This document shows positions 1 to 48,329 of a stretch of 48,329 nt of DNA, piece after piece. The notes under the pieces are model-generated. The model was not told the DNA's origin and made no database searches. It saw nothing but the letters and a program-made list of their open reading frames with translations. The number at the start of each line of letters is the position of its first letter. The stretch's first letter is position 1. This DNA is from Candidatus Omnitrophota bacterium (GTDB taxonomy: Bacteria > Omnitrophota > Gorgyraeia > Aquiviventales > Aquiviventaceae), in NCBI GenBank assembly GCA_016206685.1, contig JACQRB010000056.1:1-48329 (forward strand). Reading direction: 5' to 3'. Both the position numbers and the translations under genes were made by a program.

Positions 1-1347
1 CATCTGGGGGCTGACCAGGTGCGTGCGTCCGCCCTTGCCCTGGCGGCCCTCGAAGTTGCGGTTCGAAGTGGAGGCGCAGCGCTGGCCCGGCTTCAACTGA
101 TCCGGGTTCATCCCCAGGCACATGCTGCAGCCGGATTGCCGCCACTCGCAGCCGGCGGCTTGGAAGATCTCGTGCAGCCCCTCCGCTTCGGCCTGCGCGC
201 GCACCTGCTGCGAGCCGGGCACCACGAGGACCTGGACGCCTGAGGCGGCCTTGCGACCTTTGAAAATCTTCGCGGCCGAGCGCAGGTCCTCGATGCGCGC
301 GTTGGTGCAGCTGCCGATGAACACCACCTCAATCGGAATCTCCGTCATCAGGGTCCCGGCTCTGAGGCCCATGTACGCCAGCGACTGCTCGACGTCTTTG
401 CGGCTGTAGCCCGGCACCTGGTCAGGCTGCGGCACGCGCCCCGTGACATCAATGACCATGCCGGGGTTGGTGCCCCAGGTGACCTGCGGGGCGATCTGCG
501 AGGCATCAATCGAGATTGCCCGGTCATAGGTCGCATCGGGATCAGAGGGCAGCGTGCGCCAGTATTTCAGCGCGCGCTCGAAGGCCTCGCCCGTGGGCGC
601 AAAGGGGCGCTTGCCAGAGGCGAGGTACTCGAATGTCGTCTCATCCGGCGCCATCATTCCCGCCCGCGCGCCTGCCTCGATGCTCATGTTGCAGATCGTC
701 ATCCGCCCCTCCATCGAAAGGGCGCGCACCGCCTCGCCGCAGTATTCCAGCACGTAGCCTGTCCCGCCCGCCGTCCCGATGGTGCCGATCAGCTTCAGGA
801 TCAGGTCCTTGGCGGTCACCGGGGCCTTGAGGCGCCCGCTGAATTCAACCTTGAACGTCTTGGGCCGCTTCTGGGGCAGGCACTGGGTCGCCAGGACATG
901 CTCGACTTCCGAGGTGCCGATGCCGAACGCCAGCGTCCCGAAGGCGCCGTGGGTGGACGTATGCGAATCGCCGCAGACGACCGTCGTGCCGGGGAGGGTC
1001 AGGCCCAACTCAGGCCCGATGATGTGGACGATGCCCTGGCGCTCGCTCGTCAGGTCGTAGAGCGTGATGCCGAACTGGGCGCAGTTGTGGACCAGCGCGT
1101 CCACTTGGGCGCGGGAGATGGGATCCCGGATCGTGAGGCGGTCATCCGTCGGCACGTTGTGGTCCATCGTCGCGACGGTCAGCTCCGGCCGGCGCACGCG
1201 GCGGCCGGCCAGGCGCAGCCCCTCGAACGCCTGGGGGCTGGTCACCTCGTGCACCAGATGGCGGTCAATGTAGAGCAGCACGGTGCCGTCCGACACGGTC
1301 GTGACGACGTGCCGCTCCCAGATTTTCTCGAACAGCGTTTGGCCCAT
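1..1347 (-). CDS. leuC: 3-isopropylmalate dehydratase large subunit, 3' end outside window
   Basis: LeuC, with LeuD, isomerises 2-isopropylmalate to 3-isopropylmalate in leucine biosynthesis in the cytoplasm. I translated the minus strand by hand because the frame is open at the window edge and missing from the track. It begins [15 protein letters not shown] and carries [63 protein letters not shown] and [18 protein letters not shown]. The cysteines in FIGSCTN and GCSMC are the expected [4Fe-4S] ligands. The 449 codons seen compare with about 465-470 for the family, so only a short C-terminus is missing. The start aligns with that of enterobacterial LeuC. No good Shine-Dalgarno precedes it, and a -10 box lies 9 nt upstream. 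leuD would be expected just left of the window. Confidence 0.97.
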
Positions 1348-1356
1348 GGTTCATCC

Positions 1357-1386
1357 AGTATATCGGCATCCCCCGTCGGCGCGCAA
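1357..1386 (-). promoter_or_regulatory. Putative leuC promoter
   Basis: On the minus strand TTGCGC (1386-1381) and TATACT (1362-1357) are separated by 18 nt. The -10 ends 9 nt before the leuC ATG, so the transcript would be leaderless or nearly so. This is motif-level evidence only. Confidence 0.45.
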
Positions 1387-1403
1387 GCCCCGGTCACAAG
1401 CGC

Positions 1404-1432
1404 TTCCCTCCGGTCGGGTCTTCTGCTATGAT
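1404..1432 (+). promoter_or_regulatory. Putative promoter for the small membrane protein
   Basis: TTCCCT (1404-1409) and TATGAT (1427-1432) are spaced by 17 nt, back-to-back with the leuC promoter. The -35 is weak. The predicted leader is about 38 nt and contains the AAGGAGG ribosome-binding site. Confidence 0.35.
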
Positions 1433-1476
1433 ACGCGCAGAGTCGTGCGGTCGAAGCGAACAACAAGGAGGGGGCG

Positions 1477-1731
1477 ATGGTCTCTGGAATAGGGCTGCTC
1501 TTACTCTCAGCGGTGGCGGGCTACTGGGTGCTGGAGCGCTCGGCGACCCATCCGAAAAAGAACCTCAAGCGCGTCGGACAGGCGGTGGGGTGGTTTGTGA
1601 TTCTGGTCAGCATCCTCGGCGTGGCGTGTAAGGTGTACGGGTTGGCGAGCGGCAAGGGCGCCTACTGCCCGTCGGGTTCGCGGTGTCCGTTCAGCTCGAA
1701 GATGCCCGCCGCTTCACCGGTGTCGAAGTAA
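1477..1731 (+). CDS. Small two-helix membrane protein, function unknown
   Basis: An 84-aa protein with a very good ribosome-binding site (AAGGAGG, 7 nt before ATG). The N-terminal segment MVSGIGLLLLSAVAGYWVL and a second segment VGWFVILVSILGVACKVYG are hydrophobic. Between them lies a short basic linker (HPKKNLKRVGQ). The tail after the second helix has two cysteines in CPSGSRCPF, which with the Cys in the second helix could bind metal or form a disulfide. I do not recognise a named family. I have the impression that similar short proteins occur in candidate-phylum genomes, but cannot confirm it. It stands alone between leuC and the DUF502 operon. Confidence 0.75.
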   Translation: MVSGIGLLLLSAVAGYWVLERSATHPKKNLKRVGQAVGWFVILVSILGVACKVYGLASGKGAYCPSGSRCPFSSKMPAASPVSK

Positions 1732-1763
1732 GCGCCCACACGTTCTGGCGAGAGCCGGCGCAG

Positions 1764-1792
1764 TTGCCAGAAAGAGGCCTTGCGCATATACT
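1764..1792 (+). promoter_or_regulatory. Promoter of the DUF502-liv operon
   Basis: TTGCCA (1764-1769), a 17-nt spacer and TATACT (1787-1792) give a close sigma-70-type match. The predicted transcription start near 1799 leaves almost no leader for the ATG at 1805, but about 27 nt for the ATG at 1826. This supports the latter start. Confidence 0.6.
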
Positions 1793-1825
1793 GAGCATAC
1801 CCTCATGCGCAAGCGGGGAGCGCGT

Positions 1826-2497
1826 ATGCCTGCCACCGACCTGCCGCAAGCTCATCAGCGTGTCCGCCTGACGACGCGGCTGCGCCGCTATTTCCTCACC
1901 GGCCTGGCGACCCTGTTTCCCGCCGTCGTCACGCTCTATCTCCTCCTGGTCGTTTTTCGATTCGCCGACGGTTTGCTCGGCCGTTTTATCAACCGGTACT
2001 GGCTGGCGACGTACGGCTATGAAATCCCCGGCCTCGGGCTGGTCATGACCGTGTTGTTGATCCTCGCCACCGGGATTCTCTCCAGCCATCTCTTCGGGCA
2101 ATTCCTTTTTCGAGGGATGGAGGCGTGGTTCGGGAACCTCCCGTTCGTCCGGCGCATCTACCAGCCCGTGAAGCAGCTGGCGAAGTTCCTCTTCGAGAAA
2201 AGCGAACGCGAGGCGGCGTTTCGGCGCGTCGTCCTCGTCCAATATCCCAGAGCAGGGGCGTATTCTATCGCCTTCGTCACCAACGAGGCGATGACGACCG
2301 CTACCGGCTCCCCCAAGACGCTCTTGACCATCCTGATTCCCAACCCGCCCTCGCCGTTCACCGGACCGATCATCTTCGTGCCGAAAGAGGAGGTGATCCC
2401 GCTGGAGATGTCCGTGGAGGAAGCGGTGCGCCTGATTGTGTCCGGCGGGGTGGTCGCCTCACCCCTCAGGGTCGCTGAACGATCCACACCGGCATGA
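1826..2497 (+). CDS. DUF502 family membrane protein
   Basis: A 223-aa protein matching the DUF502 family by its recognisable blocks: LRRYFLTGLATLFPAVVTLY near the N-terminus, PGLGLVMTVLLILATGILSSHLFG, LPFVRRIYQPVKQL and the C-terminal GPIIFVPKEEVIPLEMSVEEA. There are two clear transmembrane segments (about residues 20-42 and 64-86) followed by a soluble domain rich in short beta strands. The family function is not established. I chose ATG 1826 because GGGGAG lies 6 nt upstream and the promoter puts transcription start just before it; the track start 1805 lacks a ribosome-binding site. The stop overlaps the next ATG (ATGA), so it is probably co-translated with the liv genes. Confidence 0.85.
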   Translation: MPATDLPQAHQRVRLTTRLRRYFLTGLATLFPAVVTLYLLLVVFRFADGLLGRFINRYWLATYGYEIPGLGLVMTVLLILATGILSSHLFGQFLFRGMEAWFGNLPFVRRIYQPVKQLAKFLFEKSEREAAFRRVVLVQYPRAGAYSIAFVTNEAMTTATGSPKTLLTILIPNPPSPFTGPIIFVPKEEVIPLEMSVEEAVRLIVSGGVVASPLRVAERSTPA

Positions 2498-3618
2498 GCG
2501 TGCGGTTCCTGTGGGCGCTGCTGCTTGTGCTCGCCGGCTGCGGCCGACAGGACCCCGTGGTCAAACTCGGATTTGTGGCGCCCCTCACCGGCGACCAGGC
2601 GCCGCAGGGCCAGAGCATGCGCAACGGGGCAGTCCTCGCCCTGGAACAGGCGAAGGCCCGCGGCGACATCCTGCCGGGCTATCGGGTGGAGCTCGTGGAG
2701 CTGGATGATCAGCACAGCCCCACCCAGGCCGTGGCCGCGGCCAAGAAACTCGCCGCCGATCCGGACGTGGTGGCGGTCGTCGGGAATCTGAACTCCTCCT
2801 GCACGATGCCCGCCTCGGCGATCTATTATCAGGCCCGGATGCTGCAGATCACGCCGGTGTCCTCCAATCCGCAGATTTCCCGCCAGGGGTTCGACACGTT
2901 TTACCGCACCTGCGCGACCGACGATCTCCAGGGCCCGGCCGCGGCGCTGTTCGTCGCGCGGGAGCTGGGAGCCAGGCGCGTGTTTCTCCTGGATGACATG
3001 ACGACGTATGGGCGGGGGCTCGCCAACGAGTTTAAAAAGAAACTGCGCGCGCTGGGCGCTCAGGTGCTGGGCCATGAGGGCATCACGCAAGGCGACAAGG
3101 ACTTCACGCCGCTGCTCACCAAGATCAAAGCGCTGGCGCCTGACCTGGTCTATTTTGCCGGGATGTTTCCGGAAGGCGCGCTGCTCATCAAGCAGCGGGC
3201 TGAGGTGGGGCTCGGCGGCCGTTTCATGGGAGGCGATGGGCTGTTTGATCCGGTGTTGATCGAGCTGGCCACCCCCCAGGCCGCCGACGGGATCTACCTG
3301 ACGACGATCGGCTCCGACGTGCATCGGATCCCGACGGCCCAGGAGTTCGTCAAGGCCTATGAGGCGCGCTACGGCTCGATTGGCGCCTACTCGGCCTACG
3401 CCTACGAGGCGACCAGCATCGCCTTATGGGCCATGCAGCGAGCCGGAACCAAAGACCGCCGGGCGGTCTTGGCGGCCATGAAAACCTTGCACGATTACCC
3501 GGGACTGTTCGGGTTGCAGAATTTCGATGAGAGGGGCGACTCGCTCATCCGCGACATCGGGTTGTTTACCGTCAAAAACGGGAAGTTCGTGTTTCTCAAA
3601 ACCGCCTCATGGGATTGA
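2494..3618 (+). CDS. livK: Branched-chain amino acid/amide ABC transporter substrate-binding lipoprotein
   Basis: Periplasmic binding protein of the Leu/Ile/Val-BP (Peripla_BP_6) family, 374 aa. The N-terminus MSVRFLWALLLVLAGCGR is a lipoprotein signal with lipobox LAGC, so the mature protein is membrane anchored. VVKLGFVAPLTGDQAPQGQSMRNG and VVAVVGNLNSSCTMPASAIY are typical ligand-pocket blocks, and DGIYLTTIG and YDAY-like C-terminal segments follow. It captures ligand for the LivH/LivM permease. The ligand (branched-chain amino acid, amide or urea) cannot be decided from sequence. The start overlaps the DUF502 stop, and its 3' end overlaps livH by 10 nt. Confidence 0.93.
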   Translation: MSVRFLWALLLVLAGCGRQDPVVKLGFVAPLTGDQAPQGQSMRNGAVLALEQAKARGDILPGYRVELVELDDQHSPTQAVAAAKKLAADPDVVAVVGNLNSSCTMPASAIYYQARMLQITPVSSNPQISRQGFDTFYRTCATDDLQGPAAALFVARELGARRVFLLDDMTTYGRGLANEFKKKLRALGAQVLGHEGITQGDKDFTPLLTKIKALAPDLVYFAGMFPEGALLIKQRAEVGLGGRFMGGDGLFDPVLIELATPQAADGIYLTTIGSDVHRIPTAQEFVKAYEARYGSIGAYSAYAYEATSIALWAMQRAGTKDRRAVLAAMKTLHDYPGLFGLQNFDERGDSLIRDIGLFTVKNGKFVFLKTASWD

Positions 3619-4553
3619 CGTCGTCAATCCTGATGTCCCCCTTCCACCTTCTGCTCCAACAACTCGCCAACGGCTTCACGATCGGGGCCATCTACGCGCT
3701 GATTGCCCTCGGCTACACGATGGTCTACGGGGTCATCCAGCTCATCAACTTCGCGCACGGCGAAGTCTTCATGGTCGGCGCCTACCTGGCGCTGACGGCA
3801 TTGCTCATCCTCGGCGTCGCCCAGCCTCTCACCGGGGTCGCGCTGGCGGGCGTGCTGACGGCGTGCGTCGCCCTGGCCGTGGGGGGTTGCGGGATGCTTG
3901 GGTGGGGCATCGAACGCCTGGCCTACCGGCCCCTGCGTCGGGCCCCGCGCTTAACCGCCCTGATCACGGCGATCGGGGTGTCGTTCTTCTTGCAGAACGC
4001 GGTGATGCTGCTCTACGGGGCGACGGACCGGCGATTTCCCGCCTTCATTCCGGCCCGGCGATGGGAGTGGGGAGGCACGAGCCTGACCTTGCTCCAGGTG
4101 GTCATCTGGCTCACCAGCGGCGTGCTGATGGTGGCGCTGCAGATGCTGGTGACGTCCACCAAGCTCGGCAAAGCGATGCGGGCCACCGCCCAGGATCCGA
4201 ACGCCTGCCGGCTGCTGGGGATTCCGGTGGACCGGATCATCGCGCTCACCTTTGCGCTCGGATCCGGCTTCGCGGCCGTGGGGGGGATGCTCTTCGGCCT
4301 GTACTATAACACCGTCAATTTCCACGACGGCTACTTGACCGGTTTGAAGGCGTTCACCGCGGCGGTCCTGGGCGGGATCGGCAACATCCCCGGCGCGATG
4401 GTGGGGGGGCTGGTGCTGGGCATCCTCGAGGGGCTGGGAGCCGGGTATCTGTCTTCCCAGTGGAAAAACGTCTTCGCGTTCGTCGTACTGGTCGGGTTGC
4501 TGGTGTTCAAGCCGACCGGGCTCCTGGGCGAGCGAGTCGCAGACCGTGCCTAA
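3609..4553 (+). CDS. livH: Branched-chain amino acid ABC transporter permease LivH
   Basis: Inner-membrane permease, 314 aa, of the BPD_transp_2 family. The hallmark N-terminal block LANGFTIGAIYALIALGYTMVYG is followed by INFAHGEVFMVGAYLAL, and the C-terminal GLKAFTAAVLGGIGNIPGAMVGGLVLG is also diagnostic. Eight or so hydrophobic segments are visible. It pairs with LivM to form the channel. The track start is ATG 3609; an internal ATG at 3633 (MSPFHLLLQQ) would match the usual family start better, and neither has a clear ribosome-binding site, in keeping with coupling to livK. It overlaps livK by 10 nt. Confidence 0.95.
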   Translation: MGLTSSILMSPFHLLLQQLANGFTIGAIYALIALGYTMVYGVIQLINFAHGEVFMVGAYLALTALLILGVAQPLTGVALAGVLTACVALAVGGCGMLGWGIERLAYRPLRRAPRLTALITAIGVSFFLQNAVMLLYGATDRRFPAFIPARRWEWGGTSLTLLQVVIWLTSGVLMVALQMLVTSTKLGKAMRATAQDPNACRLLGIPVDRIIALTFALGSGFAAVGGMLFGLYYNTVNFHDGYLTGLKAFTAAVLGGIGNIPGAMVGGLVLGILEGLGAGYLSSQWKNVFAFVVLVGLLVFKPTGLLGERVADRA

Positions 4554-4558
4554 GATCA

Positions 4559-4652
4559 GTGCGGAGTGTAGAGTGCGGCATGCGGAGTGAACACACAACG
4601 ACAAGCAGGACACAATCTCAATTCCGCATTCCGCATTCCGCATTCCGCATTT
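4559..4652 (+). repeat. Inverted pair of heptamer tandem repeats
   Basis: Two arms of four 7-bp units flank a loop of about 34 bp. The left arm (4559-4586) is GTGCGGA, GTGTAGA, GTGCGGC, ATGCGGA. The right arm (4621-4648) is four exact ATTCCGC units plus a partial fifth. The arms are largely complementary (GCGGA pairs with TCCGC), so the RNA could fold into a long hairpin. The array lies between livH and the conserved part of livM. Confidence 0.85.
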
Positions 4653-5602
4653 CTGGGTGGGCAGGAGGTTGTGCCCTGGCGCTTGTGTTTCCCCTCATCC
4701 ATCCTCATCCGTATCATCTGGACGTCCTGACGACCGCGGGGGTGTACGTCATCCTGGCCCTGGGCCTGAATGTCGTGGTGGGATTCACCGGCTTGCTCCA
4801 CCTTGGGTACGCGGCGTTCTTTGCGATCGGGGCGTATACCTATGGGCTGCTGAACCTGCGCCTCGGATGGCCGTTCTGGGTGGGCCTGGGGCCCGCCGCG
4901 ATGGCGGCCGGGTTGTCCGGGGTGCTGCTGGGGATTCCGGCCTTGCGGGTCCGGGGCGACTACTTGGCGATCGTCACGTTGGGCTTCGGAGAGATCGTCC
5001 GGATCGCCGTCACGAATCTGGAGCCCTGGACCGGCGGGCCCAACGGCCTCCTGGGCATCGCGCATCCGGCGGTGTGGATTCCGGGCTCAGGGGTGTATGC
5101 GTTCGGCGTGGAGTCCATGCCGTATTACTATCTGGTGCTGGCCGTGGCGGTGTCGGTGACGATGGTCTGCGTGCGCATGGGCCGCTCGCGGGTGGGGCGG
5201 GCCTGGGCGGCGATCCGCGATGACGAGCTGGCGGCGTCGTGTTGCGGGATCGACACGTTCCAACTGAAGGTGCTGGCGCAGGGCGTCGGCGCGGCCATCG
5301 CGGGTCTGGCCGGGGCCATCTTCGCCGCCAAGCAAGGCACGATCACCCCGGACAGCTTCGATTTTATCCTGTCAGTCATGATCTTGGCGATGGTGGTGCT
5401 GGGGGGGCTGGGGAGCGTCCGTGGAGTGGTCGTCGGGGCGCTGGTGCTCGGGACGTTGCCGGAGCTGTTGCGCGGGTTTGAGCAATATCGGATGCTGGCC
5501 TTCGGGGCGATCATGATCCTCATGATGCGCTGGCGCCCCCAGGGCATCTTCGGCCATCCCCCGTCGTCTTCGGGCGTGAGCCATGGCCGCGCCGCTGCTT
5601 GA
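4580..5602 (+). CDS. livM: Branched-chain amino acid ABC transporter permease LivM
   Basis: Second permease subunit, 340 aa from ATG 4580. Conserved blocks: LTTAGVYVILALGLNVVVGFTGLLHLGYAAFFAIGAY, PALRVRGDYLAIVTLGFGEI, GPNGLLGI and MILAMVVLGGLGSVRGVVVGALVLG. The track start at 4460 lies inside livH and is certainly too early. ATG 4580 is the first in-frame start after livH, but the 25 residues it adds (including FRIPHSAFRI) are just the translation of the heptamer repeat. Translation may instead start near the AGGAGG at 4663-4668 at a non-ATG codon. The 3' end overlaps livG by 20 nt. Confidence 0.9.
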   Translation: MRSEHTTTSRTQSQFRIPHSAFRISGWAGGCALALVFPLIHPHPYHLDVLTTAGVYVILALGLNVVVGFTGLLHLGYAAFFAIGAYTYGLLNLRLGWPFWVGLGPAAMAAGLSGVLLGIPALRVRGDYLAIVTLGFGEIVRIAVTNLEPWTGGPNGLLGIAHPAVWIPGSGVYAFGVESMPYYYLVLAVAVSVTMVCVRMGRSRVGRAWAAIRDDELAASCCGIDTFQLKVLAQGVGAAIAGLAGAIFAAKQGTITPDSFDFILSVMILAMVVLGGLGSVRGVVVGALVLGTLPELLRGFEQYRMLAFGAIMILMMRWRPQGIFGHPPSSSGVSHGRAAA

Positions 5603-6356
5603 GATTCGGCATCTGGCCAAACGTTTCGGCGGGGTGACGGCCCTGCACGACGTGAGCCTGGCCGTCTTCCCGCATGAGATTGTCGGCCTCATCGGGCCCA
5701 ACGGGGCCGGCAAAACCACGCTCTTTAACTGCGCCACCGGCGTCTTGCCGCCGGAGGCCGGCGAGATCTGGTTTGGCCGCGGGACCAAGGAATCGCTCAT
5801 CGGGCGCGCCCCCCACCAGGTCATCCAGTACGGCCTGGCCAGGACCTTCCAGAACATCCGGTTGTTCGCGACGATGACGGTCGTGGAGCACGTGCTGGTG
5901 GGCGGCTACGTGCGTACGCACACCGGACTCGTGGGCGCGATCCTCAACAGCCCTGAGGCGCGCCGCGAGGAGCGCTGGGCCTTCGATCGCGCGATGGGGC
6001 TGCTGGAGCTGGTGGGACTGGCTCCGCAGGCCGACCAGGCGGCTGCGGAGTTGCCGTTCGGCTTGCAGCGGCGCCTGGAGCTGGCCCGCGCGCTGGTGTC
6101 GGAGCCGGAGCTGCTCCTCCTCGATGAGCCGGCGGCGGGCTTGAACCCGACGGAAAAGCAGGAGCTGTTGGCGCTGCTGCAGCGGCTGCGCGCGCAGGGC
6201 CTGACGCTGCTGCTCATTGACCATGACATGCAGTTCGTCATGCCGGTGTCCGATCGGGTGATCGTGCTCGACGACGGCCGGAAGATCACCGAGGGGCGTC
6301 CCGCCGACGTGCAAAACGATCCGCGGGTCATTGAAGCCTACCTCGGAACATCGTGA
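5583..6356 (+). CDS. livG: Branched-chain amino acid ABC transporter ATP-binding protein LivG
   Basis: ATPase subunit of 257 aa with Walker A GPNGAGKTT (about residue 39), Walker B LLLLDEPAAGLNP and switch His in LLLIDHDMQFV. The C-terminal extension GRPADVQNDPRVIEAYLG is characteristic of LivG (BCA_ABC_TP_C). The ABC signature is degenerate: LPFGLQRRLELARAL instead of LSYGQQRR. It overlaps livM by 20 nt and abuts livF, so the five liv genes form one operon. Confidence 0.95.
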   Translation: MAAPLLEIRHLAKRFGGVTALHDVSLAVFPHEIVGLIGPNGAGKTTLFNCATGVLPPEAGEIWFGRGTKESLIGRAPHQVIQYGLARTFQNIRLFATMTVVEHVLVGGYVRTHTGLVGAILNSPEARREERWAFDRAMGLLELVGLAPQADQAAAELPFGLQRRLELARALVSEPELLLLDEPAAGLNPTEKQELLALLQRLRAQGLTLLLIDHDMQFVMPVSDRVIVLDDGRKITEGRPADVQNDPRVIEAYLGTS

Positions 6357-7060
6357 TGTTGCGGCTGGACAATGTGACGGCGGGCTACGGGACGACGGCA
6401 TGCCTGAAAGGCGTCACCCTGTTCGTGCAGGCCGGGGAAATCGTCACGCTCCTGGGCGCCAACGGGGCCGGGAAGAGCACGACGCTGCTGGCCATTTCCG
6501 GCCTGGTGCGGCTCAGCCGGGGCGCGATCGCGCTCAACGGCGCGCGCATTGACGGGCTACCGCCCGAGGCGATCGCGGGCCGCGGCGTCGGGCATGTGCC
6601 TGAAGGCCGGCGCGTCTTTCCTCGCCTGACGGTGCTGGAGAATCTCCAGTTGGGCGCGTACCTGCGCGGGGATCAGGCCGGGGTGGCGCACGATCTGGCG
6701 TGGGTCTTTGAGCTGTTTCCCCTGCTGCGCGACCGCCGGCGCCAGCTCGCGGGCACGCTCTCCGGAGGCGAGCAGCAGATGCTGGCGATGGGCCGGGGCC
6801 TGATGGGGCGGCCCGCGTTGCTGTTGCTGGATGAGCCGTCGCTGGGCCTGGCGCCGAAACTGGTGCAGGTGGTCTTTGACGTCATTCGGCGGATTCACCA
6901 GGCCGGCACGACGGTGCTGTTGGTGGAGCAAAACGCCCGCCTGGCCTTGGCCATTGCGCACCGGGGCTATATCCTCGAGGCCGGCGCCATCGCCCTGGCG
7001 GATACCGCCCCGGCCCTGGCCGACAACCCCAGAGTCAAAGCCGCCTACCTGGGCGGTTGA
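6356..7060 (+). CDS. livF: Branched-chain amino acid ABC transporter ATP-binding protein LivF
   Basis: Second ATPase subunit, 234 aa. It has Walker A GANGAGKSTT, signature LSGGEQQMLAMGR and Walker B LLLLDEPSLGLAPKL. The C-terminal LVEQNARLALAIAHRGYILEAG is typical of LivF. ATG 6356 overlaps the livG stop as TGATG; the GTG at 6353 would add one residue. Unlike LivG, the signature motif is canonical. Confidence 0.95.
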   Translation: MLRLDNVTAGYGTTACLKGVTLFVQAGEIVTLLGANGAGKSTTLLAISGLVRLSRGAIALNGARIDGLPPEAIAGRGVGHVPEGRRVFPRLTVLENLQLGAYLRGDQAGVAHDLAWVFELFPLLRDRRRQLAGTLSGGEQQMLAMGRGLMGRPALLLLDEPSLGLAPKLVQVVFDVIRRIHQAGTTVLLVEQNARLALAIAHRGYILEAGAIALADTAPALADNPRVKAAYLGG

Positions 7061-7068
7061 GGAGTGGG

Positions 7069-7707
7069 ATGGAACGCCTCTTCGATGTGTTTGGGACGCT
7101 GTATCGCTTTGATGAGCTGATCCGCTGGGGCGGATACGCGGTGCTGGTGGTGATTGTCTTTTCCGAGACGGGCTTGCTGGCGGGGTTTTTCCTGCCCGGT
7201 GATTCGTTGTTGGTGACCGCCGGTCTGCTGGCCACGACGCCGGCGCTGAATATCTGGCTGCTGATCGTGATGCTCTCCGCTGCGGCGATCGCCGGCGACA
7301 GCGCCGGCTATGCCATCGGGTATCACCTGGGTCCCCGGCTGTTCAGGCGGGAGAATTCCTGGCTCTTCCATAAGGATCACGTGGCACGCACCCAGCGCTT
7401 CTACGACAAGTATGGGCCCAAGACGATTGTCCTGGCCCGCTTTGTCCCCATCGTGCGCACGTTTGCGCCGACGCTGGCGGGGGTCGGCAAGATGCGCTAC
7501 CGGACGTTCCTCCTCTTTAACATCGCCGGCGGGGTGGGGTGGGTGGCGGGCATGACGCTGGCCGGGTATGGCCTGGGGCGGTTGATCCCCGATATCGAGC
7601 GGAAGCTGCATTGGGTCATCGCGATCGTGATCGGGCTGTCCCTGCTTCCGATCGTGCACGAGTGGTGGCAGGCCCGCCGGGCCGGCGTGTCGCGGGCTCG
7701 CGTGTGA
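7069..7707 (+). CDS. DedA/VTT-domain membrane protein
   Basis: A 212-aa polytopic protein of the DedA (SNARE-associated/VTT) family, members of which include undecaprenyl-phosphate or phospholipid translocases. Diagnostic motifs are FSETGLLAGFFLPGDSLL near residues 25-45 and KYGPKTIVLARFVPIVRTFAPTLAG near 125-150, the second holding the conserved charged/proline re-entrant segment. ATG 7069 is preceded by GAGGAG; the track start (TTG 7057) overlaps livF without a ribosome-binding site. It is 8 nt downstream of livF and likely in the same transcript, though no functional link is evident. Confidence 0.9.
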   Translation: MERLFDVFGTLYRFDELIRWGGYAVLVVIVFSETGLLAGFFLPGDSLLVTAGLLATTPALNIWLLIVMLSAAAIAGDSAGYAIGYHLGPRLFRRENSWLFHKDHVARTQRFYDKYGPKTIVLARFVPIVRTFAPTLAGVGKMRYRTFLLFNIAGGVGWVAGMTLAGYGLGRLIPDIERKLHWVIAIVIGLSLLPIVHEWWQARRAGVSRARV

Positions 7708-7721
7708 TCCCACCGTAGTCA

Positions 7722-7853
7722 TGTCCGAATTTGGCAGGGCCTGCCGCTGCGCGACCCCGCCGTCCTCGCTCCGCCAAAGTTCTTTGGCGGATCGTCGGCT
7801 ACGCCCCGACACAAAGTCGGGGCCCGCTCCGCGTCACCCACCAAATTCGGACA
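7722..7853 (+). repeat. 132-bp MITE/REP-like element, copy A
   Basis: The element fills most of the gap between dedA and cox. It is bounded by perfect 13-bp inverted repeats TGTCCGAATTTGG (7722-7734) and CCAAATTCGGACA (7841-7853). Inside are two perfect hairpins: CCGCCAAAG/CTTTGGCGG (7771-7790) and CCCCGAC/GTCGGGG (7804-7822). Its reverse complement matches 17,222-17,329: 7740-7765 is identical over 26 nt to 17,294-17,319, and 7823-7839 over 17 nt to 17,228-17,244, in the same order. It contains no coding capacity. Confidence 0.88.
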
Positions 7854-7873
7854 GCGCCCACGTCGTTGGACGC

Positions 7874-7902
7874 TTGACTTCGCGAAGCGCTTTCTCTAAG
7901 CT
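7874..7902 (+). promoter_or_regulatory. Promoter of the cox subunit III operon
   Basis: TTGACT (7874-7879), a 17-nt spacer and TAAGCT (7897-7902) lie upstream of ATG 7911, only 8 nt beyond the -10. The spacer includes the perfect 10-bp palindrome CTTCGCGAAG (7878-7887). The -10 hexamer TAAGCT is the same as that proposed for the desaturase promoter. Confidence 0.5.
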
Positions 7903-7910
7903 ATCGCATC

Positions 7911-8522
7911 ATGACGGCCGTCGTGATGCACGCGCATCCCGCCTTCGGTACAGGCCACGCGCCGGTTTCAGCGACGGGCGTGCCCAGCCACAAGCTGGGC
8001 ATGTGGGTGTTCCTGGCCTCGGAGGTGATGTTCTTCACCGGCCTGATCGCGGCCTATGTGGTGCTGCGCCTGAGCCACCCCGCCTGGCCGGGCCCTGAGG
8101 GACACCTGAGCGTGGCCTTGGGCACGACCAATACCCTCGTCCTCATCTGCAGCAGCATGACGATGGTGATGGCCTTTGCGCAGGTCCAGCAGGACCGGCA
8201 GCGCTCGCTTCGCGCATTTTTAACGTGGACGATCCTCCTGGGGTGCGTGTTCCTGGGGATCAAGGCCTGCGAATACCGCGTGAAGCTGACCCACCACATT
8301 CTGCCCAGCACGAACGTGTTCTGGTCCTGCTACTACACGCTGACCGGCTTTCACGCCGTGCACGTGTTGGGCGGGATCATCACCAATCTGTGGGTCTTGA
8401 GCCTGGCCTTGCGCCATCGCCTCACCCCCGCGAAAGGCTACGTGGTGGAGCTGGCGGGCTTGTACTGGCACTTCGTGGATATCGTGTGGATCTTTTTGTT
8501 TCCGTTGCTGTACCTGATCTGA
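7911..8522 (+). CDS. coxC: Heme-copper cytochrome oxidase subunit III
   Basis: A 203-aa, five-helix subunit III of an aa3/caa3-type terminal oxidase in the inner membrane. It shows LGMWVFLASEVMFFTGLIAAY with the conserved Glu, KACEY, the loop motif FHAVHVLGG, and the C-terminal GLYWHFVDIVWIFLFPLLYL, all standard for subunit III. The N-terminus is short and His-containing (MHAHPAFGTGHAP). The subunit stabilises the catalytic subunit I, which is not in this window; neither is subunit II. It overlaps the next gene by one base (TGATG). Confidence 0.95.
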   Translation: MTAVVMHAHPAFGTGHAPVSATGVPSHKLGMWVFLASEVMFFTGLIAAYVVLRLSHPAWPGPEGHLSVALGTTNTLVLICSSMTMVMAFAQVQQDRQRSLRAFLTWTILLGCVFLGIKACEYRVKLTHHILPSTNVFWSCYYTLTGFHAVHVLGGIITNLWVLSLALRHRLTPAKGYVVELAGLYWHFVDIVWIFLFPLLYLI

Positions 8523-8803
8523 TGAGCGACTCGCACGCGCCTGCCTCGACCTACCTGTGGATCTGGTGTTGGCTGGCCGGGCTGATGCTGCTTGGCGTGG
8601 CGTTCTCCGCGCTGCCGTTGTCGAAGTCCACCATCGCCCTGGCGATCTTGACGCTCTCGACGGTGAAGGCCGCGCTGGTCGTCCTGTACTACATGCACCT
8701 GAAATCCGATCGGCGCGTGCTGGCCCTGGTGGCCGTCTTTCCCCTGGTCGTGATCGCCCTCGCGACCCTGCTGGTGCTGTCCAGCCGCCTGGTGACGCTA
8801 TGA
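8522..8803 (+). CDS. Cytochrome oxidase subunit IV-like (CtaF/CyoD family)
   Basis: A 93-aa, three-helix protein following subunit III, fitting the prokaryotic cytochrome c oxidase subunit IV family. It contains ILTLSTVKAALVVLYYMHLKSDRRVL, the family core in which Lys, Tyr, Met-His and the basic run after the helix are conserved. It likely helps assemble or stabilise the oxidase. The ATG overlaps the subunit III stop, and its own stop overlaps the next ATG. The track shows it only as the end of a longer shadow frame from 8225. Confidence 0.9.
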   Translation: MSDSHAPASTYLWIWCWLAGLMLLGVAFSALPLSKSTIALAILTLSTVKAALVVLYYMHLKSDRRVLALVAVFPLVVIALATLLVLSSRLVTL

Positions 8804-9063
8804 GTCTGTTGGCATCCCTCCTTGAGGCGCGCGGTCCCGCCATGGCACTCACCGGCCTCTGGACCTGGGTGGTGGGATCCCCCGTGAGCCTTGCGCTGTG
8901 GGTCGGCAATCGCCTGGCGACGTGGACCGGGTTGCTGGTCGTCTGGCGCAAGCTCAAGGGCGCGCCGGATCGCACCAAGCGCTTTCTATTGTGGGGGCTG
9001 GCGCTGAACGCGGCGTCCCTCCTCCTCTTGCTCGGCGTCCTGCGCCTCCTCGCGGCCCGGTAA
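8800..9063 (+). CDS. Small membrane protein in the cox operon, unknown
   Basis: An 87-aa protein starting at ATG 8800, overlapping the subunit IV stop by 4 nt. It has two hydrophobic segments (about residues 18-48 and 64-85) around a basic loop WRKLKGAPDRTKRF. I recognise no family. The tight coupling to the oxidase genes suggests a role in oxidase assembly or membrane environment, but that is inference from position only. The track hides it in the frame starting at 8557. Confidence 0.65.
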   Translation: MSLLASLLEARGPAMALTGLWTWVVGSPVSLALWVGNRLATWTGLLVVWRKLKGAPDRTKRFLLWGLALNAASLLLLLGVLRLLAAR

Positions 9064-9086
9064 CGCGCGGATTGAGCGTCACATCC

Positions 9087-9782
9087 ATGGCCCTGCGTAA
9101 AACCCGCTTCATGTTCGTCTATCCCCTGGCGCTCGGGTTATTCCTGAGTATGCATCAGGATGCCCGTGCCATCCACCTCGGCATCTGGTTTGTCCTGGCT
9201 GGAGAGGCGTTGCGGCTCTGGGCCGCCGGCTACGTCGGGCATCGAAAAGTGAATCGCACCGGAGACCAGCCGGGCGCTCCGAAGATCGGCACCCTGATCA
9301 CCGCGGGCCCCTACGCCTATGTGCGCCATCCCCTGTACGTGGGGACGTTCCTGATCGGCCTGGGGTTTTGTCTCATCGCCAGGAATCCGTGGTTCGTCCT
9401 GGGAGCGTTGGTATTTTTCCTGGCCATCTATCCCAAGAAGGCTGCCGAGGAAGAGAGCGTGATCAGGGGGGAATGGGGGGAGCAGTTCGACGCGTACCGG
9501 CAGCGCGTGCGCGCCTGGTTCCCGCGGCTTCGTCCCCATCCCGATCGGGTCGGGCGATGGAGCTGGCAGGGGATCTACGCCAGCCAGGAGGCGAAGACGG
9601 TGGTGTGGCTCATCGTCGTGCTCACGGCCCTCTACCTGCGTGGAGAATGGTTTTTCGAGCACGAACCCTTAAATTGGAAGCACGCCCTGTTCCTGAGCGG
9701 GGCGGTGGGGCTGATCGGGTTTGATCTGGGCACGGAATGGATGCGCCTCGGCAGGCGCGCGGCCACGGGAGGGTCGGTCTAG
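9087..9782 (+). CDS. Isoprenylcysteine carboxyl methyltransferase-like membrane protein
   Basis: A 231-aa polytopic protein. The core GPYAYVRHPLYVGTFLIGLGFC followed by AEEESVIRGEWGEQFDAYRQRVRAWFP is the ICMT/PEMT (NnrU-related) methyltransferase signature: RHPxY for S-adenosylmethionine binding and the E...F..Y....R..P end. Bacterial members methylate lipids or unknown small molecules, and the substrate is not predictable. Two more helices follow the core, an extension beyond the minimal fold. ATG 9087 is chosen; a TTG at 9072 is possible. It ends 16 nt before the convergent desaturase stop. Confidence 0.8.
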   Translation: MALRKTRFMFVYPLALGLFLSMHQDARAIHLGIWFVLAGEALRLWAAGYVGHRKVNRTGDQPGAPKIGTLITAGPYAYVRHPLYVGTFLIGLGFCLIARNPWFVLGALVFFLAIYPKKAAEEESVIRGEWGEQFDAYRQRVRAWFPRLRPHPDRVGRWSWQGIYASQEAKTVVWLIVVLTALYLRGEWFFEHEPLNWKHALFLSGAVGLIGFDLGTEWMRLGRRAATGGSV

Positions 9783-9798
9783 CAGGGGGTGAGGTTGC

Positions 9799-10773
9799 CT
9801 ATCCGTACACCGCACTCCTCACCGGGTTGGGAATCGGCAGGCGCAGCCTCGACGGCCAGGGGCTGACGGCCGGCAATTGCGCCGGATTGCCTCTGGGCAG
9901 CCGAATCTCCGTCGCCAAACCCAACATGGCGAGCAGCCGGATCAGAAAGTAGGTCAGGTCCAGTTCCCACCAGCGCAGCCCATGCGCCGCGGAGCTGGGG
10001 TAGGCGTGGTGGTTGTTGTGCCAGCCCTCGCCATAGCTGATCAGCGCGACCCACCAGTTGTTGCGCGAGCCCTCGTTGGTTTGATACGACTGGTAGCCCC
10101 AGATGTGGGCGGCGGAGTTCACCAGCCACGTGCCGTGGTAGACGAAGGCCGTCCGCACGAAAATCCCCCAGACCACGAACGGCCACCCGCCCCAGGCGTA
10201 CAGGAGGAATCCCAGGAGAAACGTCTGGAGGGCGTGGGTCTTGGTGAGGAACTGGTGGACGGGGTCTTTGGCCAACTCGGGGACGAAGCGCAAATGCTTG
10301 GTCGGATGATCCAGGACCTCATCGTAGGCGAACAGCCAAAACACATGCGCCCACCAGAATCCGCGCTTGGGGCTGTGCGGGTCTTGGGGCCGGTCGGAGA
10401 ACGCATGGTGGACCCGGTGGGTCGCGACCCACTTGATGGGTCCCCCCTGCAGGGCGAGTGAGCCGCACAGGGTGACGACATACTCCAGCCACTTGGGCAC
10501 CTTGAAGCTGCGGTGCGTGAGGAGACGGTGGAAGCCCAGGGTGATCCCTAAGGCGGTGATGGCCTGAAGCGCGAGACAGACCCGGAACGCGGGCCAGGTG
10601 AACGTGGACGGGGCGAACACGAGCCCGGCGTGGATCGCCGCGATCCCCAGGAAGATGTCCCACTTCTTGAACTTCGGGAACCTCGGGGTGATCGTGTTGA
10701 GATCGGGCATCGACACGTCACCCGTGGTGAAACCGGCTTCTTGCACCCCGGCTTCTTGCACCGCGGTCGTCAT
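9799..10773 (-). CDS. Acyl-CoA/acyl-lipid desaturase (delta-9 type)
   Basis: A membrane di-iron fatty acid desaturase, 324 aa, introducing a cis double bond in an O2-dependent reaction. The three histidine boxes are all present: HRLLTH (about residues 82-87), HRVHH (119-123) and HNNHH (about 258-262). The block GGPIKWVATHRVHHAFSDRPQDPHSP is typical of stearoyl-CoA desaturase homologues. ATG 10773 (MTTAVQEAG) has AGGAGG 4 nt upstream and is preferred over the track start 10812. Residues 5-14 contain a GVQEA duplication encoded by a 15-bp tandem repeat. Confidence 0.95.
   Translation of the reverse strand: MTTAVQEAGVQEAGFTTGDVSMPDLNTITPRFPKFKKWDIFLGIAAIHAGLVFAPSTFTWPAFRVCLALQAITALGITLGFHRLLTHRSFKVPKWLEYVVTLCGSLALQGGPIKWVATHRVHHAFSDRPQDPHSPKRGFWWAHVFWLFAYDEVLDHPTKHLRFVPELAKDPVHQFLTKTHALQTFLLGFLLYAWGGWPFVVWGIFVRTAFVYHGTWLVNSAAHIWGYQSYQTNEGSRNNWWVALISYGEGWHNNHHAYPSSAAHGLRWWELDLTYFLIRLLAMLGLATEIRLPRGNPAQLPAVSPWPSRLRLPIPNPVRSAVYG
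10733..10762 (+). repeat. Perfect 15-bp tandem duplication in the desaturase 5' end
   Basis: CCGGCTTCTTGCACC occurs twice in a row (10733-10747 and 10748-10762). It keeps frame and duplicates GVQEA near the N-terminus of the desaturase, ahead of the catalytic region. Confidence 0.9.
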
Positions 10774-10835
10774 GTGACCTCCTTGTGCCTGCTGTGCATC
10801 CTCATGCCTCACGGCGGGCCGCTTAAAAACCCCTT

Positions 10836-10864
10836 AGCTTACGTCGTTTCCTGGAGCTTGTCAA
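10836..10864 (-). promoter_or_regulatory. Desaturase promoter
   Basis: On the minus strand consensus TTGACA (10864-10859), a 17-nt spacer and TAAGCT (10841-10836). The predicted start near 10829 leaves a leader of about 55 nt ending in AGGAGG. Confidence 0.5.
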
Positions 10865-10884
10865 AGGAAAAACACCGTCGACCA

Positions 10885-11730
10885 TTAATAACGCTCGATC
10901 TGCCGCAGCAGGCAGTAGACGAGGCGGTGCTCAAGAAGCAAGGTCACCAAGCCTCGCCGGAGGGCGGCGCCGGTCTGCTCGACAGGCAGACTCGCCGCTT
11001 GGGCGGCGGCCTCCAGCTTCAGGAAATGCAGGAAGTAGGCGTCAAGGATCCGCCGCTCCTGTGGGGGGAGCGCGTGGAGAGTCCGGTGGACCAGCTCATG
11101 GTGATAGGCGTTGAGGAACTGATAAGGCGTGCAGCGCAGATAGCTGTAGGCGGTCAGCGTGCGTTGGCAGGGGTCCGGGGGATTCTCAAGCTCGCGATAG
11201 GCGCTCAGGACGGCGTTCCAGAAGTGCACGCGCACGTACCCGGTGAGGGACTGCTCGATGGACGTCCGGGCGCACGCCAGGACGCACTGCCGGAACACCC
11301 GGTGGAGGAGCCGCGAGTAATCCACGTCCGTCACCACGCGGTAATCGCCGCGATAACAGACCTTGTCGCCGGGGTGGCGCGGCAGAAAACGGCAGCCTTC
11401 TGTTGAGAGCAGGAAATCCCAACAGGCCATCCCCCAAGTAAAGAGCGGTTGGAACTCGTTGATGAGCGCCTGGTAGTCGGGCCCCAGCGCCGCGCGCTCG
11501 GCAGCGCGCGGCACTTCCTCGCCAGCGAGGACGGTGCCGGCTCGGTCGCCGGCGCGCTGATACAGGCGCGCGACCAGCCACTCGACGTGCGGGAGCTTGC
11601 CGCGCTGGAGGGTGGTGAGCGTCGGTTGGATAAAGACTTGGGGAAGGGCGATCTCCAGCGCAGGCTCGTCTTGCACCTGCACGAGCTCGTCAGCGTCGAG
11701 GTCGGAGTCTAAGACGACCAGGCCACTCAT
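10885..11730 (-). CDS. Uncharacterised protein with sigma-70-like organisation
   Basis: A 281-aa soluble protein I cannot assign firmly. The C-terminal part LPPQERRILDAYFLHFLKLEAAAQAASLP resembles a sigma region-4 helix-turn-helix: a conserved LPP.ER.IL start, then a helix rich in Ala. The central part (DYQALINEFQPLFTWGMACW, later FRQCVLACARTSIEQSLTGYVRVHFW and VLSAYREL) is reminiscent of region 2. It lacks recognisable DNA-melting residues and has a 90-residue acidic/hydrophobic N-terminal extension. It could be a divergent alternative sigma factor or a regulator. It is divergent from the toxin-antitoxin island and has no operon partner. Confidence 0.6.
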   Translation of the reverse strand: MSGLVVLDSDLDADELVQVQDEPALEIALPQVFIQPTLTTLQRGKLPHVEWLVARLYQRAGDRAGTVLAGEEVPRAAERAALGPDYQALINEFQPLFTWGMACWDFLLSTEGCRFLPRHPGDKVCYRGDYRVVTDVDYSRLLHRVFRQCVLACARTSIEQSLTGYVRVHFWNAVLSAYRELENPPDPCQRTLTAYSYLRCTPYQFLNAYHHELVHRTLHALPPQERRILDAYFLHFLKLEAAAQAASLPVEQTGAALRRGLVTLLLEHRLVYCLLRQIERY

Positions 11731-11802
11731 AACCGAAATAGTCTAGCATACGGGATGAGCGGGCGGCAAGGAGAAACGCGGATGAGCCAATAAAAAGGGA
11801 AT

Positions 11803-11810
11803 TGTATACA
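11803..11810 (+). promoter_or_regulatory. Palindromic -10/operator-like site before the Panacea operon
   Basis: TGTATACA is a perfect palindrome containing TATACA, about 22 nt before ATG 11832. It could be the -10 region and an autoregulatory operator. No good -35 is visible. Confidence 0.25.
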
Positions 11811-11831
11811 TGAGTCAGCAAAGGGGGTAAA

Positions 11832-12497
11832 ATGTGCTGCTTGACCCCTATGCTGACGCCTGACTACGAGAAAATCGTCCAGGGCGGCAAGTACCTCGCC
11901 TCAAATCCTCCTTCCAGTAGGATTCCGCACCTTTTAGCCGTAAAGCTCATGTTCCTTGCTGATCGTTACCATTTGCGGAAATATGGGCGGCTCATAACGC
12001 GGGACAGTTATTGGGCTCTTAGATGGGGGCCTGTTGGTTCAGACACTATGAATTTGTTCAAACAGGATAAAGATTGGATTAGTGATGAAAAGCAACTTGC
12101 TTATTCGGTTAAGCATTTACACTTTGAATCGCAACGTCTTGAGCCTAAAGGGAAAGTTGACCTCAATGTTTTTTCCGATACGGATTTAGAAGCCCTCGAT
12201 TTCGCCTATAAAAATTTTGGTCATTCTCCATTTCCCATAGGAGCAAACAAGTGGCAATTTGAACTAGCAGAAAAAGTCACCCATCTATTTCCTGAATGGT
12301 ACACGCATAGAAAAATTGCAGAAAAATCACGCGACCACATAGAAATTCGGGAATTTTTTGGGGACCCTGACCCAAGCGATTCGGGTGTAGATCAACAAGA
12401 TTGGGCTAAATACCACCAATACGTTGAAATTTTTCGAGAACATACGAATCCCCATGCGGAAGCCATTTTTGATGAGGAAAATGCACGGAAGGAGTAA
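11832..12497 (+). CDS. Panacea-domain (formerly DUF4065) antitoxin-like protein
   Basis: A 221-aa protein whose first 120 residues match the Panacea domain: GGKYLASN, IPHLLAVKLMFLADRYHLRKYGRLI, DSYWALRWGPVGSDTMNLF, then FSDTDLEALDFAYKNFG. Panacea proteins are known as promiscuous antitoxins that neutralise very different toxin partners encoded next to them. The C-terminal 90 residues are charged and not recognisable, and may hold the partner contact. ATG 11832 follows AAAGGGGG. The partner starts immediately after the stop codon. Base composition is visibly more AT-rich than the flanking genes, suggesting transfer. Confidence 0.82.
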   Translation: MCCLTPMLTPDYEKIVQGGKYLASNPPSSRIPHLLAVKLMFLADRYHLRKYGRLITRDSYWALRWGPVGSDTMNLFKQDKDWISDEKQLAYSVKHLHFESQRLEPKGKVDLNVFSDTDLEALDFAYKNFGHSPFPIGANKWQFELAEKVTHLFPEWYTHRKIAEKSRDHIEIREFFGDPDPSDSGVDQQDWAKYHQYVEIFREHTNPHAEAIFDEENARKE

Positions 12498-12965
12498 ATG
12501 TCGGACCGTCCCCTTGTTGAAAGGGTTCGAGCTTGCCTTCAGCCAGGTGCCATCCTTCGGTTTCCTTTCCGTGGATCAGGTCAACCGCACTACCATGTTT
12601 TGCTCCTCCTGCCTACAGACGAAGAACGTCTAATTTTTGTAGTTGCCTCCAGCAAAGTCGAAGAGAGAAAGAAAGCGCGTGATCTTCCGAACATTCCTAC
12701 CCATACCCTCGTTGAAATCAATATCAGGGATTTTGAATGGGTAACGAAGCCCACTATTTTCGACTGCAACAGTCCAGAACTAATCCATGAAGTTCAACTC
12801 CTCGAATGTATCCGTCCTTTTGATGAGCAAGGAAAAAAATGGGAATACGGAACCGTTGGAAATGGACTTCTCGAAAAGCTACTTAATGGAGTCCAAGACA
12901 GTCCAGTGGCAGATAAGAGGATAAGAGCTATGGTTAGGATGAGGCCGTTACTTAAAAGGGATTAA
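12498..12965 (+). CDS. Candidate toxin partner of the Panacea antitoxin, PemK/MazF-like fold suspected
   Basis: A 155-aa protein beginning directly after the antitoxin stop, with GGAG overlapping that stop. The N-terminal two thirds look like a small beta-barrel: PGAILRFPF, HYHVLLLLP, RLIFVVASSKVEERKKA, HTLVEINIRDFEWVT and KPTIFDCNSPELI. The order (Pro-Gly entry strand, HY.VLL strand, ASSK strand, DCN turn) resembles PemK-type SH3-barrel endoribonucleases, but I cannot confirm catalytic residues. The C-terminal part is charged. Its role as a toxin is inferred mainly from its neighbour and gene order (antitoxin first). Confidence 0.65.
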   Translation: MSDRPLVERVRACLQPGAILRFPFRGSGQPHYHVLLLLPTDEERLIFVVASSKVEERKKARDLPNIPTHTLVEINIRDFEWVTKPTIFDCNSPELIHEVQLLECIRPFDEQGKKWEYGTVGNGLLEKLLNGVQDSPVADKRIRAMVRMRPLLKRD

Positions 12966-13071
12966 CTTAGCATATGTGCGAGACGTGCTACTGAGGAGCG
13001 TTGGAGGAAATAATGCCATTAAAGGAATTGGAGGTGGTGGGTCAATTTGAATAACTGCTATTGCCGATTCT

Positions 13072-13080
13072 TGATATAAT
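13072..13080 (+). promoter_or_regulatory. Extended -10 promoter, leaderless gene
   Basis: TGATATAAT matches the extended -10 consensus TGnTATAAT. It ends 7 nt before ATG 13088, so the transcript would start essentially at the start codon. No convincing -35 is present. Confidence 0.5.
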
Positions 13081-13087
13081 AGCCCTC

Positions 13088-13345
13088 ATGCGACTTAAAC
13101 TATTACTCGTTACTGGAATAGCCTTCATGGTAGTTGGATGCGCCACGCCATTTCTGGGGATGAGCCGTCAGGACTTTCTGACCACGACGGGGATTGTGGT
13201 GTGGGTAGATCGAATCACGCCCCAAGACATCGTGTACTATGACCAAAGCGGATTGTTTTACTACTTTGTGAATGATCGGTTAGTGAAAATAGACCGAGGC
13301 GTGCCACAGCAATTCCGCATCCAACAAGAGATTTTAAACCGATAG
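13088..13345 (+). CDS. Small putative lipoprotein
   Basis: An 85-aa protein with a signal sequence MRLKLLLVTGIAFMVVGCATP and lipobox VVGC, so it is probably lipidated at Cys18. The mature part (about 68 residues) has alternating aromatic and charged segments (QDIVYYDQSGLFYYFVNDRLVKI). No family is recognised. The track start 13061 is upstream of the -10 box; ATG 13088 is the real start. It belongs to the AT-richer island, between the Panacea pair and the KGG protein, with no operon overlap. Confidence 0.7.
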   Translation: MRLKLLLVTGIAFMVVGCATPFLGMSRQDFLTTTGIVVWVDRITPQDIVYYDQSGLFYYFVNDRLVKIDRGVPQQFRIQQEILNR

Positions 13346-13353
13346 TTATTTGC

Positions 13354-13381
13354 TTGATTTTTCAGTGAATTGTGGCATACT
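13354..13381 (+). promoter_or_regulatory. Promoter of the KGG-rich basic protein
   Basis: TTGATT (13354-13359), a 16-nt spacer and CATACT (13376-13381), ending 6 nt before ATG 13388. Again this predicts a leaderless mRNA. Confidence 0.4.
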
Positions 13382-13387
13382 AACCGT

Positions 13388-13627
13388 ATGCCAAAGCGCT
13401 CAAGCAAGAAGCCTCCCGCCGATCCCAACCAAGCCGCCACGTGGATTGTAGTGGCTGCGACGGGGCAGAACCCGCCTAAGCCAAAAGGTAAGAATCCCGC
13501 TGCCGTAGTACTGGGACGGCTTGGAGGGTTGAAGGGTGGAAAGGCGAGGGCAAAGCGACTCAGCCCCTCCAAGCGCCGCGCTATAGCTAGAAAGGCAGCG
13601 CGAATCAGATGGGAAAAGAAGTCTTGA
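13388..13627 (+). CDS. Small basic KGG-rich protein, possibly nucleic-acid binding
   Basis: A 79-aa, strongly basic protein. The C-terminal half LGRLGGLKGGKARAKRL followed by SPSKRRAIARKAARIRW is a motif I recall from many short hypothetical proteins of bacteria and some mobile regions; its function is not established. The composition (Lys/Arg/Gly/Ala-rich, one helix with AxxxA spacing) suggests nucleic-acid binding. The N-terminal half has ATWIVVAATGQNPPKPKGKNP. ATG 13388 is used rather than the track start 13370, which lies within the promoter. Confidence 0.72.
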   Translation: MPKRSSKKPPADPNQAATWIVVAATGQNPPKPKGKNPAAVVLGRLGGLKGGKARAKRLSPSKRRAIARKAARIRWEKKS

Positions 13628-13661
13628 CAGACTGAGCCACTTATGGCACACTTGGTGTGCC
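13624..13661 (+). promoter_or_regulatory. Promoter and operator of the RHH-RelE toxin-antitoxin operon
   Basis: TTGACA (13624-13629) with a 17-nt spacer leads to CACACT (13647-13652). This sits inside a perfect inverted repeat GGCACAC-TTG-GTGTGCC (13645-13661). An operator over the -10 is the usual layout for autorepression by a ribbon-helix-helix antitoxin. The -35 overlaps the stop of the preceding gene. Confidence 0.5.
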
Positions 13662-13696
13662 TCTAGTGGGGCAGATACCTGGGAGGCGAGACTTAG

Positions 13697-13951
13697 ATGG
13701 CTACGACACTTCCACGGTTGAATGTTACGTTTGAGCGCCCTACCTACGAGGCGTTGCAGCACATTGCCGATGCCCAGAAACTCAGTCTCTCTGGATTGGT
13801 AGCTCGGCTCGTTGAGAGCGCTCTTGATCTTGCTGAGGACTTGTCGCTTAGTCAGATCGCTGAGGAGAGGCTTGAAGGCTTCCGTCGTGACGATGCTCTT
13901 TCTTCCAAGGAACTGCTTAGATGGAAAGCAGCGCGTGGCAAGAAAAAGTAA
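13697..13951 (+). CDS. Ribbon-helix-helix antitoxin
   Basis: An 84-aa protein with the RHH/CopG fold pattern at its start: strand LPRLNVTFERPTYEALQHIADAQ, then the helix pair LSLSGLVARLVESALDLAEDL. The C-terminal part (ERLEGFRRDDALSSKELLRWKAARGKKK) is charged and would wrap the toxin. It binds its own operator as a dimer and neutralises the RelE-like toxin encoded next. ATG 13697 follows GGGAGGCG. The 3' end overlaps the toxin gene by 31 nt. Confidence 0.85.
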   Translation: MATTLPRLNVTFERPTYEALQHIADAQKLSLSGLVARLVESALDLAEDLSLSQIAEERLEGFRRDDALSSKELLRWKAARGKKK

Positions 13952-14280
13952 CAGAAGTATACACAGTTCTCTGGCATCATGAGATCAGACAGGATTTCGA
14001 AGAACTTTCAGAAAGTCTTTCAGAAAAGATTGTCAACGCCGTTCAACATCGCCTCTCATTAGCTCCCACCCTTGGAGAACCGTTAAAGGGAACACGCAGA
14101 CTAGTGTGGCGGCTTCGGTTTTCCGATTATCGAATTTTGTACACAGTGAACAGGAGATCGCGTGAAGTGTGGATTTTGTCGGTCAAACATCGAAGTGTGG
14201 TGTACCAGAATAACCATGTGCAAGAGTTAGTAAAGTGGGCGGTAGCACTTCAAGCGACTCATGAACAATCTGGAGAGTAG
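13921..14280 (+). CDS. RelE/ParE-superfamily toxin
   Basis: A 119-aa toxin candidate. The pattern VLWHHEIRQDFEELSESLSEKIV, LGEPLKGTRRLVWRLRFSDYRILYTV and REVWILSVKHRSVVY is characteristic of the RelE fold: two N-terminal helices, the L.G.....R.R...YRI.Y core, and the HR..VY terminal strand with the catalytic-type arginines. It would cleave mRNA at the ribosome or poison gyrase, depending on subfamily. ATG 13921 lies within the antitoxin gene; no other in-frame start exists before the conserved region. The last 20 residues go beyond the usual RelE length. Confidence 0.85.
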   Translation: MESSAWQEKVTEVYTVLWHHEIRQDFEELSESLSEKIVNAVQHRLSLAPTLGEPLKGTRRLVWRLRFSDYRILYTVNRRSREVWILSVKHRSVVYQNNHVQELVKWAVALQATHEQSGE

Positions 14281-14292
14281 CCTATTTTTTTG

Positions 14293-14322
14293 TTGACTTA
14301 TGCTTGAGCGCTTAAGTATAAT
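14293..14322 (+). promoter_or_regulatory. Strong promoter of the IS1595-type transposase
   Basis: TTGACT (14293-14298), an 18-nt spacer and perfect TATAAT (14317-14322). ATG 14329 is 6 nt downstream, implying a leaderless mRNA. The spacer contains the near-palindrome CTTGAGCGCTTAAG. Confidence 0.6.
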
Positions 14323-14328
14323 AGTCTC

Positions 14329-15219
14329 ATGAATCTAATGAGTGAAGATCAGACACGAGCTTACCTTGAAGAACTCCGCTGGCCGAACGGCGCACAATGC
14401 CCGTTTTGCACGCTTCACCAGGTTACAAAGCTCAACGGCAAACGGCCTGGCTTTTATCAATGCAATCGCTGCCGCAAGCAGTTTACTGTGCGAACAGGCT
14501 CGATCTTTGAGCGGTCGCACGTCCCGCTCTCCAAGTGGCTCCAGGCCGTCCACCTGCTATGCGCCAGTAAGAAGGGCATGAGCGCCTTGCAGGTGTCGCG
14601 GATGCTTGAGGTCAGCTACAAGACAGCCTGGTTTCTGTGCCACCGGATTCGAGAGGCGATGCGCTCACCTGGGGGCTTGCTGACGGGTACAGTCGAGGTT
14701 GATGAAACCTACGTTGGTGGGAAGGAAAAGAACGCGCAGCGAGGACGCAGCACCCGCAAGAAAACGCCGCTCGTCGCCGTCATTCAGCGCAACGGCAAGG
14801 TACGGACTCAGGTCGTGCGTTCGGTGTCTGCCGCCAACCTGATGCGTGTCCTCAAAGAGAATGTTGACGTGGAATCAACCCTGATGACAGATGATTTCAT
14901 GTCGTACCGCCACGTCGATGAAGTGTTCTATCAACATGAAGCGGTGGTTCACAGCAAGAAGGAATACGCGCGGGGCAATGTCCATGTGAACAACTGCGAG
15001 TCCTTCTTTGCCTTGCTCAAGCGTGGCCTCATGGGGAGCTTCCACCATGTCTCGCGTAAGCACCTGGGGCGTTACTCCAATGAGTTTGCGTTTCGGTGGG
15101 ATACACGCAAGATCACAGACGCCGAACGGGTAGAGGCGGCTTTACGGCTTGCAGAGGGGAAGAGACTGATGTATTGTGATCTCACCAATGGGGAAACGGC
15201 CAAAGCGCAAGCCAACTAA
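14329..15219 (+). mobile_element. IS1595-family (ISXO2-like) transposase gene
   Basis: A 296-aa transposase. The N-terminus has a zinc ribbon (CPFC ... CNRC, residues about 25-48) as in IS1595/ISXO2. The catalytic domain shows VEVDETYVGGKEK, LMTDDFMSYR and NNCESFFALLKRGLMG, fitting the DDE/DDN-type triad of the family (ISXO2-like domain). It appears full length, with no frameshift. I could not find convincing terminal inverted repeats; a direct near-repeat TTG(T/C)TGACTTAT flanks the gene at 14290-14301 and 15336-15347. It probably marks how the accessory island was assembled. Confidence 0.92.
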
Positions 15220-15319
15220 GAAGGCTGAACGGTTCTCGCTGTACCCGCTCTCGCCTGAACAAGTCCTCAAGAAGTTGCTCTCCTTGCCTCCTGCCAAGCG
15301 TAAGAAATCCTCCAAGTAG
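15188..15319 (+). CDS. 43-aa basic ORF overlapping the transposase end
   Basis: Too short for the track. ATG 15188 lies inside the transposase gene in another frame and reads MGKRPKRKPTKKAERFSLYP, then about 20 more residues rich in Leu and Lys, to the TAG at 15317. I recall similar short ORFs with an FSLxPL motif after IS1595-type transposases, so it may be an accessory or regulatory peptide of the element. Basic ends and a central LSPEQVLKKLLSL helix are visible. No ribosome-binding site is evident, so expression would depend on transposase translation. Confidence 0.5.
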   Translation: MGKRPKRKPTKKAERFSLYPLSPEQVLKKLLSLPPAKRKKSSK

Positions 15320-15375
15320 TCAGTCCGCGAAGTTATTGCTGACTTATAGTGATAATTCCGAATAAAAAATATCAT

Positions 15376-15404
15376 TTGACAATAACTGCTACATTTGCCA
15401 TACT
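15376..15404 (+). promoter_or_regulatory. Promoter of the MerR-ExeA-secretin operon
   Basis: Consensus TTGACA (15376-15381), a 17-nt spacer and CATACT (15399-15404), followed by a leader of about 22 nt to ATG 15434. It is the only good promoter upstream of the six-gene secretin module. Confidence 0.6.
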
Positions 15405-15433
15405 AACAGGTTTTTTTCGAAGGTCCATCAAAA

Positions 15434-15694
15434 ATGAAGACGACGACCATCTTGCTCACCGCCGGCGACATCATCGAGCGCTACCGCCTGTCCTACCAGA
15501 CCCTCAACTACTACACCAACCTGGGGCTCTTGCGGGTGGCCAAACGCGACGGGCATCAGCGGCTCTACGACGGGCGCGATGTCCAACGCAACCTCCAGGC
15601 GGTTGCCCGGCTCAAGGACGAAGGCTATCCCTTGCGGCTGATCTCGCGGATGCTGACCCAAGGGCTCTCCGCGTTGAAGGTGAGCGTGGGATGA
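15434..15694 (+). CDS. MerR-family DNA-binding regulator, minimal
   Basis: An 86-aa protein consisting almost only of a MerR-type winged helix: LTAGDIIERYRLSYQTLNYYTNLGLL (helix-turn-helix with the Y.T...YY..LGLL pattern), then DGHQRLYDGRDVQRNLQAVARLKDEGYPLRLI. The long dimerisation helix and ligand domain of full MerR regulators are missing. It stands first in the secretin operon behind a strong promoter and overlaps the ATPase gene by ATGA, so it probably controls this operon. No effector is predictable. Confidence 0.85.
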   Translation: MKTTTILLTAGDIIERYRLSYQTLNYYTNLGLLRVAKRDGHQRLYDGRDVQRNLQAVARLKDEGYPLRLISRMLTQGLSALKVSVG

Positions 15695-16563
15695 GCTACT
15701 ACCGGTTGCTCGGACTGGACCGCGAGCCCTTTTCGACCAATCCGGACCCGGCGTTTTTCTACCAGTCGCCGCAATACCGCGACACGCTGGCCAACCTCAT
15801 CATCGAGTTCCGGCTCAAGCGGGGCTTGAGCGTGGTCCTGGGCGACATCGGCGTCGGCAAGACCACGCTCGGGCGCAAGCTCATCCAGATGCTGCGGGAG
15901 CGCTCCAACTTTCTCTTCCACATGATCCTGGATCCCACCTATCCGTCTGAGGAGCTCTTCTTCCATGACCTCACCCGCACGCTGGGGATCGAGCTGCCCT
16001 GGCAGACCCCGACGCTGGTTGACTACCGGGATGCGCTGGAGCGGTTCCTGTTCCGCAAGGCCCTGCAGGAGGAGCAGACGATCGTGCTCATCATTGACGA
16101 AGCCCACAAGCTCAACGAGCTTTCCCTGGAAGTGTTGCGCCTCCTCCTGAACTATGAGACCAACGACGCCAAGCTCCTGCAGCTGGTGCTCTTGGGGCAA
16201 ATGGAGCTGCTGCCCCTCCTCATGGGCCTGCCCAACGTCGTCGATCGCATCAGCTTGAAGGGCACCTTGACACCGCTCACCTTGCTTGAAACCCACGAGT
16301 TGATCGCCTTCCGCCTGGAGGAGGCGGGCTACCGCTCGCACATCCCTCTGTTCAGCCCGGAGGCGGTTGAGACCATCTGCGCGTATACGGAAGGCTATCC
16401 CCGCCGGATCGCGATGGTGTGCCACCAGGCGTTGCGCCAGCTGGTCATGCGCCGGGAGCGATCGGTTAATGAGGGCTTGGTGGAGGAGCTGATTCAACAC
16501 GAGATGGAGTCGGGATGGGATCCGCCAAGAAGGGCAAGGAAACTCCAGCCGAGCAGTTGCTGA
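15691..16563 (+). CDS. ExeA-like AAA ATPase of the secretin module
   Basis: A 290-aa ATPase of the ExeA/GspA type (TIGR03015-like, seen in secretion and PEP-CTERM EPS loci). The start MSYYRLLGLDREPFSTNPDPAFFYQSPQ is the classical ExeA N-terminus. Walker A GDIGVGKTT is near residue 51, Walker B VLIIDEAHKL near 131, and VVDRISLKGTLTPLT carries the sensor region. In Aeromonas, ExeA helps its secretin assemble across the peptidoglycan. This copy lacks the C-terminal peptidoglycan-binding domain and any transmembrane helix, so it is probably cytoplasmic. It overlaps the GspC-like gene by 49 nt. Confidence 0.88.
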   Translation: MSYYRLLGLDREPFSTNPDPAFFYQSPQYRDTLANLIIEFRLKRGLSVVLGDIGVGKTTLGRKLIQMLRERSNFLFHMILDPTYPSEELFFHDLTRTLGIELPWQTPTLVDYRDALERFLFRKALQEEQTIVLIIDEAHKLNELSLEVLRLLLNYETNDAKLLQLVLLGQMELLPLLMGLPNVVDRISLKGTLTPLTLLETHELIAFRLEEAGYRSHIPLFSPEAVETICAYTEGYPRRIAMVCHQALRQLVMRRERSVNEGLVEELIQHEMESGWDPPRRARKLQPSSC

Positions 16564-17192
16564 GGATGATCGAAGGTCCGGCCGGCGCCGCCAACGTACC
16601 ACACGCGTCGGCCTCGCCATCGCTCAGGCAGCTGTGGGCCGGCTTGCAGGAGCTGCCGGGACGCCTCTTGTCTCGGCTGCGACCCGCCCGACGGGAGACC
16701 GACGCGTTCCTGTGGAACCTGACGATGGCGCAGCGGCTCCTCTGGGGCGTGCTGCTGGCGTTGGGGGCGTATGTCGCGTTCGATTTGGTCGTCGTGCAGC
16801 CCAGGCCGAAGCTTGGGCGCAGGGTCGCGACCGCCACTGTGGAGCCGGCGACGGAGTCCCCGGGAGCCTCCGGCAGTCCCGCGAGTGCGCTCAAGCCGCT
16901 TGCCGAGTATCTGGCCGTCGTGCAACAGGCCAGTCCGTTCGGCGGGGCCGCCTCGATCATCGCCGCCCCCGCCGCGCAAAGCACGAAACAGCGGCTTGCG
17001 GAGCTGGCACAGGGGCTGGTGGTGGTCGGGATCGACCGCAGCGCCAATCCAGAGGCGATCATCGAAGATACGACGCAAAAGCGCACGTATTTCATTAAGG
17101 TGGGTGATGAGCTCAACGGGATGGCCGTTAAGGACATCAGTGTCAAGGGGGTCATCGTCAGCTATGAAGGGGAAGAGCTCCTCGTCAAGTAA
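16515..17192 (+). CDS. GspC/PilP-like inner-membrane protein
   Basis: A 225-aa bitopic protein. An N-terminal cytoplasmic part of about 75 residues is followed by the helix LLWGVLLALGAYVAFDLVVV, an Ala/Pro-rich linker, and a periplasmic domain near residues 155-225 (LAELAQGLVVVGIDRSANPE, EAIIEDTTQKRTYFIKVGDEL, VKGVIVSYEGEELLV). The last part matches the homology region of GspC/PilP, which touches the N0 domain of the secretin. It likely connects the inner membrane to the secretin encoded next. Length and layout fit GspC without a PDZ domain. Confidence 0.78.
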   Translation: MGSAKKGKETPAEQLLRMIEGPAGAANVPHASASPSLRQLWAGLQELPGRLLSRLRPARRETDAFLWNLTMAQRLLWGVLLALGAYVAFDLVVVQPRPKLGRRVATATVEPATESPGASGSPASALKPLAEYLAVVQQASPFGGAASIIAAPAAQSTKQRLAELAQGLVVVGIDRSANPEAIIEDTTQKRTYFIKVGDELNGMAVKDISVKGVIVSYEGEELLVK

Positions 17193-17221
17193 GTGGGGCC
17201 TGTCGTGTCGCGCACCCGCTG

Positions 17222-17329
17222 GGCAGCGGGTGACGCGGAGCGGGGGCCCCCGCCGACCGCAGCCGACGACGCGCGCCGGCTGCGTCGGGGCGCGGACGGC
17301 GGGGTCGCGCAGCGGCAGGACCCGCTGCC
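17222..17329 (+). repeat. MITE/REP-like element, copy B, abutting the secretin start
   Basis: A 108-bp relative of the element at 7722-7853 in opposite orientation. It is bounded by GGCAGCGGGT (17222-17231) and its perfect inverse ACCCGCTGCC (17320-17329). Inner palindromes are GCGGGGGCCCCCGC (17240-17253) and CGCAGCCG/CGGCTGCG (17258-17284). Two blocks are identical to copy A (17 and 26 nt). The right end lies 5 nt before the ATG of the secretin gene, so the element supplies its whole immediate upstream region. Confidence 0.85.
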
Positions 17330-17334
17330 TCCTG

Positions 17335-19023
17335 ATGGCCGTCTGGCTCGTCGGCGGCGGTGTCTGGTTGAGCCTGCCGGCGGCGGCCCGCTCGGAGGAT
17401 GCGCTCGAGGATGCCCTCCTGGAGACGGCCTCGGCCGAGCCCCCTACCACGTACCTGCGGGGCATGGAGGAGCGGGTGTCGCTGGATCTGCGCTCGACCG
17501 AGGCGACCGATGCGCTGAAATACCTGGCGACCAAAGGCGGCTTGAACATCGCGATCAGCAAGAACGTCGCGGGCCGCGTGAACCTGTTCCTGACGGATGT
17601 GCCGATCCGCGACGTCTTCGACTTGGTCCTGCGCAGCAACGAGCTCGCCTACGACAAGCAGGGCAACATCTACAACATCATGACCGAGGCCGAGTATCGC
17701 GCGCTCTACGGCAAGCGCTTCGCGGACCTGCGGCGCGTGGAGACCTTCCGCCTGAAGTACGCCATCCCAGAGCAGGCGTTCAACCTCTTGGATGCGCTCA
17801 AGAGCGAGATCGGCCGCTTGCTGGTTGACGAGGACTCCGGGACCGTCTCCGTCATGGATACGCCGGAGCGGTTGCGCCAGATGGAAGAGGCCCTCGGGAC
17901 CCTGGAGCAGGGCAACACCGTGCGCGTGTTCGATCTGCGCTACGCCAAGGCCAAGGACGTGGAGGAGCAATTGAAGGACCAGCTCGAATCCAAGAAGCTG
18001 GGCTTCATCAAGGCCGACGAGCGCAGCAACCAGGTGATCGTGCAGACCCTGCCCAACCGGATGAAGGACATCGAGCAGCTGGTCAAGGCCCTGGACCGCA
18101 AGACCCGCGAGGTGCTCATTGATGGCCGGATCGTGAAGGTCAGCCTGGTCAACGGCGCCGATACCGGCATCGACTGGGACAAGATATTCACGAACCTGAA
18201 ATTCCACGGGATTGACACGACGAACAGCTTCCGCACCACGACGACGGGCACGGCGCCGTCCGAGGTCCCCGGCGTCACCAAGATCCGGATTCCGGACATC
18301 AACCTGCCGGGAGTGAAAACCAAGTCCGGCACGGACCACGAACTGAAGTTGGGCCAGTTGGCGTTCGGGACCGTCGCGCGCGACGGCTATGAGCTGTTTC
18401 GCTACCTCCAGACTCTCGGCAAAACGAAGATCATGTCCAATCCGCGCATCCTGGTCACGGAGAACCAGGAAGCCCGCATCCATGTGGGCACGCGCGAGGC
18501 CTACGTGACGACGACCACGACGACCGGCCAGACCACGACGACCACCGCCGAAGAGGTCCAGTTCATCGACGTGGGAATCCAGCTCGTGGTGACCCCGAAG
18601 ATCAACGAGGATGGGTTCGTCACCATGAAGATCAAGCCGGAGATCTCCAGCGTGATCCGCACGCTCACCACGCCCAGCGGCAACGCGATTCCCATCGTGG
18701 ATACCTCCACCGCGGAGACGAACGTCATGGTGCAAGACGGGGCGACGGTGATCATCGGGGGCTTGCGCAAGGATGAGAAGAAAGTCACCGATAAGCAACT
18801 CCCGTATCTGGGTCGTATTCCGCTGATCGGGCCGGCCTTGTTCCGGGACCGCGACCAGGATGACGAGACCTCGGAGCTGGTGGTCTTCATCACCCCCCAT
18901 ATCGTCGCCGGCGATACCCTGGTGACGGGGGATGAGGAGGCGTTGGGTGGAGGCATCAAGCCGTACCGGGAGTATCAACCCCTGCTGGAAAAGCGCGCGC
19001 GCGTGGAGCCGCTGAAACCGTAG
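17335..19023 (+). CDS. Secretin (GspD/PilQ family)
   Basis: Outer-membrane secretin, 562 aa. Order: signal sequence (MAVWLVGGGVWLSLPAAARS), STN/N0-type domain (VSLDLRSTEATDALKYLA), two further N domains (about 130-270), then the secretin core with GYELFRYLQTLGKTKIMSNPR, EEVQFIDVGIQLVVTPKI and DGATVIIGGLRKDE, and the signature LPYLGRIPLIGPALF. The gate region holds a Thr run (VTTTTTTGQTTTTTAEE). The track frame from 16771 wrongly fuses a shadow of gspC. ATG 17335 lacks a ribosome-binding site and gives a signal without a basic start; GTG 17230, inside the repeat element, would supply one (SRSGRTRCLL). Confidence 0.93.
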   Translation: MAVWLVGGGVWLSLPAAARSEDALEDALLETASAEPPTTYLRGMEERVSLDLRSTEATDALKYLATKGGLNIAISKNVAGRVNLFLTDVPIRDVFDLVLRSNELAYDKQGNIYNIMTEAEYRALYGKRFADLRRVETFRLKYAIPEQAFNLLDALKSEIGRLLVDEDSGTVSVMDTPERLRQMEEALGTLEQGNTVRVFDLRYAKAKDVEEQLKDQLESKKLGFIKADERSNQVIVQTLPNRMKDIEQLVKALDRKTREVLIDGRIVKVSLVNGADTGIDWDKIFTNLKFHGIDTTNSFRTTTTGTAPSEVPGVTKIRIPDINLPGVKTKSGTDHELKLGQLAFGTVARDGYELFRYLQTLGKTKIMSNPRILVTENQEARIHVGTREAYVTTTTTTGQTTTTTAEEVQFIDVGIQLVVTPKINEDGFVTMKIKPEISSVIRTLTTPSGNAIPIVDTSTAETNVMVQDGATVIIGGLRKDEKKVTDKQLPYLGRIPLIGPALFRDRDQDDETSELVVFITPHIVAGDTLVTGDEEALGGGIKPYREYQPLLEKRARVEPLKP

Positions 19024-19025
19024 CC

Positions 19026-20108
19026 ATGCCTGAGCCAGCCCTCGTGCCAGGATCCCAGAAACCCGGCGGGCCGCTGGGAAGTGGGACCATGTGGCTCGTG
19101 GCCCTGCTGGTCATCGCCAGCGGGGGGGCGACCTACTTTGGCTGGCGCGCCCAACAACTGACCACCACCTTGCACCAGTTGACCCATCAGCGGGAGGGGG
19201 TTGAAGAGGCCCAGACGACGCTGCAAACTCGCTGGCAGACGATCCAGACGCAGTACGACGAGCTCACCAAGACCCACCAGGCGCTGAGCCAGGATCGTGA
19301 CAACCTCATCGCCCAAGTGGCGGGCACGAAGGAAACCTTGGAGCGCCAACGCGAGGAAACCGCTCGGCACGAGTCGGCGGCCCGGCAGACCGCGGCTGAG
19401 CGGGATCTGTTGGCGTCCCTGCTCAAGAAGGCCGCCCAGGAGCACCAGGCGTTGAGCGGCCAGGTGGGGCCGCTCCAGGAACAGCTCCAAGAGCTCGAGC
19501 GCGTCTACGACCAAGCTCTTCAGGAGCGGGATGCCCTCAAAGGCGACCTGGCCAAGGCGCTCCAGAAAACCCATGAGAAGCAGCTCAAACAAGACCTGGC
19601 CTCGCAGCGCAAGGAGCGCCAGGAGCTGGAGCGGCAGTTGCGCTCGGCCCAGCGAGAGATGGGAGAAATCCAGGGGCGCGAAACGCGCGTGAAGAAACAA
19701 TTGAAGTCGCTCCAAGAGGATTACGCGAAGGTGGCCGCCGACCGCAATCGGCTCAGGCGGCAGAACACCATGATTCCCAGCGACGTCAACCAACTGGCGC
19801 GGGAGCACCAGCGTCTGTTGAAGGAGACGGCCGACATGCACTACAACCTGGGGGTGCTCTTCAGCGAGCAAAAGCAGTATGCCCAGGCGGCGGCGGAGTT
19901 TGGCAAAGTCATCGAGCTGCGTCCCGATGACGCGGATACCTACTACAACCTCGGGGTGATCTATGCCGAGCATCTCCCGGACCGGGAGCGGGCGATCGCG
20001 CATTTCCGCCGGTATCTCAAGATCAATCCGCGGGCCCGAGATGCCAGTTGGGTCAAGCAGTACATCGCGTCCTGGCAAGCCTATGAGGCGAAAGAACGCC
20101 TGGAGTAG
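19026..20108 (+). CDS. Membrane-anchored coiled-coil protein with C-terminal TPRs
   Basis: A 360-aa protein with one transmembrane helix (MWLVALLVIASGGATYFGW, about residues 22-41). A coiled coil of about 220 residues follows (heptad-rich Gln/Glu/Arg, LKSLQEDYAKVAADRNRLRRQ at its end), then two TPR units: ADMHYNLGVLFSEQKQYAQAAAEF and ADTYYNLGVIYAEHLPDRERAIAHF. It would be anchored in the inner membrane with its long arm in the periplasm. The TPRs could dock a partner such as the secretin or the 1,179-aa protein. It lies 2 nt after the secretin stop and 4 nt before the next gene. It fits no named secretion component I know. Confidence 0.85.
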   Translation: MPEPALVPGSQKPGGPLGSGTMWLVALLVIASGGATYFGWRAQQLTTTLHQLTHQREGVEEAQTTLQTRWQTIQTQYDELTKTHQALSQDRDNLIAQVAGTKETLERQREETARHESAARQTAAERDLLASLLKKAAQEHQALSGQVGPLQEQLQELERVYDQALQERDALKGDLAKALQKTHEKQLKQDLASQRKERQELERQLRSAQREMGEIQGRETRVKKQLKSLQEDYAKVAADRNRLRRQNTMIPSDVNQLAREHQRLLKETADMHYNLGVLFSEQKQYAQAAAEFGKVIELRPDDADTYYNLGVIYAEHLPDRERAIAHFRRYLKINPRARDASWVKQYIASWQAYEAKERLE

Positions 20109-20112
20109 CGAC

Positions 20113-23100
20113 ATGAACAGCGGCACCTCCTCAGCATCTTGCGGGTTCAGAAACGGCGTGTGGGTCCGGGGATGGGTGGGCCTGATGCTGGTGCTTGGCC
20201 TGTCCGGGAGGCTCTTCGCCGATTCCCAGGACGCCCAAGGCACGTTCGAGAGCGCCTACAAACAAGGCCAGGCGCTCTACGAGCAGGGCAAGTACCAGGA
20301 AGCCACCGCCGCGTTCCAACGGGCGCTGCAGCTTATGGATCGCGATTCCTCTCATGGCGCTGCGGGGGGAGCGGCTCCTCCCCCCACGGCTGAGGAGTCC
20401 TCGGACTATCAGCAAGCCCTCAAGGAAGCTGTCGCCGTGCCAGTCCCGTCGGATGCCGTTGGGCATTCCCAGCTGACCTTCCTGGCGACCCAGATTGAAC
20501 AGTTCAAGACGGCCCTCGAGGTGAAAGAGGACGAGCTGCGACGATTCGCCCAGACGCTCGCCGAACGCGACCAGCAGGTGCAGCAAGCCGGCCGCGAGCG
20601 GGACCGGCAGGCCGCGAGGGTTTCTGAGCTGACAGGCAAGGTCCAAGCGATTCAAAGCGATAACCAGAATCTGCTGAAAGAGCGGGAGAGCCTCAAGCAG
20701 ACCAGCCATGAGCTTGAAGAGCGCGTGTCGGGCCTGCAAGAGGACCTGGCCGGGCTCAAGGGCCAATGGAGCACGGAGCTGGAGCAGACCAAACGCACGC
20801 TCGCGCAACGCGAAGCTGAGCTGGCGCTGGCCAGACAGGCGGACGTCAAACTCCAAGCGCAAACCGACCAACTCCGGACCCGCGACCTCCAACTGGCGCA
20901 ACTGCAGGAGCAGCTGCGCACCCTTCAGGACACGTACGCCGCGACCACGCGCGAGGCCGACGCGCTTCGGACGAACCTCTCGCCCATCACGGGCGAGTTC
21001 GAGCGGATGAAGCAAGCCTACGCGTCCGACCGGGAGGCGTTGAAACAGCTCACCAACGACCACGATCAACTGCAGGCCGAGCGCAACCAGTTGAAGGACA
21101 GTCTGCGCGTCGCGCAGCAGGCGAATGCGCAGCTCACCGATGACCTGGTGGGGGCGCGCTCCACGGCGAGCCAGCTTGAGGGGCAACTCGCGAAGCTGAA
21201 AAACGAGCTGGCGGGCCGTCAGCAAGACATGATGCGCACCCAGGACACGATGACGAAATCGGAAGGGCGCTTCACGCAGGCGACCCAAGAGCTTAAAACG
21301 CTCCGGGAGTCCAATGCGTCATTGCAGGCGCAACTCCGCCAGACCACGGATGAAGTCCTCGAGAGCCGGACGAAGCTGAAGGTCCAAGAAGAGCAGACCC
21401 AGCAGGCCCGCCAGGCCTTGACCCAAGCGCAGGAACGTCTCTCGAAGGTGAGTGTCGAGCGCGAGCAATCGCAGCAACAACTCAGCGCCCTGCAACAGGA
21501 GCAGGCCCAGACGCGGAATCAACTGGCTGGCCTGGCCCAGGAGACGGCGGCGGCGAAGGAGCGGGAGCGCAAGGCCACCGACCAACTGCAGTACGTGCGG
21601 GATCTGAACGCGCAACTGGCGAAGACCGGCGAACAGCAGGCGGCCAAATCCATGGAATCGGCCGCTCGTCTGCAGGCGGCGGATAGAGACCACCAGGCGC
21701 TGGCGAAGGAACTGGACCAGGCCAAACGCGCCAACCAACAGCTCGAAAAGCATCTGAAAACCGCCCAGGACGAGGCCACGCAGACCCGGGAGGGCTTTCG
21801 CAAGGAGCTGGACCAGGCCAGACAACTGCTCGGCAGCCGCGAAGAAGAGCTCGCCTCGGCGAAAGAGCAGGCCGCCCAGGCGCAGACGGCCGTGACTACC
21901 CTTGACCGGCAGCGGGCGGTCCTCGAGGGGCGCCTGACGTCGAAAGAGGAGGAGGCGCGGCGACTGACCCAGACCCTGGCCCAACACGATCAACAGCTCC
22001 AGCAGGTCTCACAGGAGCGGGATCAGCGGGACGTCAAGCTCGCTGAACTGGGTGCGCAGCTCCAAGCCGGCCGCAAGGATCAACAGACGACACTCGCCCA
22101 AGCGGAGGGCGCCAAGCGCGCCAACCGGGAGCTGGAGGAGCGTCTGCGGCTTGCGCAAAACGAGTTCACGCAGGCTCAAAGCCGGTGGAGTCGGGAGCTT
22201 GAGCAGGTGAATCGCACGCTCGCCAAGCGCGAGGCGGACCTGGCGACGGCCACGAAACAGCTCGAACAGGCGCAGGCCGACACCAGCACCCTGAAACAAC
22301 AGCAAGCCGTCCTCGAGCACCGCCTGCAGGAGCGCTCGACGGAGACACAGGAGCTGGAGCGCAAGATGGCCGCGCTGACCCAGCAGCTGCAACAAACCCA
22401 AAGCGACCTCACCGCCAATCAGCAGCAGGTGGCGGCGTTGCAGGAACGAGTCAATGAGCGCACGCAGCAACTCACAGGCCAGGGGGAAGAGCTCGCCCAG
22501 TCGCAGGCGCAGCTGCGCGACCTGGAACGCGCCTACGCGACCTCCAAGACCGAAGGGGAGCAGATGCGCACCACGCTGGCTTCGAAAGAAGAAGAGCTGC
22601 GGCGGCTCAGTCTCACCATGACGCAGGACCAGCAAGCGCTTCGGCAGGCGACCCAAGAAGCTACCGAGGCGCAGTTCCAGCGCAAGCATCTGGAAGAGCA
22701 GGTTCGGATCGCCAAAGAAACCCAGGGGGGATCGGAAGAGGAGTTGAAGTCCACGCGCCAGCAAGCCGCACGCCTGCAGGATCAACTGGTGGCCGCGCAG
22801 TCCGACCGGGACCGGTTCCGCAGCGGGATCGATCAGCGGGAGACGCAGCTGGGGCAACTGCAGGCCGAGTTGAGCGGCGTCCGACGGGAACTGGCCGGCG
22901 CGCAAGCCGAATCCAAGCAGGTCGAGCTCGGTGCCCAGGAGCGGGAGCAGCAGCTCGTCGTGGATCGCGAAGGCTACAAGTGGCAGGTTGATCGCCTGCA
23001 GCGCGAGCTGGAGCGCTCGCAGGCCGCTTACCGGCAACTGACCCAGGAGCGGGAGCAGCAGCTCAATGCCATCGCCCAGCGCACGGTCGGCAAGGAAGAT

Positions 23101-23652
23101 TACGACCGGGCTCAAGAAGCCTTAGCCGACGGCCGGACTCAGCTGGCCCGGCTCAACGCGGAGTTGACGGAGCGGGACCGCGTCATTGCGCAGCTTCGCA
23201 GCGATCTGGCCCAGCGGGAACGCGATGCCAAAGCCAGCCAACAAGCCCTGGGCAAGGCCCAGGAGCTGCTTCAGCTCTCGCCGTCGCTGCCGACGTCCGC
23301 CTCCGCATGGCCGAGGATGGGAGCGGGGCCTGGAGCCGGGACGGCGACGCCCGGCGCGGGATCCGCACAAGCGGTGGATGCGGCTGCTGAGGGAACCCAG
23401 GTGAGAGTCTATCGAGCGAACGAGGAGCACGGGTTCGTGGTCATCTCGGTCGAGGGGATGGCCAATCCTCAACCCGGCGATACCGTGCTGTTGTACGTCG
23501 GCAACCGGCCGGCCGCGGAAGTGCAGTTGGGGGACATTGACGACGACCGCATGGCGGTGGCGTATATCAAACGTAAGCTGGATCCCCACGCGACGATTCG
23601 CAAGGGCGACTTGGTCCTGGCGCGGCATTTTACCAAGCCCCAGGAAGAGTAA
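20113..23652 (+). CDS. Giant exported coiled-coil protein
   Basis: A 1,179-aa protein starting at ATG 20113 (the track start 19963 lies in the preceding gene). A signal sequence (WVRGWVGLMLVLGLSGRLFADSQ) is followed by one TPR (SAYKQGQALYEQGKYQEATAAFQ), about 950 residues of near-continuous coiled coil, a Ser/Gly/Pro-rich hinge near 1060-1090, and an 80-residue C-terminal beta domain (VRVYRANEEHGFVVISVEG, PQPGDTVLLYVGNRP, IRKGDLVLARHF) resembling SH3/FlgT-type folds. Internal long repeats start near residues 137, 611 and 825 (KE[ED]E.RR pattern). If extended, the coiled coil would exceed 100 nm. It is likely a periplasmic or surface scaffold for the secretin module. Confidence 0.85.
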   Translation: MNSGTSSASCGFRNGVWVRGWVGLMLVLGLSGRLFADSQDAQGTFESAYKQGQALYEQGKYQEATAAFQRALQLMDRDSSHGAAGGAAPPPTAEESSDYQQALKEAVAVPVPSDAVGHSQLTFLATQIEQFKTALEVKEDELRRFAQTLAERDQQVQQAGRERDRQAARVSELTGKVQAIQSDNQNLLKERESLKQTSHELEERVSGLQEDLAGLKGQWSTELEQTKRTLAQREAELALARQADVKLQAQTDQLRTRDLQLAQLQEQLRTLQDTYAATTREADALRTNLSPITGEFERMKQAYASDREALKQLTNDHDQLQAERNQLKDSLRVAQQANAQLTDDLVGARSTASQLEGQLAKLKNELAGRQQDMMRTQDTMTKSEGRFTQATQELKTLRESNASLQAQLRQTTDEVLESRTKLKVQEEQTQQARQALTQAQERLSKVSVEREQSQQQLSALQQEQAQTRNQLAGLAQETAAAKERERKATDQLQYVRDLNAQLAKTGEQQAAKSMESAARLQAADRDHQALAKELDQAKRANQQLEKHLKTAQDEATQTREGFRKELDQARQLLGSREEELASAKEQAAQAQTAVTTLDRQRAVLEGRLTSKEEEARRLTQTLAQHDQQLQQVSQERDQRDVKLAELGAQLQAGRKDQQTTLAQAEGAKRANRELEERLRLAQNEFTQAQSRWSRELEQVNRTLAKREADLATATKQLEQAQADTSTLKQQQAVLEHRLQERSTETQELERKMAALTQQLQQTQSDLTANQQQVAALQERVNERTQQLTGQGEELAQSQAQLRDLERAYATSKTEGEQMRTTLASKEEELRRLSLTMTQDQQALRQATQEATEAQFQRKHLEEQVRIAKETQGGSEEELKSTRQQAARLQDQLVAAQSDRDRFRSGIDQRETQLGQLQAELSGVRRELAGAQAESKQVELGAQEREQQLVVDREGYKWQVDRLQRELERSQAAYRQLTQEREQQLNAIAQRTVGKEDYDRAQEALADGRTQLARLNAELTERDRVIAQLRSDLAQRERDAKASQQALGKAQELLQLSPSLPTSASAWPRMGAGPGAGTATPGAGSAQAVDAAAEGTQVRVYRANEEHGFVVISVEGMANPQPGDTVLLYVGNRPAAEVQLGDIDDDRMAVAYIKRKLDPHATIRKGDLVLARHFTKPQEE

Positions 23653-23660
23653 CTGAAAAA

Positions 23661-25976
23661 CTAGCGGGTCTTCAACAACGCGGTGAAGTCAACGTCGCGT
23701 TGGTCGTGGTCAATGAGCTCCACCTGCCGGCTCAAGGGACTGAAATGGAGGATCTGGCTGGTCGGCAGGTTGCCGGAGCGGATGCTGGGCCGGAGGATGT
23801 ACGTGCCTGGCGGGAGGTCACTGGCCCGATAGAGGCCTTTGGCGTCCGTCGTCACGTAGCGCGATCGTTCACCCGCTCGTGCGAGCTCGATCGTCGCCCC
23901 TGCAAGCCGCCCCCCGGTGTCCGTGAGGATCTGGCCCGCGATGGTCAGGCTCGTTTCGCGCACGCGCACCCGAATCGTCTCGGCATCCTCCAGCGACCCG
24001 TCAGTGGCGACCACGGTGACGGCGTACGAGCCGGCCTGATCTGCTCGCGGGGTCCAGCTCAACACCCCGGTTCCGGCGCCGCGGGCTGTGAACGTCGCGC
24101 CATCCGGCAGGGGTGAGGCGGCGATCCCCACCGTTTCGTGATCGGGATCGCGGGCGCGCACCTCGAACGTCAGGAGCTTGCGCTCGTCCACCGAGCGGTC
24201 CCCGATCCGATCGAGGAGGGGCCTGCGGTTGGTATTGACGACCTTGATCGTCGTGCGCTGCCCGGCGCACTGTTGCTCCGGGTCACAGACTTCGAAGCGC
24301 ACATCCTGATGGAGCGTGGCGGGGGAATCCTGGGAGGTCAGGTCAAAGTCCGGGGTGCCGCCGGCTGAACAGGCGGCGGCATCGAAGCGCATCCAGGGCG
24401 GGAGCAGGAAGGCTTGACACGTCAGCGGATCCCCATCCGGATCCGTGACGATGGGGGTGATCGTCAGGGTCTTGCCCTCAGGGACGACGTGGGTGCCGAG
24501 TGGATTCATGACCGGAGGCCGGTTGACATTGATGACGCTGATCGCGATTTCCTCCCGGTCGCACAGGGGCTGGGTGTCGCAGACGTCGAAGCGGACGCCT
24601 TCATAGACCGTGGTAGACCGTTTCTGAGAGGCTTCGGTAAAATCCGGCGTGCCGTAGACTTGTCTCGTGGTCGGATCAAAGTGAGCCCAGGGGGGCAGGT
24701 TCGTCGCCTGGAAGGCGAGGGGATCTTTGGGGCCGTCCCGGTCTACCGCGCTGACCGTGAAGGCGAGGGTCACGCCCTCCGGGACGGTTTTGGACCCGAT
24801 CGGAATCAGCTCCGGGGCATGGTTGGCATTGAGGACTTTGACCTCGACCCGCTCGGCCGTGGTGGTGTTGTGGGCGCGATCGATCGCCAGGGCTTCAATG
24901 GCATGAGTCCCATTCGACACCGTCGTGGTGTCCCAACTGACCACATAGGGGTCGCTGACGGCCACGCCAACCGCCAGCCCATCCACCAGGAACTTCACCG
25001 TTTCGATCCCGATGGCATCGCCGGCCTCGGCCTGGAGTGTGACGGTGCCGGCCACGGGCGTTCCGGGCAGGGGAGCGATGAGATGCGCTCGCGGCGGGGT
25101 GTTATCCACGGTGACGGTCACGGGCGGCGTCGTGCCAAGATTGAGATCCGGATCGGAGGCGCTGGCGATGAGCGCGTGCGGGCCATCGGCGTCCCGGCGC
25201 GTGTCCCAACTGACTTCATACGGAGCCGTCTCATCAGTGCCGATGAGGGTCCCGTCTTTGGTGACCCTCACCTGGGTCACGCCTTCATGATCCGTTGCGC
25301 TGACGCGGATGGTGACCGTGCCCCTGAGCGTTTCTCCCTGCCTGGGCGCGTCGAGGACGACGCGGGGGGGTTGGGTATCGAAGCCGGAGCGGGACGCGCC
25401 TGTCAGGTTCTCACCCCGGAAGACCACCATCTCGCCAAGCTGGATCCCGGTAATCTTGACGGTGGAACCGGGCGCAAAACCCGGCGTCTGTCCCGCCGGC
25501 GCGAGGCGCCAGATGCGCCCCCGGCGATCGCGCAGCTGATAGGGAAAACGCTTGGGGGCGTCCGGCGCACTCGCGCGCAGAGGCTCAATGACGCCCTCCA
25601 GGCTGACCGAACGCTCCAGGACTGGTTGGACGTCGGGGGGCATCGTGTCGTAGGCGCCTTCCGGGAGGGCGGCTCGCAGCACGATGGCCGGGTCCATCGC
25701 GATGGTCGCCTTGAGGATGGCCTGGCGTCGGCTCACGAGCTGTCGCAGGCTCTTGGCGAGCGTCGCTCGCTCGGCGCCGCTGGCGTTGGCATACCGGTCG
25801 CGGGCGATCAGGACTTCCTTGGTGAGCTGGTCGAGCGAGATTGACTGGCCGGATCCGATGACGACTTTGACGTCTTTCGCCAGGCTCGCCGTTGAGGGAA
25901 GGCTGCACGCGGTTGCCAGGCACGCGGCCACAGCCCATCGCCGCGGGATGGCCGGACTTCCTCTGTGTGTTCGCAT
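23661..25976 (-). CDS. Exported multidomain surface protein (Ig-like, cadherin-like, carboxypeptidase-regulatory-like)
   Basis: A 771-aa protein with a signal sequence (RRWAVAACLATACSLPSTASLAK). An N-terminal region includes a small OB-like domain (about 130-190: VSLEGVIEPL, GSTVKITGIQLGEMVVF). Two Ig-like domains follow (PPRVVLDAPRQGETLRGTVTIRVSA and PPRAHLIAPLPGTPVAGTVTLQAEA), then three cadherin/He_PIG-type domains (NHAPELIPIG..., NRPPVMNPLG..., NRRPLLDRIG...) and a C-terminal carboxypeptidase-regulatory-like fold (AGQILTDTGGRLAGATIELA, DLPPGTYILRPS). Four Cys occur in two VCD..xxC loops. Probably a cell-surface or matrix protein; no anchor, PEP-CTERM or LPXTG motif is seen. Its stop is 8 nt from that of the coiled-coil gene. 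Confidence 0.85.
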   Translation of the reverse strand: MRTHRGSPAIPRRWAVAACLATACSLPSTASLAKDVKVVIGSGQSISLDQLTKEVLIARDRYANASGAERATLAKSLRQLVSRRQAILKATIAMDPAIVLRAALPEGAYDTMPPDVQPVLERSVSLEGVIEPLRASAPDAPKRFPYQLRDRRGRIWRLAPAGQTPGFAPGSTVKITGIQLGEMVVFRGENLTGASRSGFDTQPPRVVLDAPRQGETLRGTVTIRVSATDHEGVTQVRVTKDGTLIGTDETAPYEVSWDTRRDADGPHALIASASDPDLNLGTTPPVTVTVDNTPPRAHLIAPLPGTPVAGTVTLQAEAGDAIGIETVKFLVDGLAVGVAVSDPYVVSWDTTTVSNGTHAIEALAIDRAHNTTTAERVEVKVLNANHAPELIPIGSKTVPEGVTLAFTVSAVDRDGPKDPLAFQATNLPPWAHFDPTTRQVYGTPDFTEASQKRSTTVYEGVRFDVCDTQPLCDREEIAISVINVNRPPVMNPLGTHVVPEGKTLTITPIVTDPDGDPLTCQAFLLPPWMRFDAAACSAGGTPDFDLTSQDSPATLHQDVRFEVCDPEQQCAGQRTTIKVVNTNRRPLLDRIGDRSVDERKLLTFEVRARDPDHETVGIAASPLPDGATFTARGAGTGVLSWTPRADQAGSYAVTVVATDGSLEDAETIRVRVRETSLTIAGQILTDTGGRLAGATIELARAGERSRYVTTDAKGLYRASDLPPGTYILRPSIRSGNLPTSQILHFSPLSRQVELIDHDQRDVDFTALLKTR

Positions 25977-26034
25977 CGGGAGAAACTTGTATGCGGTGTG
26001 GCCAAGAGTATATCATAGCCGATGAGCGGGAGGC

Positions 26035-26412
26035 ATGCAGCGACCAAGAACGTTGTGGATGAGCGTGGGGTACGCGGTTCGGGGTCTGTCGTATGCGGTG
26101 ACGACCCAGCGCAACGTCCGTCTTCATCTGGGCGCCGGGCTGTCGGCCCTGGCCCTGGCGAGCTGGCTGGAGGTGAGCGTGGCCGAGTGGCTGGTCGTGT
26201 GTCTGACGGCGACGCTCGTCCTGGTGGCCGAGCTCCTCAACACCGCGGTGGAGGCCTTCGTGGACATGGTCTCTCCAGAGCATCGCGAGGAGGCGAGGAT
26301 CATCAAGGACGTGGCGGCCGGCGCGGTGCTCGCCTGTTGCGCGAGTGCGGTGGTGGTGGCGGGCGCGCTCCTGCTCCCGCGACTTCTGCATCGGCTCTTG
26401 CTGTCTTCGTGA
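26035..26412 (+). CDS. dgkA: Diacylglycerol/undecaprenol kinase family protein
   Basis: A 125-aa, three-helix inner-membrane kinase of the DgkA family. The hallmark ELLNTAVEAFVDMVSPEHR is followed by EEARIIKDVAAGAVL; the Glu and Asn of ELLNTA and the Lys-Asp of KD.AA are the catalytic/Mg-binding positions. The N-terminus has the amphipathic RNVRLHLGAG. Beside a polysaccharide locus, phosphorylation of undecaprenol for lipid-carrier recycling is at least as likely as of diacylglycerol. GGGAGG precedes ATG 26035. The stop overlaps the start of the exporter gene. Confidence 0.92.
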   Translation: MQRPRTLWMSVGYAVRGLSYAVTTQRNVRLHLGAGLSALALASWLEVSVAEWLVVCLTATLVLVAELLNTAVEAFVDMVSPEHREEARIIKDVAAGAVLACCASAVVVAGALLLPRLLHRLLLSS

Positions 26413-27644
26413 TGCCAAAAACATTACGGCGTGCGGCGTTCGCCCACGGCTTCCTCGCCATCTGCGTCGTCGGGATGTCTGCGGGGCGCGCCGCTGAGCC
26501 TCCGCCAGCCTCCGCCGTAGACCCTCAGCGATACCGCCAGCTCGGCGAACAGCTGGCTGGGGAAGGTCGCTATCAAGAAGCCGCCGAAGTCTTCAGGCAG
26601 GCGGCGATCCTCTCTCAACAAGAGAGGGTTGAGAGCGAAGACGCCACACGCCTGAGCCAATGGCACGCCAAACAGGCCCAGGCGGCCCTGGCCGCCCGTC
26701 AGCCGCTCCAAGCCCTGGCCCACGCCGAACGCGCCACCGAGTTCGATCCCCGCAACCGCCTCGCCACGTCGCTCCTCGCCAAGGCCAGGCGCCTGGCTGA
26801 AGAGAACCGGCAACGCCTCGCCAAGAAAACCCAGCTCATGGCGCAGGCCGCGGCGAGCGAGCGCGACGGGGATCTCCGGCGCGCCTTGACGCGCTTGAAG
26901 AGCGCCCAGACGGCGGATCCTGACGACGCCCAGGTCCGGCAGGCGATCGCGAAGCTCCACACGCGCCTGACGAGTCGCAAGCCCCGCATTCAGCGCGCGG
27001 CGGAGTTCACGCTCCTTCCGCGCAGGCCCTTGGTGGAGGAGTATAGCGTGAGCCCCGGCGATGTCTTGGAAGTGTTTGTCTGGCAGCAACCCGATCTCAC
27101 CCGCGATGTCATCGTCAGGCCCGATGGGCGGCTGTCGTTCCCGCTCGTCGGCGATGTGGATGCCGCGGGGCTGAATCTGACCCAGCTCGATCAGATCATC
27201 ACCCAACGCCTGAAAGCCTACGTGCGGTTTCCGGATGTCTCCCTGGCGATCAAGCGCTTCGGGGGAACCAAGACGATCGTCCTCGGGGAAGTGGCGAGCC
27301 CCGGGGTCTATGTGCCGGCCGGTGAGGGACGGGTGCTCGAGGTGGTCGCGATGGCGGGGGGGTTTACGAAGGACGCCAAAAAAGAGAACGTCATGCTGAT
27401 CCGCGGAGGCCTGGCGGAACCGCAGGTGGCGAAGCTGAATCTGGCGAAGGCGCTGGATCGCGGCGCGCTCGAAGAGAACGTGGCCTTGCAGCCCGATGAC
27501 ATCCTCTTCGTCCCCAAAGGGGGGATCGTCAGCACGCTGGACTTCATGGAAGAGTTCTACCCGACGCTGTCGGAGCTCTTGGTGGGCCAGAGCATCGCGA
27601 CGAACTTCGGGACGCGAGAAACCAGCGGCGGGATTACGCGCTAA
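26412..27644 (+). CDS. Wza-type polysaccharide export protein with N-terminal TPRs
   Basis: A 410-aa outer-membrane/periplasmic polysaccharide exporter. A signal sequence (AAFAHGFLAICVVGMSAGRAA) is followed by about 170 residues of TPR-like helices (YRQLGEQLAGEGRYQEAAEVFRQAA, QPLQALAHAERATEFDP). The Poly_export domain (YSVSPGDVLEVFVWQQPDL, residues about 210-285) and one SLBB domain (FGGTKTIVLGEVASPGVY) come next. The usual Wza lipobox is absent; cleavage would be by signal peptidase I. The TPR extension is unusual for Wza and suggests a protein partner. It starts within the dgkA stop codon (a GTG at 26409 is also possible). Confidence 0.9.
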   Translation: MPKTLRRAAFAHGFLAICVVGMSAGRAAEPPPASAVDPQRYRQLGEQLAGEGRYQEAAEVFRQAAILSQQERVESEDATRLSQWHAKQAQAALAARQPLQALAHAERATEFDPRNRLATSLLAKARRLAEENRQRLAKKTQLMAQAAASERDGDLRRALTRLKSAQTADPDDAQVRQAIAKLHTRLTSRKPRIQRAAEFTLLPRRPLVEEYSVSPGDVLEVFVWQQPDLTRDVIVRPDGRLSFPLVGDVDAAGLNLTQLDQIITQRLKAYVRFPDVSLAIKRFGGTKTIVLGEVASPGVYVPAGEGRVLEVVAMAGGFTKDAKKENVMLIRGGLAEPQVAKLNLAKALDRGALEENVALQPDDILFVPKGGIVSTLDFMEEFYPTLSELLVGQSIATNFGTRETSGGITR

Positions 27645-28030
27645 CGATGCGGAGCCCGGTTCCCATACGAGACCCCTTCCCGTTCGTACGGCTTGCCCAG
27701 GGGAATCGTGGGGACGGCGGTGGAGCGGGGGTCATCGAGCTGCTGCAGCGCGGCCTCGTCCTCTTCGTCCTGGTAGAGCGGGCTTCGCAAGGATTTGTAG
27801 GCCTCTCCGAATCCATAGGAGAATCCGGGGGTCTCGTCGGGGTTGAGCGCCTCCTCGGGCGCGGCGGATGCCGGGTCGGGTGAGTAAATGCCTCCATACG
27901 TCACACCACTCCCAGACTCCAGGCGACTGCGCGGATCGACATCAATGATCGCGTCAATCAGATCGTCTGCCATGCCCATGGGCATGAAGAGCACGCACAT
28001 CAGGATTCCTGCCAGCAGCATTCTCATCAT
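27641..28030 (-). CDS. Small exported protein encoded against the exporter operon
   Basis: The only reasonable gene in the 458-nt gap between the Wza- and Wzc-type genes. It is on the minus strand, 129 aa from ATG 28030 (AGAGAGG upstream). MMRMLLAGILMCVLFMPMGMA is a convincing signal sequence, and the mature part is acidic and Pro-rich (DDLIDAIIDVDPRSRLESGS, TPGFSYGFGEAYKSLRSP, YQDEEDEAALQQLDD). No family is recognised. The track start at 28111 lies upstream in the Wzc gene. It overlaps the exporter stop by 4 nt tail to tail. Some doubt remains that it is a real gene. Confidence 0.6.
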   Translation of the reverse strand: MMRMLLAGILMCVLFMPMGMADDLIDAIIDVDPRSRLESGSGVTYGGIYSPDPASAAPEEALNPDETPGFSYGFGEAYKSLRSPLYQDEEDEAALQQLDDPRSTAVPTIPLGKPYEREGVSYGNRAPHR

Positions 28031-28102
28031 CGGCCTCTCTAAAGAAGCATACCATGCGGGGTCGCGAGCGTCAACGCGCCTCGCGTCGCATGAGGCAGTG
28101 AG

Positions 28103-30064
28103 ATGGCCCAATACGAACTGAGTCTCACTGACTATTGGCGCATCTTGCGCAAGCGCTACCAGATTGTCGCGGGATCGGTCTTCCTCCTCCTCCTCATGAC
28201 GGTCATCTACCTCCAGCGGCAGGAGCCGGTCTATCAGACGTCGGCCAAGATCAAGCTGGAAAAATCCCAGATGGTCAGCGGAAATTTCTTTCAGGGCTTT
28301 CAGTCCTACTATGAAAATCCGATGGCGACGGAATCCCGCGTGGTGGAAAGTCGCTTGGTGACCGAGGGCATGGTGCGCCGGCTCTACCCGGACGTGGCGT
28401 CACAGGACCCCCTCAAATTTCAGCACCTGGTGGATCAGCTGCACGGCGGCGCGAAGGCGCAACCGATCGAAGAAACGAACATCATCGAGATCGTGGTGAC
28501 AGGGTCTGATCCCAAACGTGCGGCCGACATCGCGAACTTCACGGCGGAAGCCTACATTGAGACCAACCTGCAAGAGCGCAACAAGCAAGCCCGGAAAGTG
28601 CGCGAGTTTGTCGAAGTCCAACTCACCCAAACCGAGATCAAGCTCAGAACGGCCGAAGAAGCCGTCAGGCGGATGCGCGAGCAGGGCACGGCCACCGGGG
28701 TGGGAGCCGTGCTCCAGAGTCGCCTCACCGACCTCCAGGCCCAACTGACGAATCTGACCCCCCGGCTGACCGAGGCCCATCCGGACATCATCCGTCTGAA
28801 GGCGCAGATCGCGCAGATCGGGTCGCAGCTCCGCGCCCTTCCCGGGGCGGAGCTGGAGTTTGCGCGGTTGACCCGCGAACTCGAAATTAATCAAAAGATG
28901 TACGGCACGCTTCGGGAGCGGCTGGAAGAAGCGCGGATCGCCGAAGCGGAGAAGGTTCCCGATGCCTCGATCATCGAGCGGGCCATGCCGCCTCAAGCCC
29001 CCATCAGCCCACGCAAGCCACTCAGCCTGGCGATCGGGCTGTTGCTGGGTCTGCTCCTGGGATGCGTGCTGGCGTTTGTGACGGAGACGATGGACACCTC
29101 CATTGGGACCATCGAGGACGTGGAAACGCTCCTGAATCTGCCCGTGCTGGCGGTCATTCCGCACGTCCCCAAAGAGGAGAAGCGCGAGAGGCGGACCATC
29201 ATCCAGCTCAAACGCCAGTTGCGGTTGTTGCGCGCCAAGCCCAGGCTCCTCTTCAAGCCGCGCAAGGGGGTCGGACGCGATGATCGTCTGGCGCTCCATG
29301 TCCACTACGCGCCGAATTCCATCACCTCCGAGGCCTATCGGATTTTGCGGACCAACCTGAAGCTCTCGGCTGAGCGCAAGGTGATCCTGGTGACCAGTTC
29401 AGGACCGGGGGAAGGCAAAACCACCGTCCTGAGCAACCTGGGGATCGTGATCGCCCAGGGAGGCGCCAAGACCATGCTGCTCGCCAGCGACCTCCGACGG
29501 CCGGAACTCGATCGGGCGTTCGGGCTCTCGCGGGAAGAGCACGGGCTGTCCGATCTGCTCCAGGGCGCGGTTCCGCTGGAGCGGACGATCCGGGGCCTGT
29601 CGGATTTCATTCTTGGGAAATTCGGCTATGAGGAAGCCGTCAAGAACCCGTATCTGTCGAACTTGTTTATTCTCAGCACGGGCCGACTCCCCGAGAATCC
29701 CGTCGAGCTGATCGGGTCCAAGGGGATGCAGGACTTGTTGCACACCCTCCGGTCGCAATTCGACGTCATCCTGGTGGATGCCCCGCCGCTCCTGCCCGTC
29801 GCCGACAGCCTCTTGCTCGCCCCCTATGTGGATGGCGTCGTGCTCGTCTATGAGGTGGGCCGCATCTCCCGCGCGATGCTGCTGCGGGCCAAGACCCAAC
29901 TGGAAAGCGTCGGGGCGAAGGTGTTCGGGGTCGTGTTGAATCACGTGCGTCCGGAGGTCCAAACCCAGCCGCGCGACTATTACTACTATCGGCAGCGCTA
30001 TGCCTACGGCGAGAAACCGAAGGACGCTCACCCTGTTTCCTCGCCCACCCCTCCAACCAGTTGA
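28103..30064 (+). CDS. wzc: Wzc/GumC-type chain-length determinant and tyrosine autokinase
   Basis: A 653-aa inner-membrane protein combining a Wzz domain (residues 1-100, first helix near 22-38), a periplasmic coiled coil (170-300), a second helix (PLSLAIGLLLGLLLGCVLAF) and a cytoplasmic BY-kinase. The kinase has Walker A SSGPGEGKTT near residue 432, Walker A' LLASDLRRPELDR and Walker B VILVDAPP near 554. A tyrosine-rich tail DYYYYRQRYAYGE near 626-638 is the expected autophosphorylation cluster. It regulates polymer length and export with the Wza-type protein. In Walker A' the usual first Asp is replaced (ASD instead of IDxD). Confidence 0.95.
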   Translation: MAQYELSLTDYWRILRKRYQIVAGSVFLLLLMTVIYLQRQEPVYQTSAKIKLEKSQMVSGNFFQGFQSYYENPMATESRVVESRLVTEGMVRRLYPDVASQDPLKFQHLVDQLHGGAKAQPIEETNIIEIVVTGSDPKRAADIANFTAEAYIETNLQERNKQARKVREFVEVQLTQTEIKLRTAEEAVRRMREQGTATGVGAVLQSRLTDLQAQLTNLTPRLTEAHPDIIRLKAQIAQIGSQLRALPGAELEFARLTRELEINQKMYGTLRERLEEARIAEAEKVPDASIIERAMPPQAPISPRKPLSLAIGLLLGLLLGCVLAFVTETMDTSIGTIEDVETLLNLPVLAVIPHVPKEEKRERRTIIQLKRQLRLLRAKPRLLFKPRKGVGRDDRLALHVHYAPNSITSEAYRILRTNLKLSAERKVILVTSSGPGEGKTTVLSNLGIVIAQGGAKTMLLASDLRRPELDRAFGLSREEHGLSDLLQGAVPLERTIRGLSDFILGKFGYEEAVKNPYLSNLFILSTGRLPENPVELIGSKGMQDLLHTLRSQFDVILVDAPPLLPVADSLLLAPYVDGVVLVYEVGRISRAMLLRAKTQLESVGAKVFGVVLNHVRPEVQTQPRDYYYYRQRYAYGEKPKDAHPVSSPTPPTS

Positions 30065-30088
30065 CGCCCCGCTGGCGGTGTCGGCCCG

Positions 30089-33687
<3,599 letters not shown>

Positions 33688-33691
<4 letters not shown>

Positions 33692-34950
33692 CCGAGTTGA
33701 CCGCAAACATCCGGCGCAGCTTCGTCAGCCAAGGGATCGGGATGCTCCTGCGACTGGCCGTGAGCGTCCTGATCGCCAGGGCGCTTGGACCACACGCTCG
33801 GGGTGAATTGGCTCTGGCCTTATGGGTTCCGGCCATGTTTAACGCGGTGTTCTACTTTAGCCTCGGGGAGGCGGCCCTGGCCTTGATGAATCGTGCAGGG
33901 TATGCCAAAGCGCTCGTGGTGGCGAACCTGAATAGCTTCGCTCTGGTGGTGATTGGCCTTGGGTTGGTGTTGTATAGTGGGCTTTCCTCAGGGATCCTCC
34001 GGGCGCTGAAAGGACAGCTCCCAGGTGAGCTGTATGCGCTGGCGTTCTGGTTGTTTCCAATGACGCTCCTCTGGGCGTGCTGGGCCGCGGCGCATTTGGG
34101 ATTTGGCCATGTGATGCGAGTGAACTGGGGCAGGGCGCTCAACCAGGCGGCGTTACTGCTCATGTTACTGGCTTGTTGGCCGTTGCTTCGCCAGAGTGGA
34201 TATCTTGCCCTGATCGCCTATCTGGTCGGGGCAGGGGTCGAGCTCGCCTGGCTGGGCTATTGGCTGAGTCGACACGTGCCATTGCGACTGCGTTGGACCT
34301 CCTCCGTCCAACGGCAGCACTTCCGACTTGGCGCTCAGAATACCCTTGTTGTCTGGGTTGGCGCCCTGGCACAACGATTCGACCTGCTCTTGGTGAATGC
34401 GGTGGGTGGGGCGACTGGAGTGGGCATCTACGCGGTCGCGGCTGGCTTGCGAGATTTCGCCCTGGCGATTCCCGAAGTCTTTATCCGTCCCGTCATGTCG
34501 GAAGCCTCCGTGACCCCGCACCCGTCACGGATTCCACCACTGGGACGGACGCTGCGACAAGCGGCCGTGCTGCTTGTCAGCGCTGCGCTCGTCCTGAGTC
34601 TCCTCTCGCCGTGGCTGGTCCGTCAGTTGTACTCAGAGACATTCGCCGCTTCCGTGGGAGTGGCGCGATGGCTCTTCGTGGGATTCGTGGCGTTCGGTTT
34701 GTCGAACATCGTGTCCGCGATCCTGGTGGGGTTGGGACGGCCCGTCTTCTTGATCCTTTCGCAACTTGGTAGTCTAACGGCATTGCTTGGCGCGGCATGG
34801 TGGTTGGGACCGCGTTGGCACGTCACAGGCGTCGCGATCGCAGTCAGTCTGTCGCAGTGGGTGGGATTCCTGCTCTTGCTGGCGCTCATCTGGTGCAACG
34901 ACCCGGGGCTCCTGCGGTCCCTCTGGCAGTCTGCGAGGCGTCGTGAATGA
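33688..34950 (+). CDS. Oligosaccharide flippase (Wzx/MATE-like)
   Basis: A 420-aa integral membrane protein with about 12 hydrophobic segments. The N-terminus SFVSQGIGMLLRLAVSVLIARALGPHARGELAL and the middle FRLGAQNTLVVWVGALAQRFDLLLVNAVGGATGVGIYAVA are typical of polysaccharide biosynthesis (Wzx) proteins that flip lipid-linked repeat units. Translation starts at TTG 33688 with AGGAGG upstream, overlapping the previous stop. It ends with ATGA coupling into the next glycosyltransferase. Confidence 0.9.
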
Positions 34951-35921
34951 GTCGGCGCGGCCGTTGGCTTCGATCCGTCCTCAGTGTGGCGCCGACCATT
35001 GGGCTGGCTCCAAGTCCTCTGGCACGCCCGGTGGGGATCAGCGCGATGGTGCGGGTCAAAAACGAAGAAGCGTGGGTCGAGCCATGCCTGCGGTCAGTCC
35101 ATGAGGCGGTGGACGAGCTGGTCGTCGTGGACAACGGCTCGACAGACCGCACCCCCCAGCTGCTCACGCGCCTGGCGCAGGAATTGGCCCCGAAGATGCG
35201 GCTATTTTGGAAGCCGGAGCTCGACCACGTGGCGCTGTCGAATTTTGCCCTTGCGCAAACGAGCTTTCGATGGGTCCTGAAGTGGGATGGAGATTTTGTG
35301 GCACACACCACCGGGCCCCTCGCGATTGCCACGCTGCGCACGCGGCTCCTCGCGCTTCCCCAGACGCGCCACGTGCATATCCATCTGACCTGCGTCGAGC
35401 TGATGGGGGACCTGTGGCATCAGTGTCCTGGGTGGGAAACCCGGACCGATCCCTTTGTGACGACGTATTCGCCAGCCCTGCGATTCGTCCGGGTCGTGAA
35501 GACCCTGCCCAGACACGAATTGGTGACATGGCCCTCGGTCTTGCGCGACATTCAGCAACCCGTGACATTTTGTTTTGAAGCCCTCCGGCTGCCGCTCTAC
35601 TATCAGATCTGCGCCTGGCGCGAGCCCTACTTCTTTCATCTCCAAGTGAAGAGCCCTCTGCGGATGTATGTACGAGACTGCTGGTCGGATTGGGCAGAGA
35701 ATACCCAGTTGCAGCGCCGATTTGGACGGATTGAAGCGTACGCCCTGCATCGGGCCCGAGAGGCGTGGGGAGTCCACACGCTTGAGGAAGCGGCCAACGC
35801 CTATATGGATCGAGTCCGCAAGATGCTGATTCCTTACGCCGTGGAGCGATTCGGGGAGCATCCGGTCTTGCTCAAACCCTATCTCTCCAAGCCTGAGCAC
35901 TCGCAGTCAATCGGAGGTTGA
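34947..35921 (+). CDS. Glycosyltransferase family 2
   Basis: A 324-aa protein with a GT-A domain near residues 30-130: GISAMVRVKNEEAWVEPCLRSV, DELVVVDNGSTDRT and the metal-binding VLKWDGDFVA. The C-terminal part (MYVRDCWSDWAENTQLQRRFGRI) is unassigned. It belongs to the same coupled operon (ATGA with the flippase). The first 28 residues precede the domain and are poorly conserved-looking, so the start could be slightly later. Confidence 0.88.
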   Translation: MSRRGRWLRSVLSVAPTIGLAPSPLARPVGISAMVRVKNEEAWVEPCLRSVHEAVDELVVVDNGSTDRTPQLLTRLAQELAPKMRLFWKPELDHVALSNFALAQTSFRWVLKWDGDFVAHTTGPLAIATLRTRLLALPQTRHVHIHLTCVELMGDLWHQCPGWETRTDPFVTTYSPALRFVRVVKTLPRHELVTWPSVLRDIQQPVTFCFEALRLPLYYQICAWREPYFFHLQVKSPLRMYVRDCWSDWAENTQLQRRFGRIEAYALHRAREAWGVHTLEEAANAYMDRVRKMLIPYAVERFGEHPVLLKPYLSKPEHSQSIGG

Positions 35922-36622
35922 AGACGGCTAGCCAGTACTACGAGCGCAGCTACTGGGAAGGCAAGTACGAGCGGCCCTATGAGCGCCGGCGGGCGCAGAT
36001 CATCCAAGCCATCTATGCCCGGATTCCCTTTCAATCAGGGTGGCTGGCGCTCGACCTTGGCGCAGGAAGTGGATTCTATGCCCACCTGTTGCAACAGCAG
36101 GGAGCACAGGTCGTGGCAGCCGATCTGGATCACGGGATCCTAGCGACGCTCAAGGGTCAACCGTGTTGGCCGGTCGTCTGTACCTGTGACCACGGCGCTC
36201 TTCCGTTGGATAATCGCTCACTTGAGATGGTGAATGCCTTGGACATCCTGGAACACCTCCATCAGCCATTGCGGCTGCTCGATGAGATCCAACGGGTTCT
36301 GAAACCAGGCGGCTATGCCCTCATTTCGACCCAGAATCGCAACTCCCTCGAAGGATTGAAAGGCAGGCTGTTTGCCAAACTGGCTGGCACCACATGGAAG
36401 GCGTGGGATGAGACCCATACCAAGATCTTTTCCTACAGGGAACTGATGCAGGAGGTGGCCAAGCGGCTCAAGGTGGTTGAATGTGGCGGGTATTACTTCG
36501 GGATTCACAGCGTCCGCGCGCACCCCCTTCCTCCACTCATCTGGCGTTCCTATACGACGGTTCCGGGGATTCGCGGACTTGGCTTTACGCTCTTCATCCT
36601 GGCACGCAAGGCACCCTCATGA
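35918..36622 (+). CDS. Class I SAM-dependent methyltransferase
   Basis: A 234-aa methyltransferase (Methyltransf_11 type). LALDLGAGSGFYAHLLQQQGAQVVAADLDHG is motif I/post-I, and MVNALDILEHLHQPLRLLDEIQRVLKPGGYALIST is the motif II/III region. The start is TTG 35918, overlapping the previous stop by 4 nt, with GGAGG directly before it. It probably methylates a sugar or a lipid-linked intermediate. Confidence 0.88.
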   Translation: MKTASQYYERSYWEGKYERPYERRRAQIIQAIYARIPFQSGWLALDLGAGSGFYAHLLQQQGAQVVAADLDHGILATLKGQPCWPVVCTCDHGALPLDNRSLEMVNALDILEHLHQPLRLLDEIQRVLKPGGYALISTQNRNSLEGLKGRLFAKLAGTTWKAWDETHTKIFSYRELMQEVAKRLKVVECGGYYFGIHSVRAHPLPPLIWRSYTTVPGIRGLGFTLFILARKAPS

Positions 36623-37641
36623 ACCCGCTTGACATCGCGCTGATCGGCTGCGGTGGGATCGCCCAGAAAGGGTATCTGCCGGCGCTCGCGTTGACCTCGG
36701 CGGTGCGCTGCCTGTGGCTCGTTGACGTGCAGAAGCGCGTGGCGGAGGAGCTGGCGCGTCGGTGGCGCATCCCGGCGGTGTCGGATGACTACCGTGCCGT
36801 CCTGGATCGTGTTGAGGCGGTGATCCTGGCGGTGCCGAATCACCTGCACAGCCCGATGACGCTTGACGCCCTGGCGCGTGGCAAGGCCGTCTTGTGTGAG
36901 AAACCGTTGGGCCGGTCGGCGAGTGAAGTCCACACCATGGCCACGGCCGCCAAGCAGGCCAGGGTGCCCTTGGTGGCAGGGATGACCTTCCGGCAGTACC
37001 CGGGACTTCAAGCCATTCACCGGGCATTCCCGTGGGAGGCGTTGGGAGCGATCCAGGAGGTCCGAGCCGGCTATGGCAATCCCTTGGACTGGCCCCTCTG
37101 CAGCCCGTACCTGTTCGACCGAGAGAAAGCCGGCGGGGGCGCGCTCCTCGATCAGGGGGTCCATGCGATTGATGCGTTGCTGTGGGTGTTGTCTGTGGAA
37201 GCCGCGACGGTGATGACCTACCGTGATGATGGCGACAGCGGGGTGGAAGCGGAGGCCAGCGCGCATCTGACGCTGCGGCTTCCTGACGGGCGTGGCGAAG
37301 TGCCCTGCCGGCTTGAGGTCAGCCGGTTGAGACGGCTGGCGAATCGCATGGAGGTCGTCGGGGAGCGGGCATCGTTGTGCATGCCCCTCTCCAGCCTTGG
37401 GATGCCCGAGCTGCGTCGCGAGGGCCGTATGACGCCTGCCGTGGAGCCGCCGGTGGTTCCCCGAACCGGACCCCAGTGTGTTGCCGAGCAATTGAACGCC
37501 TTTGCCCAAGCCGTGCGAGGCCATGAGGCCGCCTGCGCGAGTGGAGAAAGCCAACGGCCTGTCTTGGAGTTGATTGAAACCTGTTATCGTGCACGTCAGC
37601 CGCTCACCTTCCCGTGGCAGGCCTACGTCCCGTGGGCATAG
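36619..37641 (+). CDS. Gfo/Idh/MocA-family oxidoreductase
   Basis: A 340-aa NAD(P)-dependent sugar oxidoreductase. The Rossmann start IALIGCGGIAQKGYLPAL, the diagnostic CEKPLGR (residues about 94-100), and GGGALLDQGVHAIDALLWV with the catalytic His are present. Such enzymes oxidise or reduce nucleotide sugars in EPS and O-antigen loci. ATG 36619 overlaps the methyltransferase stop by 4 nt; the track start 36481 is in the previous gene. Confidence 0.9.
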   Translation: MNPLDIALIGCGGIAQKGYLPALALTSAVRCLWLVDVQKRVAEELARRWRIPAVSDDYRAVLDRVEAVILAVPNHLHSPMTLDALARGKAVLCEKPLGRSASEVHTMATAAKQARVPLVAGMTFRQYPGLQAIHRAFPWEALGAIQEVRAGYGNPLDWPLCSPYLFDREKAGGGALLDQGVHAIDALLWVLSVEAATVMTYRDDGDSGVEAEASAHLTLRLPDGRGEVPCRLEVSRLRRLANRMEVVGERASLCMPLSSLGMPELRREGRMTPAVEPPVVPRTGPQCVAEQLNAFAQAVRGHEAACASGESQRPVLELIETCYRARQPLTFPWQAYVPWA

Positions 37642-37646
37642 GCGTC

Positions 37647-38492
37647 ATGGGCCGTATCCTTCGACGGATTGGCAGGGTGCTGAACACCATCTGGCACCTG
37701 TGCACGTTTGCGATGCGGATCGGGGTGGGCTGGCGAACCAAATGGGTGCTGGCGTCTTCCTTGGTAGGGTGGCGTTATGAGGAGCGGATTCCGTTCTTCA
37801 CCTGCCGTCTTGCTGAGGAGACCCCCCTGACCCTTCGAGCCTGTGGGCGGTCGTGTCAGGTCTTCTTGTCAACGGCGCCGGGGAACAGTGACCTGTCGGT
37901 CTTGTACGAGATTTTCGGCCGGGGTGTTTACGATCTCACGCTGCTTCATGACCCGATGGTCATTGTTGATTTAGGCTCGTACATTGGGCTCTCCGCCTTG
38001 TACTTCCGGCTCCGCTACCCTCAGGCCCGTCTCTATTGCGTTGAACCGGATCCTGACAACTATGCCCGGTTGTGCCGTAATACCGCGCACCTTCCGAACC
38101 TCGAACGGTTTCCTTACGCGATCGCCGGCGGCTCAGGGCGGCGGGAGTTGTACCTGTCCTCGAAACAGACCTGCGGGCATTCGCTCTACCAGGCCGAGTA
38201 TCACAAGCGCAGCGTCGAGGTCGAGTGTGTGACGTTGGAGGGCTTCCTCCAGCGGCTTGGAGGGAAGGCGATCGACATTCTCAAATTTGATATCGAGGGA
38301 GCGGAGACGGAGGTGTTCAGCAACTTCCGTGCCCCTCTTCCGATCGGGTGCTTCATCGGGGAGCTGCATCTGGCTCCTCGGGACGAGCAGGCATTCTGCC
38401 AGCCGTTTCTCAATCAGGGGTATGAGGTCGCTCTTTCGAAGGAGACGTTCTTCGGGGTGACGCTCTTTAGGGCGTTGAAGCCCTCCATCTGA
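37647..38492 (+). CDS. FkbM-family methyltransferase
   Basis: A 281-aa protein with the FkbM methyltransferase pattern. It shows IVDLGSYIGLSALYFRLRYPQARLYCVEPDPDNYARL (SAM binding), then VTLEGFLQRL and IDILKFDIEGAETEVFSNF, the family's terminal signature. The N-terminal 60 residues are hydrophobic or basic and not part of the fold. ATG 37647 is preferred over GTG 37614, since it lies 5 nt after the upstream stop. It probably O-methylates a sugar residue. Its last base is the first base of the next ATG. Confidence 0.9.
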   Translation: MGRILRRIGRVLNTIWHLCTFAMRIGVGWRTKWVLASSLVGWRYEERIPFFTCRLAEETPLTLRACGRSCQVFLSTAPGNSDLSVLYEIFGRGVYDLTLLHDPMVIVDLGSYIGLSALYFRLRYPQARLYCVEPDPDNYARLCRNTAHLPNLERFPYAIAGGSGRRELYLSSKQTCGHSLYQAEYHKRSVEVECVTLEGFLQRLGGKAIDILKFDIEGAETEVFSNFRAPLPIGCFIGELHLAPRDEQAFCQPFLNQGYEVALSKETFFGVTLFRALKPSI

Positions 38493-39673
38493 TGCGGGTG
38501 TTTCTGACAGGGGCTTCAGGCTTTATCGGGGCGAGGATCGCCGAGTGCCTGGCGGTCACCGGCGGCGCCCAGGTTCACGCCCTCATCCATCGGTTCGGGA
38601 CGGCCGGCGCGGCCCGGGTGGCGCGGCTGGCCGGCGTGCGGATGTTCTACGGCGATCTTCGCGATCCCCACGCGATTCAGCAGGCCGCGGAGGGCTGCGC
38701 CTATTTCATCCACTGCGCGACCGGGACCTCAGGGAGCCGGCACGTCCAGGAGGCGATTACCGTCGAGGGTACCCGGCACGTCCTGGAGGCGGCGCGACGC
38801 GCCAAGGCTGAGCGGGTCGTGTATTTTTCGAGCGCTTCGGTCCATGGCCCTGCGCGCTCGTCACTCATTCAAGACGACCATCCGTTCACCGGCGATTTTC
38901 CCTACGCCAAGATGAAGATCCAGGCTGAGGCGGTGGTGGCCGAGTACGCCGCCCGGCACCGCGTGCCGGTCGTGGTCCTGCGGCCGACCTGTGTCTGGGG
39001 GCCGTTTTCCCCGAATTGGACGGTGGCGGCGGTCGAGCTTATCAGGCGAGAGAGGGCGTTTCTTCCTCTGGAAGGCAGGGGGGTGGCGAATGCCGTCTAC
39101 ATTGACAATCTGGTGGACGCCGTGTGGCTCGCCTTGACCGCGCCCGAGGCCGTCGGCGAAGCGTTGTTGATCAACGATGATGAGCCCGGCACCTGGGGCG
39201 AATTGTATGGGGGGTATGCCCGCCAGCTTGGGGTCCCGCTGCGTTTTGTGTCAGCGCCGCCGGGGATGGCTCAGATGTGGCGCGTGTCGTGCCACAACGC
39301 CGGCGTCATCCTCCGACACGCGATGCAGGGACGGACTCGCGCGGGGATTCAACTGGTGCGGGAGCTGTATACCCAGATCCCGCTTGCCAAGGGCCTGCTT
39401 GCGGTGGTCCCTGACGGGATCAAGGGGCGGCTCAAGCAGTATGTGACCGATCGCGAGTTGGTGGCCGGCGCCGCGTCGGCCTCATCGCAAAGCTCCTCGG
39501 ATTTTCTGCCGTGTGACGTCCTCCCACGCCCCACGTGGGAGCTGTACGCCTCGCAGGGACGGTATGCCAACGCCAAAGCCAAGCGCCTCTTGGGATGGCG
39601 GCCGCGGGTGCCGTTTCACGAGGCCATGGCCCGCACGTGTCAGTGGCTGCGCTATGCCGGCTATGCGCCTTGA
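38492..39673 (+). CDS. NAD-dependent epimerase/dehydratase (extended SDR)
   Basis: A 393-aa nucleotide-sugar epimerase/reductase. It shows FLTGASGFIGARIAECL, YGDLRDPHAIQQAAEGC, YFSSASVHG and PYAKMKIQAE (Y...K catalytic pair), then VVLRPTCVWGP. A C-terminal extension of about 100 residues beyond the usual fold includes WRVSCHNAGVILRH. The substrate is unknown; it could complete the GDP-deoxysugar pathway begun by Gmd. Its end overlaps the next start by 11 nt. Confidence 0.88.
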   Translation: MRVFLTGASGFIGARIAECLAVTGGAQVHALIHRFGTAGAARVARLAGVRMFYGDLRDPHAIQQAAEGCAYFIHCATGTSGSRHVQEAITVEGTRHVLEAARRAKAERVVYFSSASVHGPARSSLIQDDHPFTGDFPYAKMKIQAEAVVAEYAARHRVPVVVLRPTCVWGPFSPNWTVAAVELIRRERAFLPLEGRGVANAVYIDNLVDAVWLALTAPEAVGEALLINDDEPGTWGELYGGYARQLGVPLRFVSAPPGMAQMWRVSCHNAGVILRHAMQGRTRAGIQLVRELYTQIPLAKGLLAVVPDGIKGRLKQYVTDRELVAGAASASSQSSSDFLPCDVLPRPTWELYASQGRYANAKAKRLLGWRPRVPFHEAMARTCQWLRYAGYAP

Positions 39674-40802
39674 GTTGTTGTTCGTGATCGCGAACACGGA
39701 ATACGGCGGGGGCCAGCGGACGTTTGAGGTGTTGGCAGAGCATCTGCCTCGTGCCGAGTTCTCGCTCCATGTGGCCTGCGATGCGGCGGATCCATTTTGG
39801 AAGCGCATGGGAGCGCTGGGAGTGTGTCGGCATGCGGTCAGCTTCCGGCGGACGTGGAGCCCGCAGCGAGCAGGTCAGTTGGCCAGGATCATTCGCCAGG
39901 AGCGCATTCGCCTCGTCCACAGCCAGAGCCGGCGAGCAGATTTCGACGCCCTCCCGGCGGCTCGACGCTGCCACGTGCCGATCGTGTCGAGCGTCGCCGT
40001 GCGGACGTCCTCCTTCGATGTCAGTTGGCTGCGCAAGGCCCTCTATCGCGTCGTGGAAGGCTGGATCGAGCGTCATCTGGACCTCCAAATCACCATGTCG
40101 CATACGGTGGAACAGGCGTTCCTTCAGGCCGGCCTTCCGCGCGAGCGCGTGGTCTGGATTCCGGAAGCCGTTGACACAAGCCGGCACTCGCGGCCTGTGC
40201 CCTCGAAAGAGGAGGCGTGTCAACGGTTGGGTCTGGATCCGCAGACATTCTGGGTCGGCAGCCTCGGGCGGCTGATCGCCCTCAAAGGGCACCGGACCCT
40301 TATCGAGGCCGCGGCGACCCTTCGGGACCTGCCTCAGGTTGGGTTCCTCTTGGCCGGGGCCGGCCCCCTCGAGCGCGAGCTGAAGGGCCTGATCAAGGAG
40401 CTTCAGGTCGAGACTCGTGTCCGCCTCCTCTCCTTCCAGGACGATCCGACGGCGTTCTATCGCGCGCTGGATCTGGTCGTGTTTCCCTCGTTATGGGGAG
40501 AGGCGTTTCCTCGGGTGCTGCTGGAGGCCATGATGTTCGGCAAGCCGATCGTCGCCTCGGACCTGCCAGCCTGTCGCGAGGTGCTTGATAACGGCTCGTG
40601 CGCCGTCTTGTTCCCACCCGGCGATGTCCAGGCGCTGGCGACCGCGCTGCGAGAGCTGTGCCAACAGCCGGACCGGCTCGCGCGCCTTGGAGCCCTCGCC
40701 CGCGAGCGTGTCGTGGCGCACTACGACGTCACCCGCCTCATTCCGCGCGTGGTCGAGGCCTACCGCACGGCCTTGCGCAGCCGGGCGATCGGACATCGCT
40801 GA
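39663..40802 (+). CDS. Glycosyltransferase, GT4 family
   Basis: A 379-aa GT-B glycosyltransferase. ELLFVIANTEYGGGQRTFEVLAEHL is the acceptor-side start, SLGRLIALKGHRTLIEA begins the donor domain, and FPSLWGEAFPRVLLEAMMFGKPIVASDLPA is the E..x7..E region binding the nucleotide sugar. It starts inside the epimerase gene; ATG 39654 (three codons earlier) is an alternative. The track start 39513 is a frame extension only. Confidence 0.9.
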   Translation: MRLELLFVIANTEYGGGQRTFEVLAEHLPRAEFSLHVACDAADPFWKRMGALGVCRHAVSFRRTWSPQRAGQLARIIRQERIRLVHSQSRRADFDALPAARRCHVPIVSSVAVRTSSFDVSWLRKALYRVVEGWIERHLDLQITMSHTVEQAFLQAGLPRERVVWIPEAVDTSRHSRPVPSKEEACQRLGLDPQTFWVGSLGRLIALKGHRTLIEAAATLRDLPQVGFLLAGAGPLERELKGLIKELQVETRVRLLSFQDDPTAFYRALDLVVFPSLWGEAFPRVLLEAMMFGKPIVASDLPACREVLDNGSCAVLFPPGDVQALATALRELCQQPDRLARLGALARERVVAHYDVTRLIPRVVEAYRTALRSRAIGHR

Positions 40803-40827
40803 TGTTCGGGTGAGGCTCTCTCGAGGC

Positions 40828-41646
40828 ATGCGAAGATTGCCGATGGGTCGGTCATGGGGATGGGCACGTTGGCATCTGCTGGAGCGGATTCTCACGGGGG
40901 CCATCGTCTTGCCCAAGTATCTCACGGTGTGTCTGGTGGTTTCGCCACGGAAGGCCCACCGGTTTTTCTGGTCGCTCGGGCATCACGTGTTGGCCTATGA
41001 GCACACCCACACCCAGGCGAGGATTCCAGCGCAACCGATTGAGGGCATGTTTCCGGGGATTGAGCGTGTCGAGGTCACGTTAGCTGATGCGTCATGGGAA
41101 GATGGCAACGTCTCCATGGTCGAGCTGTATCTCTTGTGCGCCATTGCTCGGCACCAGCGGATCCGCTCGGCCTTGGAGATCGGGACCTTTCGAGGACTAG
41201 TGATGGCGTCGTTGGCTCGCAATACCGAGCCGGACACGCGGTTGCTCACGGTCGATCTGCGTCAGGAAGATCTGGGGCGCCTGCGGCGGCCACTGGCTCT
41301 CGGTGAGGCCCTGTACGTCCAGAAAGCGAAGATCGGTGAGAAGATTGCGAACTTGCCTGAGGAGCTGCGCAGCCGCGTGACACAGCTCTATGGCGATTCG
41401 ACCCAGCTTGACTTCAGTCCCTACTACGGCCGCATTGATCTCGTCTTCATTGACGGCTCGCATCAATATGACTACGTCGCTCACGATTCTCAAGAAGCTT
41501 TTCGCATGCGTTCGCCTCAGGGCATGATTATTTGGCAGGACTATCTGGTCTGGCCGGATGTCACGCGGTATCTGAACAGGCTGAGCCGTGAGCACCCCTT
41601 GGTTCGTGTCGCCGGCACTTCCTTAGTGCTCTATCGGCCCTCGTGA
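40828..41646 (+). CDS. Class I methyltransferase (Methyltransf_24 type)
   Basis: A 272-aa protein whose C-terminal 180 residues form a SAM-dependent methyltransferase: SALEIGTFRGLVMASLARN (motif I), TRLLTVDLRQED, then DLVFIDGSHQYDYVAHDSQEAF and GMIIWQDYLVWPDVTRYL. The DGSHxYxxVxxD and xDY pattern is typical of Methyltransf_24/CmcI-like metal-dependent sugar methyltransferases. The start is uncertain (GTG 40810 or ATG 40828). It ends one base before the asparagine synthase gene. Confidence 0.82.
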   Translation: MRRLPMGRSWGWARWHLLERILTGAIVLPKYLTVCLVVSPRKAHRFFWSLGHHVLAYEHTHTQARIPAQPIEGMFPGIERVEVTLADASWEDGNVSMVELYLLCAIARHQRIRSALEIGTFRGLVMASLARNTEPDTRLLTVDLRQEDLGRLRRPLALGEALYVQKAKIGEKIANLPEELRSRVTQLYGDSTQLDFSPYYGRIDLVFIDGSHQYDYVAHDSQEAFRMRSPQGMIIWQDYLVWPDVTRYLNRLSREHPLVRVAGTSLVLYRPS

Positions 41647-41647
41647 G

Positions 41648-43516
41648 ATGTGCGGTATCGCTGGGGTGGTTGGCGGGCTCGATCAGGGCGCGCTCCGCCT
41701 CATGTGCGAAGCCATGCGCCATCGCGGGCCGGATGACCGGGGCGAGTACGTTGATCAGACCGCGGCGTTAGGGATGGTGCGCTTGAGCATCATCGATCTG
41801 GCCTCCGGGCGTCAGCCAATCGCGGATGAGCGGAAGCGGTATCAGCTCATCTTTAACGGGGAAATCTACAACTATCTCGACTTGCGCAAGCAACTGGAGG
41901 CCAGGGGGCATCGCTTCGCCACTCGCAGCGACACGGAAGTGATCGTCCATCTCTATGAGGATCATCAAGAGCGCTGCGTCGAGTTCCTGAATGGGGACTT
42001 CGCGTTCGCCGTGTGGGATACCCTGGAGCAGCGGTTGTTCCTCGCCCGCGATCGCCTGGGCGTGAAACCGTTGTACTACTGGCACCAGGACGGGCAGTTG
42101 GCCTTCGCCTCCGAGCTGAAAGCCCTGCTCTGCCTGCCGCAGGTCTCCAGGCGGCTCGATCATGACGCGCTCGATCGTTACCTGACCTTCCTCTATATCC
42201 CCGCTCCACGCACCATCTTCCGGGATGTCCGCAAACTCCCTGCGGCCTGCTGGTTGAGTTTCTCCAAGGGTCTGCTCCGTGTGGAGCGGTACTGGCGCTT
42301 GCCCGGGCCTCGTCAGGACGGCTCGAGGCGTCCGAATCTGGTTGAGGCGGCGCGGGAGCGTCTGGAGCGCGCCGTCCGCATGCGCCTCATGAGCGACGTG
42401 CCGCTTGGCGCGTTCCTGAGCGGCGGGATCGATTCCAGTTGTGTCGTGGCGCTGATGAGCCGATGCCTCGACAAACCGGTGCAGACGTTCTCGATCGGAT
42501 TTGAGAAGCCGTATGAGTCGTATAACGAGCTGCCCGCCGCCCGCATGGCGGCGAACGCGTTCCACACGGATCATCACGAATTCGTGGTGAAGCCCGAGAT
42601 CGCCGGCCTGCTGCCCCAGGTCGTGTGGCATATGGATGAGCCGTTCGCCGACTCCTCGACCCTCCTGACGTATCTGATCGCGCGCGAGGCCAAGCGCGCC
42701 GTGACCGTGGCGCTGACCGGCATCGGCGGGGATGAGGTCTTCGGCGGCTACCCGCGCTATCTGGGGGCGTGGGCCTCCCTCTACTACGAGCGCCTGCCGC
42801 GGCTGATGCGCAGGGCCTTCGCGAACGCGGCCAACGCGCTGCCCGCCTCCGCGAACAGCCGCGATGTGGCCGGATGGGTCAAGCGCTTCCTCCGCGAAGG
42901 GGCCGAGCCCGGAGCCTTGCGCTATCTGCATTGGCGCTCCTACGCGACCGCGGCGCTGAAGCAGGAGTTGTATACGCCGGACCTGTGGGCCTCGATGGAT
43001 GGCGCCGATCCTTATGGGGCCTGCCAAGCCGCGCTCGATGGAGCGAGCGGGGACTATCTTGACCGGGTGAACGCCCTCGACCTGCAGACGTATCTTCCGG
43101 ATGATCTGCTCGTCATGGGCGATAAGATGAGCATGGCGCATGGGTTGGAAGTGCGGGTGCCGTTCTGCGATCATGAGCTGGTGGAGTGGGCCGCCTCGAT
43201 CCCCATGCGGCAGCGGCTTGCGGGGTTTCGCCTCAAGGGGTTGCTGAAACAGGCGGTCGGCGGACTGCTGCCGGCCGGGCTCCTGCGCAAGCCCAAGCAG
43301 GGGTTCATGCTGCCGTTGGCGCGATGGCTGCAGGAAGAGCTGCAGCCGCTGTGCCGGGAGCTGTTGGCGCCGGAGCAGATCCGTCGGCGGGGCTTCTTTC
43401 GTCCGGAACCGATCACCCGGCTGTTGGACGCGCAGGCGCGCGGCTCGACGTCATGGACGCATCAGGTCTACGCCCTAGTGGTCCTCGAGCTGTGGTGCCG
43501 ACGGTATCTGGATTAA
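41648..43516 (+). CDS. asnB: Asparagine synthase (glutamine-hydrolysing), EPS-associated amidotransferase
   Basis: A 622-aa class II amidotransferase. Cys2 (MCGIAGVVGG) is the glutaminase nucleophile, and MRHRGPDDRG, FNGEIYNYLDLR and RDRLGVKPLYYW complete the N-terminal domain. The ATP-pyrophosphatase loop is LGAFLSGGIDSSCVVALMS, followed by TGIGGDEVFGGYPRYLG. Its length fits AsnB and the TIGR03108 subfamily found beside exosortase A. In a polysaccharide locus it probably amidates a uronic acid or another sugar acid. ATG 41648 is one base after the preceding stop. Confidence 0.94.
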   Translation: MCGIAGVVGGLDQGALRLMCEAMRHRGPDDRGEYVDQTAALGMVRLSIIDLASGRQPIADERKRYQLIFNGEIYNYLDLRKQLEARGHRFATRSDTEVIVHLYEDHQERCVEFLNGDFAFAVWDTLEQRLFLARDRLGVKPLYYWHQDGQLAFASELKALLCLPQVSRRLDHDALDRYLTFLYIPAPRTIFRDVRKLPAACWLSFSKGLLRVERYWRLPGPRQDGSRRPNLVEAARERLERAVRMRLMSDVPLGAFLSGGIDSSCVVALMSRCLDKPVQTFSIGFEKPYESYNELPAARMAANAFHTDHHEFVVKPEIAGLLPQVVWHMDEPFADSSTLLTYLIAREAKRAVTVALTGIGGDEVFGGYPRYLGAWASLYYERLPRLMRRAFANAANALPASANSRDVAGWVKRFLREGAEPGALRYLHWRSYATAALKQELYTPDLWASMDGADPYGACQAALDGASGDYLDRVNALDLQTYLPDDLLVMGDKMSMAHGLEVRVPFCDHELVEWAASIPMRQRLAGFRLKGLLKQAVGGLLPAGLLRKPKQGFMLPLARWLQEELQPLCRELLAPEQIRRRGFFRPEPITRLLDAQARGSTSWTHQVYALVVLELWCRRYLD

Positions 43517-43519
43517 GGA

Positions 43520-43547
43520 AGTGACCAGTGATCAGTGACGAGTGACG
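43520..43547 (+). repeat. Heptamer tandem repeat before the glycosyltransferase fusion
   Basis: Four consecutive 7-bp units AGTGACC, AGTGATC, AGTGACG, AGTGACG directly between the asparagine synthase stop and ATG 43553. It is a different unit from that at 4559-4652 but has the same period. Confidence 0.8.
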
Positions 43548-43552
43548 AGGAA

Positions 43553-45796
43553 ATGCCACAGAAGATCCTGGTGATTCATCTGGCCGGTATCGGGGATCTG
43601 CTGATGGGCGTGCCGGCTCTGGCCTCGCTGCGGGCGGGGTTTCCCGACGGCACGATCCTCCTGCTGACGTGGAGGAAAAGCCGGGACGTGGCCCGCCTTC
43701 TCACCACGGTGGATGAGTGCTATGGACTCGAAGAAGGCCTCTCCTGGCGCGCGCTCAGGCACAACCTGTCAACTCTCTGGCGGCTTCGGCAGCGCCGCGT
43801 CGCTCTGGCCATCAATCTCTATCAGCTCTACCGGTGGGTGGGTGTGGCGAAGCTCGCGGGTCTCTTGCGCTTCGTTCGCCCGGCCCGAACGGCCGGACGG
43901 GATACGAACCGTAAGGGCGCTATCTTCGACGTGAAGGTGCCGGAGCGCTCCTCGGAAATCCTGCATGAAGTCGCGCGTCAAGGGCGGGTCGTCGAGCAAC
44001 TGGGGTGCCCGCCGGCGGGCTCGGCGATTCCCTTGCGTCTGGATGACACGGATCAGCAGATGGTCGGGGCATGGCTGGCCGCCCATGGGGTCGCCCCGGA
44101 CGACGCCCTGATCGGTCTGCATCCCGGCGCCCTGCGGCGGTGCCATCGCTGGCCGGCGGAATCATTTGCCTCTGTCGCGAACGCGCTCACGGAGGCCGAG
44201 GCGGTTCGCGTCGTCCTGATCGGCAGCCGCGACGAACGGCGGCTCGCAGAGCGGATCGCCCGGCAACTGGATCGGCCGCTGGTGGCGGCGGGGGAGCTGT
44301 CCCTGGGTCAGCTTGCCTGTCTGATGCGCCGGCTGCGCCTGCTCATTGCCAACGATTCAGGGCCCATGCACCTGGCGGCCACGCTTGATGTTCCGCTTGT
44401 GGCGCTCATGGGACCCACGGATCCCCACCGCTACGGTCCCTATCCCCTCGATCGGGTCAATCAACAACTTCTGTATGCCGAGGGATGCGCGCCATGCTAT
44501 CGCACCTCCTGCCAGGGCCATGACTCCTTCGAACAGCTCCCTCCTCGCGTCGTGCTCGAAGCCGCAGAGGCCATCCTTCGAGGGCGGCGTCCGAGCGGGT
44601 TGGTCCGGATTCGGTCCCGCGTCCGGGTGCTGCACGTCCATACGTTGCCGCTCGTGAGCGGCTCGGGATTGAATACGTTCTTGTCCATGCAGGGGCAGCG
44701 CGACGCCGGCTTCACGGTGGCATTGGCATGTGCCCCGGCCGAGGAGGATGCCGCCGGCGATCTGGCGGCACTGGTGGAGCGGGCCGGGATGCGGGTGCGC
44801 GCCATCCATCATCTGCGACGCGCGATCAGCCCGTGGCACGACTTCCTGGCGATCCTGGAGTTATGGCGCGTGTGCCGGCGGGAGGGCTACACGATCGTGC
44901 ACACCCACAACTCCAAGGCGGGGATCGTGGGCCGCCTGGCGGCATGGCTGGCGGGCGTGCCGGTGATCGTGCATACGTATCACAGTTGCGTCTTTCGATA
45001 CCGCCATCTGCGGCCGTGGCAACAACGACTCTTTCTATGGGTCGAGCGGTTGGCGGCTCCCTTGACCACCTCTTTCATCGTGATTTCTGACGCCTTGCGC
45101 CAGGAATTCCTTGCGGCGGGGCTGGCCAGGCCTGATCGGATCGAGACCATCTACAGCGGGATCGATCTGGAGGAATTTCAGCCGGGGCGAGCAGGGCAGG
45201 ATGGGGCGCGGCAGCAGTTGGGGCTCTTGGCGCAGGATGTGGTGATCGGGTCCGTCGCGCGCCTGGATGTCGGCAAGGGCCACGAGGAGCTCCTCGAAGC
45301 CTTCGCGCAGTTGACATCCCGCTTCCCGCACGCGAAACTGCTGTGCGTGGGCGACGGCCCGCTGCGGCGGCATCTGGAAACGCGGATCCAGCGGCTTGGC
45401 TTGACGGATCGCGTGCGGCTCCTGGGTCAGCGCGACGATGTCCCACGGGTGACGCAGGTGTTTGACATCGCGGTCCTGGCCTCTCACTATGAGGGAATGG
45501 GGCGGGTGTTGCTCGAAGCCCAAGCAGCCGGAAAACCGGTCGTGGCCACGCGCGCCGGCGGCATGCCGGAAATCGTCAAAGACGGCCACACGGGATATCT
45601 CGTCCCCGTCGGGGATGCGCGGGCTTTGGCCCAGGCGCTTGAGCGGTTGATGGCCGATGACGCCTTGCGCGCTCGCATGGGACAGGCCGCCGTCGAGTGG
45701 GTCGGCTCGCGCTTCTCGCAGCAGCGGATGTGCGAGCGCATCCAGGCGCTGTACGAGCGGCTGGTGCGCGAGGGCACGCGATGCTCAACGCCTTGA
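43553..45796 (+). CDS. Fused heptosyltransferase-type (GT9) and GT4 glycosyltransferase
   Basis: A 747-aa protein joining two glycosyltransferases. Residues about 1-350 are a GT9/heptosyltransferase-type domain: ILVIHLAGIGDLLMGVPALASLR, IGLHPGALRRCHRWPAESF, LLIANDSGPMHLAATLDVPLVALMGP. Residues about 365-745 are a GT4 domain: VRVLHVHTLPLVSGSGLNTFLS, FIVISDALRQEFLAAGL, VIGSVARLDVGKGHEELLEAF, SHYEGMGRVLLEAQAAGKPVVAT. No stop or frameshift interrupts the junction near 44,610. The two activities may add successive sugars. ATG 43553 is preferred to the GTG at 43535, which lies in the heptamer repeat. Confidence 0.92.
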   Translation: MPQKILVIHLAGIGDLLMGVPALASLRAGFPDGTILLLTWRKSRDVARLLTTVDECYGLEEGLSWRALRHNLSTLWRLRQRRVALAINLYQLYRWVGVAKLAGLLRFVRPARTAGRDTNRKGAIFDVKVPERSSEILHEVARQGRVVEQLGCPPAGSAIPLRLDDTDQQMVGAWLAAHGVAPDDALIGLHPGALRRCHRWPAESFASVANALTEAEAVRVVLIGSRDERRLAERIARQLDRPLVAAGELSLGQLACLMRRLRLLIANDSGPMHLAATLDVPLVALMGPTDPHRYGPYPLDRVNQQLLYAEGCAPCYRTSCQGHDSFEQLPPRVVLEAAEAILRGRRPSGLVRIRSRVRVLHVHTLPLVSGSGLNTFLSMQGQRDAGFTVALACAPAEEDAAGDLAALVERAGMRVRAIHHLRRAISPWHDFLAILELWRVCRREGYTIVHTHNSKAGIVGRLAAWLAGVPVIVHTYHSCVFRYRHLRPWQQRLFLWVERLAAPLTTSFIVISDALRQEFLAAGLARPDRIETIYSGIDLEEFQPGRAGQDGARQQLGLLAQDVVIGSVARLDVGKGHEELLEAFAQLTSRFPHAKLLCVGDGPLRRHLETRIQRLGLTDRVRLLGQRDDVPRVTQVFDIAVLASHYEGMGRVLLEAQAAGKPVVATRAGGMPEIVKDGHTGYLVPVGDARALAQALERLMADDALRARMGQAAVEWVGSRFSQQRMCERIQALYERLVREGTRCSTP

Positions 45797-46602
45797 CGGT
45801 TGACGTCGAAGAGCACTACAATTTCTGCGGGCTGAAGCAGGCCCTGCCCATGCGCGAGTTGGAGCGCTCGGCGAGCCTAGTGGTGCCGCAAACCGAACGG
45901 CTCCTCGATCTCCTGAGACGCCGGCGGATCAGCGCGACGTTTTTTATCTTGGGCGCAGTGGCTCTGCGGCATCCCGACCTGGTCAGGCGGATCGCGCAGG
46001 AGGGGCATGAGATCGCGACGCACGGCGATCAGCATGAGCTGGTGTATCGGCAGACCCCCCAGGAGTTTGAAGCCGACGTGCAGCGGGCGCAGCAGCGGTT
46101 GCAATCCTTGATCCACCGGCCGATCCTGGGATACCGGGCCCCCAGCTTTTCGATCACCGCGCAGTCGTTGTGGGCGCTTGAGATCCTGGCGCGCCTGGGA
46201 TTCCGCTACGACTGCAGCGTGTTTCCGATTCGCCATCCCCGCTACGGGATTCCCGATGCGCCTCGGGTGCCTCAGACCTGGCATGGCCTGACGGAATTCC
46301 CCTTGTCGGTCGTGCGCATCGGAGGCGTGAACCTCCCGGTCGCCGGCGGGGCCTATTTCAGGCTCCTGCCGTTTTCCTTGATCCGGCAGGCCTACCGACG
46401 GCTCAACCGCGCCGGCATCCCCATCCAGCTGTACCTGCATCCATGGGAGTTGGACGCGACCATCCCGCGGCTGCCGGTCGCGTGGCATCGCGCATTCACC
46501 CACTACGCCAACCTCCATCTGACGGCGCGGCGGCTGGACGCGCTGCTGGATGAGTTTGCGTTCGGTCCGGTCCGTGAGGTCCTGGGCATCCATGGCGACT
46601 GA
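45781..46602 (+). CDS. Polysaccharide deacetylase, EPS-associated
   Basis: A 273-aa NodB-fold deacetylase without a signal peptide. LTVDVEEHYN holds the catalytic Asp, ISATFFILGAVALRHPDLVRRIAQEGHEIATHGDQHE the metal-binding His pair, GYRAPSFSI motif 3, and LYLHPWELD the final catalytic His. The order and the C-terminal part match the XrtA/PEP-CTERM-associated (DUF3473) deacetylases. It would remove N- or O-acetyl groups from a lipid-linked intermediate in the cytoplasm. It overlaps the fusion glycosyltransferase by 16 nt. Confidence 0.92.
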   Translation: MLNALTVDVEEHYNFCGLKQALPMRELERSASLVVPQTERLLDLLRRRRISATFFILGAVALRHPDLVRRIAQEGHEIATHGDQHELVYRQTPQEFEADVQRAQQRLQSLIHRPILGYRAPSFSITAQSLWALEILARLGFRYDCSVFPIRHPRYGIPDAPRVPQTWHGLTEFPLSVVRIGGVNLPVAGGAYFRLLPFSLIRQAYRRLNRAGIPIQLYLHPWELDATIPRLPVAWHRAFTHYANLHLTARRLDALLDEFAFGPVREVLGIHGD

Positions 46603-47236
46603 CGCCTCCCGCGTGAAGCGGTATTTTGAGCGCGTGACCGTTGGGTTCGACCGCATCTACGACTCCGATCGCTCATCGCTCAAGGGGATGATCAATCGCT
46701 GGCGTCGCCGGAGCATGTTTGAGCGGTTCCGCGTCACGGTGGAGGTCTGCGGGGACGTCCGCGGCAAGCGGGTCCTGGACATCGGCTGCGGGTCCGGCCG
46801 GTACAGCGTGGAGCTCGCCCGGCGAGGAGCCGAGGTGGTCGGCGTGGATTTTTCCCAACCCATGCTCGATCTGGCGGCGCGCGCGGCCGAGGCGGCCGGC
46901 GTGGCCGGGCGCTGCCGATTTCTCCACGGCGAGATCCTCCAACTGGCGTTTGCGCAGCGCTTCGACATCAGCCTGGCAATCGGCGTGTTCGACTACACCG
47001 ACGATCCTCACCCCCTGCTCCAGAAGATGCGCGAGCTGACCTGCGGGACGCTGATTGCCAGCTTTCCCGTGCGGGCGCATCCGCTCGCCTTGGTTCGGAA
47101 GCTGCGGTTGTTCCTGGCGGGCTGCCCGGTCCGCTTCTATACCCGCGCGCAGGTTGAGCGTCTCCTCCGGTGGCCCGGCTCGCGGGCGGGCCTGCAGACC
47201 TTGGGCCGGGATTACCTGGCCGTCGTGCATGGGTGA
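46592..47236 (+). CDS. Class I SAM-dependent methyltransferase
   Basis: A 214-aa methyltransferase. RVLDIGCGSGRYSVELARRGAEVVGVDFSQPML is motif I/post-I, and FDISLAIGVFDYTDDPHPLLQKM is the motif II region. N-terminal VKRYFERVTVGFDRIYDSDRSSLK resembles ubiquinone/lipid methyltransferase starts. It overlaps the deacetylase gene by 11 nt and is the fourth methyltransferase of the locus; the substrate is unknown. Confidence 0.87.
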   Translation: MATDASRVKRYFERVTVGFDRIYDSDRSSLKGMINRWRRRSMFERFRVTVEVCGDVRGKRVLDIGCGSGRYSVELARRGAEVVGVDFSQPMLDLAARAAEAAGVAGRCRFLHGEILQLAFAQRFDISLAIGVFDYTDDPHPLLQKMRELTCGTLIASFPVRAHPLALVRKLRLFLAGCPVRFYTRAQVERLLRWPGSRAGLQTLGRDYLAVVHG

Positions 47237-47248
47237 CGGAGCCGGCTC

Positions 47249-48329
47249 ATGAAGATCATCCTCGCGGTGGGGCTCGCGATGGCGGTGGCCCTGATCGGCT
47301 CGCTCGTCTTGACGCCGTGGCTGCGCCGAGTGGCCCTGGCCGTGCGGTTGCTGGACCGCCCGAATCGGCGCAAGATCCACAAAGATCCGGTTCCCAAGCT
47401 GGGAGGGGTCGCGGTCTTCCTGGCATGGCTGATCGCGGTGGGATTTGCCGGCGCGTGGACCCTCATGCGCGACACGGCCTTCATGGCCAGGATCGCTCCC
47501 GTCATCGCGGCGGGGGCGTGCGGCGTCCTGCTCGGGCTGTGGGACGATGCGCGAGACCTGTCGGGGAGATGGAAGCTCTTCGGCCAGCTTCTGATCGGCT
47601 TGCTCCTGGTCTTGGGCGGCGTGCAGATCGATCGGATCTCCAATCCGTTCGGGGGAGAGATCGTGTTTCCCGAGTGGCTCAGCATGAGCGTGACGTTGCT
47701 GTGGGTCGCGGGGATGATGAACGCGGTCAATCTCATTGATGGGCTTGATGGGTTGGCGGCGGGGGTGGTCGCGATCGCGTCCGTGGGGTTGGTGGCGGCC
47801 GGTTTCCATGCGCAGAATTTCTTCTCGATCGTCGTGTTTGCCGCGTTGGCGGGAGCCTGCGCCGGGTTTTTGGTCTATAATTTTTTCCCGGCCAGGATCT
47901 TTCTCGGGGACGCCGGCAGCCAATTTCTCGGGGTGGTCCTGGCCGCCGCGCCGCTGGTGGATTTTCCGTATAAGTCGGCGACGGCGGTCGCGCTGCTCAT
48001 TCCGCTGACCTCGTTGGCCCTTCCCATCTACGACACGTGGTTGGCCCTCCTCAGGCGTTTGCTGGGACGGCGGTCCGTTTTTCGAGCCGACAAGTACCAC
48101 CTCCATCATCGCCTGCTCAAAATGGGGCTGTCGCATCGCCAGGTGGTGTTGTTCCTCTATCTGGTCTCGGGATATTTAAGCTGCGTGGCCTTCATGTTTG
48201 TGCTCATTGATGAGCGCTACGCAATCGTGCTGTTGGTGTTGCTCGCCCTGGGCTTGTTGATGGGGATGCGGACCCTGCGGTTCGTTGAGTTTCGCTTGCG
48301 CATGCGCTATCGCAGGGGATTCGCCAAGA
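47249..48329 (+). CDS. MraY/WecA-like undecaprenyl-phosphate sugar-1-phosphate transferase, partial
   Basis: Frame open to the window end, 360 codons seen, so absent from the track; I translated it directly. It starts MKIILAVGLAMAVALIGSLV. Diagnostic motifs are RKIHKDPVPKLGG, LLGLWDDARDLSGRWKLFGQ (DD motif), MMNAVNLIDGLDGLAAG, FFPARIFLGDAGSQFLG and ADKYHLHHRLL (HxHH). About ten hydrophobic segments are visible. It transfers a sugar-1-phosphate (GlcNAc in WecA) to undecaprenyl phosphate and so starts repeat-unit assembly for this locus. Only a C-terminal tail appears to be cut. Confidence 0.93.
   Translation, partial: MKIILAVGLAMAVALIGSLVLTPWLRRVALAVRLLDRPNRRKIHKDPVPKLGGVAVFLAWLIAVGFAGAWTLMRDTAFMARIAPVIAAGACGVLLGLWDDARDLSGRWKLFGQLLIGLLLVLGGVQIDRISNPFGGEIVFPEWLSMSVTLLWVAGMMNAVNLIDGLDGLAAGVVAIASVGLVAAGFHAQNFFSIVVFAALAGACAGFLVYNFFPARIFLGDAGSQFLGVVLAAAPLVDFPYKSATAVALLIPLTSLALPIYDTWLALLRRLLGRRSVFRADKYHLHHRLLKMGLSHRQVVLFLYLVSGYLSCVAFMFVLIDERYAIVLLVLLALGLLMGMRTLRFVEFRLRMRYRRGFAK

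Follow-up and report, generated by a model that had tools for sequence, protein, structure and literature searches.

A length-variable giant coiled-coil protein with a C-terminal beta-barrel beside a GspA/GspB-type secretin operon in Candidatus Omnitrophota

Results

A giant coiled-coil gene closes a secretin operon

The window, by which we mean the whole 48,329-nt stretch of DNA analysed here, belongs as contig C47 to the genome of an uncultured groundwater bacterium, a Candidatus Omnitrophota MAG of 971 kb and 63% completeness. It carries an operon encoding, in order, an ExeA/GspA-like ATPase, a GspB-like membrane protein, a secretin, a TPR-tipped coiled coil and, as its final gene, a long coiled-coil protein that we call the giant (Table 1). 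The giant's ATG lies 4 bp past the stop codon of the preceding gene; its reading frame is open back to 19963, where a start would overlap that gene. Two other starts lean on relatives: the secretin frame is open from 16771, with the start near 17335 set by related sequences, and the true start of the ATPase is probably near 15,690, since its relatives have about 289 residues (orthologs at the same place are 62-73% identical). The second protein is termed GspB-like on the basis of its position, its HR-like sequence and a sub-threshold match of T2SSB (PF16537, E 0.005, below cut-off) to its ortholog in locus L048; the same model found no match on the window's own protein. The transmembrane segment of the TPR-tipped coiled coil was read by eye, and PilW, Tgl and MamA models matched this protein weakly, below cut-off.

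The Ig/cadherin-repeat protein encoded next to the giant recurs beside it in relatives, being 40-52% identical in L044, L045, L047, L048, L049 and L181. Directly beyond these two genes lies an exopolysaccharide cluster (26022-47233) with SLBB/Poly_export, Wzc-like kinase, Wzy-like ligase, glycosyltransferase, asparagine synthase and deacetylase genes; an SLBB gene likewise follows in L044 and L045.

Table 1. Features of the secretin operon, the giant and its downstream neighbour in the window
Feature	Position	Strand	Evidence
ExeA/GspA-like AAA ATPase	15349..16563	+	TIGR03015 E 6e-45, AAA_22; frame open from 15349
GspB-like membrane protein with C-terminal HR-like domain	16515..17192	+	position and C-terminal motif as in relatives
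Secretin, 562 aa (N0, N domains, secretin)	17335..19023	+	PF00263 E 3e-47, PF03958, PF07660
TPR-tipped coiled coil (N-terminal TM, ~220-residue coil, C-terminal TPRs)	19026..20108	+	PF13181 E 6e-11, other TPRs
Giant coiled-coil protein	20113..23652	+	1,179 aa, ORF confirmed
Giant, signal-peptide-like N-terminus, residues 1-36, ...LMLVLGLSGRLFA/DS	20113..20220	+	read by eye from sequence
Giant, TPR, residues 47-76	20251..20340	+	PF07719
Giant, coiled coil, residues ~119-1056	20467..23280	+	heptad spectrum; helices in AF2 model
Giant, repeat copy A, residues 138-240	20524..20832	+	self-comparison
Giant, repeat copy C, residues 260-359	20890..21189	+	self-comparison
Giant, repeat copy B, residues 515-614	21655..21954	+	self-comparison
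Giant, repeat copy A', residues 611-713	21943..22251	+	48/103 identical to A
Giant, repeat copy B', residues 645-744	22045..22344	+	43/100 identical to B
Giant, repeat copy C', residues 793-892	22489..22788	+	32/100 identical to C
Giant, C-terminal six-strand beta-barrel, residues 1095-1172	23395..23628	+	AF2 pLDDT ~95; 9-member alignment
Ig/cadherin-repeat protein with CarboxypepD_reg end	23661..25976	-	PF17957, PF05345, PF13620

The giant is a long coiled coil with old internal repeats

The original prediction described the giant as an exported coiled coil with a single TPR at its start, internal repeats and a C-terminal beta domain. Export is suggested by the signal-peptide-like start, which was judged by eye and is present in the relatives too. 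The TPR was recovered as a weak match (29.8 bits against a cut-off of 27), just above cut-off when the N-terminus was scanned alone. The long coil was borne out. Its hydrophobic period is 3.50, with a mean local power of 6.35 (best of 300 shuffles, 2.11), and this heptad periodicity is sustained without helix breakers except for a single in-coil proline, at residue 291, the other three of the four prolines in residues 119-1068 standing at the coil end. A full-length AlphaFold2 model of low confidence (mean pLDDT 57, pTM 0.26) agrees with the coil, predicting helix that is nearly unbroken from residue 122 to 1053 with interruptions near 280, 380, 515, 790, 870 and 992; at this confidence the packing of the coil cannot be read reliably from the model, and we rejected it as a guide to packing. 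Matches of SMC-family models to the giant (E 1e-28) fall far short of the cut-off and cover coil stretches only; the split ABC ATPase heads that characterise SMC and Rad50 are absent from it. An SMC, Rad50 or ATG16 identity was rejected, as the matches amount to coil resemblance only.

Self-comparison of the giant yields three repeat pairs. The best, A/A', is ungapped and corresponds to the blocks already noted near residues 137 and 611; its BLOSUM62 score over a 100-residue window is 231, against maxima of 84, 92, 129 and 92 in uniform, heptad-position, local heptad-position and 7-residue-block shuffles, respectively (100 of each). Pairs B/B' (score 200) and C/C' (155) had not been listed before. 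For all three, the proposed refutation, that a dot-plot would give generic heptad similarity only, fails. A/A' is visible even in the DNA (66% over 311 bases, E 1e-10), where it is the sole second match in the genome. A weaker copy reported near residue 825 (offset 214) is not established: its score per 50 residues is 86, where the null reaches up to 88, a marginal signal within the range of the strictest null. Codons agree at 29 of 47 conserved positions, only slightly more than the 22 expected from codon usage; this makes the duplication old, and a recent origin was rejected. We also rejected an assembly fault as the source of the repeats, there being no near-identical DNA repeats (the best is 75% over 72 nt). 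Each of the longer giants among the relatives has self-repeats of its own, at its own offsets, and the length of the giant appears to grow by lineage-specific internal duplication.

The C-terminal barrel recurs on short membrane-anchored proteins

The predicted C-terminal beta domain takes shape as a barrel: AlphaFold2 models the last 95 residues, together with 27 aligned relatives, as six strands. The 'SH3-like' label first given to this end holds loosely, in that it is a small barrel; the nearest structures found by Foldseek are instead the N-terminal beta-barrels of F1-ATPase and FliI (TM 0.58 over about 79 residues, E 0.005), which likewise have six strands but are just 5-17% identical, so that the fold shape is common and the family is not. 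The suggested HMM comparison with FlgT and LysM families gave no match to the giant for either. FlgT_C (PF16538) did not match it at E<=10 in its own genome and is absent from the Pfam matches of the C-terminus, which led us to reject FlgT membership, although this model weakly touches two further proteins with the barrel that the genome encodes (E 0.012 and 1.7). LysM was found neither at E<=10 in the scanned terminal regions nor in the whole-protein Pfam scan. A PDB sequence search with the C-terminus, alone and as a profile, gave nothing significant. The barrel profile resembles residues 313-348 of TsaP at E 0.073, which is sub-significant, a lead and no more. TsaP is a LysM protein found around the type IV pilus secretin and thus shares with the giant a weak barrel likeness and an association with a secretin, but with 411 residues it lacks the giant coil and its LysM has no counterpart in the giant, which we do not count as a TsaP.

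Among the relatives, the barrel is the most conserved portion of the giant, together with stretches of the coil that precedes it, the last ~170 coil residues being well conserved. At E<=0.001 the barrel profile matches in 145 of the 384 genomes of the class, with strong matches (E<1e-14) in only 11 or 12, the window's own genome included. The other barrel proteins that we read are mostly membrane-anchored coiled-coil proteins of 240-450 aa, found class-wide, which suggests a periplasmic placement of the barrel; from this we infer that the giant, too, is probably periplasmic.

The operon is conserved while the giant varies in length

The relatives lie on contigs mostly labelled as Candidatus Omnitrophota MAGs, many from groundwater. 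Their order is ATPase, GspB-like protein, secretin and TPR coiled coil, then in most cases a small secreted-type gene (missing in the window), the giant and often an Ig-repeat protein; it is complete in L045, L046, L048, L049, L051 and L181 and partial in L044 and L047. G195, assigned to another family, has the full order too. We define the giants as a family in which a C-terminal six-strand barrel follows a long coil, beside GspA, GspB, secretin and TPR coiled-coil genes.

Within this family the giant's length varies widely. Besides the window's own 1,179 aa, the secretin-adjacent giants have 359 (L047), 901, 959, 1,141, 1,179, 1,306, 1,611 and 1,862 aa, a five-fold range beside secretins that are 60-75% identical, and all share the end barrel; the neighbouring TPR-tipped coiled coils, where the start is clear, keep to 345-388 aa. 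In a FastTree secretin tree (without L181, and with 15 rows whose state is cut off by contig ends) all barrel-ended giants fall in a single clade of 12 rows, which has support 100. At the same operon position other clades of Omnitrophota carry giant coils of different kinds, and long coils occur there in three clades: one has giants of 1,913 and 2,601 aa with a barrel near the N-terminus, with L105 (2,670 aa) beside them, and a third has TPR coiled coils of 737-1,154 aa. The core module without a barrel-ended giant is present across the whole class.

The giants of 1,913-2,670 aa follow the TPR coiled coil (L171:1940-9952, L112:4686-12491, L135:12886-18627); they have a barrel-like N-terminal stretch, by profile in two of the three, and a C-terminus that is TonB-like by eye, without a Pfam match. 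The giant of G010 sits among unrelated or housekeeping genes, and the 9 kb read there contain no secretin. L182, from another Omnitrophota genome, encodes a protein of 3,300 aa with the giant's layout (L182:2829-12731; TPR-like start, 92% coil-like residues in the coil, C-terminal barrel) with no secretin in the stretch read around it.

Discussion

The adjacent ATPase, GspB-like and secretin genes are arranged as are GspA/GspB (ExeA/ExeB, OutB) and GspD in type II secretion, and the GspB-like protein shares with GspB a C-terminal HR-like domain. The likeness has limits: GspC, E, F, G-K, L and M (and gspC-gspO) were not found among the window proteins scanned, and the described type II systems have no counterpart of the TPR coiled coil or of the giant. 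The genome does carry GspF/PilC-type and pilin-like genes on contigs other than this one, and supply in trans is therefore possible. The GspA-like protein, with orthologs of about 289 aa, is an ATPase only; a peptidoglycan-binding region was not found after its AAA domains, as is the case for some known GspAs (PMC9239104). GspB, together with GspA, tethers the secretin by means of an HR domain that binds N0 as well as peptidoglycan (PMC9239104), and a secretin is likewise assembled by Tgl, a pilotin with TPRs (PMC10653833). As with the pilotins PilF, PilW and Tgl, which assemble PilQ, TPRs are found here beside a secretin; they differ in being carried by a membrane-anchored coiled coil and by the giant's start. 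By analogy, the operon may be a secretin-anchoring module in which the near-constant TPR coiled coil would be the likely periplasm-spanning tether.

The original prediction knew of no secretion component with the giant's layout, and we too found none described, next to secretion genes though it is; Pfam and NCBIfam hold no family for it, and a literature search on Omnitrophota with secretin, coiled coil or type II secretion gave nothing relevant. The giant ORFs reported for this phylum (PMC10066038) are >20 kb and of extracellular type, unlike the window's 3.5-kb coiled coil, which is absent from that survey, as is any mention of secretins or coiled coils. Coiled coils that serve secretin systems as accessory parts are, in principle, a known kind; the giant's layout and the evolution of its length are new.

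The explanation that we favour, while holding it to fall a little short of probable, is that the giant is a signal-peptide-bearing accessory scaffold or spacer of the GspA/GspB-type secretin, docked by its conserved C-terminal end. The kept operon order and the confinement of barrel-ended giants to one secretin clade argue for it, as do the barrel on short membrane-anchored coils and the precedents of GspB tethering and Tgl (PMC9239104; PMC10653833). Against it count G010 and L182, with no secretin in the stretches read, and the fact that a straight 940-residue coil would measure about 140 nm, far exceeding the periplasm, so that the giant must fold back, lie sideways or exit the cell. The giant would be exported by Sec and its coil segments would dimerise or fold back in the periplasm, while the conserved end (the barrel and last coil) would dock on the secretin complex, peptidoglycan or the outer membrane. 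The coil could then surround the pore as a tolerant scaffold or spacer and help to keep in place or position the channel, which would serve large surface proteins or the neighbouring exopolysaccharide system. For the periplasm-spanning piece, the TPR-tipped coiled coil would be the better candidate.

Exit from the cell is what the main rival proposes, with the giant as an exported surface rod or stalk that leaves through the neighbouring secretin and is anchored by its barrel or its N-terminal end. Adhesin stalks vary freely in length, which would fit a series from 359 to 1,862 aa with a conserved end and a signal-peptide-like start, and Ig-repeat proteins belong to the locus, with giant Ig-repeat ORFs of 3,910 and 5,960 aa in relatives. 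These surface-type ORFs, which close several loci, and the ~140 nm of a straight coil keep this reading in contention, but the same barrel on short membrane-anchored proteins places that domain in the periplasm, and an adhesin, an anchor and a sorting signal were looked for in the giant and none found; we consider a surface rod unlikely.

Coiled-coil rods commonly form filaments, and the giant might instead be a periplasmic structural filament, an envelope or cell-shape scaffold merely co-transcribed with the secretin operon. The giant beside housekeeping genes in G010 and the 3,300-aa version in L182 would suit a filament; its repeated association with the secretin operon in most of the family and the long coils at the same spot in three clades would not, and we judge it distinctly improbable. 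A long coil with a TPR at one end and a barrel at the other had also invited the idea of a rigid rod spanning the periplasm as a molecular ruler that sets the distance between the membranes. That idea did not survive the comparison of relatives: the partner TPR coiled coil hardly varies and the giant does, five-fold among close relatives, which makes a ruler unlikely, as would its length if straight, and we rejected it with little hesitation. Least credible of all, and scarcely worth retaining, is that the giant has no true internal repeats; coiled coils all resemble one another, as the SMC-family matches illustrate, yet A/A' far outscores the strictest shuffles and its DNA match is unique in the genome.

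Secretins are anchored differently in different bacteria, and the Omnitrophota, whose very small cells are uncultured and perhaps predatory, are a phylum known for giant surface proteins. Returning to the accessory scaffold, one can imagine that this phylum exports giant surface proteins through a GspA/GspB-secretin machine dedicated to them, with a barrel-fixed coil scaffold, not known elsewhere, that lengthens by self-duplication, long coils having been placed separately in at least three secretin clades; taken as a whole this picture is doubtful. The conserved operon, with its anchoring module, pore and length-variable giant coil, provides a concrete candidate export machine for Omnitrophota, and the natural length series of giants with the same end domain offers material for asking what coil length does.

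Associated genes in the window and its relatives

Giant Ig-repeat surface-type ORFs close the secretin locus at L168:1024-12756, L169:1684-19566, L170:2-9865 and L172:1043-10105, two of them being the 3,910- and 5,960-aa ORFs and the others having at least 3,288 and at least 3,021 aa (contig ends). The secretin module may be their exporter; one query of the window's own genome, which is 63% complete, did not find such an ORF.

A secreted-type family of 150-280 aa (..FWRGEL..MRGILS..) is encoded between the TPR coiled coil and the giant (L045:11947-12789, L048:7533-8222, L051:8138-8827, L061:8991-9647), with no Pfam match for the one member scanned. The C-terminal motif of these small genes (WRGE..MRGVLS..F.F) is also joined to an IS200/Y1-transposase-like N-terminus (PF01797) in further proteins (L081:8479-9747, L170:10289-11581, L087:15867-17291, L135:19803-21074), whose genes recurrently precede the giant Ig ORF. 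A fusion of cyclophilin with a SurA-like N-terminus, encoded near the secretin module (L081:6001-7452, L061:25-1491), is a possible periplasmic chaperone for the module's cargo.

In the window itself, a Panacea/SocA-like antitoxin domain protein (11832-12965) is followed immediately by a 155-aa ORF without a Pfam match, possibly forming a toxin-antitoxin pair, and then by an IS1595 transposase (14329-15219). Finally, secretin and TPR coiled-coil genes occur as tandem pairs in L058:5693-11425, L104, L113, L121-L123, L130 and L134, the first coil often having 600-1,154 aa.
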